Below, in pieces: positions 1-37,735 of a stretch of 37,735 nt of DNA. Every line of letters begins with the position of its first letter. Position 1 is the stretch's first letter. A model generated the notes under the pieces. That model was given only the letters and a program-made list of their open reading frames with translations, did no database searches and had not been told where the DNA came from. The position numbers were made by a program, and so were the translations under genes. Origin of the DNA: a virus; IMG/VR virus record IMGVR_UViG_3300044613_001447, positions 1 to 37,735 of that record. The stretch is one strand, 5' to 3'.

Positions 1-170
1 AAACAAGGCATTTTACTAGGGTCGGATAGTGTCCCGACAATAGAATTCATGAACTTTATACGTTTGCCCTTGCCAACAATACCCGATAATTGTTGCGTGA
101 ATTGTTCTTTAGTCATGGTTGTAACGGTTGAAACGGTTGACGATACCATGCCTAGACTGATCTTAGCCAT
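1..170 (-). CDS. Partial hypothetical protein, cut by the left window edge
   Basis: The minus strand is open from an ATG at 170-168 to the window edge, 56 codons without a stop. The ATG is preceded by an AGGGGT Shine-Dalgarno-like sequence about 7 nt upstream. The visible protein begins MAKISLGMVSS and includes a lysine/glycine-rich stretch (GIVGKGKRIKF). No family is recognised. The plus-strand frame over the same DNA is much less convincing because it lacks a ribosome binding site. The frame points away from the terminase, as does the gene at 291-629, so both may belong to a leftward operon continuing outside the window. Confidence 0.55.
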   Translation of the reverse strand, partial: MAKISLGMVSSTVSTVTTMTKEQFTQQLSGIVGKGKRIKFMNSIVGTLSDPSKMPC

Positions 171-205
171 TATACTACCCCTATATCATTATCCTATCGA
201 AACTA

Positions 206-233
206 GCATAGTAAGACGTTTACTATACTATGC
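206..233. promoter_or_regulatory. Nested palindrome upstream of the edge gene
   Basis: GCATAGTA (206-213) is repeated as its exact reverse complement TACTATGC (226-233). Inside it lies a second, shorter palindrome, AGTAA/TTACT (210-214 and 220-224). The element sits 36-63 nt upstream of the ATG at 170 on the minus strand, a usual place for an operator. There is no T-run on either side, so it is not an intrinsic terminator. A role as repressor binding site is inferred only from symmetry and position. Confidence 0.35.
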
Positions 234-290
234 CCACATTAGCATTGAAGCCAGCTATCATATTTCAATAGCGTATGGGTTGAAAGATAC

Positions 291-629
291 TCAGTCATTT
301 ATGAAACTATTGATTGCTTGCCTATATCCGTCAGTATCGATTGTAAGTATATCATAGTCAAGATTATGATCAACATGCAGTATGGTAGCTTTATTTGATA
401 TACTGCGCTTTCCAGCAAACCATAGTTTACAAACCGCATAAGAACACCACTCAGTTTCGCACTTTGAACCGTCAAGATACCGCACAACGCAATCGCAACC
501 CCTATTGTTCGCATATTCACGTATTCTAACAAATACTATCGGACTCTTACTATAATGGTATCGCATGATTGAAGCAAGGTTCTTACTCGTCATGGCGTTG
601 AAACCGTCCCGACTCATGATACTCACCAT
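291..629 (-). CDS. Small hypothetical protein of the left region
   Basis: This is a 112-residue protein read leftward. I chose the ATG at 629 because AGGGG lies about 9 nt upstream; a TTG at 653 would add eight residues. It has mixed composition with alternating hydrophobic and charged residues typical of a real globular protein, and four cysteines in its middle (CDC, then CETEWC). No family is recognised. It lies 120 bp upstream of the edge-truncated gene on the same strand. A palindrome at 660-680 lies just upstream of its start. Confidence 0.5.
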   Translation of the reverse strand: MVSIMSRDGFNAMTSKNLASIMRYHYSKSPIVFVRIREYANNRGCDCVVRYLDGSKCETEWCSYAVCKLWFAGKRSISNKATILHVDHNLDYDILTIDTDGYRQAINSFIND

Positions 630-659
630 AATCCATTCCCCTATCTGTTCCAATTGTTG

Positions 660-680
660 CCGGTCAAGATGTTTGACCGG
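660..680. promoter_or_regulatory. Perfect 8-bp inverted repeat, candidate operator
   Basis: CCGGTCAA (660-667) and TTGACCGG (673-680) form a perfect dyad with a 5-nt spacer. It is 31 bp upstream of the ATG at 629 on the minus strand. The minus-strand reading includes TTGACC, which could be a -35 element, but no good -10 follows at 16-18 nt. No T-run follows, so a terminator is unlikely. Operator function is inferred. Confidence 0.35.
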
Positions 681-1110
681 CTTGACACAAATAACCTACT
701 ATAGGTTTCGGTTTCACGCAAGCGATCTTGTCAACAATTCTAAAAAATATTTTTTGGCACTACGCGTAAGACTGGTTTTCTAGTGTTTTTACGTTATTAG
801 ATTATAATAAATACCATTATAGTCTCAAAACCTGGCTGGCGGTTATGCTGTTCGTGCCGATTGAATGAATAACCGGATATTGACAAGCTGACCATACAAT
901 AGGTCGATGATACTAGGTTAAGCGTATAAATAAGTATAACGGTTAGTTGGTTAGGATAGACTGGTTATGATGTTAAGATAAGTGATAGGGTAGGATAACC
1001 GGACTCTTTTATAATAGTATAGCGTGATCATTTTTTTTGTATCGGGTTGATCAAAAAAATTTTTCGCGCCGACTGGTTTCCCGATTCAAGCTTACTGGTT
1101 TCCTTTACCT

Positions 1111-1154
1111 ATTATGTTAGCTTATTGTTTTTATTATGTTAGCTTATTGTTTTC
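1111..1154. repeat. 22-bp tandem direct repeat (two copies)
   Basis: Two adjacent 22-bp units, 1111-1132 and 1133-1154, start ATTATGTTAGCTTATTG and differ only in the last base. Each is AT-rich. They are bracketed by two TTACCTATTA motifs (1105-1114 and 1158-1167), the first overlapping the start of unit one. Confidence 0.8.
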
Positions 1155-1197
1155 TTGTTACCTATTATAATACTACCATAGTTTACCTACCTCAAAA

Positions 1198-1266
1198 GTA
1201 GAATATTATAATTATAATTAATAGGTAGGAAGTAGAATATTAAATAGGTAACTAATAGGTAGGAAG
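1198..1266. repeat. Interleaved direct repeats (TAATAGGTAGGAAG and GTAGAATATTA)
   Basis: The 14-bp TAATAGGTAGGAAG occurs at 1219-1232 and 1253-1266. An 11-bp GTAGAATATTA occurs at 1198-1208 and 1232-1242. The core TAATAGGTA is the reverse complement of the TACCTATTA in the motifs at 1105 and 1158, so the two halves of the region could also pair as inverted repeats. Confidence 0.75.
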
Positions 1267-1375
1267 GAGGAAAACAATAACGAAAACCGCGGATGGGGGG
1301 TTCTCACCTCTCCCTCTCTGACCTATTTTTCATTCATCAAATAATAACAATTAATATTATCTATCACCATCTCTT

Positions 1376-1404
1376 TTGCACTATCTATCTTGGTCTGCTA
1401 TACT
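1376..1404 (+). promoter_or_regulatory. Candidate sigma-70-like promoter for the late operon
   Basis: TTGCAC (1376-1381) and TATACT (1399-1404) are separated by exactly 17 bp. The -10 element matches the consensus at five of six positions; the -35 matches only in its first three. The start would fall near 1411, about 27 nt before the terminase ATG. It is the best promoter-like sequence directly upstream of the structural genes, but it is not strong. Confidence 0.35.
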
Positions 1405-1437
1405 TTCTATTAATCACAGCCTCATCGAGTTCTACCA

Positions 1438-1908
1438 ATGGCAAAGAAACCAAAAGACGTTGCCATCTCTCCTGGACAGTCTGTCTATTCTCTGGTATCA
1501 CGACCTATCTCAACGATTCGTGATTCCGAGATAGTGGATGCTCTCAAGGATTGCAAAGGTCTTATCTATTTGACAGCAATTAAGCTTGGTTGTTCTCATC
1601 CTGATCTCGACCAACGTATCAAGGCTAACGACAACCTCATGTTGATTTGCAAGGGTGAGCGTGGTGGTATTGTTGACAAGGCCGAGGCCAAGTTAGTTGA
1701 GGCGATGGAAGGTGGGGCCAAGTGGGCCATTGAGATGATTCTTAAGACGCTTGGTAAGGAGCGTGGGTATGTTGAGCGTCAAGAGGTTCACAACCTCACC
1801 AAAGTTCAATTGCACATAGTCGAGGAGATAGTGGATCATGGAAGCTTCGACACCACCGCAACCATCGTTGACAACAAAAACAATCAAGCTCCACAAGGTC
1901 CAAAGTGA
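1438..1908 (+). CDS. terS: Terminase small subunit
   Basis: This 156-residue protein should recognise the packaging site on phage DNA and hand it to the large subunit. Residues about 35-62 look like a helix-turn-helix of the kind seen in small terminases: an acidic helix start, CKGLIYLTAIKLGCS, then a second helix ending in DQRIKA. The motif GKERGYVERQEVH near residue 105-117 is typical of these proteins. It is the first gene of the late block and lies directly before the large subunit, which starts 71 nt inside it. The ribosome binding site is weak (CGAG). Assignment is by motif and position. Confidence 0.8.
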   Translation: MAKKPKDVAISPGQSVYSLVSRPISTIRDSEIVDALKDCKGLIYLTAIKLGCSHPDLDQRIKANDNLMLICKGERGGIVDKAEAKLVEAMEGGAKWAIEMILKTLGKERGYVERQEVHNLTKVQLHIVEEIVDHGSFDTTATIVDNKNNQAPQGPK

Positions 1909-3121
1909 ATTCAGACACTCTCCATCTCTTTATCGTGGGTTCGTTGGCGGTCGTGGTAGCGGCAAGTCATATGTTGGCGCATATGATCTTCTATGTCGTG
2001 CGATGTCAGAACGAGGCCGAGGTCGTCTCTACATGGTGGTGGCCCCTACTTACATCATTCTGCAAGATGCTTCAATGAGGACCGTGGTTCAGATCGCAGA
2101 AGACCTTGGTGTCATCAAAGAAAAGTGGAAACAACCGCCTCGCCTGATCTTGACAAACGGTTCTGAAATCATCTTCCGCTCTGGTGACGATCCAGAAAAG
2201 TTGCGTGGCCCCAACCTCTCTGGAGTGTGGCTCGATGAGGCATCTCTAGTGGGCGAAGAAACCTACAACGTCTGCATCGCCTGTCTTCGAGAAGCCGGTC
2301 AAGCAGGATGGCTGTCTGCCACCTTTACGCCCAAAGGCACCTCCCATTGGACCTACGAAGTATTTGCCCGTAACAGGCCCAATACTGCCCTATTCCGCTC
2401 ATCAACCAAAGAGAACCCATTCCTCCCTGGAGAGTTCATCCATGCTCTCCAGACGCAATATTCCGACAAGCAAGCAGCACAAGAGATCTCAGGCGAATTC
2501 GTTGACCAAGAAGGTTGCGAATGGCCCGCGGCGCACTTCACCGGGCACATCTGGTTCGATGAATGGCCCGACAACCGCCAAATCGCACTCAAGTCGATTG
2601 GCCTTGACCCATCCAAGGGGAACGACTCCAAGCACGGTGACTTCTGCGCCATCGTCAAATTGGCACGCACCATCGAAGGCATCATCTACGTCGAAGCCGA
2701 TCTTCAACGCATCGACTCCGAATCTATCGTTTCAAACATTTGCAACGAACAACAACAATTCAACGCTGATGTGGTCGTAGTAGAAACAAATCAATTTCAA
2801 CATTTACTTGCCACACAGATCATTTCAACGTCAAGAAAAAAAGGCATTTCAATGCCTGTTATGTCTGTTTACAATAAAGTTTCAAAGGATGTTCGCATTC
2901 GTCGTCTTGGTCCGAACCTTTCTAACAAGATCTTCAGGTTCAAGGCCAATCACGAAGGTACTCGACTCCTGGTGAATCAATTGCGTGAATTCCCTATGGC
3001 AAAGTACGATGATGGACCGGATGCCTTGGAAATGGCCCTGCGTGGTATGATTTCAATCCACAATGGACGTGTTCAGACTCAAGGCAAAGGTGCGACACCA
3101 ACAAGAGGAATCCGATCATGA
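1838..3121 (+). CDS. terL: Terminase large subunit (packaging ATPase-nuclease)
   Basis: This 427-residue DNA packaging motor translocates DNA into proheads and cuts concatemers. The N-terminal ATPase shows Walker A GGRGSGKS at 37-44, Walker B GVWLDE at 129-134 and the coupling motif TFTPKG at 162-167. The C-terminal RNase H-like nuclease shows acidic residues in the expected order: IGLDPS (D257), VVVVETN (E316) and DDGPDAL (D391/D392/D395). The start at 1838 has GAGGAG 10 nt upstream and makes a 71-nt overlap with the small subunit, longer than usual; a TTG ten codons later would shorten it. It overlaps the portal gene by ATGA. Confidence 0.95.
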   Translation: MEASTPPQPSLTTKTIKLHKVQSEFRHSPSLYRGFVGGRGSGKSYVGAYDLLCRAMSERGRGRLYMVVAPTYIILQDASMRTVVQIAEDLGVIKEKWKQPPRLILTNGSEIIFRSGDDPEKLRGPNLSGVWLDEASLVGEETYNVCIACLREAGQAGWLSATFTPKGTSHWTYEVFARNRPNTALFRSSTKENPFLPGEFIHALQTQYSDKQAAQEISGEFVDQEGCEWPAAHFTGHIWFDEWPDNRQIALKSIGLDPSKGNDSKHGDFCAIVKLARTIEGIIYVEADLQRIDSESIVSNICNEQQQFNADVVVVETNQFQHLLATQIISTSRKKGISMPVMSVYNKVSKDVRIRRLGPNLSNKIFRFKANHEGTRLLVNQLREFPMAKYDDGPDALEMALRGMISIHNGRVQTQGKGATPTRGIRS

Positions 3122-5301
3122 ATCCGTTATCAGCACAATGGTGGCGTTCCCTTCTCCCTGGACAGCCTGCCAAGCCACCGGAAGAACCAAAGCGCAAGAA
3201 GCGTTCTCTCCGTGAAGCCGCCTACAACATGGACTTCAACTTGGGTGGGTATACGGACCTTCTCAGCAGGTTCACAGACGGTGGTGTTTACGCATATCCA
3301 ATCGTTAACGTCAAGGATCGTCTGTACGGCTCGAACTACCCCTTCTGGTACTCAGAGCAGCAGTTGAACCTGATCAGGGCGCAGGCACGCCTTCTTGTAA
3401 CAACCAGCCCCAATGCCCAAGGTCTGCTCAATGGACTGACAAGCTACGTCATCGGCACCGGGTTCGGTTACAGGGTCATGCCGAGGGATGGATATGTAAT
3501 TGAGGACAGTCTCATCCTCAAGGTTCAGAATGTCCTTCGTAAATTCTTCGATGACAACGAATGGGATCTACTCGAACAAGAGATCTTCTTCCGGTCCAGA
3601 GAAGATGGCGAGTGCTTCCTACGCTATTTCCCGCAGCCATCTGGACGGTTGTTGATTCGCACCATCGAGCCTGAACAGATCTACCAACCACCAGGAAGCA
3701 ACTTTGCCGAGTGGTCTTATGGCATAAAAACAGAATTAGAAGACGTTTTCAGCGTCGAAGCCTACAATGTGGATTACGATGCGCCACTAGGCACGGATTC
3801 TGATTCCAACCGGGAAAGCCGAACCGGAGAGATTGTTCCAGCAGCCGACATCGTTCACATCAAGTGCAACGTCAAGAAGTCAATTAAACGTGGTTTGTCT
3901 GACTTCTCCTACGAAACACTCGACACATTCATCACTGCTGGAAAGCTTCGCAAGAACATGGGCGAAGGTGCCTCAGTCCAATCGGCAATTGCTGCTATTC
4001 GACAGCACGATACCGCCACTCAAGAACAAGTCGAGGATTTTGTCACTGACAATATCGACTATTCAGCCTACACTGGGATTCCACTGCGTGAGACAGGATT
4101 CCAACGAATCGAGCCTGGTTCATTTCTGGATATTCCGAAAGGGATGAATTACGTTCAACCACCGGGTTCTGAGAACTATGAATCTCACCTGGCAATCTTC
4201 CAGTCGCTAATGCGTTCGGCAGGAAACCGCCACAATGCCCCCGAATGGCTTTCTTCGAGCGATGTGTCCAATGCCAACTATGCATCGAGTTTGACGGCTG
4301 AAAGCCCATTTCTGAAGAACTGTATGCGGTTGCAGGCGATTTACAAGCGCCACTTCGGCAAGATTGTCCGTGAAGCTATCCTGACCGCTGCCGAGGCAGG
4401 GATGCTTCCTATGGGCATTGTGGATGCCATCGATGTCATTGTGACACCACCAAACGTGGAAGCCCGTGACAGAATCGCTGAATCCACGGCAAACCGCACC
4501 TATTACGAAATGAAGATCAAGAGCAGCCAAACCATTACCCAAGAGCTTGGCCTTGATTCGGAACAAGAGCGGCGCAACATGGAGCTTGAGAAAGACCAAG
4601 AAGACAAGCTCAACGCATCCGATGTTATGGGCGGTGATATGGCTCAGATCTCTGATCAGGCTCTCAATGGACTTCAAATTGAGAACCTAGTGGGCATTGT
4701 TACCCGCGTCGCTGCTGGACAGTTGACCGTGGAAGTGGGCCGTGCGGTGGCTCAAGCCGCCTTCCCATTGATGAATGTGGCACAGATTGCTGACATCTTC
4801 CCTGATAGCCTTTACCGCAGCGCAAAGGCCGCACCAGCAATGACTGGCGAACCCAAGGCTGTCACAGACCTGCCATCTGTTGGACAGTCCAAGGCGGAAC
4901 CAACGCTCCCAGAAGAGCCACCAGAACCAGAAGATCCAGAAGGCGTTGCAGAATCGATTACGGAAGGCGAAGGTAAATACTCGCACATAAGCTTCAAACC
5001 GCCATCAGGAGCGGTTAAAGCCGCCAAGAAGGGCTTAGAATTGCGAAGAGAACATGGTCGTGGTGGAACGTCTGTGGGAATTGCCAGGGCGAGAGATATC
5101 GCAGGCGGCAAAGAAATGAGTCCTTCCACAGTCAAAAGAATGTTTTCATTCTTCTCCAGGCATGAGGTCGATAAGAAGGGCGAAGGCTGGGGCGAAGACT
5201 CGAACGGCTACATCGCATGGCTCTTGTGGGGTGGCGATGCAGGCTTCTCATGGTCTAGGAAGGTCAGGAACCAAATGATTGCGGCAGACAAAAAGAAATG
5301 A
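3118..5301 (+). CDS. Portal protein with an extra C-terminal domain
   Basis: This protein forms the ring at the head vertex through which DNA enters and to which the neck attaches. At 727 residues it is longer than common HK97/lambda-type portals. Residues about 30-530 have the portal character: an early aromatic-rich region, the long middle region with RIEPGSFLDIPKG, and the segment NYASSLTAESPF before a long helix. A linker rich in Pro and Glu (about 575-620) leads to a separate domain at 621-727 containing FKPPSGAVKAA, EHGRGG and WGGDAGFSW. I know that domain from several phage head proteins, without an assigned function. It follows the large terminase with a 4-nt overlap and overlaps the MuF-like gene by 4 nt. 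Confidence 0.9.
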   Translation: MNPLSAQWWRSLLPGQPAKPPEEPKRKKRSLREAAYNMDFNLGGYTDLLSRFTDGGVYAYPIVNVKDRLYGSNYPFWYSEQQLNLIRAQARLLVTTSPNAQGLLNGLTSYVIGTGFGYRVMPRDGYVIEDSLILKVQNVLRKFFDDNEWDLLEQEIFFRSREDGECFLRYFPQPSGRLLIRTIEPEQIYQPPGSNFAEWSYGIKTELEDVFSVEAYNVDYDAPLGTDSDSNRESRTGEIVPAADIVHIKCNVKKSIKRGLSDFSYETLDTFITAGKLRKNMGEGASVQSAIAAIRQHDTATQEQVEDFVTDNIDYSAYTGIPLRETGFQRIEPGSFLDIPKGMNYVQPPGSENYESHLAIFQSLMRSAGNRHNAPEWLSSSDVSNANYASSLTAESPFLKNCMRLQAIYKRHFGKIVREAILTAAEAGMLPMGIVDAIDVIVTPPNVEARDRIAESTANRTYYEMKIKSSQTITQELGLDSEQERRNMELEKDQEDKLNASDVMGGDMAQISDQALNGLQIENLVGIVTRVAAGQLTVEVGRAVAQAAFPLMNVAQIADIFPDSLYRSAKAAPAMTGEPKAVTDLPSVGQSKAEPTLPEEPPEPEDPEGVAESITEGEGKYSHISFKPPSGAVKAAKKGLELRREHGRGGTSVGIARARDIAGGKEMSPSTVKRMFSFFSRHEVDKKGEGWGEDSNGYIAWLLWGGDAGFSWSRKVRNQMIAADKKK

Positions 5302-6350
5302 TTGATGCCCCGCTATTTATTGCCAACACGGAAACCACCTTGAGATCCATCGCGTTTGCGACCAAGGTGGTCAGAACCATCGATAGGAAGCACAAGGAAG
5401 CACTCCTATCCTTGGACCGCAACAAGTTCGGATCGAACTTTGAATACGAAACCATGTCGGTTTTCGCTGCCATCATGCGCTTGGTCAGCCATGACGCTCC
5501 AGCATTGATCAAAAAACACTACAACGAAATTACAGAGATCATTTCGGACAAAATTGAACACACGGTGATGGAAGCAAGGTCGAAGATTGCCACCACGGTG
5601 TTTCCCGACTTATCCGCACAACAAGTGTCTCTTATTGTGGCTAATCAGCAGATTCCGCAAAAGATTTACAACGCATTGAAGAGGGGCGGGTCTTCACCGA
5701 GGCAAATTGCCAGCATGATTGCCATCATGGGCAATCCAGCGGAGCGGCGTAGGCTTCTGGATGATTACTTTAGAAGGCTCAGAAATGCCGCCTACACGTC
5801 CGTTCGTACGGGAATGGCCTCAATGGCTGGACAAGTCAATCGAGAGGTCTACGACTCAATTCCTGCGGATGTGATCGGGTTTCAGGTTCTAGGCATACTT
5901 GACAATCGCATCAGGCCTGCACACAGGGCGAGACATGGCACCATCTACTACAAAGTGCCCGGCGTGGACCGACCAGGGTTTGAGCAAATGCCAAACCCGC
6001 CACTCGAGGCCGATGGCAGCTATGCTTTCAATTGCCGATGTTCTTTAATTCCAGTCTTTAAAGGCGATGACACAAAAGCCAGGGATATCCGTGGAAGAAT
6101 AATTCCAAACGCCAAAGTCTTTTCTGTGTGGTTCGATAGGCAGACAGAGGCGGCGAAAATTGCAATTGTTGGGAAAAAACGCTACATGGCAGCGGTAAGC
6201 CGCAAAGGTGGCGGATCGCCCAACTGGATTGAGTTCTTGGACAGCAAAACCGGAATACTCATGACAGATAAAGAAATAGAAAATGAGACAAGGACAAAAA
6301 GAAAAAATAGAATAGCAAGACTTTACTCAAAAATTTCTATGAACTCTTGA
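5298..6350 (+). CDS. MuF-like minor head protein (head morphogenesis)
   Basis: This 350-residue protein belongs to the Mu gpF / SPP1 gp7 group, which associates with the portal and is packaged in the head. Residues about 160-255 carry the signature: a helical start (RRLRNAAYTSVRTG), then VLGILDNRIRPAHRARHG (198-215) and FNCRCSLIPV (244-253). The N-terminal 150 residues are helical, and the C-terminal ~95 residues are basic without a known domain. It overlaps the portal stop by ATGA, so translation is probably coupled. Confidence 0.88.
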   Translation: MIDAPLFIANTETTLRSIAFATKVVRTIDRKHKEALLSLDRNKFGSNFEYETMSVFAAIMRLVSHDAPALIKKHYNEITEIISDKIEHTVMEARSKIATTVFPDLSAQQVSLIVANQQIPQKIYNALKRGGSSPRQIASMIAIMGNPAERRRLLDDYFRRLRNAAYTSVRTGMASMAGQVNREVYDSIPADVIGFQVLGILDNRIRPAHRARHGTIYYKVPGVDRPGFEQMPNPPLEADGSYAFNCRCSLIPVFKGDDTKARDIRGRIIPNAKVFSVWFDRQTEAAKIAIVGKKRYMAAVSRKGGGSPNWIEFLDSKTGILMTDKEIENETRTKRKNRIARLYSKISMNS

Positions 6351-6374
6351 CATGGGGTTACAAGTTGATAGCAT
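6347..6374 (+). promoter_or_regulatory. Candidate promoter directly before the protease gene
   Basis: A perfect TTGACA (6347-6352, overlapping the upstream stop codon) is followed 16 bp later by TAGCAT (6369-6374, four of six matches). The expected transcription start, about 7 nt after the -10, falls at about 6381, which is the A of the protease ATG. That ATG has no recognisable Shine-Dalgarno sequence. The combination suggests an internal promoter giving a leaderless message, but the -10 is imperfect. Confidence 0.35.
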
Positions 6375-6380
6375 CTCAGT

Positions 6381-7736
6381 ATGAAGACCATTCTTCTTGA
6401 AGAAATCCGTGACTACACATCGCTCGGCAATCTGAAGGTTGACCGGGTAGGTGCTATTGTCCACAACGTCAAGATTATCGGTTTTCAGTCGGCCAACGAC
6501 CGTGAGTACACGCCTGAAGCACTGCGACAGGCGATCCCGATGTACGAAGGGGTCAATGTTAACATTGATCACCCTGATGGCGGTCCAGATGAGCAGAGGT
6601 CAGCCTGGGATCGAATTGGCTTCCTGAAGAACGTCAAGTTCGTGGAAGGCAAAGGTCTTTACGGCGACTTGCATCTCCTACCCTCGCATCCATTCACCGA
6701 ACGAATACTGGAAGCGGCGGAAAAGATGCCACAAATTTATGGTCTGTCGCACAACGCCAAAGGCGAAGGCTTTGAAGACAAGAAGACGAAGAAATTCGTT
6801 GTCAACAAGGTAGCCGAGGTGAGGCATGTCGATCTCGTCGCAGACCCGGCAACAACGCACTCGCTGGCAGAATCGAAAGAAGCAGAGGTGCCTGCCGAAC
6901 AAGAAGCTGAAGAAGGAGCGTATACAAGAGTGGGCTATAAGAGCCGGAAACGTGGCGTAGGTGCCAAGCGTGGGTATACGAAAACAAAATCAAAGCTTTA
7001 TGTGAGCCATGAGTCGCAAGAATCAGACGGCGAGAAGAGCAAGTCAAGCGATGGAGAATATGACAAGCTCCATGCTAGAATCATTGATGTGCTGAAGCAT
7101 GATGGCGTACCCGATCATCAAAAAGCAGATCAGATAGTAAGTTTGGTCACTAATAAGTCATCCAAGAAAGAAGAGGGACGTGACATGGCTAAGGACGAAA
7201 CAAAGATAAGCAAGGATGATGACACCGAGGAAGCTGTCTCTAGAGACGATGACAAAGATATTAGAACTGATGAGCCATCGGATTCTGACACCGAAGAGTC
7301 AGAAGGTTCAGAAGAATGCCCCAAGTGCGGACGCAAGATGGAATCTTGCTGTGGGGAAGAAAAAGACGAAGAAGACGCTGAAGAATCTGAAGACGGCAAA
7401 GCAGACGAGAAAGACGACGAAGAAGAACCCGTCTCAAAGAAGAAGATGGAAAAAAAGAAAATGAAAGAGAAGTACTCTTCTAAAGAGTCAAAGGATTCAC
7501 GCAAAGCTATTGACGATGTCAAAGAACTTTGTGAATCACACAAGCTAACGGCAGACGATTCGTTGATCAAGGATCTTGCTGCTGTTCCAGTAAGCGTAGC
7601 TGAAGGCCTGATCAAGCGCCTGGCAAATGCTGAACGTCTTCTGAAGCCAAAGAGCGCCGTTAAGGCCAAGGAAGCACAGAAGTCTGAAATTGACATGCTT
7701 GAAGGCAAGCAGTTGTTTTCTTGGCTTAGAAACTAA
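6381..7736 (+). CDS. Prohead protease fused to a scaffold domain
   Basis: This 451-residue protein probably directs capsid assembly and then cleaves head proteins. The N-terminal ~165 residues have the prohead protease pattern: a beta-rich start, NIDHPDGG with candidate catalytic H64, IYGLSHNAKGEG with candidate serine S123, and HVDLVADPATT (149-158). A short basic stretch (about 180-205) and a very long acidic/lysine-rich low-complexity region (about 210-365) follow, ending in a helical segment; this is typical of an internal scaffold. CPKCGRKMESCC near 312-324 is an unusual cysteine cluster in the acidic part. An internal in-frame ATG at 7185 may yield free scaffold. Usual neighbours are present: MuF before, decoration and capsid after. 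Confidence 0.85.
   Translation: MKTILLEEIRDYTSLGNLKVDRVGAIVHNVKIIGFQSANDREYTPEALRQAIPMYEGVNVNIDHPDGGPDEQRSAWDRIGFLKNVKFVEGKGLYGDLHLLPSHPFTERILEAAEKMPQIYGLSHNAKGEGFEDKKTKKFVVNKVAEVRHVDLVADPATTHSLAESKEAEVPAEQEAEEGAYTRVGYKSRKRGVGAKRGYTKTKSKLYVSHESQESDGEKSKSSDGEYDKLHARIIDVLKHDGVPDHQKADQIVSLVTNKSSKKEEGRDMAKDETKISKDDDTEEAVSRDDDKDIRTDEPSDSDTEESEGSEECPKCGRKMESCCGEEKDEEDAEESEDGKADEKDDEEEPVSKKKMEKKKMKEKYSSKESKDSRKAIDDVKELCESHKLTADDSLIKDLAAVPVSVAEGLIKRLANAERLLKPKSAVKAKEAQKSEIDMLEGKQLFSWLRN
7185..7736 (+). CDS. Possible nested scaffold protein from an internal start
   Basis: Codon 269 of the protease-scaffold gene is an ATG (7185) preceded by AGAGGG with about 7 nt spacing, a much better ribosome binding site than that of the full gene. 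It would give a 183-residue acidic, coiled protein lacking the protease domain. Lambda C/Nu3 and relatives use just this nested arrangement. The existence of a separate product is inferred. Confidence 0.4.
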   Translation: MAKDETKISKDDDTEEAVSRDDDKDIRTDEPSDSDTEESEGSEECPKCGRKMESCCGEEKDEEDAEESEDGKADEKDDEEEPVSKKKMEKKKMKEKYSSKESKDSRKAIDDVKELCESHKLTADDSLIKDLAAVPVSVAEGLIKRLANAERLLKPKSAVKAKEAQKSEIDMLEGKQLFSWLRN

Positions 7737-7747
7737 GGAGTTTAACA

Positions 7748-8239
7748 ATGAGCGCCAATTTCGGTGGATCTCGATTTGTACAACCGCCACTCACACGCAC
7801 CGTGGTCTATAAGGCCAAGGGTGGAATTGTGATTAGCGTAGGCGACCTGATGTACTACGACTCTGGCGATGGCTATGCCAAGCCTTTGTCGGAAAAGGTC
7901 GCGTCGGGCACTGTGAATACCGATCAGGTGTTCGTGCATGATAACTTTATCGGTGTGGCTCAGTCTGGGCGCATCGTACAGCAGACCACAGATGGCACGG
8001 TGACGATTGCCACCGATTGCATTTATGAAGCAGCCTGTGAATCCCAGACGTGGGTTCCTGGCGCTCTGGTAACTGGTTTTTCTAGCGGCACTGCTGCTGC
8101 CGGAGCAATCCAAGACCAAAAAGTTGACGCAACCTCTTTGGCAGCAGAAGCCATTGGTGTTGTTGTCAAGCAATACACTGCCGCAACCACAACGGTTTGG
8201 GTTAGGCTTTACGGTAAAGCCGCTCGCCAGGTGTTCTAA
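7748..8239 (+). CDS. Head decoration protein (DUF2190-like)
   Basis: This 163-residue, Gly/Ala/Thr-rich beta protein has the small-decoration look: an extended N-terminus, KGGIVISVGDLMYYDSGDG, a central IGVAQSGRIV segment and a C-terminal AIGVVVKQYTAATTTVWVRL. It sits between the protease-scaffold and the major capsid gene, the standard place for capsid-stabilising decoration proteins. A clear AAGGAG lies 7 nt before the ATG. The family assignment is from pattern and position. Confidence 0.75.
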   Translation: MSANFGGSRFVQPPLTRTVVYKAKGGIVISVGDLMYYDSGDGYAKPLSEKVASGTVNTDQVFVHDNFIGVAQSGRIVQQTTDGTVTIATDCIYEAACESQTWVPGALVTGFSSGTAAAGAIQDQKVDATSLAAEAIGVVVKQYTAATTTVWVRLYGKAARQVF

Positions 8240-8266
8240 TTTAAGATCAACAAGGGGGAAAGTACC

Positions 8267-9613
8267 ATGGGCATTGACGTAGTGAAGATGAAGTCTCTGT
8301 ACGAATCACGCAAAAAGGACTCGGGTGGCCGACTGCGCTTCATTAACGAGTTGCGCCATGGTCTTGGCCTCTCGGACTCTAACGGGTCTGATTACAAGGA
8401 CTTGGCTGGTAATAAGCAACTTCGTGAACGTGAAATGGTTGCTGAAAACTTCAGCTTGGCAGAATTGGCAGAGGCCTGCGTTGGCGGAAGCTGGCGCACT
8501 CTGTTCGATCCAGACAACCGAGAAATGGGACGTTATCTTCGTGCCAAGTCTTTGGTGGAATCTGGTTTCCCAAATGACAGCCGAGCCTTGCTGGAAAGTA
8601 CTGGTATCGGTATCGATCCTTCGAGCTTTGCGGACATCAACGCATTCACAAGCGTTGTTGGCGGTCTGATCGAAGTTAAAATTCTGGAAGCTTTCCAGAA
8701 CCCAGCTTTGATTGCTGACCAGATTTGCCCCGCTGAGGCCACTCGGCTCAACGGTCAGAAGGTCATCGGCGTTCAGTCGATTGGTGACCGTGGTCGTCAA
8801 CGTAAGCCCGGCGAACCTCATGCGCGTGCCCAGTTCGGCGAGCGTTGGATTGAAACGCCTGAAACCCGTGAGAACGCTCTTGCTATCGACGTTCTCAAAG
8901 AAGCGGTGTTCTTCGACCTCACCGGGCAGATCCTTCAGCAGGCTGCTTCGGTTGGTCTTGAACTTTCTTACCGCAAAGAACTCGAAGTTATCGACACTAT
9001 CATCGGTGTTAATAATAGCTTCAAGTACAACGGCACGGCGTACAACACCTACGTCACGTCGAAGACCTTGGGCTACACCAACAGCATCGTCAACCCTCTC
9101 TTGGACTGGACATCGATCCAGACGGACGTGTTGCAGTTCATGCGTCAGGAAGATCCACATACGGGCAAGCGATTGTTGCTCAATCCTAACACTGTGCTGG
9201 TAAACCCAGGCAGGTTGGCGACCATGAACCTGATTTTGGGTTCAACCGTTACTGATCGTCGTACTGCGCCATCGGGCAACCAGTCCACGGCGACCACGCT
9301 GAACATCTCCAGCACCCCTGGCAACCCTTACTCAGGCAACTTCAAGGTTCTCACCAGCCCGTTGTTTGAACAACGTGCCTTGGCTGCGGACGGCTTGAAC
9401 CTGAACCAGGACAATGCCGATGGCCTGTGGTTCATGATGGAAGCTGGCAAGAGTTTCCGTTACATGCAGAACTACCCTCTGGCCGTGGTCCCAGCGACCT
9501 CGAATCAGTACGAAATGCTCGATAAGGGCATCATTGCGACCTACTTCGCTCACGAGCGTGGGATTCCTTCGGTGTGGTCACCTTGGCACACCCTCAAGAA
9601 CACTGCGAGCTAA
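8267..9613 (+). CDS. Major capsid protein
   Basis: This 448-residue protein is assigned as the head shell subunit from size, position after protease, scaffold and decoration, and the strongest ribosome binding site in the block (AAGGGGGAA). The first ~115 residues are helical and charged and could be a delta-type region removed by the protease. The rest is mixed alpha/beta with the expected order: a basic N-arm/E-loop-like area (RKPGEPHARAQFGERWIE), a long helix (LAIDVLKEAVFFDL) and a C-terminal beta part ending SVWSPWHTLKN. An HK97-type fold is inferred, not seen. Confidence 0.82.
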   Translation: MGIDVVKMKSLYESRKKDSGGRLRFINELRHGLGLSDSNGSDYKDLAGNKQLREREMVAENFSLAELAEACVGGSWRTLFDPDNREMGRYLRAKSLVESGFPNDSRALLESTGIGIDPSSFADINAFTSVVGGLIEVKILEAFQNPALIADQICPAEATRLNGQKVIGVQSIGDRGRQRKPGEPHARAQFGERWIETPETRENALAIDVLKEAVFFDLTGQILQQAASVGLELSYRKELEVIDTIIGVNNSFKYNGTAYNTYVTSKTLGYTNSIVNPLLDWTSIQTDVLQFMRQEDPHTGKRLLLNPNTVLVNPGRLATMNLILGSTVTDRRTAPSGNQSTATTLNISSTPGNPYSGNFKVLTSPLFEQRALAADGLNLNQDNADGLWFMMEAGKSFRYMQNYPLAVVPATSNQYEMLDKGIIATYFAHERGIPSVWSPWHTLKNTAS

Positions 9614-9615
9614 TA

Positions 9616-9810
9616 ATGAGTACGGTTCCTGTTAAGCAACTGGTTCTTAAAGGCTGGGAGGCTGCTTCAAACGGCCTCCCCCGCCTCTTGATCAAAGCCT
9701 ATACCCGTGAAGAGGCCCGGTCTGAATACCGTAGCCGGGTTGGGTTACATGCCAGCAGGCCGGTTGATCTCAAGGAGATTACTGATGCCAACGGTAGTTC
9801 AAAACCTTGA
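9616..9810 (+). CDS. Small hypothetical protein after the capsid gene
   Basis: A 64-residue basic protein starts at an ATG only 3 nt after the capsid stop. It contains a likely helix with TREEARSEYRSRVG. Similar small open frames between capsid and connector genes are common in siphoviruses, but I do not recognise a family. It overlaps the next gene by 26 nt. Confidence 0.6.
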   Translation: MSTVPVKQLVLKGWEAASNGLPRLLIKAYTREEARSEYRSRVGLHASRPVDLKEITDANGSSKP

Positions 9811-10006
9811 TGCGGCGATCCTGAACATATCAGGTCTGATTGCTCAAATCACGGTTGAGCCAAAGCCTAGTTACAATGTGGACGGTCAGTTGGTATCATG
9901 GGCTGAGTACCTTGATACCCTGACCACCAAGCTGGCCACTTTACAGAAAACACGCCAGATGGCTGGTGGACCGTACCAACGGGCAAGCCGATTTAGGAGT
10001 GTTTGA
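9785..10006 (+). CDS. Small hypothetical head-tail region protein
   Basis: This 73-residue protein has a helical heptad-like pattern (LDAAILNISGLIAQI, then EYLDTLTTKLATLQKTRQ). The ATG at 9785 is chosen because AAGGAG lies 8 nt upstream; an earlier in-frame start at 9707 would lie deep in the preceding gene. Its size and place resemble small connector-associated proteins. No function is assigned. It overlaps the next start by 4 nt. Confidence 0.65.
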   Translation: MPTVVQNLDAAILNISGLIAQITVEPKPSYNVDGQLVSWAEYLDTLTTKLATLQKTRQMAGGPYQRASRFRSV

Positions 10007-10329
10007 TGTATAGTGTGGCAATCATAATTAGTGACGATGGAAACCACACTCTTATCCCTGCTGTTCCAGGCAGAAAGATTAGGGTGGTGAATTATTGCAT
10101 AGTGGCCGCAGGTAGTTCCAACACATTTCAATTCTTTAGCAATCTAACCCCTTTGACTGGTGTTATGCACACGGTCAAAGGTGTTCCTGTCGTTGCCTGT
10201 GCTGGTCAACTATTCCCTTCTGGAGCGTTAATGCTGTTCCAAGGGGCGGTAGGTGAAAGCATAAAGCTGACAACCACTGAAAATAATAGCGTTGTTGGTG
10301 GCCATTTAACTTATATTTTGGCGGATTAA
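10003..10329 (+). CDS. Small beta-rich structural protein, copy A of a three-copy family
   Basis: This 108-residue protein shares a pattern with two genes downstream (10804-11124 and 11147-11467): a strand pair ending in G[RK]KIRVVNYCIVAAG, a region of Gly/Pro turns (SGALMLFQGAVGESI) and a closing GGHLTYIL. Such proteins occur in phage structural clusters and are probably capsid-surface or vertex subunits, but I know no tested function. It overlaps the previous gene by GTTTGATG-type coupling. Confidence 0.72.
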   Translation: MMYSVAIIISDDGNHTLIPAVPGRKIRVVNYCIVAAGSSNTFQFFSNLTPLTGVMHTVKGVPVVACAGQLFPSGALMLFQGAVGESIKLTTTENNSVVGGHLTYILAD

Positions 10330-10330
10330 C

Positions 10331-10804
10331 ATGCCAAGAACAGCAATAATTGAAATAAAATATAAGTCTAAATCCATGCTTCCATGCCCTGAAAAGATGG
10401 TTGGCATGAGTGAAGAAGAAGCAGAAATGAGATCTGCACAGATTCTTCTGGAAATTGGAAGGAATCTTCGACAAGCACATAAACAAAAATTATCGACAAA
10501 ATATCCTCCTGCCTCTAGGCCGGGAGAATACCCACGCAGAAGATCAGGGTCATTGCAGCGTGGCATTTATTGTGATCCTGAATCAGGTCAGCGAATTGCT
10601 AACTCACGCAGAAAAACCATTACAATTGGTTATGGGATAAAGGATCGTAAAGCATATAAAACACCTCATCTTTACGGGCCACATCTTGTAAATAATATGG
10701 CAAGAAAAGGCATAATAAACACGTTTTATGCCAATCGCACTGCGATATTGGCACCGGCAAGGCGTTGGAAACCAGTTGTAATGACTGTATTAAGAGGTGG
10801 ATAA
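10331..10804 (+). CDS. HK97 gp10-like neck/tail-completion protein
   Basis: This 157-residue basic protein carries the recognisable gp10-type middle: KYPPASRPGEYPRRRSGSLQ followed by the RGI of the first strand, then a beta sheet (TITIGYGIKD) and a C-terminal LAPARRWKPVVMTVL. This family sits at the head-tail interface. Here it lies between copies A and B of the small beta-rich family, which is not usual. The start at 10331 is 1 nt after the previous stop; the stop overlaps the next ATG. Confidence 0.72.
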   Translation: MPRTAIIEIKYKSKSMLPCPEKMVGMSEEEAEMRSAQILLEIGRNLRQAHKQKLSTKYPPASRPGEYPRRRSGSLQRGIYCDPESGQRIANSRRKTITIGYGIKDRKAYKTPHLYGPHLVNNMARKGIINTFYANRTAILAPARRWKPVVMTVLRGG

Positions 10805-11124
10805 TGAACGTAATTAAAGTCAATACAAGCACAATTGGCGACAATGTCGTCCTGCCTGGAATAGCTAACAGGAAGATTCGGGTTCTTGCTTACATGATCA
10901 CCTCGGTGGCACAGAACTACGTTGTGTGGAAGTCTGGGTCCACAGCAATTAGTGGTAATGTTTACATGCCAGCCTATGGAAACATAGTGATCCATATGGG
11001 AGACTTGTGGCCTGCTGGTGGACTGCCAGTTCTGGAAACGGCCATTGGCGAAGACTTGGTCATTTCTTTGAATGCAGCTACTGCAATAGGTGGCCATTTG
11101 ACTTATTATTACATTGGCGCTTGA
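10804..11124 (+). CDS. Small beta-rich structural protein, copy B
   Basis: This is a 106-residue paralogue of the proteins at 10003-10329 and 11147-11467. Shared landmarks are NRKIRVLAYMITSVA, VWKSGSTAISGNVYMP, GGLPVLETAIGEDLVISLNAA and the closing IGGHLTYYYI. The ATG shares its A with the preceding stop (TAATG) and GAGGTG lies just upstream. Function unknown; probably a particle surface protein. Confidence 0.72.
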   Translation: MNVIKVNTSTIGDNVVLPGIANRKIRVLAYMITSVAQNYVVWKSGSTAISGNVYMPAYGNIVIHMGDLWPAGGLPVLETAIGEDLVISLNAATAIGGHLTYYYIGA

Positions 11125-11146
11125 ATTATTTAAAAGGGAGTTTGAA

Positions 11147-11467
11147 ATGAAATTTGCAGCAATTAATGCCAGTTCGAGTGGAATAAATACAATTGTTGCA
11201 GCAATATCAGATAAAAAAATTCGTGTGGTTTCTTATGTTATAATTGCTGCTGGAGCAGTAACGGCAGCATGGCAATCTGGATCAACTCCATTATCTGGAC
11301 CAATGAGTCTTGCTGCTTCTGGCGGAGCATCTGCATCAATAGGTATACTTGCTCCTATAGGTACATATGGTTTATTTCAAACAAATGCAAATGAAGCATT
11401 AAATTTGAATCTTGGTGGCGCAGTTAATGTTTCTGGTCATTTGTGTTACATCTTAGTAGGCGTATAA
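11147..11467 (+). CDS. Small beta-rich structural protein, copy C
   Basis: The third 106-residue paralogue shows DKKIRVVSYVIIAAG, WQSGSTPLSGPMSLA, EALNLNLGGAVNVSGH and a final LCYILVGV. It is closest to copy B in the SGST segment and to copy A in the first strand. The start at 11147 is chosen for its AGGGAG ribosome binding site. Its DNA is visibly more AT-rich than copies A and B, so the copies are old or were acquired separately. Confidence 0.72.
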   Translation: MKFAAINASSSGINTIVAAISDKKIRVVSYVIIAAGAVTAAWQSGSTPLSGPMSLAASGGASASIGILAPIGTYGLFQTNANEALNLNLGGAVNVSGHLCYILVGV

Positions 11468-11479
11468 AGGAGGTGGGAT

Positions 11480-11791
11480 ATGGCAGATATTCCAGCAACT
11501 GTACCAATAACAGTACCAGCTACACCGGAGCAAACATTCCCGCTATGGGTTGTCGAATCATTGGTTTTCAATGGTAACGGAATCGAACAGCCGCTGACAG
11601 CCGAGGCATGGTTTCGATCAGCACGCCGTGACGCAACAAGCCCTACCGGCTGGATTCTTGGAGATCAGCGGCGCAACTATTATATTGCGAATGTTTGGGC
11701 GCTTGCTGGTACTGATTCTGATGTAGCGTCAACTATGACAGATATCATTGCAACGCTTACCAGATTAGCTACAACCGCCGGTGTTTTATGA
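11480..11791 (+). CDS. Hypothetical structural-region protein
   Basis: This 103-residue protein has a Thr/Pro-rich start, then WVVESLVFNGNGIEQPL and a C-terminal helix with ATMTDIIATLTRLATT. A strong AAAGGAGGTGG lies 6-8 nt before the ATG. I recognise no family. It overlaps the next small gene by ATGA. Confidence 0.65.
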   Translation: MADIPATVPITVPATPEQTFPLWVVESLVFNGNGIEQPLTAEAWFRSARRDATSPTGWILGDQRRNYYIANVWALAGTDSDVASTMTDIIATLTRLATTAGVL

Positions 11792-11919
11792 GTCTACCAT
11801 TGTTGGGAGCCGGGCCTTCAGCGCCAGCATCATCAGGCCCAACCGATGGCCTGCTCTGGCAGGGTGCGTCAGACTTTTTGATATTCAACGGCTCGACAGA
11901 TTACATTATCTGGCAGTGA
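11788..11919 (+). CDS. 43-residue small protein
   Basis: This short frame starts at an ATG overlapping the upstream stop (ATGA) and ends 8 nt before the next start, so it fits the tight operon exactly. The protein is Gly/Ser/Pro-rich then aromatic (MSLPLLGAGPSAPASSG, DYIIWQ at the end), with the W-Q and W-x-G repeats (LLWQGASDF, YIIWQ) of short collar or fiber-associated phage peptides. Function unknown. Confidence 0.55.
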   Translation: MSLPLLGAGPSAPASSGPTDGLLWQGASDFLIFNGSTDYIIWQ

Positions 11920-11927
11920 GGTAGACA

Positions 11928-12896
11928 ATGCCTAGCAAAAGAATTGACGAACTAGATGCAAGAACGGTAGCAGATACAGACCTGTTGCCTGTCACGCCGA
12001 GTGGTGGGCCTAGTGGTAAAGCCACTGTTGCTGCAATCGTCGCAGAAGGGCTGTCTCAGCCTAACAGCGCAAGTTCTGGGGCTGGGGCAAGTATCACTGT
12101 AAAAGCGGCTGATGGGGTAACAAGTGGGGCTGGTGGCTCGATAGTGCTGCAACCAGGGACACAGGCTACCACTGGTGGTGATGGCTATGTGTTAATTCAA
12201 CATGCAACTACCAGTAAATACTACTGTTCAGTCAGGGCACCTAGTGCTGGTGTGGTTGAATTCGGGATACTACCTGATGGCGGTGATATTCAATGGAGGT
12301 TTCTGAACAGGTTAAGCAGTTCCAATATCTGTGTTATTTCAAAAGATGCTGGCGTATCTTGTAACAATTATTATGATTTGGCCTTCACAAGTTTTCGTCT
12401 TGGGACAACAGGTTTACGTTTTGGATCTAATCTTCCAATTTCATGGGCTGACAACGCCTCACAGTCCACAACTCAATACACAGGACTTGCACCAAAAACC
12501 AGAGGTGTTCTTGGAATAACAGATGGATCTACTGGTGGTGGGTCATTATCTTATGTTTCATCCACACCAGCAGCAATTACGACTAACCAAAATAACTATG
12601 TCCTGACAGGCTCCGCATTCCAGCGGCTGAATTGCACCACAGCATCGGACATCACCGGCATTGCCCCACCCACTGGCGGGGCACATGTCGATGGGCGCAT
12701 GATCAGGCTCGTTAGTGTGGGCACGGCAACGGTAAGATTGATGCACGATGACACCGGCAGCACGGCAGCTAACAGAATGTTCCACCATAATTCTACTAAT
12801 GTTAGCCTGGCCGTGAATAAGTGGGCCGATCTGGTGTACGACAGCACGGATAACGGATCAGGTGCTGCTGGGTGGCGTGTTGTGCATTATGCTTAA
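11928..12896 (+). CDS. Fiber-like structural protein (head or tail fiber)
   Basis: This 322-residue protein opens with KRIDELDARTVADTDLLPV, a start common to phage fiber proteins. A Gly/Ser/Ala-rich region (SSGAGASITVKAADG, SGAGGSIVLQPG) suggests a trimeric beta-structured shaft. The C-terminal ~110 residues from ITTNQNNYVL are a compact beta domain ending in GWRVVHYA, of a kind I have seen at the ends of fiber and appendage proteins. The location among neck genes, far from the tail tip, favours a head or neck fiber. Confidence 0.65.
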   Translation: MPSKRIDELDARTVADTDLLPVTPSGGPSGKATVAAIVAEGLSQPNSASSGAGASITVKAADGVTSGAGGSIVLQPGTQATTGGDGYVLIQHATTSKYYCSVRAPSAGVVEFGILPDGGDIQWRFLNRLSSSNICVISKDAGVSCNNYYDLAFTSFRLGTTGLRFGSNLPISWADNASQSTTQYTGLAPKTRGVLGITDGSTGGGSLSYVSSTPAAITTNQNNYVLTGSAFQRLNCTTASDITGIAPPTGGAHVDGRMIRLVSVGTATVRLMHDDTGSTAANRMFHHNSTNVSLAVNKWADLVYDSTDNGSGAAGWRVVHYA

Positions 12897-12919
12897 TGAG
12901 GTGATGTGATAGCGGTGTA

Positions 12920-12988
12920 ATGATTGCAAGTTACGAGACGTATACTCTTGCAGACATGCCCATACGTTTAGTAACAAGGGGCCAATAA
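12920..12988 (+). CDS. Possible 22-residue leader peptide
   Basis: A 22-codon frame (MIASYETYTLADMPIRLVTR, then GQ) starts at 12920 and its TAA shares its A with the ATG of the head-closure gene (TAATG). It fills most of the 91-bp gap after the fiber-like gene. It may couple translation to the next gene. Its own ribosome binding site is poor and coding is not established. Confidence 0.25.
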   Translation: MIASYETYTLADMPIRLVTRGQ

Positions 12989-13329
12989 TGAACATCAGTA
13001 ACGATTGGACTGTATTTGATAACACTGAAACAATTACGTTTACCAACATTGGTTCATCACCAATTACCATCCAGAGGGTTGTTCGGCGTTCATCCAGCAT
13101 GGTTATTGCTGACGGTGGTGGTGGATTAGTTTATGGTGCTGATGCCACTTTTATCATATTTAAAGTGAACACACCCAACGCATTTGCTCCAAAAATAAAC
13201 GCCAGGATCACAGACGTAAAAGGCAAAAGCTATCGTGTGGACAGCATCAACGATGGTGCCCTGAGAACTAGATGGTTAGTGAACTGCACCTCCGAAGCAG
13301 GTCAAGGCTTGGCACCACAAGGAAGTTAA
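12988..13329 (+). CDS. Putative head-closure (stopper) protein
   Basis: This 113-residue protein starts NDWTVFDNTETITFTNIG, a small beta-barrel pattern. It contains RITDVKGKSYRVDSIND followed by LRTRWLVNCTSE, like the small head-closure/stopper proteins that plug the portal after packaging. Its place directly before the tail-terminator-like gene agrees. Moderate certainty, from pattern and order only. Confidence 0.6.
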   Translation: MNISNDWTVFDNTETITFTNIGSSPITIQRVVRRSSSMVIADGGGGLVYGADATFIIFKVNTPNAFAPKINARITDVKGKSYRVDSINDGALRTRWLVNCTSEAGQGLAPQGS

Positions 13330-13330
13330 A

Positions 13331-13768
13331 ATGGCAACAATATTCTGGCAAATTCTTGACTCTGTGCGGGATCGCATATCAACTCTTCCCAGTGTTCCAA
13401 ATGTGGTCATCAGGAAGCGACCTGTGTTCACGCAGGAGGACGCTGTCCCCTTGATCATCGTCTCACCCGGCGAGGAAGTGGTGGGTATGGAGGCGTTCCC
13501 AGTCACAGTCGAATACCTGTACCGGGTACAAGTATCTTTGATCCAGGCTGGCAATAGAATCTATGAAGGTGATGTTTCAAGCTTGCTTGATCTTCGCCAA
13601 TCAATTAGAAATATTCTATATCAACCATTTCTGAATGGTGCTATAAATGTTTATGATTGTAGAATGGATATGTCACCAGCGTTTGAGGTTGTATCAGGTG
13701 AGGCCTCGAACTATGATGTTACTGGGATGGTCTTCACCTTCAACAGCATTGAATCGAGGATCAACTAA
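13331..13768 (+). CDS. Putative tail terminator protein
   Basis: This 145-residue alpha/beta protein starts with a helix (WQILDSVRDRIST), then an extended VVIRKRPVF, a strand PLIIVSPGEE, EYLYRVQVSLIQAG and LLDLRQSIRNILYQP. This order matches siphovirus tail terminators (lambda gpU type), which cap the tail tube at the neck. It lies between the head-closure candidate and the tail-tube candidates. The ATG overlaps the stop of neither neighbour by more than 1 nt. Confidence 0.65.
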   Translation: MATIFWQILDSVRDRISTLPSVPNVVIRKRPVFTQEDAVPLIIVSPGEEVVGMEAFPVTVEYLYRVQVSLIQAGNRIYEGDVSSLLDLRQSIRNILYQPFLNGAINVYDCRMDMSPAFEVVSGEASNYDVTGMVFTFNSIESRIN

Positions 13769-14145
13769 TGGCTATCACGCACACGGTTGCTTACAACTTT
13801 TCCAAAGATGGTTCTGCTCTGACGAGCTTTACGTCTTCTGAGAGCCAAGATGGCGAAATCAATCTTGATGTGACCATCGCCGCAGGCGCATCTGCTTTCT
13901 CGGTGCTTTGCCCAATCACGCAAACTGCCGTAAAGAGCATCTTTATTAACTGCGATGCCGACATGACTGTTGTCACCAAGAACGGTGCCACAACGGTTAA
14001 CACGTTCACATTCGTGGGAAATAAGCCGTTGATTTGGCAGGTTGGGTTCCCAACCACAATTCCATTCAGCGGAGATTTCACCACGCTTGCGGTGTCTTCT
14101 TCTACTGGTGGCAACATGAAGGTTTGCATTCTTGAGAACGTATAA
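13768..14145 (+). CDS. Small beta-sandwich structural protein
   Basis: This 125-residue protein has repeated strands and ends NKPLIWQVGFPTTIPFSGDF, then LAVSSSTGGNMKVCILENV. The ending follows the pattern of the next protein (14145-14609) and of the C-terminus of the LamG protein: [SN]-P-x-x-x-W/F, a T-rich strand, then a final K/Q-[IV]-x-IL. It is probably a virion component; a distant common fold with those two is inferred. Confidence 0.65.
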   Translation: MAITHTVAYNFSKDGSALTSFTSSESQDGEINLDVTIAAGASAFSVLCPITQTAVKSIFINCDADMTVVTKNGATTVNTFTFVGNKPLIWQVGFPTTIPFSGDFTTLAVSSSTGGNMKVCILENV

Positions 14146-14609
14146 TGCCTGTTGATTCGTCATCAATTTTGTCCACTATTTCCTGGCAGCATTATCGCCA
14201 GAATAGTGGATTTTTGAATACGAATCAGGGTCCAGATTCACTTTCAGCGTCTGTGGAATCAGAGACTGCTGAAGACATTTATGCCGAGTCGAAGATACTT
14301 GGGCTGTCTTCGACTAGAAGTTATGACCTTACCGCATTAACTGATTTGCTGCTCCAGCCATTGGTATTCACGAATGTGCTGGCACTCATGGTCACTGTGT
14401 CCTCTGGATCGGTGACGTTGACTCCTGGTGGGTCAAATCCTGCCACATTGTTCATGGGTGGTACATCACCTGGGATTGTGATCCCAGAGGATGGGGTAGT
14501 GATCTGTTCGACGAATACTGTCGTCGATTCGACACATAAGAATTTGACGGTAGCCACTGGGGCATCGTCAGGAGCAACTTACCAAATTGCAATTCTAGGG
14601 GGTGCTTGA
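14145..14609 (+). CDS. Structural protein sharing a domain with the LamG adhesin C-terminus
   Basis: Residues about 38-154 of this 154-residue protein match the last ~130 residues of the 760-residue protein at 24743-27025. Both have a Y-DL-x-x-LTD-x-L segment (YDLTALTDLLLQ against YDLRSLTDFLGQ), VSSGSVTLTPGGSNP against MTSGSATISPGASNP, and YQIAILGGA against YKIAILGGR at the very end. It is therefore a stand-alone copy of an appendage domain, placed next to the tail-tube genes. No function is known to me. Confidence 0.7.
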   Translation: MPVDSSSILSTISWQHYRQNSGFLNTNQGPDSLSASVESETAEDIYAESKILGLSSTRSYDLTALTDLLLQPLVFTNVLALMVTVSSGSVTLTPGGSNPATLFMGGTSPGIVIPEDGVVICSTNTVVDSTHKNLTVATGASSGATYQIAILGGA

Positions 14610-14610
14610 C

Positions 14611-15012
14611 ATGCCTTTTTACAGTGGAAAACAAGGATTTCTTACAGTCAACGGTACAAGCTATCCAATGGAAGAGTGGAGCTTAGACGTTGAAATCGAA
14701 GAAGTCGAAGTTACCAATTTCCAAAGTGGTGGCTTTAAGTCTTTGATCAATGGAATTGCTGGTGGCACCTTCTCTGCTACTGGACCGTATAACGGCACCC
14801 AGCCATTTGGCTTTACCGCTGCCAATATTATCACTCAGACTGGCGGATCGACAAGCAACGGTATTACAGGCACCTTTACCTTTGGTATTGCTCCTGGCCT
14901 TTCTGTGACTCACTTTGTGATTATCACAGCATCGTCGGTCAAGCAGAACGTGAAGGAAAAGGCTACCCTTGAGATTTCTGGATCACTAACAGGTAACGCT
15001 GTGGCGGTCTAA
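14611..15012 (+). CDS. Tail-tube-like protein 1 (candidate major tail protein)
   Basis: This 133-residue protein begins GKQGFLTVNGTSYPMEEWSL and continues DVEIEEVEVTNFQSGGF; the pattern of a conserved first strand, then VEVTNF, is that of siphovirus tail-tube proteins. A C-terminal strand ATLEISGSLTGNAVAV closes it. The ATG at 14611 is preferred over one at 14602 because of GGGGGT upstream. It is followed at 1 nt by a second protein of the same type. The tube subunit is normally just before the tail chaperones, as here. Confidence 0.65.
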   Translation: MPFYSGKQGFLTVNGTSYPMEEWSLDVEIEEVEVTNFQSGGFKSLINGIAGGTFSATGPYNGTQPFGFTAANIITQTGGSTSNGITGTFTFGIAPGLSVTHFVIITASSVKQNVKEKATLEISGSLTGNAVAV

Positions 15013-15013
15013 T

Positions 15014-15451
15014 ATGTACGCCGGTAAAACATCCGCAATCCTCTTCAACGCTCTGGTCATTCCTGCTGATAAGTGGGAAATCGACCTGAGCGTTGAATCG
15101 CTTGATTACATGACAATTAAAGTTTTGCGTGATGCTAATGTTAATGGATTGATGGCAAGCGCAGGTGCGTTGCCACTGATATGGTCGCAGCACGGTATTC
15201 CTTCGAGAAAGATATCCAGCAACATTCGTGACGTGAAAGGCAACGTGCATGGGTTCTACAAAACCCAAGCGGTCACGCCAACAGTTGGAAGCACGTTGTC
15301 ATTGGTTCTAAGGTTGCAAAACCTAACATTCTTTTCTGTGTCTCAGGCATTGGTGACAAGCGTAAAACTAAGCGCAGAAGTCAAGGGTGCAGTAGAATTT
15401 GATATAGAGTGGGAATCGATTGGAGAAGTTGACTACAGGGGAGGTTTGTAA
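15014..15451 (+). CDS. Tail-tube-like protein 2
   Basis: This 145-residue protein resembles its upstream neighbour: GKTSAILFNALVIPADKWEI, then DLSVESLDYMTIK in the same place as the VEVTNF segment, and a closing strand pair (SAEVKGAVEFDIEWESIGEVD). It is probably a paralogue or second tube component. It may instead be an initiator or tail-tip-proximal ring. Its stop overlaps the ATG of the next gene. Confidence 0.6.
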   Translation: MYAGKTSAILFNALVIPADKWEIDLSVESLDYMTIKVLRDANVNGLMASAGALPLIWSQHGIPSRKISSNIRDVKGNVHGFYKTQAVTPTVGSTLSLVLRLQNLTFFSVSQALVTSVKLSAEVKGAVEFDIEWESIGEVDYRGGL

Positions 15452-15897
15452 TGAGTGGTGTTGCGTATACGACGAGTGATGCACTTGGTGGAAATTCCGC
15501 CAAGACAGAATGGGTTGATAACACTGGTAAGAAATATCAGGTCGAACTTCTTACACTTGCGAACCAATCAAAGTTCGAGCGATTCCTTGAAAAGGAAGCG
15601 GTCAAGACGATTCGTAACGTCAAGGATGAACTTGGCGAAGAAGAGTATTTGATGGCCTTAGATCGATGCCTGGAGTCGATTGCTGAAGGCAAGTACTCAT
15701 TCGGCGGAGAAGACGCACAACGCAGCCTAGGCACCTTTAAAGGCATGTGTGCGATGATCTCGATTCTCTTCAATACGACCTCTGATGATGCCTTCCGCCT
15801 TGTTAAAGAAAGTCCTGAGATTCCCAAGGTCATCGAGAACATCGTAGTGAGGTCATTCCCAGCACAGGAAAAAAAGCCGGACGAAGTGACGAACTAG
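15451..15897 (+). CDS. Tail assembly chaperone G-type protein
   Basis: This 148-residue mostly helical, acidic protein lies between tail-tube and tape-measure genes, the fixed place of the lambda G/GT chaperones. Residues 140-142 are encoded by GAA AAA AAG, containing the slippery heptamer A AAA AAG at 15870-15876. A -1 shift there enters the frame that runs to 16178 and gives a 242-residue fusion. Without a shift the protein ends six residues later. G-type proteins bind the tape measure and tube subunits during assembly. Confidence 0.75.
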   Translation: MSGVAYTTSDALGGNSAKTEWVDNTGKKYQVELLTLANQSKFERFLEKEAVKTIRNVKDELGEEEYLMALDRCLESIAEGKYSFGGEDAQRSLGTFKGMCAMISILFNTTSDDAFRLVKESPEIPKVIENIVVRSFPAQEKKPDEVTN

Positions 15898-16178
15898 AAG
15901 AGCCAAACTGGCCGCAGATCGTTGCTGGACTGGTAGACGAACCTTACTGTCTGTCCATGGAGCAGGTTGCTAGCCTGACCATGCGGCAGATAGCATTGAT
16001 TTACTACCGTGAAAGAGATAAAAAGGGAGTGCCGAAACCGATCCGAAGCGGTCGAAATAACAAGAAGAAGAGTCAAGAAAAGGTCCGAGAAGAGTTCTTT
16101 GCCATGGCCGCTGCCTTTGGATTGTCGGAATCAGAAATAGAACGGCAATGGGAGGAGTCCAAAAATGGCAAAGAATAG
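15451..16178 (+). CDS. Tail assembly chaperone GT fusion (programmed -1 frameshift)
   Basis: The G frame up to codon AAG at 15874-15876 joins the -1 frame from 15876 (GCC GGA CGA...) to the stop at 16176-16178. The T part (100 residues) has PNWPQIVAGLVDEPYCL, then MRQIALIYYRERDKKG and a basic helical tail. An ATG at 15957 would start the T part alone, but there is no ribosome binding site and the shifted frame is fully open back to the slippery site. The T stop lies 14 nt inside the tape-measure gene. G/GT production by -1 slippage is well known in lambda and many siphoviruses. Confidence 0.75.
15870..15876 (+). promoter_or_regulatory. Ribosomal -1 frameshift site (A AAA AAG)
   Basis: The heptamer is in the correct phase with the G frame: codons GAA (15868-15870), AAA (15871-15873), AAG (15874-15876). 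A AAA AAG is the classic highly efficient bacterial slippery sequence, as in dnaX. I see no clear strong hairpin directly downstream by eye. The G frame stops 7 codons further on, as usual for such sites. Confidence 0.75.
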
Positions 16179-18888
16179 ACCGAGAGTAGAAGACGAACCT
16201 GGCAATCCAGACGGATGCGTGATTGGCAAGAAAGAAGCCAAGACGCTTACGGCATCTGTTGAACTTCTATCCGATGCATTTCTGTCTGGCGCACAAACAA
16301 TCCGTGCAAGTCTGACCCTTCTGTCTGACACTATCTTTGATATGGCATTGAAGATTGAAAAGGTTTCAAGCAGATTCAATCGTGTTCTTAAAAAGACACC
16401 GTCTACAAAAAAAGCAAAGCAAGAAGAAGCTGGATCATCTTCAGTGTTATTGCCGTCCAGAAATGAAGTTGAACAACTTGTTGGTTCTATTCAAATAGAA
16501 CAGCCAAAAATAATAGAAGCAAATGCTTTTAAGTTAATCCGTCCTGCGATGACAAAACTTATTGATGCTACCGAATCAATAGGGAAAGTCATTGGTGGCG
16601 GAGGTGGAATAGAAACGCCAAATTACAGGCTACTAGATGCTTCGTCGAAGAAGGTTGTTAAGACCAATCCAAGAGTAGAAGTGCAAACAAATAGGAAGCT
16701 ATTGACATTGGCTTCAATGGGTACACGCCCAGGCTCAATGTACACGCATGACATCCACTGCGAAAAAGTTCTGATTCAAATTGCTGCTCTTTTAACTCAG
16801 GCCGAGAAGACATCTAAACCAAAAGGATCAAAGCCAAAGTCCAAAGGAAGGAAAGAAAAGACGGACCTTGATCTTCAGATCGATGAATTGCGATCTAAGT
16901 TTCCACGTTTAACAAAACTGTTTATTGATGGTCCTGCAAAGCTTAAGGAAGAGTTTAAGTATTGGTCTGGGATAATGGCTACGGGTTGGGGATTTGCATC
17001 CAAAACAATAAAATCTGGTGCAAAGTACACATACAAGGCTTTGAAACCAAAAGAAAAAATTCCTCAAGTGCTTAGTGAGTTTGGCGATGGCATTGCCATG
17101 GCTAATAGGGTTCTAGAAGACTATTGGGACTTAAAAGTAGCTGATGAAGAAAAAAAACCACAACAATTCAAAGAAAAAAAGCAGAAGTTTTCTGTTGACG
17201 CTTTAGATGACGCATTGAATAAACTTGATGCTTTGAAAAAAAATCTGTCTGGACCAAGTATAGACGCAATAGAAGATGCGGCGGCATCTTTCTTGTCAAT
17301 TACAGATACATTTGCAACTGCTTTCGATAATGAAAAGAAAACAAAAACTAAAAATCAAAATCAAAACAAAGGGAAAATTATTAAATCAGACCCTACTGAT
17401 GGAGGGTATGATGTAATTGGAGAACCAAAATCTGAGTCATTTAAGTATCCAGAGTCTAAAAAGCCTTTAGAAGAAGCCATACCATTAACAGTTTTTAGTG
17501 AATTAGAGAAGGCTGTTAATGATGTAAAAGAAATGCTTGGTGACGCAGCCGCCACTATTGCAACCGTAGAACCAGAATTCAAAGGTATACGAGCCGCAAC
17601 CCGTGAAGCAAGCATAATGCTTAATAAGCTTGCAGATGCGGGGAAGAAAGTAGAAAGCAACCCAAGAAAAGACAGGTTTGAAAAGCAATCTAAAAGAAAA
17701 CGAATGCAATATCGTGCATCTGGTGGACCTGCTACGCCATCAAAAGATGATGCCAAAGGCACCGATACTGTTCCTGCCATGCTCACTCCAGGTGAATTCG
17801 TCGTCAATAAAGACGCAACGAAGAAGAACCGAGGGGTCTTGGAGCAGATCAACAATGGCGGAAAGACGCAGAAGAGGTCATCTGGTGGGCCGATAAATTA
17901 TTTGGCAGGTGGTGGTGTGGCAGGTGGTGGTGGTGGTGGTGGCACTGCCCAGATGTCTGGTTTCATGCAAGCTCTTTCTGGTGCTGGTAAAGGTTTGGGA
18001 ATGCTTGGTGCTGCTGGGCAAATGGCAGTTGGTGCTATTACAGGGACAGTTGGCGCATTTAGTCAAATCACTGCCTTCGCAGGCTCATTTGTTCAAGCGT
18101 TTAATCCTGCTCTGATGGAACAGATGAACCTTGTGTTCAAGGATCTTACCGCAGTAATCGGTATGGGCCTTGAACCTGTAATTGGCGCAGTGATTCCAAT
18201 TGTAAGGGCATTTGCTGATAAACTTGTTCCTGTCATGCAAGCAATGATTCCTACAGTTCAATTATTTGCAGATTCAATGATCCAGCTTGCGGGGCCAATC
18301 ATTGAGATTCTTATTCAGGCATTTGCCGCACTTGAGCCAATCATTGTGATGGCTGCTGGTATTGTTGAAATGTGGGCAGGGGTTCTTACTTGGGCCGTTC
18401 CTTTAATTGCTGCTGTAATTAAAGAAGTCGTTTACTGGTTCACTAAAATCGTGTCAACAGTCCAATATGTTGTTGGATCGTTAATGATAGCAATTGGCAA
18501 AGTTTTAGCCATGATTCCTGGCACCGGAAACGCTGGTAAGGATTTGCAAAAAGTTGGTGAAAACGCAATTGAAAGTTCTAAGAAGGCGAGTAAGGCAACT
18601 GACGATTACTATAATGGCACATCGAAGGTACAGAAGGCTATTCAAAAGCCTATGGTTAAAGGTGCCTCGGTTGGTGCCGCTGCTGGAAAGGCTAGTTTCA
18701 GTGGCATATCCGATCTTGGCCGCAATTTAATGCAATCGGCAATGTCATCATCTACCCAGGCATCTGCTATCAGAACGGCAGAAAATACTCAGAAAACTGT
18801 GGAAGTCTTGACAAAAATGGATGAAAGAATGAGTAGAGTTCCAATGCCTGATCCAGCAGCGCCTGCAAGAGCAGTGAGGAGAGTCTAA
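16165..18888 (+). CDS. Tape measure protein
   Basis: At 907 residues this is the longest protein of the window. It sets tail length and threads the tube; part may enter the host envelope. Residues 1-530 are helical and charged with Lys/Glu-rich stretches. Around 533-550 is DTVPAMLTPGEFVVNKDA, a motif I know from many tape-measure proteins. A Gly-rich region (about 575-595) precedes a long hydrophobic region (about 620-800) with several possible membrane-interacting helices. A size of 907 residues would predict a tail of roughly 135 nm by the usual 0.15 nm per residue rule. The start at 16165 overlaps the T chaperone. Confidence 0.9.
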   Translation: MAKNRPRVEDEPGNPDGCVIGKKEAKTLTASVELLSDAFLSGAQTIRASLTLLSDTIFDMALKIEKVSSRFNRVLKKTPSTKKAKQEEAGSSSVLLPSRNEVEQLVGSIQIEQPKIIEANAFKLIRPAMTKLIDATESIGKVIGGGGGIETPNYRLLDASSKKVVKTNPRVEVQTNRKLLTLASMGTRPGSMYTHDIHCEKVLIQIAALLTQAEKTSKPKGSKPKSKGRKEKTDLDLQIDELRSKFPRLTKLFIDGPAKLKEEFKYWSGIMATGWGFASKTIKSGAKYTYKALKPKEKIPQVLSEFGDGIAMANRVLEDYWDLKVADEEKKPQQFKEKKQKFSVDALDDALNKLDALKKNLSGPSIDAIEDAAASFLSITDTFATAFDNEKKTKTKNQNQNKGKIIKSDPTDGGYDVIGEPKSESFKYPESKKPLEEAIPLTVFSELEKAVNDVKEMLGDAAATIATVEPEFKGIRAATREASIMLNKLADAGKKVESNPRKDRFEKQSKRKRMQYRASGGPATPSKDDAKGTDTVPAMLTPGEFVVNKDATKKNRGVLEQINNGGKTQKRSSGGPINYLAGGGVAGGGGGGGTAQMSGFMQALSGAGKGLGMLGAAGQMAVGAITGTVGAFSQITAFAGSFVQAFNPALMEQMNLVFKDLTAVIGMGLEPVIGAVIPIVRAFADKLVPVMQAMIPTVQLFADSMIQLAGPIIEILIQAFAALEPIIVMAAGIVEMWAGVLTWAVPLIAAVIKEVVYWFTKIVSTVQYVVGSLMIAIGKVLAMIPGTGNAGKDLQKVGENAIESSKKASKATDDYYNGTSKVQKAIQKPMVKGASVGAAAGKASFSGISDLGRNLMQSAMSSSTQASAIRTAENTQKTVEVLTKMDERMSRVPMPDPAAPARAVRRV

Positions 18889-19973
18889 TGCCAACAAACG
18901 CAACAACTAGACGACTTGCAGAGGCAATGGCGAAAGAATCGCCGTCAAAAGCAGCATTCCAAACGGATGGTGGCAGCGCATCTATGGACTTTGTTTTGAA
19001 CCTTGATGAAATGCAGGGCATAGTTCCAGACATTTTAGGCTCAGTAAAAAAGTCTGGTGATGGTGGTCTTGAGCGTAAACTTCCAGCAGCGCACCCATAT
19101 TACGATTGGCTATACGCTTCAAAGATAACATCTATCCAAGGGATTGCTCCTAACGGAAGATTGGTGGCATCTGGCGCAGGAATACAGAGGCAGCATCAGA
19201 CATTTATTCGCGACGCGATAACATATGAAAAGTATCGCATTTCAATCGATTTTGAAACACGGCCATATTTAGTTGCAATGGACTCCACGATAAAAGCGCA
19301 GCATGAAGAGAAGGATTGGTATTATGATGTAGATAATAATTCTGTTAAATTTAGAGATTGCAAAGAATATTTACGCTTCCTTGACATTGACTGTGAGCAG
19401 AACGCAGAGTTTTTATCTTCTCCACAAGGTCAGTTCAAGTTTATTCGCACAGATGGTCAGGCACCAAACTTAACGTCTATCAGCAATCAAAACGGTGGTG
19501 GTGTTAATATTATCATCGCAAAGCGTAAGTTAAAATTCACTTGGTTCTTTGTCCCATACCAAGTGGTGTTTCAAGATCAGATTTCTTATGGTCTTGGAAA
19601 GGTTAATCAGTACACGTTCTACGGTTTCCCTCCTGGCTCGCTTCTGCTCGAAGGTGTTGAGATCAAGAAATACCCGCCACCATTTCAAGAATTTTTGGCT
19701 GATCCATTGACACAAGGTCCAGTCGCATCAAAAGTTTGCGATGTGACATTTGTTGTTTCTTGTTTAGCTCAAAGCGCAAATGACCTTGGTGGCGGAAGAC
19801 CAGCCATTGCTCCTGCTGGACAGTATAAAGTTGCATATGGACACAATCTTGTGCCATGGCCAGGCGATCTGAAATTCTATTACACTGAGACACAGCCGCC
19901 TCTCGGCGTAGGATTAACATCAAGGCCGATCTATGGTAGCTACCCGTTTGAAAGGCTTTTCCTGGTGAACTAA
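18888..19973 (+). CDS. Putative distal tail / baseplate protein
   Basis: This 361-residue beta-rich protein follows the tape measure, where the distal tail protein usually lies. Visible segments include HPYYDWLYASKITSIQGIAP, YEKYRISIDFETRPYLV and CDVTFVVSCLAQSAND. A short FPPGSLLLEGVEI segment suggests a barrel. I recognise no named family. ATG overlaps the preceding stop (TAATG) and the stop overlaps the next ATG. Confidence 0.6.
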   Translation: MPTNATTRRLAEAMAKESPSKAAFQTDGGSASMDFVLNLDEMQGIVPDILGSVKKSGDGGLERKLPAAHPYYDWLYASKITSIQGIAPNGRLVASGAGIQRQHQTFIRDAITYEKYRISIDFETRPYLVAMDSTIKAQHEEKDWYYDVDNNSVKFRDCKEYLRFLDIDCEQNAEFLSSPQGQFKFIRTDGQAPNLTSISNQNGGGVNIIIAKRKLKFTWFFVPYQVVFQDQISYGLGKVNQYTFYGFPPGSLLLEGVEIKKYPPPFQEFLADPLTQGPVASKVCDVTFVVSCLAQSANDLGGGRPAIAPAGQYKVAYGHNLVPWPGDLKFYYTETQPPLGVGLTSRPIYGSYPFERLFLVN

Positions 19974-20383
19974 TGACGCAACAGGCAGCAATAAAACGTG
20001 GTAATCAGACCTTCGTGGAAAGCGAATGGTTTGTGGCTCGTATCACGTCTGTTGGCGCAGCACCAATCGGTACTGGAACTACCACCGGGATACCGCATGG
20101 TTGGAAGGAACAGAAGGTCAGTGCCAATGGCTATTCTTACGAGGATGTGCCTGAAAATGCACGGCCAGACAATGGGACGGCAGTATATAACGGTTCACCA
20201 GCATTCCCTATTGGTGGTGGCAAAGCTGTCGTCAACGACATTGTTTTAATGCGAGCTAGGGGTGTTAGTGACCAAGGCTATCCAATCATGGAATTTATGG
20301 CTAAGGGTGGTGGTTCTGGTTCTGGTTCATCTCCGTCATCAGTTCAATGTATTGGTAATGTTTTATATGTGACATACGAGTAA
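19973..20383 (+). CDS. Small tail-tip protein
   Basis: This 136-residue protein has an early beta part (VESEWFVARITSVG), a middle rich in Gly/Pro turns and a striking GGGSGSGSSPSS linker near the end before a last strand (VQCIGNVLYVTYE). The middle resembles small hub- or tail-tip-associated proteins with an OB-like barrel, but this is only an impression. Position between the distal tail candidate and adhesin genes supports a tip role. Confidence 0.55.
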   Translation: MTQQAAIKRGNQTFVESEWFVARITSVGAAPIGTGTTTGIPHGWKEQKVSANGYSYEDVPENARPDNGTAVYNGSPAFPIGGGKAVVNDIVLMRARGVSDQGYPIMEFMAKGGGSGSGSSPSSVQCIGNVLYVTYE

Positions 20384-20389
20384 CGAATA

Positions 20390-20860
20390 ATGCCAACAAC
20401 AAACACTTATAATTGCGCTGTCAATCAATCTTCTGAAATAGCTTACGAAAGGCCTTATGCATGTTGTGGTTGGACTAGATACCCAAGATCATTCAGTGGC
20501 AAATACATTTGCGTTTCAAAACCTGGGTTTCCTCCAACGCCTGGATGCGAAGGCATTGAAGTTCCAATAACGCTTACTCCAACAAGTTATTGCGGTGATT
20601 TGCTTGTATATTTTAGCGTTGGTGCGCCTGTGTATTTGGTACTTGGATTGCCAAATCTTTGCTCTGAACCAACAGGATACGTCTCATCAACATTTCCAGG
20701 CGCAATAGATTTTTTCCTCTATGCAGGCCCGACTTCAGACGTAATGACGTATTCATGTTCTTACATCAATGGAAATTATTTATTCAACGCTGAGGCTACA
20801 TTTGGCCTTGTCTCTGGGCCATATATCAGAACGGTAACTATTGATCAGGTGACACCTTGA
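20390..20860 (+). CDS. Cysteine-rich tail-region protein
   Basis: This 156-residue beta-type protein contains eight cysteines, including an adjacent pair (YACCGW). There is no signal peptide. Aromatic and Pro/Thr-rich segments alternate. It may be a small receptor-contacting or zinc/disulphide-stabilised particle protein. No family recognised. Its stop overlaps the TTG start of the next gene. Confidence 0.55.
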   Translation: MPTTNTYNCAVNQSSEIAYERPYACCGWTRYPRSFSGKYICVSKPGFPPTPGCEGIEVPITLTPTSYCGDLLVYFSVGAPVYLVLGLPNLCSEPTGYVSSTFPGAIDFFLYAGPTSDVMTYSCSYINGNYLFNAEATFGLVSGPYIRTVTIDQVTP

Positions 20861-21969
20861 CCAGAGCAAATGTTCTTCCTGGTGAATGTATCGCTCAAGT
20901 CAAGAGCGGTAGCTTGTTTCCAACCATATCGTGCCATGTGTTATGGTATTCGATTGAAGGTTATGCGCCAGATCAAGCGTTGATGTGCAACAATCTGCCT
21001 TGTGGCAAGCCTACAATTAAAGGAAAAGTAGATTCTCCACAAGCTCAGGCATACAACGGACTTGGCCCCGATCAATACGCAACCCCATATGGTTCTTATG
21101 TTGGTGGTGAAGATGGTGCAGAATTGCCAGACAATGGCTGGAGATTCGATCTATCACAATTAGAGACATGGGAACCAATTCTTGGCAATTTTGGAACAAC
21201 ATACGTTGGTCCAAGACTGACTCTTCCAAATATTTATCTTAGGCTAAAAGAAAGAAATCAAAAAATCGAGCCTTTTGAAAATCTAGAAAATGTGTTCTGG
21301 ACAGGACCAGACTACAACGTCTACGACAATGACTGGCTTGGAAACTTAATGCCAGGTGGCTGGTGTTATACAAACCACGACATACCTGAACCAATGAAGG
21401 CGCAGGTCTATTACGAAGACGGGCACAAGGCAGGCGATCCAGACATACAAATAGACAGGGATCATCAAAGCATTCATGAGAACTGGATGCCATTTTGTGA
21501 CCCGTTAAGAGTTTACAACACGTCTGGAAATCAAATCGGCACCTTTGATGGAATAGCGTTTATTGTATTTTTCAACGCTGCCGGGGTGAAAGACCCTGTG
21601 AATCCACCAGACGATTTTACAGTCGAAGCCACTGGAGTAAACTGGCCCAAGTTGAATCCAACAAGGCAAATATTGAACCTTGAGGTGTGGTTTTATTTGA
21701 CTGGAAACGGTGTGAAATCCCCAAGAATAGCAACTGCAAGGTATTGGTCTTACACAAGGGGACTTTCCTATTTAGATGGTGGCGACATATTTGCCAAAAA
21801 CAATCCATTCAATCCATATTTGTTTTTCAACGCTGGAAGCGTTACAGAAGAAATACAGATGCAAATTAGATTTGCTCTCAAAACTGATCCAATCACCAAC
21901 CCTACAGCTTTGTCTCACAAAAAATCAAAAGTAGTAATGTCAAACCTGCATTTCTTTATAGGTGCGTAA
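20857..21969 (+). CDS. Tail appendage protein starting with TTG
   Basis: This 370-residue protein is predicted to start at TTG 20857, which overlaps the upstream stop (TTGA) and follows AGGTGA at a good distance. The nearest ATG is out of frame and the next in-frame one is 41 codons in. It is rich in Asn, Pro, Asp and aromatic residues, with segments like DNGWRFDLSQLETWEPIL and RQILNLEVWFYLTGNGV, typical of beta-sandwich appendage proteins. I recognise no family. Confidence 0.6.
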   Translation: MTRANVLPGECIAQVKSGSLFPTISCHVLWYSIEGYAPDQALMCNNLPCGKPTIKGKVDSPQAQAYNGLGPDQYATPYGSYVGGEDGAELPDNGWRFDLSQLETWEPILGNFGTTYVGPRLTLPNIYLRLKERNQKIEPFENLENVFWTGPDYNVYDNDWLGNLMPGGWCYTNHDIPEPMKAQVYYEDGHKAGDPDIQIDRDHQSIHENWMPFCDPLRVYNTSGNQIGTFDGIAFIVFFNAAGVKDPVNPPDDFTVEATGVNWPKLNPTRQILNLEVWFYLTGNGVKSPRIATARYWSYTRGLSYLDGGDIFAKNNPFNPYLFFNAGSVTEEIQMQIRFALKTDPITNPTALSHKKSKVVMSNLHFFIGA

Positions 21970-23519
21970 TGCCAGATTTTACCATAACCGTATCGCCGCT
22001 CGAAGCTTCCGCTCATGGAGAGCATATAATCGCAGTGGCAAGGAACGTATGTGCGTCAACTCCAGGCTATGCTGTACCAGTAAAATTTGAGTGTGCCTTG
22101 GCATGTACTGCTATTGGATGGCCAATGCAGTACGGAACGATTATGCTGGAGTTTTTCAGAGTAGATCCAGACTGTCCAGAAGAGGGACTGCTGTATTCAA
22201 GATATTTGACCAACATGTTTTCATTTCCGCTCGGTTGCATTCCAGGCGATCCATCACCAGAAGGGACTTGGCAAGGGCAGGTAGTGATACCTGTTGCTGT
22301 CATTGCAGGCCCACCACCAAAGGGCATTTCCTTCCGAATTAGTGCAACCATGACTGTGGAAGATGATGCTTCTGTCAACGTACTTGTGAAGGTGGAAAGG
22401 CTAGTTCCAGCAAGCGAAATTGTTCCACCTCCGGCCAATGGACTTGGGACGTATATAGAGCTTGGGAGCTTCTCAAAGAATTTGACGAGAACCTTATCTG
22501 TTGGCAATTCACTAAGAAATCAGCCATGGAATATGGAGCATGAAGGCCTTATTCCTTTCGCTCCTCTGCAACCTTTTGACGCACAATCAGTACGGGTTAA
22601 AATCAATTTAAACCCATTCAAGGTGGGGTGTGATGGGACAGCCAATAATGGTGCAGTTGCTGATTGCTCGTTAGACACTGGGAGCAGGACGTATGCTTGT
22701 TTTTCAGCAATAATTAAGCCAACAGTGCCTGGAACTTTTAGGCCTCGATGGGTTCAACTTGGCGTTAACGCATCTTGGAATGAAACAGATTATGGTTGCT
22801 TCTATGGCAACAATGCTGGACCAGATGCTATCCCTCCAATTGCTCAGAAAATCTCTCCAAACATTGTTTCCAACCCATTACCATATGAGATTCTTAATGT
22901 TGGGTGCCCTGGAGAGAACACGAAGACTGGGGATGTTCAGTCGATTCAGTACTCAGGGGAACGGTCGATATCAATCATCCCTTATAGCGAACCGTACCAC
23001 GACATTGTCATAAAAAGCGTGAACAAAGGAAGCCCATGCATTGCTATGCGTGTCCATGGTGCTGGCAATCCATGGACGCTAGGCAACTACTCAATAGACA
23101 CAAGAGTTTTAACCGAGACTGGTCATTGGGTTGCCACTGCCACCTTCCCTGGGCTAGCCGGGTCGCCAATAGCAATTGTTTATGGGCTAGAGTTTCCTTC
23201 TGGTGCTGTTGCAGCCTGCGTGGATTCGCTCAAGTCATCGCAGCCAATGCAGTCGCTGCCGCAGATCGCAGAAGACCATCCAGTTCGTGCAATAGTGGCA
23301 AAAATGAAGGCCGTTAAAACGTCACCTTGCATCCATCTTGGACAGCAGCTTGAGACTACACCGTCCTGTGGTTGTTCAGGTGGCAACCTTTACGAGTGCG
23401 CCAAACATGGCAAATGTCGTGTACAAGGAAACACTATCGAGATGAACTGCTGGCGTTGCCCAGACTATATTGACCGAACTGAAAATAACGGTATGATTGA
23501 TGTAAACAATGGGGGATAG
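21969..23519 (+). CDS. Tail appendage protein with a cysteine-rich C-terminal domain
   Basis: This 516-residue beta-rich protein ends (about residues 452-500) in a compact cysteine cluster: PCIHLGQQLETTPSCGCSG, ECAKHGKC and NCWRCPDYI. In my knowledge, this cluster is a repeated end-domain in Planctomycetes and their phages, also fused to glycosyltransferase-like proteins; it probably binds zinc. The N-terminal part has Gly/Pro-rich strands and may form an adhesin body. ATG overlaps the preceding stop. Confidence 0.65.
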   Translation: MPDFTITVSPLEASAHGEHIIAVARNVCASTPGYAVPVKFECALACTAIGWPMQYGTIMLEFFRVDPDCPEEGLLYSRYLTNMFSFPLGCIPGDPSPEGTWQGQVVIPVAVIAGPPPKGISFRISATMTVEDDASVNVLVKVERLVPASEIVPPPANGLGTYIELGSFSKNLTRTLSVGNSLRNQPWNMEHEGLIPFAPLQPFDAQSVRVKINLNPFKVGCDGTANNGAVADCSLDTGSRTYACFSAIIKPTVPGTFRPRWVQLGVNASWNETDYGCFYGNNAGPDAIPPIAQKISPNIVSNPLPYEILNVGCPGENTKTGDVQSIQYSGERSISIIPYSEPYHDIVIKSVNKGSPCIAMRVHGAGNPWTLGNYSIDTRVLTETGHWVATATFPGLAGSPIAIVYGLEFPSGAVAACVDSLKSSQPMQSLPQIAEDHPVRAIVAKMKAVKTSPCIHLGQQLETTPSCGCSGGNLYECAKHGKCRVQGNTIEMNCWRCPDYIDRTENNGMIDVNNGG

Positions 23520-23521
23520 CC

Positions 23522-23761
23522 ATGGATATATTCGAGTTCATGAAGACCCATGGCTTACCTTGGGCAGGCATGGCAATTGCAGCCTACGCCTTCTGGGTGC
23601 AAGTGGTTATCCCAGGTCGAGATAGGCACTTCCAATTTCTCGACAAGATTGAATCAGCTATGGTAGAGATGGCGAAAACGCAAACTGCTATAATGAGAGA
23701 AGTTGCTGAACTTGTTCAACGTGTAGAAGGAGATAGCAAGAATGGCAAGTCTAATTTATAA
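23522..23761 (+). CDS. Small membrane protein, holin-like
   Basis: This 79-residue protein has one hydrophobic segment at about 12-31 (GLPWAGMAIAAYAFWVQVVI) and then a charged helical coiled-coil tail (KIESAMVEMAKTQTAIMREV). The layout matches BhlA-type and other single-span phage holin-like proteins. It could open the inner membrane at lysis. It could also be a membrane-anchored adaptor. It lies upstream of a papain-like peptidase by about 4 kb, separated by adhesin genes. Confidence 0.5.
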   Translation: MDIFEFMKTHGLPWAGMAIAAYAFWVQVVIPGRDRHFQFLDKIESAMVEMAKTQTAIMREVAELVQRVEGDSKNGKSNL

Positions 23762-24158
23762 CTCGGCAATTTTTGACGCATCAACAGGTGCAATCGACTT
23801 TGACACAGACACATTTAAGATGATGCTTGTGACAAGTTCGTACACTGCTGCAAAGACGCATACAAAGCGCAACGCAGTGACGAATGAAGTCAGTGGTACT
23901 GGTTATACTGCTGGTGGCAATGCTGCTGCTGCGACTGTAACCAAGGATGACACAAATAGTCGTGTGGACATCACCTTTGCAATCACCTCATGGACTACAG
24001 CAACAATTACTGCGAGAGCAGGCGTGATTTATAAGAGCCGAGGTGGCGCATCGTCTGCTGATGAACTTGTTGGCTATGTCGATTTTGGCTCTGACATTTC
24101 CAGCACTGCTGGAACATTTTCGGTGACAATCACAAGTCCTCTCAGGTTCCAAAACTAA
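23742..24158 (+). CDS. Phage structural protein of the small adhesin-associated type
   Basis: This 138-residue Thr/Ala/Ser-rich beta protein begins MASLIYNSAIFDASTGAIDF and continues with DTDTFKMMLVTSSYT. I recognise this start and the pattern with VGYVDFGSDISS and a closing TITSPLRFQN from many phage tail-region proteins of unknown role. It overlaps the membrane protein gene by 20 nt and the sulfotransferase start by 1 nt. Confidence 0.72.
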   Translation: MASLIYNSAIFDASTGAIDFDTDTFKMMLVTSSYTAAKTHTKRNAVTNEVSGTGYTAGGNAAAATVTKDDTNSRVDITFAITSWTTATITARAGVIYKSRGGASSADELVGYVDFGSDISSTAGTFSVTITSPLRFQN

Positions 24159-24739
24159 TGTCTACCTGTGTAATAGTAGCTGGGACGTATCGATCTGGTA
24201 CGTCATTGTTGGCACGGTTCTTACATGAATCCGGCGCAGACATGAACCCTGTGTCGGTAGAGTCCGATTGGCCTGGGTGGCATCCTAGTGGCAGCTACAA
24301 AGATAAGATTCTTGACGTAGAAGGGTTTGCCGGGTGGGAAGCATATTTTTCGGCCCGTCCTATGCCAGATGTATGGGGCATTAAGAGTCACAGGCTTCTA
24401 TTCACGCCTGGCATGATGGAATCATTCATTCAAGCATGTCCAGCTAATCGTAAAGTATTAGTGTGGACCAGCCGAGATATTGAAACCGCAGTGGCATCAT
24501 ATTCGTTTTTGCGACACGATCTTTCTATTGAAGAAGCACGGGAAATAATCGCCAGCCAAGTGGCTAGCTTGGATAGCCTGTTTCAGGCTTGGCCCGAAGC
24601 CGATAGGATGCAGGTGGCGTTTCCCGAAACGACAATTGACCCAGCGGGACAATTGCAAGCGGTTACAGATTTAATCGGCTTGCCATTTGATGAGCAGGCC
24701 TTGGCCCATATTCGAGCCGATATACCGAAGTGGGGCTAA
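24158..24739 (+). CDS. Sulfotransferase
   Basis: This 193-residue protein has the PAPS-dependent sulfotransferase layout. The 5'-phosphosulfate loop is AGTYRSGTSLLARFL at the N-terminus (Arg12, Ser13, Gly14, Thr15). The 3'-phosphate motif is VLVWTSRDIETAVASY (Arg106, Ser114). WGIKSHRLL lies where the active-site strand is expected. It would transfer sulfate from PAPS to a hydroxyl of a sugar, lipid or Tyr. It is short for the family and lacks a signal peptide or membrane segment. It sits between structural genes, so a role in modifying virion adhesins or host surface glycans is inferred. Confidence 0.8.
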   Translation: MSTCVIVAGTYRSGTSLLARFLHESGADMNPVSVESDWPGWHPSGSYKDKILDVEGFAGWEAYFSARPMPDVWGIKSHRLLFTPGMMESFIQACPANRKVLVWTSRDIETAVASYSFLRHDLSIEEAREIIASQVASLDSLFQAWPEADRMQVAFPETTIDPAGQLQAVTDLIGLPFDEQALAHIRADIPKWG

Positions 24740-24742
24740 TAC

Positions 24743-27025
24743 ATGGCATTAATTCATTATTACAAATTTAATGGCAACCTTTACGACAGCATTGGCACGT
24801 TTGATTTATTGAAAGAATTCGGAACGCCTTTATACACTACCGGAAAACTGGGAGGATCAACCGGAGCAGTTACTTCGGTGACAGGTTCAAGTTCACCCTA
24901 TTATATATTTGGGTGCAGTGGTAGCGGCGGAGCAGCCTCCGGCTTCATGGCGGCGGACACAACAGAAGCGGCCAACGGCGTTTTGTCGTGGTCAATCACA
25001 GGGTGGGTATATTTAACCAGTTTAAGCACTCAACTAATTCAGCTTCTCACCGGCACAGCAGGACAATCGACAGCAATTTTAGGGTATGACCACAAGGGCG
25101 GATTGCTCACGTTTAACGGCACCTCGGCGGCGTGCTCTTCCGGGGCGTGGGTATTCTTCGCAATTCGCGTAACAGGCGGTGCCAGCTATCTGAGCGTGAA
25201 CGGTGGCGCTGAGTCCATGACTACATGGACTACTAACATGATGGCCGGAGGGAAATCATTATTTAACGGAATCAGGATCGGCTCACCATTATCATATCTT
25301 TCGTTCTACGCCTATCTTGACGATGTGCGTGTATTCAATCATTCGCTTTCATCGGGGGAAATAGCGGGAATATATAACGGTGGAAGCCCGGCGGAAGCAA
25401 CGGCAAGAAGTTCAAACGCATTAACACCATATCGTCATTACAAATTCAATTCTTCTTTGGCAGATAGTTCAAGTAATAGTCCTTCTTTAAGCGCAGTAGT
25501 TAGTGGTTTATATGCAACATCAGGATATACTACAGGATTGGCAGCAAATACAAATCAATCAATTGAAGTCAGCACTCCAGGAGGTGGCAATCCCACAGGC
25601 GTTTATGTTGCAAATTCAGCATGGTACAAATCAACAGGAAGGAATTCAACCGATTCAATTGCTTATATGTGGTGGTCTTCAAATCCTTCTTTTGGATCTC
25701 CAAACATATATGATAGAGTAATTGCTTACCCTTTTATGTCTTTATATTCTGGCACTTTGACAGTTTATCATTCATCTGGATCTACAAACATAACGCAGCC
25801 AACACCATTGTGCTTGCACAAAGCGGTTATATTTGATGGAATTAGCAAGCGTTTTACTTATTATGAAAATTCAAATTTAGCTGGAGAATGTACCGGCGAA
25901 TTAGATTTGACAACATATTATCCCGAAGGTTTCTACGCTTGGATATCGTCAACAGGAAGCACAAGAACTTTTCGTCTTGATGACATGCGATTTTATGGCA
26001 ATCAAATTAGTGGAATTGAAGTTTTAGATATTTACAACGGTGGCGCAGGCACCGAATTAAGCCCAGCCAATGGCACAGCAACGGGTGCAGGCGCAACTAT
26101 CATAATGTCAGCCCCAGCCGGGGCGGCAGTCGTCCTAACCAACGGAAGCGCCATTGGTTCAGGTGCAACTGTAAATGTGTCTTCTATAGCTGGCATTGCT
26201 TTTATGTCAAGCAATGGTTCTTCTAGTGGATCGTTGCCAGCAGTAACGGTAACAACTTGGTCTGGAACTACATCATATGCTTATGCTTCAGGATTACTTG
26301 GGACAGTAACTGTAACTGCGATTTCAGGATTTTCGCCATTAGCATCTGGAGCCTTGGGAACAATATCAGTAACGTCTTTTTCAGGACAAGCTGCCGGTGG
26401 TGCCTTGTCATCAGGTGCGTTAGCAAGCGTTACCGTTTCATCATTCGCCGGGATAGCATTCCCAGAGTTTATCGGCACAGGTTCACTTGGGACTGTTTCT
26501 GTCACAGCAATTGAAGCAGTTGCTTCGATTTCAACATCAATCCAACTATCTTATTGTGCGTGTGATGCTGAAATTGGATGGAAGCAATCGCTGCCGATTA
26601 CAGGGTTTGTTAGTGCAGTCCAGGGCGAGGATGCGATCTCAGCAAGGATCACACCTGTAGTATCAGGGACAGACGCAAACATTGTTTTCTTCGAGCAGCG
26701 AACTTTAACTGCATCTTCTTCGTACACCTATGACCTTCGTTCTCTCACTGACTTCCTTGGACAGTCATTCTCATTGTCCAGAGCGTATGCAATAAGCGTG
26801 GTCATGACTTCTGGAAGTGCGACCATTTCCCCAGGTGCATCGAACCCATTGCAGTGGTTCTTCAACTCGACTACCGCCAACGTCACAATCACATCTGGCA
26901 ACTCATTTATGTTTGCTCAGAAGGGATCTGCTATAGTAAGTAATAGTGCAAAGACAATTCTGGTGACAAATCCATCAGCGTTGTCCGCATGTGTGTACAA
27001 GATTGCGATTCTCGGAGGACGATGA
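24743..27025 (+). CDS. Large LamG/concanavalin-like adhesin
   Basis: This 760-residue protein is the main receptor-binding candidate. Two LamG-like jelly-roll domains are visible: about 1-215 (starts IHYYKFNGNLYDSIGTFDLL, ends YLDDVRVFNHSLS) and about 226-440 (starts YRHYKFNSSLADSSS, ends LDDMRFYGNQISG). Then comes a run of imperfect ~25-residue units with ASGxLGTVTVTAISGF-type cores (about 440-595). The last ~130 residues match the protein at 14145-14609. LamG domains bind sugars or glycoproteins. The repeat shaft and the shared end-domain suggest a modular spike. Codon use shifts to AT-rich in the second LamG (about 25430-26030). Confidence 0.8.
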   Translation: MALIHYYKFNGNLYDSIGTFDLLKEFGTPLYTTGKLGGSTGAVTSVTGSSSPYYIFGCSGSGGAASGFMAADTTEAANGVLSWSITGWVYLTSLSTQLIQLLTGTAGQSTAILGYDHKGGLLTFNGTSAACSSGAWVFFAIRVTGGASYLSVNGGAESMTTWTTNMMAGGKSLFNGIRIGSPLSYLSFYAYLDDVRVFNHSLSSGEIAGIYNGGSPAEATARSSNALTPYRHYKFNSSLADSSSNSPSLSAVVSGLYATSGYTTGLAANTNQSIEVSTPGGGNPTGVYVANSAWYKSTGRNSTDSIAYMWWSSNPSFGSPNIYDRVIAYPFMSLYSGTLTVYHSSGSTNITQPTPLCLHKAVIFDGISKRFTYYENSNLAGECTGELDLTTYYPEGFYAWISSTGSTRTFRLDDMRFYGNQISGIEVLDIYNGGAGTELSPANGTATGAGATIIMSAPAGAAVVLTNGSAIGSGATVNVSSIAGIAFMSSNGSSSGSLPAVTVTTWSGTTSYAYASGLLGTVTVTAISGFSPLASGALGTISVTSFSGQAAGGALSSGALASVTVSSFAGIAFPEFIGTGSLGTVSVTAIEAVASISTSIQLSYCACDAEIGWKQSLPITGFVSAVQGEDAISARITPVVSGTDANIVFFEQRTLTASSSYTYDLRSLTDFLGQSFSLSRAYAISVVMTSGSATISPGASNPLQWFFNSTTANVTITSGNSFMFAQKGSAIVSNSAKTILVTNPSALSACVYKIAILGGR

Positions 27026-27672
27026 TGAACATGATTCTGATGCTGATTCTGGGCCAATCGCTTGAATTCCCACCAGAGTTTAAAGGCGAACCGGGTCAAT
27101 TCATTGCAGTTAAGCCGACGAAAATGGAAGGGAAATCGGTCCAATACTACGCTATGGACCCAGGTTTGAATGTATTCCCCGCGTCGCTGCTATCCGATCC
27201 GACAGCAACAGTGGTGACATCTGTTACTCCAGGCACCTATCGACTCCTTGCATGGACAGCCTTGGGCGACAAACCAAGCCCCGCATCCCTGATCCGAGTA
27301 AACATCCAAGCACTTCCCCTCCCCAATCCACCGAAACCAAATGACTCGCTCCGAGAGGACATAGAGTCTATCTGGGGTTCGATGCTGGAATCGGATAAGG
27401 AGGCCACCAGATCGGCCATGGTGAGCGTTTACAAGCGATGCGCCCAGACAGCCAACCGACAATTAAAAACGATTGGTGACCTATTTGAGGTGCTTGCAGG
27501 GGAAACGTCTGGTCTTCCCAAAGATCGACTCATGCCGATCAGAAGACGCATTGCATCGGAAGTTGAAAAGATTGCTGGTAATGATGAGAATGCAGTCTAT
27601 TCAGAAGGTCAACGAATGGCTTTGGTGTCGATGTTTACCCACGCTGCATCCATATTGGAGACATTGAAATGA
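27022..27672 (+). CDS. Exported-type protein of a Planctomycetes-style family
   Basis: This 216-residue protein begins MMNMILMLILGQSLEFP, a short hydrophobic signal-like start. A beta domain then shows FKGEPGQFIAVKPTKMEG, YYAMDPGLNVFPASLLSD and PGTYRLLAWTALGDKPS; I recall very similar segments in many Planctomycetes proteins. A helical second half (about 110-216) starts after PLPNPPKPNDSL. The ATG at 27022 or 27025 is chosen from GGAGG just before. It immediately precedes the papain-like gene, so it may be a partner at the cell envelope. Function unknown. Confidence 0.65.
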   Translation: MMNMILMLILGQSLEFPPEFKGEPGQFIAVKPTKMEGKSVQYYAMDPGLNVFPASLLSDPTATVVTSVTPGTYRLLAWTALGDKPSPASLIRVNIQALPLPNPPKPNDSLREDIESIWGSMLESDKEATRSAMVSVYKRCAQTANRQLKTIGDLFEVLAGETSGLPKDRLMPIRRRIASEVEKIAGNDENAVYSEGQRMALVSMFTHAASILETLK

Positions 27673-28562
27673 GTGAAGAATTTCAATTTGGTTGGGTAGA
27701 CGATCCAGCAGAAGTAGAAGCTGTTGTTTCTGAACTGGAATTTTCCCGGTTTGCTGAAACACCAGCAGGTCAGGAATCAGTCGCCGATATTCCTGAGACT
27801 GTCCATGGGTGGAAGGTCTACGAGAAAATCACAGGTAAAACTTGGCCCATTTTTAATCAAGGTCCAGTTGGTTCTTGTGTGAGTTTTGGCACCACCAATG
27901 CGATGTTGTATACCGCAGCATGTGAGATTGCTTCAGGCGAGAGAGAAGAAATCCGAATCCCTTGCATGGAAGCAATCTACGGTGGCAGTCGTGTAGAGAT
28001 CGGTGGCGGGAAATTGCGTGGCGATGGTTCCCTTGGTGCTTGGGCTGCTAAATGGTTGAAGCAGTATGGCATCGTGGCTCAAGGCGTGTACGGCCAGTAC
28101 GACCTGCGAGAGTATTCAGTCCAGAGATGCCGGGAATGGGGCAAGAGCGGACTTCCTGACGATCTTGAACCAGAAGCCAAATCGCACGGGATCACTGATT
28201 TTACGCCTGTTCTGACGTTTGAAAATGCCTGCAAGGCGATTGCCAATGGCTATGGCATCAACGTCTGTTCTAACCAAGGCTTCGACCTGAAAAGAGACGA
28301 AGATGGCTTTAGCAAGGCCAGTGGTTCATGGGGCCATTCGATGGCGTTCATCGGTTATTCCCGTGGCAAGCGACCTGGGTTATTTGTTGTGAACTCATGG
28401 GGTGCGAATTCGACCACAGGTCCAACACCAGACGACTGTCCGAAGTCGGGGTGGTGGGTTGATGCAAGCGTGGCAGATAGAATGCTTCGAGGTGGAGACT
28501 CATTCTGCTACTCAGGCTTCCGGGGTTTCCCGGTTCGACGGATCGATTGGTCCGTTCTATAG
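27669..28562 (+). CDS. Papain-like (C1 family) cysteine peptidase
   Basis: This 297-residue protein has the full papain catalytic set: oxyanion Gln64 and Cys70 in NQGPVGSCVSFG, His223 in WGHSMAFIGY and Asn242 in VVNSWG. The order and spacing match C1 peptidases. There is no signal peptide, so export would need a holin. It comes after the Planctomycetes-style exported protein with a 4-nt overlap and before a small hypothetical gene, a place where an endolysin is usual. No lysozyme, amidase or transglycosylase is seen elsewhere in the window. A lysis role is inferred; a processing protease is the alternative. Confidence 0.85.
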   Translation: MSEEFQFGWVDDPAEVEAVVSELEFSRFAETPAGQESVADIPETVHGWKVYEKITGKTWPIFNQGPVGSCVSFGTTNAMLYTAACEIASGEREEIRIPCMEAIYGGSRVEIGGGKLRGDGSLGAWAAKWLKQYGIVAQGVYGQYDLREYSVQRCREWGKSGLPDDLEPEAKSHGITDFTPVLTFENACKAIANGYGINVCSNQGFDLKRDEDGFSKASGSWGHSMAFIGYSRGKRPGLFVVNSWGANSTTGPTPDDCPKSGWWVDASVADRMLRGGDSFCYSGFRGFPVRRIDWSVL

Positions 28563-28572
28563 GAGGTGGATG

Positions 28573-28974
28573 ATGCCGATTGGTGATAATGACCCGATGG
28601 AATTGCCGAAGGATCTTCCTACGCATTCCATTTCAATTCTCTACTCATTTGCCCGTGGCAAAGAGGGATGGTCTGAAGAAACATTCCGTTCCATCCTGAC
28701 CATTATTGGTTACGTTGGTGGTATCCCATTCGCAAATCGACTTGTCGGATCAAATGAAATTGATTCAGACACACAGCAGATGTTAATTCGGGCGCACAAA
28801 GCTCTTTCTGGATCGGTTGGCGATGGCCAATTAGACAAAGAGGCGATGAATGTGCTGGGCATGATTCTTGATCGACAGGACAAAAATGTCGCACAAGGTC
28901 TTATTCCATGGGAAATCGTCCTTGCTTGGGCGCTCCACAAGTTGATGGATCACCTTCTAAATAAGGTATCCTAA
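28573..28974 (+). CDS. Hypothetical protein after the peptidase
   Basis: This 133-residue protein has a moderately hydrophobic segment (SILTIIGYVGGIPFANRLV) in a helical context and a C-terminal helix with IPWEIVLAWALHKLMDHLL. ATG 28573 is chosen because AGGAGG lies 6 nt upstream; an adjacent ATG at 28570 is too close. I recognise no family. It may be a membrane-associated lysis partner, but there is no clear transmembrane helix. Confidence 0.6.
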   Translation: MPIGDNDPMELPKDLPTHSISILYSFARGKEGWSEETFRSILTIIGYVGGIPFANRLVGSNEIDSDTQQMLIRAHKALSGSVGDGQLDKEAMNVLGMILDRQDKNVAQGLIPWEIVLAWALHKLMDHLLNKVS

Positions 28975-28979
28975 ACCCC

Positions 28980-29050
28980 ATCGGGAGAGACTTAATGGAA
29001 TGGCATATCAAACGTACTGACCCACATGCCCATCACCTGTCTCTCCCGAT
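28980..29050 (+). promoter_or_regulatory. Perfect 12-bp inverted repeat covering the phosphoesterase RBS
   Basis: ATCGGGAGAGAC (28980-28991) recurs as its exact reverse complement GTCTCTCCCGAT (29039-29050), 47 nt apart. The left arm contains the GGGAGAG ribosome binding site of the gene starting at 28995. If paired in RNA, it would hide the site; opening would allow translation. It may alternatively be a protein binding site. Confidence 0.55.
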
Positions 29051-29855
29051 TTCTCACGCTAATCCAACACGCAAGCTACTGTTGATTTCAGATTTGCACT
29101 GGGACTCAATGCAGTGTGATCGAGAATTGCTAAAGCGGGATCTTGACAAGGCTGTCCAAGATGATGCGCTGATTTTTATCTTTGGCGACTTATTCGACGC
29201 GATGCAGGGTAAATGGGACAAGAGAGCCTCGGTCGAATCCTTCCGGCCAGAACACAGGACAGGCCAATATTTGGATAGCTTGGTTGATACCGCTGCCGAA
29301 TGGTTCTTGCCATACAAGGACAACCTTGCCCTGATTTCACCTGGCAATCACGAAACGTCTATTCAGAAGCACCACGAAACTAATCTCACCGAGCGTTTAG
29401 TTGCGATCCTGCGACATGAGAAGTCCAGGGTTGAACTAGGCACTTACTGGGGTTATGTGATGTGCGTCATGAATATGGACGTAGATCGCAAGAAAACCGC
29501 TGCCTCGGTCATCCATTATCATCACGGTTATGGTGGTGGTGGAGAGGTCACCAGGGGTGGTATCGATCACTCCCGCACCAGAGGACAGTATGACGCAGAT
29601 GTGTTTGTCTCAGGTCATATTCATCGCAGAAATATGGACGAGAACATTATCACTCGGTTGACCAAGAATGGGAATGTGCGACAGCAGCGACAACTATTCC
29701 TACGTTGCTCTGCTTACAAAAATGAAATTGGCGGATGGCACGCAGAAAAGGGACGAGCCGCTCGTCCCCTTGGCGGTTGGTGGTTAACGCTTACTGGCGA
29801 GCGTTATGGCGACAAAGACATATTCGGCATCACTCTGAATGCAACGGTAACGTAA
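28995..29855 (+). CDS. Calcineurin-like metallophosphoesterase
   Basis: This 286-residue protein has the five metal-binding motifs of the family: ISDLHWD (D33, H35), FGDLFD (D65), SPGNHE (N118, H119), YHHGYGGG (H176/H177) and SGHIHRR (H208, H210). These enzymes hydrolyse phosphomono- or diesters using two metal ions. The size and the histidine-rich N-terminal leader resemble phage metallophosphoesterases of unknown target. It is the last gene on the plus strand. Its 3' end overlaps the 3' end of a minus-strand gene by 26 bp. DNA repair nuclease (SbcD-like) and nucleotide-hydrolase roles are both possible. Confidence 0.88.
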   Translation: MEWHIKRTDPHAHHLSLPISHANPTRKLLLISDLHWDSMQCDRELLKRDLDKAVQDDALIFIFGDLFDAMQGKWDKRASVESFRPEHRTGQYLDSLVDTAAEWFLPYKDNLALISPGNHETSIQKHHETNLTERLVAILRHEKSRVELGTYWGYVMCVMNMDVDRKKTAASVIHYHHGYGGGGEVTRGGIDHSRTRGQYDADVFVSGHIHRRNMDENIITRLTKNGNVRQQRQLFLRCSAYKNEIGGWHAEKGRAARPLGGWWLTLTGERYGDKDIFGITLNATVT

Positions 29856-30039
29856 AGCAGCATTCGCAAAAACTCTTATGGTCCTTGATAATTGCTGTGG
29901 TTCTTACGCTGCTGTAGGGGCCAATCATATCTTTGTATTGTGTGGTCAAAACACCACACATGGCGCAATTAGCAACAATCAAATCGCTGCTAATAACATA
30001 CTTCTTTCCATTCCTATCCCAGGTCCATTCAGTACCCAT
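29830..30039 (-). CDS. Small cysteine-cluster protein
   Basis: This 69-residue protein has NCAMCG (C25, C28) and a later CECC (C58, C60, C61), a likely zinc ribbon or treble clef. The ATG at 30039 shares its A with the stop of the upstream gene (TAATG) and has GAAAGG upstream, supporting it as the last gene of the minus-strand operon. It overlaps the phosphoesterase gene tail-to-tail. Function unknown. Confidence 0.6.
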   Translation of the reverse strand: MGTEWTWDRNGKKYVISSDLIVANCAMCGVLTTQYKDMIGPYSSVRTTAIIKDHKSFCECCFTLPLHSE

Positions 30040-30230
30040 TATCGTGCCTTTCGCAATAAAACAGCGGTAATATCGTAAACCTTTTCACCGTACTCTGCAT
30101 CCATCTCACGCAACTCCTTTACCGCATTAAGGAGCAGTTCTTTGAGTGCCTCGCATCGAGCGCATTTACTCACTGTCTTCCGTGGTGTTCTCGTCTTCGG
30201 AGTCGTCGTCGTCGTCTTCGTCGCTTTCAT
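30039..30230 (-). CDS. Small basic protein overlapping an acidic-tailed gene
   Basis: This 63-residue frame starts at ATG 30230 with a Lys/Thr-rich leader (MKATKTTTTTPKTRTPRK) and then KCARCEALKELLL and an amphipathic helix. The leader overlaps, in another frame, the acidic C-terminus of the gene ending at 30166. A GTG at about 30173 with GGAAG upstream would give a 44-residue protein (SKCARCEAL...) without this leader and is a realistic alternative start. The true start is not settled. Function unknown. Confidence 0.5.
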   Translation of the reverse strand: MKATKTTTTTPKTRTPRKTVSKCARCEALKELLLNAVKELREMDAEYGEKVYDITAVLLRKAR

Positions 30231-30570
30231 CTTCCAAAGCCTCCATAATGGAGAGAAGAACCCTGATCTTCTTGGATGCGGATTTCACATCCTTGATGCC
30301 ATTTTCCCAGCTAGACTTGGGTCGGATTAGGTTGTTTGCCGCTCGCATCGCAATCATAGCCATCGCAAATCGCAGGCGAAGTCCAAACAAATCGCCCACA
30401 ATTCTTTCTATGTTCATGACAGAGAAGGGTTCGCCTTCATCGGCCTGGTCGATGAAATCAAATGTCTCACGGGTATTCACATCAGTCGCAGTCAAATCGT
30501 CAATTAATTTGCCGAATTTATCGACGAATGCGCTGTTGCTTTCATCAGCGTCTTCTTTGCTGTCATCCAT
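30166..30570 (-). CDS. Hypothetical protein with a very acidic C-terminus
   Basis: This 134-residue protein starts at ATG 30570, which overlaps the primase-helicase stop (AAATGGATGA). The middle is helical (MNIERIVGDLFGLRLRFAMA, then SASKKIRVLLSIMEAL). The end is almost all Asp/Glu (DESDEDDDDDSEDENTTEDS). Acidic tails like this can mimic DNA or bind partner proteins in replication complexes. Its place right after the primase-helicase supports a replication role, but there is no recognised family. A longer start at 30600 is possible. Confidence 0.6.
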   Translation of the reverse strand: MDDSKEDADESNSAFVDKFGKLIDDLTATDVNTRETFDFIDQADEGEPFSVMNIERIVGDLFGLRLRFAMAMIAMRAANNLIRPKSSWENGIKDVKSASKKIRVLLSIMEALEDESDEDDDDDSEDENTTEDSE

Positions 30571-32584
30571 TTGGTGGCCCCGCCAAGTATGCTTCCCCAT
30601 GGAGAGTATATCGTTTCACGCTGCTCCCGTTGATCAAATCTTTTGCTGCCTGTTCTGTGCAGCCATGTCTGGTTAGCGATGCAATCACATCCACCTCTCG
30701 GCGGAAAAACCCCGTGGTGAGGAACGTCAGCAGTCCAGCGAGAAAGGGGTTACCTGCGGGTGCTGCTGTTGCTGCAACCAATGGCCGATAGTGTGCGCCG
30801 GAATCATGCATCGTCGAAATCAATTGCGGCGGTAGTTTTGAATTCGATTTCTCGACAAATATAAGCCTTTCATCTGGTGCTAAATCTGGGTTGGTTGCAG
30901 GACCAACAATGCGGATTAGTTGACGAACCTGGCCGACGATGCGCCGCCCCAATGCTTGCCCTTCTTTGGACAGGTGAGTGATTAGCACGATCACACAATT
31001 GCGCTCTGAGGCGATCCGCATTAACGGCACAAAGAATTTAATTGCGTCTTCGGGCTTCATGGTGCCGTGGCTGGTGGCATTCATCGCACTATCGACAAAC
31101 ACCATGTCGATACCATTGCGCTCGATTCTTGCGGATAGTTCAGCGAACTGTGCTGCGGTATCAAGGATAGTGCCCTGTGTAGGGTCATCATTCCAGGCAT
31201 TGAGAATGATGTTCTCGGGTGGAATTCCAAAAGCCATGGGTATCTCAGCAATCTCACCCCATTGGCCATCACAGGGCATCCACAGGATTTTCCCGCCCGG
31301 CGGCAGGGTTGCCGGTGATCCATCCGGCCACACATCTCCATTGATCACCCTACGAATCAAATCGGCCACAAACCTCGTCTTCCCAACTCCAGGTTCAGCA
31401 GCAATTGAAACCAGGGCACCACGCTGCATCCATCCCGGCCAGATCCATTGCAATGTCTTCCCCAACCTGATTAGGTCAGCAGCACTTGCGTCAGATCGAT
31501 TTTGAGGGGCTGAAATTGGCTCAGGAAGACGTTTGGCGACAGAAGTGACACTCTTGGCCAATAGATGACCTAAGCGGCTAGGATCGGCCTTTTTGATGGC
31601 TTCCCTAACCTTGTGATCAATCTCTCCGTCTGACCATGGTGGAAGGCAGGATTGATTCCATTCATGCAACAACGCCGTTGCTTCACCCGCATCAAGTCCA
31701 AACCCTTCCACGCACAACATTGCGGCTCGATAAGTGCGACTGTGTCCACCTTCTCCAGATACCGCCCCAGGCACTTTGCTCAAGTATGCCCTTGCTGCTT
31801 CTACAGGGGATCTGTTTGCACCGGGAGACTTTGTTGCTGACCAAGCCTCCATCATTCTCCGCATGGACTGCACGTTACCGGGGCGAGATGCGAGAATCTC
31901 ACTCAATGGTGGACGTGGTCTAATCTGTGTCGTTCGATGTGGACGTTCTGCGCTAGATTCACCCTTGCGTGATCGAGTGCCATACAGTCTGGTTAGCCGA
32001 GGAGCATCGTGTGTAATCGTGTCAATTTTGACTCCTGACAATGTCACATGCGTGGACAGCCCCTCAAGAAAAGACTTGACCAAGACACTGCCAGATTCGT
32101 CATTTGGGAGGTCTATTGGTACAAGCAGGTGGCAACCATTACCAGAATCGCCTTCGACAACTCCACGAAAACCAAATGTTTGAAGATTGAGGGCAACGTC
32201 TGCTGCTAACTGGTGGGCACGGAATCGCTCTGAGTCTGTCGCCGAAGTATCCGGTTGTCGATCTGGATCGCAGTCAATTAAAATCCACTCTCGTCGAACG
32301 ACATCAATCGCTTCCGCACTCACCACCCTAGTCAGAAATGGTGTTCGTCTACCCTGATTTCTGTTAATAAACTCAGGCGGCAATGGATTCATAATCCAGT
32401 AGATGCCACCATAAATCTCAGGGTGAGACTCTAGTCGTGAAACAGCAAGCTCAAGTTCTTGGTATTGGTCAGCACGGTAATACTGATTGCGAGTATATTT
32501 CTCGCCATCCCTAACGAAAAAAGCCCGAACCTCTGTTACCTGAGATTCAGGCAGGATGTCCACCATCCATGACAATGAATTCAT
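30563..32584 (-). CDS. Primase-helicase: AEP-type primase fused to a RecA/RepA-like ATPase
   Basis: This 673-residue replication protein has two parts. The N-terminal part (about 1-235) looks like an archaeo-eukaryotic-type primase: WILIDCDPD (D104, D106), a GDSGNGCHLLVPI segment with the sxH-type His152, and KIDTITHDAPRLTRLYG. A PriCT-like helical linker (about 280-335: GGHSRTYRAAMLCVEGFG, WSDGEIDHKV) follows. The C-terminal part (about 380-590) is a RepA-like ATPase: Walker A SIAAEPGVGKT (to K402, T403), Walker B MVFVDS (D498) and VIVLITHLSKEG. A winged-helix-like tail ends it. AAGGTG lies before the ATG. It should prime and unwind phage DNA. Confidence 0.82.
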   Translation of the reverse strand: MNSLSWMVDILPESQVTEVRAFFVRDGEKYTRNQYYRADQYQELELAVSRLESHPEIYGGIYWIMNPLPPEFINRNQGRRTPFLTRVVSAEAIDVVRREWILIDCDPDRQPDTSATDSERFRAHQLAADVALNLQTFGFRGVVEGDSGNGCHLLVPIDLPNDESGSVLVKSFLEGLSTHVTLSGVKIDTITHDAPRLTRLYGTRSRKGESSAERPHRTTQIRPRPPLSEILASRPGNVQSMRRMMEAWSATKSPGANRSPVEAARAYLSKVPGAVSGEGGHSRTYRAAMLCVEGFGLDAGEATALLHEWNQSCLPPWSDGEIDHKVREAIKKADPSRLGHLLAKSVTSVAKRLPEPISAPQNRSDASAADLIRLGKTLQWIWPGWMQRGALVSIAAEPGVGKTRFVADLIRRVINGDVWPDGSPATLPPGGKILWMPCDGQWGEIAEIPMAFGIPPENIILNAWNDDPTQGTILDTAAQFAELSARIERNGIDMVFVDSAMNATSHGTMKPEDAIKFFVPLMRIASERNCVIVLITHLSKEGQALGRRIVGQVRQLIRIVGPATNPDLAPDERLIFVEKSNSKLPPQLISTMHDSGAHYRPLVAATAAPAGNPFLAGLLTFLTTGFFRREVDVIASLTRHGCTEQAAKDLINGSSVKRYTLHGEAYLAGPPNG

Positions 32585-32593
32585 ACGTCACCT

Positions 32594-32941
32594 TTATCCA
32601 ATATCAGAATCAGCATCCGCATCCATGGCATCGTACGAGTAGTCATCCGTTGGATGCGCCACTTGTCTATTTTTGTTTTCTCGCTCTGTCGAAACAATCC
32701 GCATCTCATGGAATCGTTTCATATTCTCGGCGACAAGCCAGTCATTGATCACGGACGCGGCAACATAGACAACGCGCCCGATCATGACTGTCGGAATTCT
32801 TCCCTCACCAATCCACTTCTTCAGATGATTGGCAGTAAGGAACGAGAGCATTTTGCAAAAGGCAGGTCGAATCAACGACTCACCATCGGCAGCACGTTGT
32901 AACGTGAGGCGAACCCAATGCTCTCGTTCCTCAGAATCCAT
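32594..32941 (-). CDS. Excisionase/MerR-like DNA-binding protein
   Basis: This 115-residue protein has a small winged-helix segment LTANHLKKWIGEGRIPTVMI followed by GRVVYVAASVINDWL, as in helix-turn-helix domain 17 and excisionase-type proteins. The C-terminus is acidic (DDYSYDAMDADADSDIG). It lies between the primase-helicase and the SSB-like gene, so it may bind origin DNA or load replication proteins. The ATG follows the preceding stop by a few bases without a good own ribosome binding site, implying coupling. Confidence 0.65.
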   Translation of the reverse strand: MDSEEREHWVRLTLQRAADGESLIRPAFCKMLSFLTANHLKKWIGEGRIPTVMIGRVVYVAASVINDWLVAENMKRFHEMRIVSTERENKNRQVAHPTDDYSYDAMDADADSDIG

Positions 32942-32947
32942 AATCTA

Positions 32948-33454
32948 TCAACCGAATGGGTTATCGTCGGGTTCAGCAGCGTCACCAAGTTCGACAGGTC
33001 TCGCACGGAGACTGATGAAATTGATGTTGTGGTAGACCTTGCCGTCCTTGGCCGTGCTGCTGCGTTTGCGGACTGTGGCGTGAACACCCTTGAGTGTCGG
33101 CCCCGATTCAGAAAAGCCTTGTGCAAGACCAATGTTCTTGGTTTTCCACTCATCGACCTGAACACCGAGAAGCTTAAGCTCGGCCCCAAGGATGTTGATA
33201 CCAACCGAGTTGCGGAAGAATGTTGTCTTCTCCGTCAAGCAGCCGTGGTTCCCTGGACCATCGATGATCTTCATCGTGATCCGGTGGATCGGTTCGCCAG
33301 TCGATGTCAATTGCGTTAGCTCGCACTTGACGATTTCAACACCATACTCGCCATCAGCCATTCCGTCTGTGCGGACGAACTGAGTCGCCTCTGGTTTGAA
33401 TTCAGCTTGGTACTGCTGAAGAATCTCGTCTGCCCATGCCCAATCATTGCTCAT
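32948..33454 (-). CDS. Putative single-stranded DNA-binding protein
   Basis: This 168-residue protein has a beta-rich middle like an OB fold (GEYGVEIVKCELTQLTSTGE, HRITMKIIDGPG) and ends DDAAEPDDNPFG-like acidic residues with a terminal Pro-Phe, as in SSB tails that bind replication partners. It also resembles DUF669-type phage proteins found in recombination modules. GGAGGG precedes the ATG. It lies between the UvrD-like helicase and the primase-helicase. SSB function is inferred from fold pattern, tail and neighbours. Confidence 0.65.
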   Translation of the reverse strand: MSNDWAWADEILQQYQAEFKPEATQFVRTDGMADGEYGVEIVKCELTQLTSTGEPIHRITMKIIDGPGNHGCLTEKTTFFRNSVGINILGAELKLLGVQVDEWKTKNIGLAQGFSESGPTLKGVHATVRKRSSTAKDGKVYHNINFISLRARPVELGDAAEPDDNPFG

Positions 33455-33457
33455 GTC

Positions 33458-34996
33458 TCAACCCTCCTGTCCACTACGGGACATCCACATTTGCTTAAGC
33501 CATTCACTGGTTTCAGGTCGCTTTGACTTTGCGCCCTCTGCCAGCACCAACCGATGTTTTGACCTAGTCAGAGCGACATAGGCCAGATTCATCTCTTGGA
33601 CCGTTGACTCCTCGTTCTTGCCTTTGCGGCCGAGGATGTGCGGATGCAAAATGTACACACTATTTGCTTCCGAACCTTTGCTTCTGTGAATCGATGAAAG
33701 AATGACTTTTTTGCTCTCATCAATATCGTCTGCGAACATTCTATCGATGGCCGTCATTAATTCCCCAACATTTTCGTTGGAATTTGCAAGAATTCCAATG
33801 CAGTTACACTGATCTGTGTGTGCCTGAATTGCCGAGTCAGAAGCATCACGTTCAATCAATTTGTCCATATTGACCTGTCGATAGTTCGCAATTTTGCGAA
33901 TCAGATCTGGAATGCTGGTTGGGAACAGCTTCTTTATCAGACCTGTCAAACCGTCACCAATTGACCGTCCACGGATAGTGGCTGGTACATTGTTTGAGAT
34001 TAACTGATAGGTCAGTGAAACCAGTGGCGCATTAGACCTACAGATCACTAGGTCACCCGGTAAAACCATTCTTGGTAATGCTGCCTCGACCGTCTCTTCG
34101 TACTCTCCACGGGGGGCATTAGGTCTGTTTTGAATGTCTGGAACCAAGTGCCTGGCCAAGTCTAGGTGGCTCGCCGGGCATCTCCAGCAGGTGGACAGTG
34201 GAAACTCAGTCGCATTGAGTTCTCGACGCAGGGTGTTGAACGACCTTGCGTCAGCACCAGCAAACAACATAATTGATTGGTGTGGATCGCCCACAAACAT
34301 GATGCGTGGCGACAAACCCATAACAAGCTGCTGCTGGGCACGATTAAAGTCTTGTGCCTCATCTGCAATCAGAAAATCATATTGGTGCGCCACAAGGCCC
34401 AAATATGATGGAGCAGATACCATGTCCGTGTAATCCACGGTCTGCATCTGCTCAAGACCAATCTTGACGATGTTGCGAACCATCGAAAGCATCTCGTCAA
34501 AGCTGGACATGTGTGGTGGGAATTCCCACCCTTGCAGGTCGCAAGCCTTGATTATTTGCTTTCGCACAGGCGCTTCATCACCTTCAAAACTTGCAAGTTC
34601 ATTGCGAAAAATATCGATGAGCTTGTTGATGCCGGAAAAACTTTTGTGCAGTTTATCCCGGTGATCGAAAGCCTGCGGGTAAAGTTCCTTCAGGATCTTG
34701 AAGTACTTCTTGCCATCGACCTCTCCAACGCCGGGGATTTTTGATCTAAGCGTTGAGAAACCTACACTGTGAAGCGTTGCTGCCCGTGCAGACAATCCAA
34801 GCCTGCTTTGTAGCTCTGCGGCAATGTGCTTATTGAAAGCAACAAAGCCTACATTTTTCTCATTACTGACACACTTAGCTGCTGCGACAGCCGTTGTGGT
34901 CTTGCCCGATCCAGCAAGGGCACGAACCGCAATATGCTTTCTCTTTGCCCTAACGTAATCGTAAATCGCCTGCTGTTGCTCTGTTGGAACACTCAT
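33458..34996 (-). CDS. UvrD/PcrA-type SF1 helicase
   Basis: This 512-residue DNA helicase shows the SF1A motifs in order: Q-motif TEQQQAIYDYV, Walker A ALAGSGKTTTA (K32), motif II FLIADEAQDF, motif III MFVGDPHQSIMLFAG, motif IV-like STCWRCP, motif V SIHRSKGSEANSVYIL and motif VI YVALTRSKHRL. It is shorter than cellular UvrD/PcrA because the 1B/2B insertions are reduced. It would unwind DNA in replication or recombination. The neighbours are an SSB-like and an annealing-like protein. AAGGAAGG precedes the ATG. Confidence 0.92.
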   Translation of the reverse strand: MSVPTEQQQAIYDYVRAKRKHIAVRALAGSGKTTTAVAAAKCVSNEKNVGFVAFNKHIAAELQSRLGLSARAATLHSVGFSTLRSKIPGVGEVDGKKYFKILKELYPQAFDHRDKLHKSFSGINKLIDIFRNELASFEGDEAPVRKQIIKACDLQGWEFPPHMSSFDEMLSMVRNIVKIGLEQMQTVDYTDMVSAPSYLGLVAHQYDFLIADEAQDFNRAQQQLVMGLSPRIMFVGDPHQSIMLFAGADARSFNTLRRELNATEFPLSTCWRCPASHLDLARHLVPDIQNRPNAPRGEYEETVEAALPRMVLPGDLVICRSNAPLVSLTYQLISNNVPATIRGRSIGDGLTGLIKKLFPTSIPDLIRKIANYRQVNMDKLIERDASDSAIQAHTDQCNCIGILANSNENVGELMTAIDRMFADDIDESKKVILSSIHRSKGSEANSVYILHPHILGRKGKNEESTVQEMNLAYVALTRSKHRLVLAEGAKSKRPETSEWLKQMWMSRSGQEG

Positions 34997-35013
34997 TTCA
35001 ATATCCTTCCTTA

Positions 35014-35280
35014 TTAGATCTTGCCATCACGAATGTCCTGTAAATCAAAACCTTTGGCTTCTCGTGTGTAGCGTTCGTACTTGCCACTACCATCTTCGCT
35101 TAATTTTTGATAGGTGACCTGAATCTGTTCGCAGTTCCTACAACCCCAGGCACGTTCAAGGACACCTCTGATTGGAAAAATACCTTGGTTACTAGCGACA
35201 TCGCATTTAACACAGCGTGGACCCCATGCCCAACGCTCTTCTGTTGTGATGTGCCGCTCTGTTTCACCAATACCACTCAT
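35014..35280 (-). CDS. Small zinc-ribbon-like protein
   Basis: This 88-residue protein has two CxxC pairs: RCVKCDVASNQG and WGCRNCEQ, about 20 residues apart, the layout of a zinc ribbon. An acidic/aromatic C-terminus follows. AAGGAAGGAG precedes the start. It lies between the annealing-like protein and the helicase, so a DNA-associated role is plausible. No named family. Confidence 0.65.
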   Translation of the reverse strand: MSGIGETERHITTEERWAWGPRCVKCDVASNQGIFPIRGVLERAWGCRNCEQIQVTYQKLSEDGSGKYERYTREAKGFDLQDIRDGKI

Positions 35281-35281
35281 G

Positions 35282-36079
35282 TCAAGCTCCTTCCTTGTTA
35301 AGCCACTCTAAAACCCTATTCGCCATCTCCGCATCCAAGTTCACCAAATCTGTCACACCGAATTCTTCACTGATTGCTTTAGCTACAGACTTGGGTGGTA
35401 ATCCAGAAGCCTTGACCTTGCGAGCAAATGCATCACGCAGGTGATCACGCAGGTTTGGCTCAAGCTTCTGCTGCAATTCGGCATCAACTCCCTTGTTGAA
35501 ATTTACAGCAACTGTCTTACCGGCAAGTTTGATTGCCAGAGCAGAGGTACTAGACTTGTCTGATGGCTCAGGCACTGCATTGGTTTTAAGCTGCGGAGTA
35601 TCTTGCACTTCCGATTCATCAAGCCAGCCAAGGCCGCAAAGCGACAATGTGCATCGACGCTTGGCCTTGGTCATCGCCCTCATGCGAGCATTCGCCAGAT
35701 CGATCCCTTTAAGGCCTGCAACGAACACATCCCCTCGATCAATGTCGCGCCTGCCGTCCTTGGCTTGCATCGTAACTATTACGGAAAATATGTCGTCTTT
35801 GAATTCCTCACGCATTTCAACTAGTGAAACTCCGTGGATGGAACGCAACTGGTCAGCACAGTTGCGCTGTGCGTACATTTTCTCTGAACCATCACGCTGC
35901 TTATAAAATCCGAATGGCTGCGTGTAAGGATTCAATCCCAGGCTTTCGCAAACCCTTTTGTAAAGCGCAACCTTATCGTCTGCACTCAAACGACCGTAAT
36001 CGTTTTTCATCAGCGCATGTTCGACAGCTTCTCCCATGCCATACTGTCCAGACGTAACAAGACCTTTCTCATCTACCAT
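35282..36079 (-). CDS. Putative single-strand annealing / recombination protein
   Basis: This 265-residue protein has a conserved core that I know from many phage genomes: DYGRLSADDKVALYKRVCES, LGLNPYTQPFGF, YAQRNCADQLRSIHGVSL and LKGIDLANARMRAMTKAKRR followed by CTLSLCGLGWLDE. Members are often placed with recombination genes, and I believe they act like RecT/Red-beta annealing proteins, but I cannot confirm this. The C-terminal ~100 residues form a separate helical part. ATG 36079 is preferred over 36085 because AAGGAG is at a proper 7 nt. The neighbouring SSB-like and helicase genes fit. Confidence 0.65.
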   Translation of the reverse strand: MVDEKGLVTSGQYGMGEAVEHALMKNDYGRLSADDKVALYKRVCESLGLNPYTQPFGFYKQRDGSEKMYAQRNCADQLRSIHGVSLVEMREEFKDDIFSVIVTMQAKDGRRDIDRGDVFVAGLKGIDLANARMRAMTKAKRRCTLSLCGLGWLDESEVQDTPQLKTNAVPEPSDKSSTSALAIKLAGKTVAVNFNKGVDAELQQKLEPNLRDHLRDAFARKVKASGLPPKSVAKAISEEFGVTDLVNLDAEMANRVLEWLNKEGA

Positions 36080-36101
36080 ATCCATACTCCTTTTTCTTAG
36101 A

Positions 36102-36416
36102 TCAGATCAACTTTTCGGAACGAATGATACGAACACGTTTGGGTGCGAGCAGGCGTAGTGCTGCTCGCTCACCGGCTAGGTCATCGAGGGTAATTACGAC
36201 CATCGCAGGTCGATCATCGCTCGGCCCAGGCACTTCGATTGACTGTCCAATGGAGAGGGTGAACTCAACATCACGCACACGAATAGTTGCTTCACGATCT
36301 GTGACCACAAGGGTTTCCAGAAGGATGTCTTGGCACCCTTCCCATCGCATGACGATGTTTTCGCCAACTTGCCGGATTAGAGACAGCCCACCATACCTGT
36401 TAAAAATCGTCATCAT
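36102..36416 (-). CDS. Tandem CsrA-like RNA-binding protein
   Basis: This 104-residue protein contains two consecutive CsrA-like units. Unit 1 (about 10-47): LSLIRQVGENIVM, then DILLETLVVTDREATIRV, matching CsrA strands 1-4. Unit 2 (about 49-104): EFTLSIGQSIEV, then MVVITLDDLAGERAALRLLA, followed by APKRVRIIRSEKL, matching strands 1-5 and the start of the C-terminal helix. CsrA normally is a ~60-residue homodimer whose RNA sites join strand 1 of one chain and strand 5 of the other. Here one chain keeps the basic strand 1 (unit 1) and the basic strand 5 (unit 2), suggesting one RNA site per chain. It could control phage or host translation. ATGA overlap with the upstream gene. Confidence 0.7.
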   Translation of the reverse strand: MMTIFNRYGGLSLIRQVGENIVMRWEGCQDILLETLVVTDREATIRVRDVEFTLSIGQSIEVPGPSDDRPAMVVITLDDLAGERAALRLLAPKRVRIIRSEKLI

Positions 36417-36892
36417 TTCCCTTCCTTCTTCTGTTTCTTCTTCAACATTCTAGCCCTGGAAACTAAAGCAGCTTCCAGTCTTTCGAGAGAAAATCCTATC
36501 CTGTTCCAGCCGATCACCTTAAAAATGTGGCTGATTTCTGGTGGTATATTCATTTCCTCGATGTGCGTCACGAATTCTGGGTTCGTGATATCCAGCAAGA
36601 ATTCTACCGTTTTACTGGGACTTTGGCGCAGGTTTGTTTCGTCTGAAACGTATGACACTAGAAAAAAAGTTAGATCTTCCATTTCTATACCACGGCAGGA
36701 CAGACCTGCAAGCAGCCTCATTACCCCTTGCATATCCCAGTTGCCTGCCGAAATAACCAACAAATTATATTCGCCGTTATTGATTTCCCCACCATCAAAT
36801 GCACGTTTAAAACGTGACTCCAGTTCTTCTCTCAATGCTATCGACGAACCCATCCCGCCCTCGATGTATTCCTTGGCTAGATCGTTCGACAT
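36413..36892 (-). CDS. Hypothetical protein upstream of the CsrA-like gene
   Basis: This 159-residue mostly helical protein starts MSNDLAKEYIEGG at 36892, with an excellent AAGGAGGTG 7 nt upstream; a longer frame reaches 36967 but overlaps the lipoprotein gene and has no such site. It has a mixed central region (GEYNLLVISAGNWDMQGVMR, TFFLVSYVSDETN) and a Lys-rich end (RARMLKKKQKKEGK). The stop overlaps the ATG of the CsrA-like gene. I recognise no family. It could be a partner of the CsrA-like protein. Confidence 0.65.
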   Translation of the reverse strand: MSNDLAKEYIEGGMGSSIALREELESRFKRAFDGGEINNGEYNLLVISAGNWDMQGVMRLLAGLSCRGIEMEDLTFFLVSYVSDETNLRQSPSKTVEFLLDITNPEFVTHIEEMNIPPEISHIFKVIGWNRIGFSLERLEAALVSRARMLKKKQKKEGK

Positions 36893-36917
36893 AGCGCACC
36901 TCCTTAGTATCATTATC

Positions 36918-37076
36918 CTATCGCACCAATCGCAACACAACCTCACCATGAGGCTTGTCGCCATCATATGATAGCCTGATCTCCGCTTCTGTCCTAGACC
37001 GAGGCGAAGGTGCTACGGCGCAACCGCAAATCAGGCTAGCAGCAGCAATCAAAACAATGCGGAAAATCTTCATCAT
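36918..37076 (-). CDS. Small predicted lipoprotein
   Basis: This 52-residue protein starts MMKIFRIVLIAAASLICGC; the hydrophobic signal with Ile-Cys-Gly before Cys19 is a near-lipobox, followed by AVAPSPRSRTE, a typical flexible mature start. AGGAG lies before the ATG pair at 37076/37073, partly inside the 3' arm of a perfect hairpin. Very small lipoproteins in phages can be outer-spanin-like or superinfection-exclusion proteins; neither can be shown here. The gene lies among early genes, which fits exclusion better than lysis. Confidence 0.65.
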   Translation of the reverse strand: MMKIFRIVLIAAASLICGCAVAPSPRSRTEAEIRLSYDGDKPHGEVVLRLVR

Positions 37077-37083
37077 TCCATCT

Positions 37084-37111
37084 CCTGTGGGATTATTCCC
37101 ACAGGTTTTTT
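37084..37111 (+). terminator. Perfect hairpin with T-run (plus strand), also over the lipoprotein RBS
   Basis: CCTGTGGGA (37084-37092), loop TTAT, TCCCACAGG (37097-37105), then six T. On the plus strand this is a textbook intrinsic terminator. Yet the genes on both sides are read from the minus strand. In minus-strand RNA the hairpin stands directly before the small lipoprotein gene and its 3' arm includes the GG of the AGGAG ribosome binding site. It may stop antisense transcription, or control translation, or both. Confidence 0.6.
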
Positions 37112-37118
37112 ATCGACA

Positions 37119-37406
37119 TTAGTCGTGAGTGTGGCTCAAAGTTTCTTGGAATGTCACACGACTTTCCAGGTCAGCAACCCGCACAACCAGTGCATTCAGA
37201 GCGACGATGAAACGCTGCTTTGCTGCACTAGGACCAGGTTTGCGACCACGCTTGTCGCCTCTGGGCCACAGCGCCACAGCTTCCGATTGAATCGGTGTAG
37301 ATCTTGGGTCAGGCAACCTACCAAGTTTAATTTGGTAGATGACTGCGTTGCGCGTCTTGTTGAAATACCTCGCCATTTCATCAATCGTAGAAATCATCGT
37401 CATCAT
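37119..37406 (-). CDS. AlpA/MerR-like DNA-binding protein
   Basis: This 95-residue protein has an N-terminal helix-turn-helix pattern (STIDEMARYFNKTRNAVIYQ, then IKLGRLPDPRST), with the wing-like region EAVALWPRGDKRGRKPGP and a C-terminal helix/coiled coil (IVALNALVVRVADLESRV). This is the layout of small AlpA/excisionase-type regulators. The start at 37406 follows GAAGGGGA and lies inside the upstream gene by 26 nt. It may regulate early genes. Confidence 0.65.
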   Translation of the reverse strand: MMTMISTIDEMARYFNKTRNAVIYQIKLGRLPDPRSTPIQSEAVALWPRGDKRGRKPGPSAAKQRFIVALNALVVRVADLESRVTFQETLSHTHD

Positions 37407-37602
37407 GAGTCCCCTTCGTGATCGCTTCAAAGAATCCAACTAATGCTCTGGCATCAGCAATCATTCTATGATTTTCTGGGTTACTGGCAACTAATTCGGA
37501 AAATAATTTTTTCGACAAACATCGTAATTTCCAGAGCATCGTTTTGCTCCAAAAGCATGGTGTGCCTGCGTCACCATGCTGCTCACGATAATAGTTCTTC
37601 AC
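37381..37602 (-). CDS. Small hypothetical protein starting with GTG
   Basis: This 73-residue protein begins at GTG 37602, which overlaps the stop of the upstream frame (GTGA). It is basic at the start (KNYYREQHGDAG) and acidic at the end (THDDDDFYD). The centre is helical (KTMLWKLRCLSKKLFSELVA). No family recognised. Its ribosome binding site (GGTGGTG) is weak. The acidic end overlaps the start of the AlpA-like gene. Confidence 0.5.
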   Translation of the reverse strand: MKNYYREQHGDAGTPCFWSKTMLWKLRCLSKKLFSELVASNPENHRMIADARALVGFFEAITKGTHDDDDFYD

Positions 37603-37735
37603 TCAGCACCACCATGTGGGTTATCTGGGATGGATACGCCACCATTCCCCATTCTGTGTTCCCGGCGGAATGATTTCGGAAAAACTTGACGTAACCTGAA
37701 TGCTAGTTTTCTCAATAACACCCTTCTTCTATGGT
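37599..37735 (-). CDS. Partial reading frame cut by the right window edge
   Basis: The minus strand is open from the window edge to a TGA at 37601-37599, 44 codons, with the stop overlapping the next GTG start. The visible part is very basic (RRRVLLRKLAFRLRQVFPK, then SFRREHRMGNGG). The other two minus-strand frames are closed. A GTG at about 37723 with AGAAGAAGG directly before could also be a start. Coding is plausible, not certain. Confidence 0.4.
   Translation of the reverse strand, partial: HRRRVLLRKLAFRLRQVFPKSFRREHRMGNGGVSIPDNPHGGAE

Follow-up and report, generated by a model that had tools for sequence, protein, structure and literature searches.

Can a single phage-encoded chain do the work of one RNA face of a CsrA dimer? 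The question is raised by a small open reading frame in the window, the whole 37,735-nucleotide stretch of viral DNA analysed here. CsrA/RsmA is a domain-swapped homodimer of two 60-amino acid chains, with two sandwiched five-stranded sheets and two GGA-binding RNA faces. The sheet order in RsmA is b5A-b2B-b3B-b4B-b1A (PMC3791407), while in CsrA each RNA face pairs b1 of one chain with b5 of its partner, RNA binding depends critically on L4 and R44, and a dimer is able to bridge two sites, as is required for full repression of glgC (PMC7652899). The first-pass annotation read the locus as encoding a single-chain tandem CsrA in which one of the two RNA faces is retained, and this proposal is supported by a nine-strand structural model and by the same residue pattern in tandem relatives. 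With a probability of roughly two in three, we infer that the encoded protein (P0001) is a single-chain CsrA pseudodimer that would bind RNA as a monovalent, self-contained CsrA. Unit 1 (residues 9-47) would provide b1-b4 without strand 5, and b4 would run straight into b1' of unit 2 (residues 50-101), which would provide b1'-b5'. The short link from b4 to b1' is geometrically natural because b4 and the b1 of the partner chain adjoin in one sheet of the CsrA dimer. The kept face would combine b1 of unit 1 (L13, R15) with the APK loop and b5' of unit 2 (I97, R99); the lost face would be that of unit 2 b1' and unit 1 b5.

The open reading frame is present where it was first annotated, although it runs on the minus strand from an ATG at 36416 to a stop at 36102, and encodes 104 amino acids (MMTIFNRYGGLSLIRQVGENIVMRWEGCQDILLETLVVTDREATIRVRDVEFTLSIGQSIEVPGPSDDRPAMVVITLDDLAGERAALRLLAPKRVRIIRSEKLI) with a predicted pI of 5.4. 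The CsrA-like segments quoted in the first-pass annotation are found at residues 11-23 (LSLIRQVGENIVM), 51-62 (EFTLSIGQSIEV), and 89-103 (LLAPKRVRIIRSEKL). Searches of phages (up to E=10), plasmids, viral contigs, and genome contigs found one close homologue, a near-identical copy on the viral contig IMGVR_UViG_3300044729_002012 (L001). Nothing beyond L001 was recovered with the fixed-distance pattern R..VGE...APK or through synteny of the neighbouring genes, a combined alignment of CsrA and P0001 gave no matches in viral contigs, and no homologue was found by sequence in the PDB. The two copies differ at 16 of 315 bases, and because all 16 changes are synonymous (protein identity 100%), P0001 is taken to be a real gene under strong purifying selection. 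It is preceded by a good ribosome-binding site, and its start codon overlaps the stop codon of the upstream gene (ATGA), which makes coupled translation likely. A 109-amino acid frame is open antisense to P0001 (36124-36453, plus strand) and is longer in L001; it probably arises as a by-product of codon usage.

The sequence evidence for CsrA is strong at the two ends of the protein and weak in the middle. The Pfam CsrA profile (PF02599) matches residues 72-101 with 14.4 bits (E=0.037), below the curated cut-off of 27 bits, so that P0001 is not a PF02599 member by that cut-off, and a CsrA-like mode of action has better support than membership in the Pfam family. The LAL_C2 profile (PF18603) matches residues 44-88 with 19.6 bits (E=0.0011), also below its cut-off (29.4 bits), and P0001 thus lacks the match above 29.4 bits within an ATP-grasp ligase that would mark LAL_C2 membership. 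With a profile built from 11 diverse CsrAs for shuffle tests, whole P0001 scores 13.4 bits, a value reached by none of 4,368 scored shuffles, and the score of unit 2 is likewise reached by no scored shuffle; unit 1 alone has no significant CsrA match (153 of ~4,860 shuffles scored equally high). The half-by-half profile search suggested by the first-pass annotation therefore finds one half only, through the weak Pfam match in unit 2. Position-specific scoring (PSSM) places CsrA b1b2 (model positions 2-14) at residues 11-23 with 15.3 bits (p ~4e-4 against class-preserving shuffles) and CsrA b3-b5 (model positions 18-46) at residues 73-101 with 23.2 bits (0 of 5000 shuffles as high). The collinear pair scores 38.4 bits, whereas the highest score among 2,760 windows from other open frames is 13.8, and hhalign recovers the same two pieces, corresponding to CsrA strands 1-2 and strands 3-5. 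The hallmarks of CsrA strand 1 (L4, R6, G9, E10) are present in unit 1 as L13, R15, G18, and E19, and unit 2 has those of the APK loop and of strand 5, R44 included, as A91, P92, K93, and R99, while R7 and R31 are replaced by Q16 and A86. One face accordingly has L13, R15, A91, P92, K93, V95, I97, R99, and E101, and the other does not have any critical pair.

The middle of the protein (residues 24-72) fits CsrA b3b4 followed by b1'b2' with p=0.012 in a class-preserving shuffle, a fit equalled by 1 of 7,220 real windows. An alternative placement from default MAFFT, with residues 43-62 as CsrA 1-20, is possible by sequence and was rejected for its poorer agreement with the strand prediction. There is no direct internal repeat, as units 1 and 2 cannot be aligned to each other (p ~0.7). 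Given the weak middle and the non-aligning halves, the sequence alone can also be read as one CsrA unit whose b2 and b3 are separated by a 48-residue insert. The earlier claim of two CsrA-like halves is therefore weaker from P0001 itself, whose own halves do not align, but becomes credible through the structure model, the matches to independent models of phage proteins, and the clear tandem relatives.

Structure prediction from the single sequence with AF2 gave a pLDDT of 50, and a PDB search from that model is meaningless. A guided prediction used CsrA fragments 1-35 and 17-50 from 32 loci, which MAFFT aligned to residues 10-23 and 66-104 of P0001, leaving residues 24-65 without aligned rows; the fragment set was picked after trial alignments to reproduce the end placement of the PSSM, and other sets place strand 1 elsewhere. 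The guided model has a pLDDT of 81.6 and a pTM of 0.76, with residues 31-60 at 91-96, and contains the expected nine strands in CsrA order (Table 1), with the ends guided by CsrA rows. For the two sandwiched five-stranded sheets of CsrA, the model bears on strand order, not on pairing. In the model the strands read as b1 b2 b3 b4 / b1' b2' b3' b4' b5', a predicted one-chain CsrA dimer without the first strand 5. Foldseek matches of this model in the PDB include RsmF/RsmN (4k59 and 4kji, probability 0.97, TM 0.64-0.67 by target) as well as unrelated generic beta barrels, none with a significant E-value. In BFVD, eight phage proteins of 81-114 amino acids match with E<1e-3, one of them named carbon storage regulator, and TM values reach 0.83/0.81 (109 columns) and 0.69/0.88. 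The likeness of the model to CsrA and RsmN at its ends is partly circular because AF2 used CsrA rows there. The BFVD matches are free of that circularity because those models were made independently of this alignment, as is the unguided middle of P0001, where strands appear in the expected places without any aligned rows.

Table 1. Position of P0001, its predicted strands, and neighbouring features in the window
Feature	Position	Strand	Evidence
P0001, single-chain tandem CsrA-like protein, 104 aa	36102..36416	-	Open frame; 16/16 synonymous vs L001; CsrA-like ends; fold
Ribosome-binding site AGAAGGAAGGGAA	36417..36430	-	Sequence
Unit 1 b1, residues 11-16 LSLIRQ, R15 = CsrA R6; half of the putative retained RNA face	36369..36386	-	PSSM 15.3 bits; AF2; L11, L13, R15, G18, E19 invariant in four tandem proteins
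Unit 1 b2, residues 20-25	36342..36359	-	AF2
Unit 1 b3, residues 31-38	36303..36326	-	AF2 pLDDT >90 without aligned rows; CsrA b3b4 4.8 bits at 30-47
Unit 1 b4, residues 42-47, turning directly into unit 2 b1; unit 1 without APK and b5	36276..36293	-	AF2
Unit 2 b1', residues 50-55 VEFTLS, L54 at R6 position; degenerate face	36252..36269	-	AF2; CsrA b1b2 6.5 bits at 50-62
Unit 2 b2', residues 59-63	36228..36242	-	AF2
Unit 2 b3', residues 72-81	36174..36203	-	AF2; HMM and hhalign match to CsrA 18-46
Unit 2 b4', residues 84-90	36147..36167	-	AF2; HMM match
APK loop and b5', residues 91-100 APKRVRIIRS, R99 = CsrA R44; other half of the putative retained face	36117..36146	-	AF2 strand at 95-100; CsrA 36-46 19.9 bits from residue 91; A91, P92, K93, V95, I97, R99, E101 invariant in four tandem proteins
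Upstream neighbour, 184-aa frame, function not assigned, P0001 operon; 159-aa shorter start in relative	36413..36967	-	
Downstream neighbour, 267-aa protein, recombination-protein-like by eye	35282..36085	-	
UvrD/SF1 helicase, early replication/recombination operon of P0001	33458..34996	-	PHROG 1967 E=5e-83; Pfam UvrD

Tandem CsrA proteins also occur in other phages. Searching viral contigs for APKxVx[IM]xRxE yielded, besides many ordinary CsrAs, three long ones: L289 (107 amino acids) and the near-identical pair L278 and L303 (97 amino acids). Each of the three has two Pfam CsrA stretches (79.9 bits in total for L289, 56.3 for L278, and 55.8 for L303, with a cut-off of 27), whereas P0001 does not have two significant CsrA domains. 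When 306 loci (1.48 Mb, 10,220 open frames) were scanned uniformly for frames in which a b5 motif follows a b1 motif at a distance of 50-100 residues, with no closer b1, P0001, L289, L278, and L303 were the only proteins returned, with spacings of 80, 73, 79, and 79 residues; P0001 thus has the spacing of the tandem type (b1 and b5 ~70-85 residues apart in one frame, no closer b1). P0001 is 28-32% identical to the other three in a four-way alignment, and full-length BLAST of P0001 against them gave no significant match. In that alignment, 12 of 20 invariant columns fall in unit 1 b1 and unit 2 APK/b5'. The relatives share the one-face pattern, with R6, G9, and E10 in unit 1 and A36-P37-K38, V40, V/I42, R44, and E46 in unit 2, and P0001 aligns with R6 in unit 1, R44 in unit 2, and no R44 in unit 1. 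The place of the unit 1 APK-b5 and the unit 2 b1 is occupied in L289 by AGNRIAVMNRSIGQ, where N replaces R44, and in P0001 by VEFTLSIGQ.

The tandem csrA gene of L289 lies between integrase and primase genes and that of L303 between genes for an origin-nicking protein and a single-strand-binding protein, so these genes are in early regions of unrelated phages. P0001 resembles the three tandem CsrAs in architecture, spacing, retained face, and replication or early setting. The gene directly after the tandem csrA of L289 (L289:8978-9307, 4-base overlap) belongs to PHROG 6694, which has no assigned function, and its product is a possible partner of the tandem CsrA. A tandem profile found no tandem CsrA in 767 bacterial genomes (the phylum and class of a Vibrio genome). 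Of the four bacterial matches at E<=1e-10, L311, L312, and L313 are ordinary CsrAs by translation, and the profile match in L314 covers one unit only. In phages and plasmids, tblastn returned single-unit CsrAs only. Two other long viral CsrAs, of 181 and 157 amino acids (L142:501- and L158:501-), are each a normal CsrA with a C-terminal domain of ~100-120 residues.

Three other readings of P0001 need to be weighed. It is unlikely that P0001 is a single CsrA unit (b1b2 at 11-23, b3-b5 at 72-101) with a long insert in the b2-b3 loop that forms ordinary two-faced homodimers, although hhalign and the PSSM recover just this collinear pair of pieces and the CsrA likeness of the middle is weak. The b2-b3 loop is also a proven insertion site, since RsmN carries a 16-residue helix there (PMC3791407), and RsmN/RsmF is the best CsrA-family structural match of P0001. 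However, the middle is predicted as the four strands b3 b4 b1' b2', mostly with pLDDT >90, its fit to b3b4 and b1'b2' has the single equal among real windows given above, and tandem relatives of similar spacing have two clear CsrA domains. The RsmN/RsmF hallmark, a helical insert of ~16 residues in a dimer of docked monomers, is absent: the corresponding region of P0001 is ~48 residues long and predicted to be all-strand.

If the fold is correct, RNA binding may nevertheless have been lost by drift to another role, such as binding a host protein like a CsrA partner. The absence of the R7 and R31 equivalents, the low pI, and the great sequence distance from CsrA are consistent with such drift, which is improbable given that the GGA-contact residues (equivalents of L4, R6, APK, V40, V42, R44, and E46) are kept, also in the tandem relatives, and that P0001 is under strong purifying selection. 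Most improbable is a small phage beta protein with a chance resemblance to CsrA, for example a piece resembling LAL_C2, a domain of ATP-grasp ligases. While LAL_C2 outscores CsrA in Pfam, with both below cut-off, and unrelated barrels are among the PDB matches, the two-ended CsrA pattern is unique in the 10,220 open frames, true tandem CsrAs aside, a named carbon storage regulator is among the BFVD matches, and the LAL_C2 match is confined to residues 44-88, a domain that would hardly be expected on its own in a protein of 104 amino acids.

The preferred reading, a one-chain, one-faced CsrA, can be compared with several known systems. P0001 shares with CsrA/RsmA (PF02599) the predicted strand order, the b1 residues L4, R6, G9, and E10, and the APK/b5 residues A36, P37, K38, V40, V/I42, R44, and E46, but it is one chain of 104 amino acids instead of two of 60, has no b5 in unit 1, would have one face instead of two, and is below the Pfam cut-off. 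In RsmN, the RNA face is formed within one chain and R62 (=R44) is essential (PMC3791407). As in RsmN/RsmF of Pseudomonas aeruginosa (4kji, 4k59), the outer b1-b2 and b3-b5 of P0001 would form a face in-chain around an insert between b2 and b3; RsmN/RsmF is still a two-faced homodimer with a one-helix insert, whereas the four-strand insert of P0001 would stand in for the partner. A heterodimeric E. coli CsrA with one R44A face has been made in the laboratory (Mercante 2009, as described in PMC7652899); from that description it is one-faced, as P0001 would be, and should not bridge sites, but it is a two-chain construct while P0001 is natural and single-chain. Phages are known to carry csrA genes (PMC7366521), and the plasmid protein RsmQ forms heterodimers with host Rsm proteins (PMC9928087). 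P0001 would likewise be a CsrA-family regulator on a mobile element; the described phage and plasmid CsrAs are single-unit, and the mixing of RsmQ with host Rsm is what the one-chain form of P0001 should avoid. Phage csrA, RsmN, the two-chain one-faced laboratory CsrA, and database models are already known; no description of the tandem single-chain architecture was found in the papers searched. The first-pass annotation held that no phage protein of this form had been described, which agrees with these papers, but similar predicted phage proteins are present in BFVD, including the one named carbon storage regulator.

The gene for P0001 is in a minus-strand operon with genes for a UvrD-type helicase, a DUF669 protein, and a primase/helicase; the operon is an early replication/recombination module. 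The 267-amino acid protein encoded downstream of P0001 has no match in Pfam or PHROG; part of its N-terminal 190 residues is common to Campylobacter phages and the spring-water phage MW202444, and ~30 of its internal residues are absent from the L001 copy. A 73-amino acid gene (37381-37602, minus strand) is 100% identical in DNA between the window and L001 while its flanks are only ~83-92% identical, which points to a recent exchange between the two phages. Elsewhere in the window, the portal protein (3118-5301, plus strand) has a C-terminal domain (residues ~614-726) that is also found in, or as, proteins of Vibrio, Roseobacter, Synechococcus, and Pseudomonas PaBG phages, once annotated as DUF2945, and by this distribution appears to be a mobile add-on domain. 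The early operon shows no enrichment of GGA hairpins (4 vs 2.0 expected, p=0.15), and Rfam and tRNA scans gave no matches.

As a one-chain, one-faced CsrA, P0001 would act as a monomer holding one GGA-type site, with the Shine-Dalgarno sequences of phage or host mRNAs or host CsrA-binding RNAs as candidates, and it would block individual sites or act as a competitor of host CsrA, with no bridging of two sites. Mixed dimers with host CsrA are not expected, since the one chain contains both partners. With the R7 and R31 equivalents replaced (Q16, A86) and a pI of 5.4, its affinity for RNA could be low. More tentatively, several unrelated phages may each have made the CsrA dimer single-chain and one-faced, with one GGA site, no bridging, and no chain exchange with host CsrA, as an insulated competitor or a private translational repressor in the early replication stage. 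Bivalent binding, to a high-affinity hairpin and a Shine-Dalgarno site, is held to be necessary for full CsrA repression at targets like glgC (PMC7652899). A natural one-faced CsrA would be a ready reagent to tell bridging from simple occlusion, and the fusion of chains suggests how phages can bring along a dimeric regulator of the host type while avoiding mixed dimers with its host counterpart.
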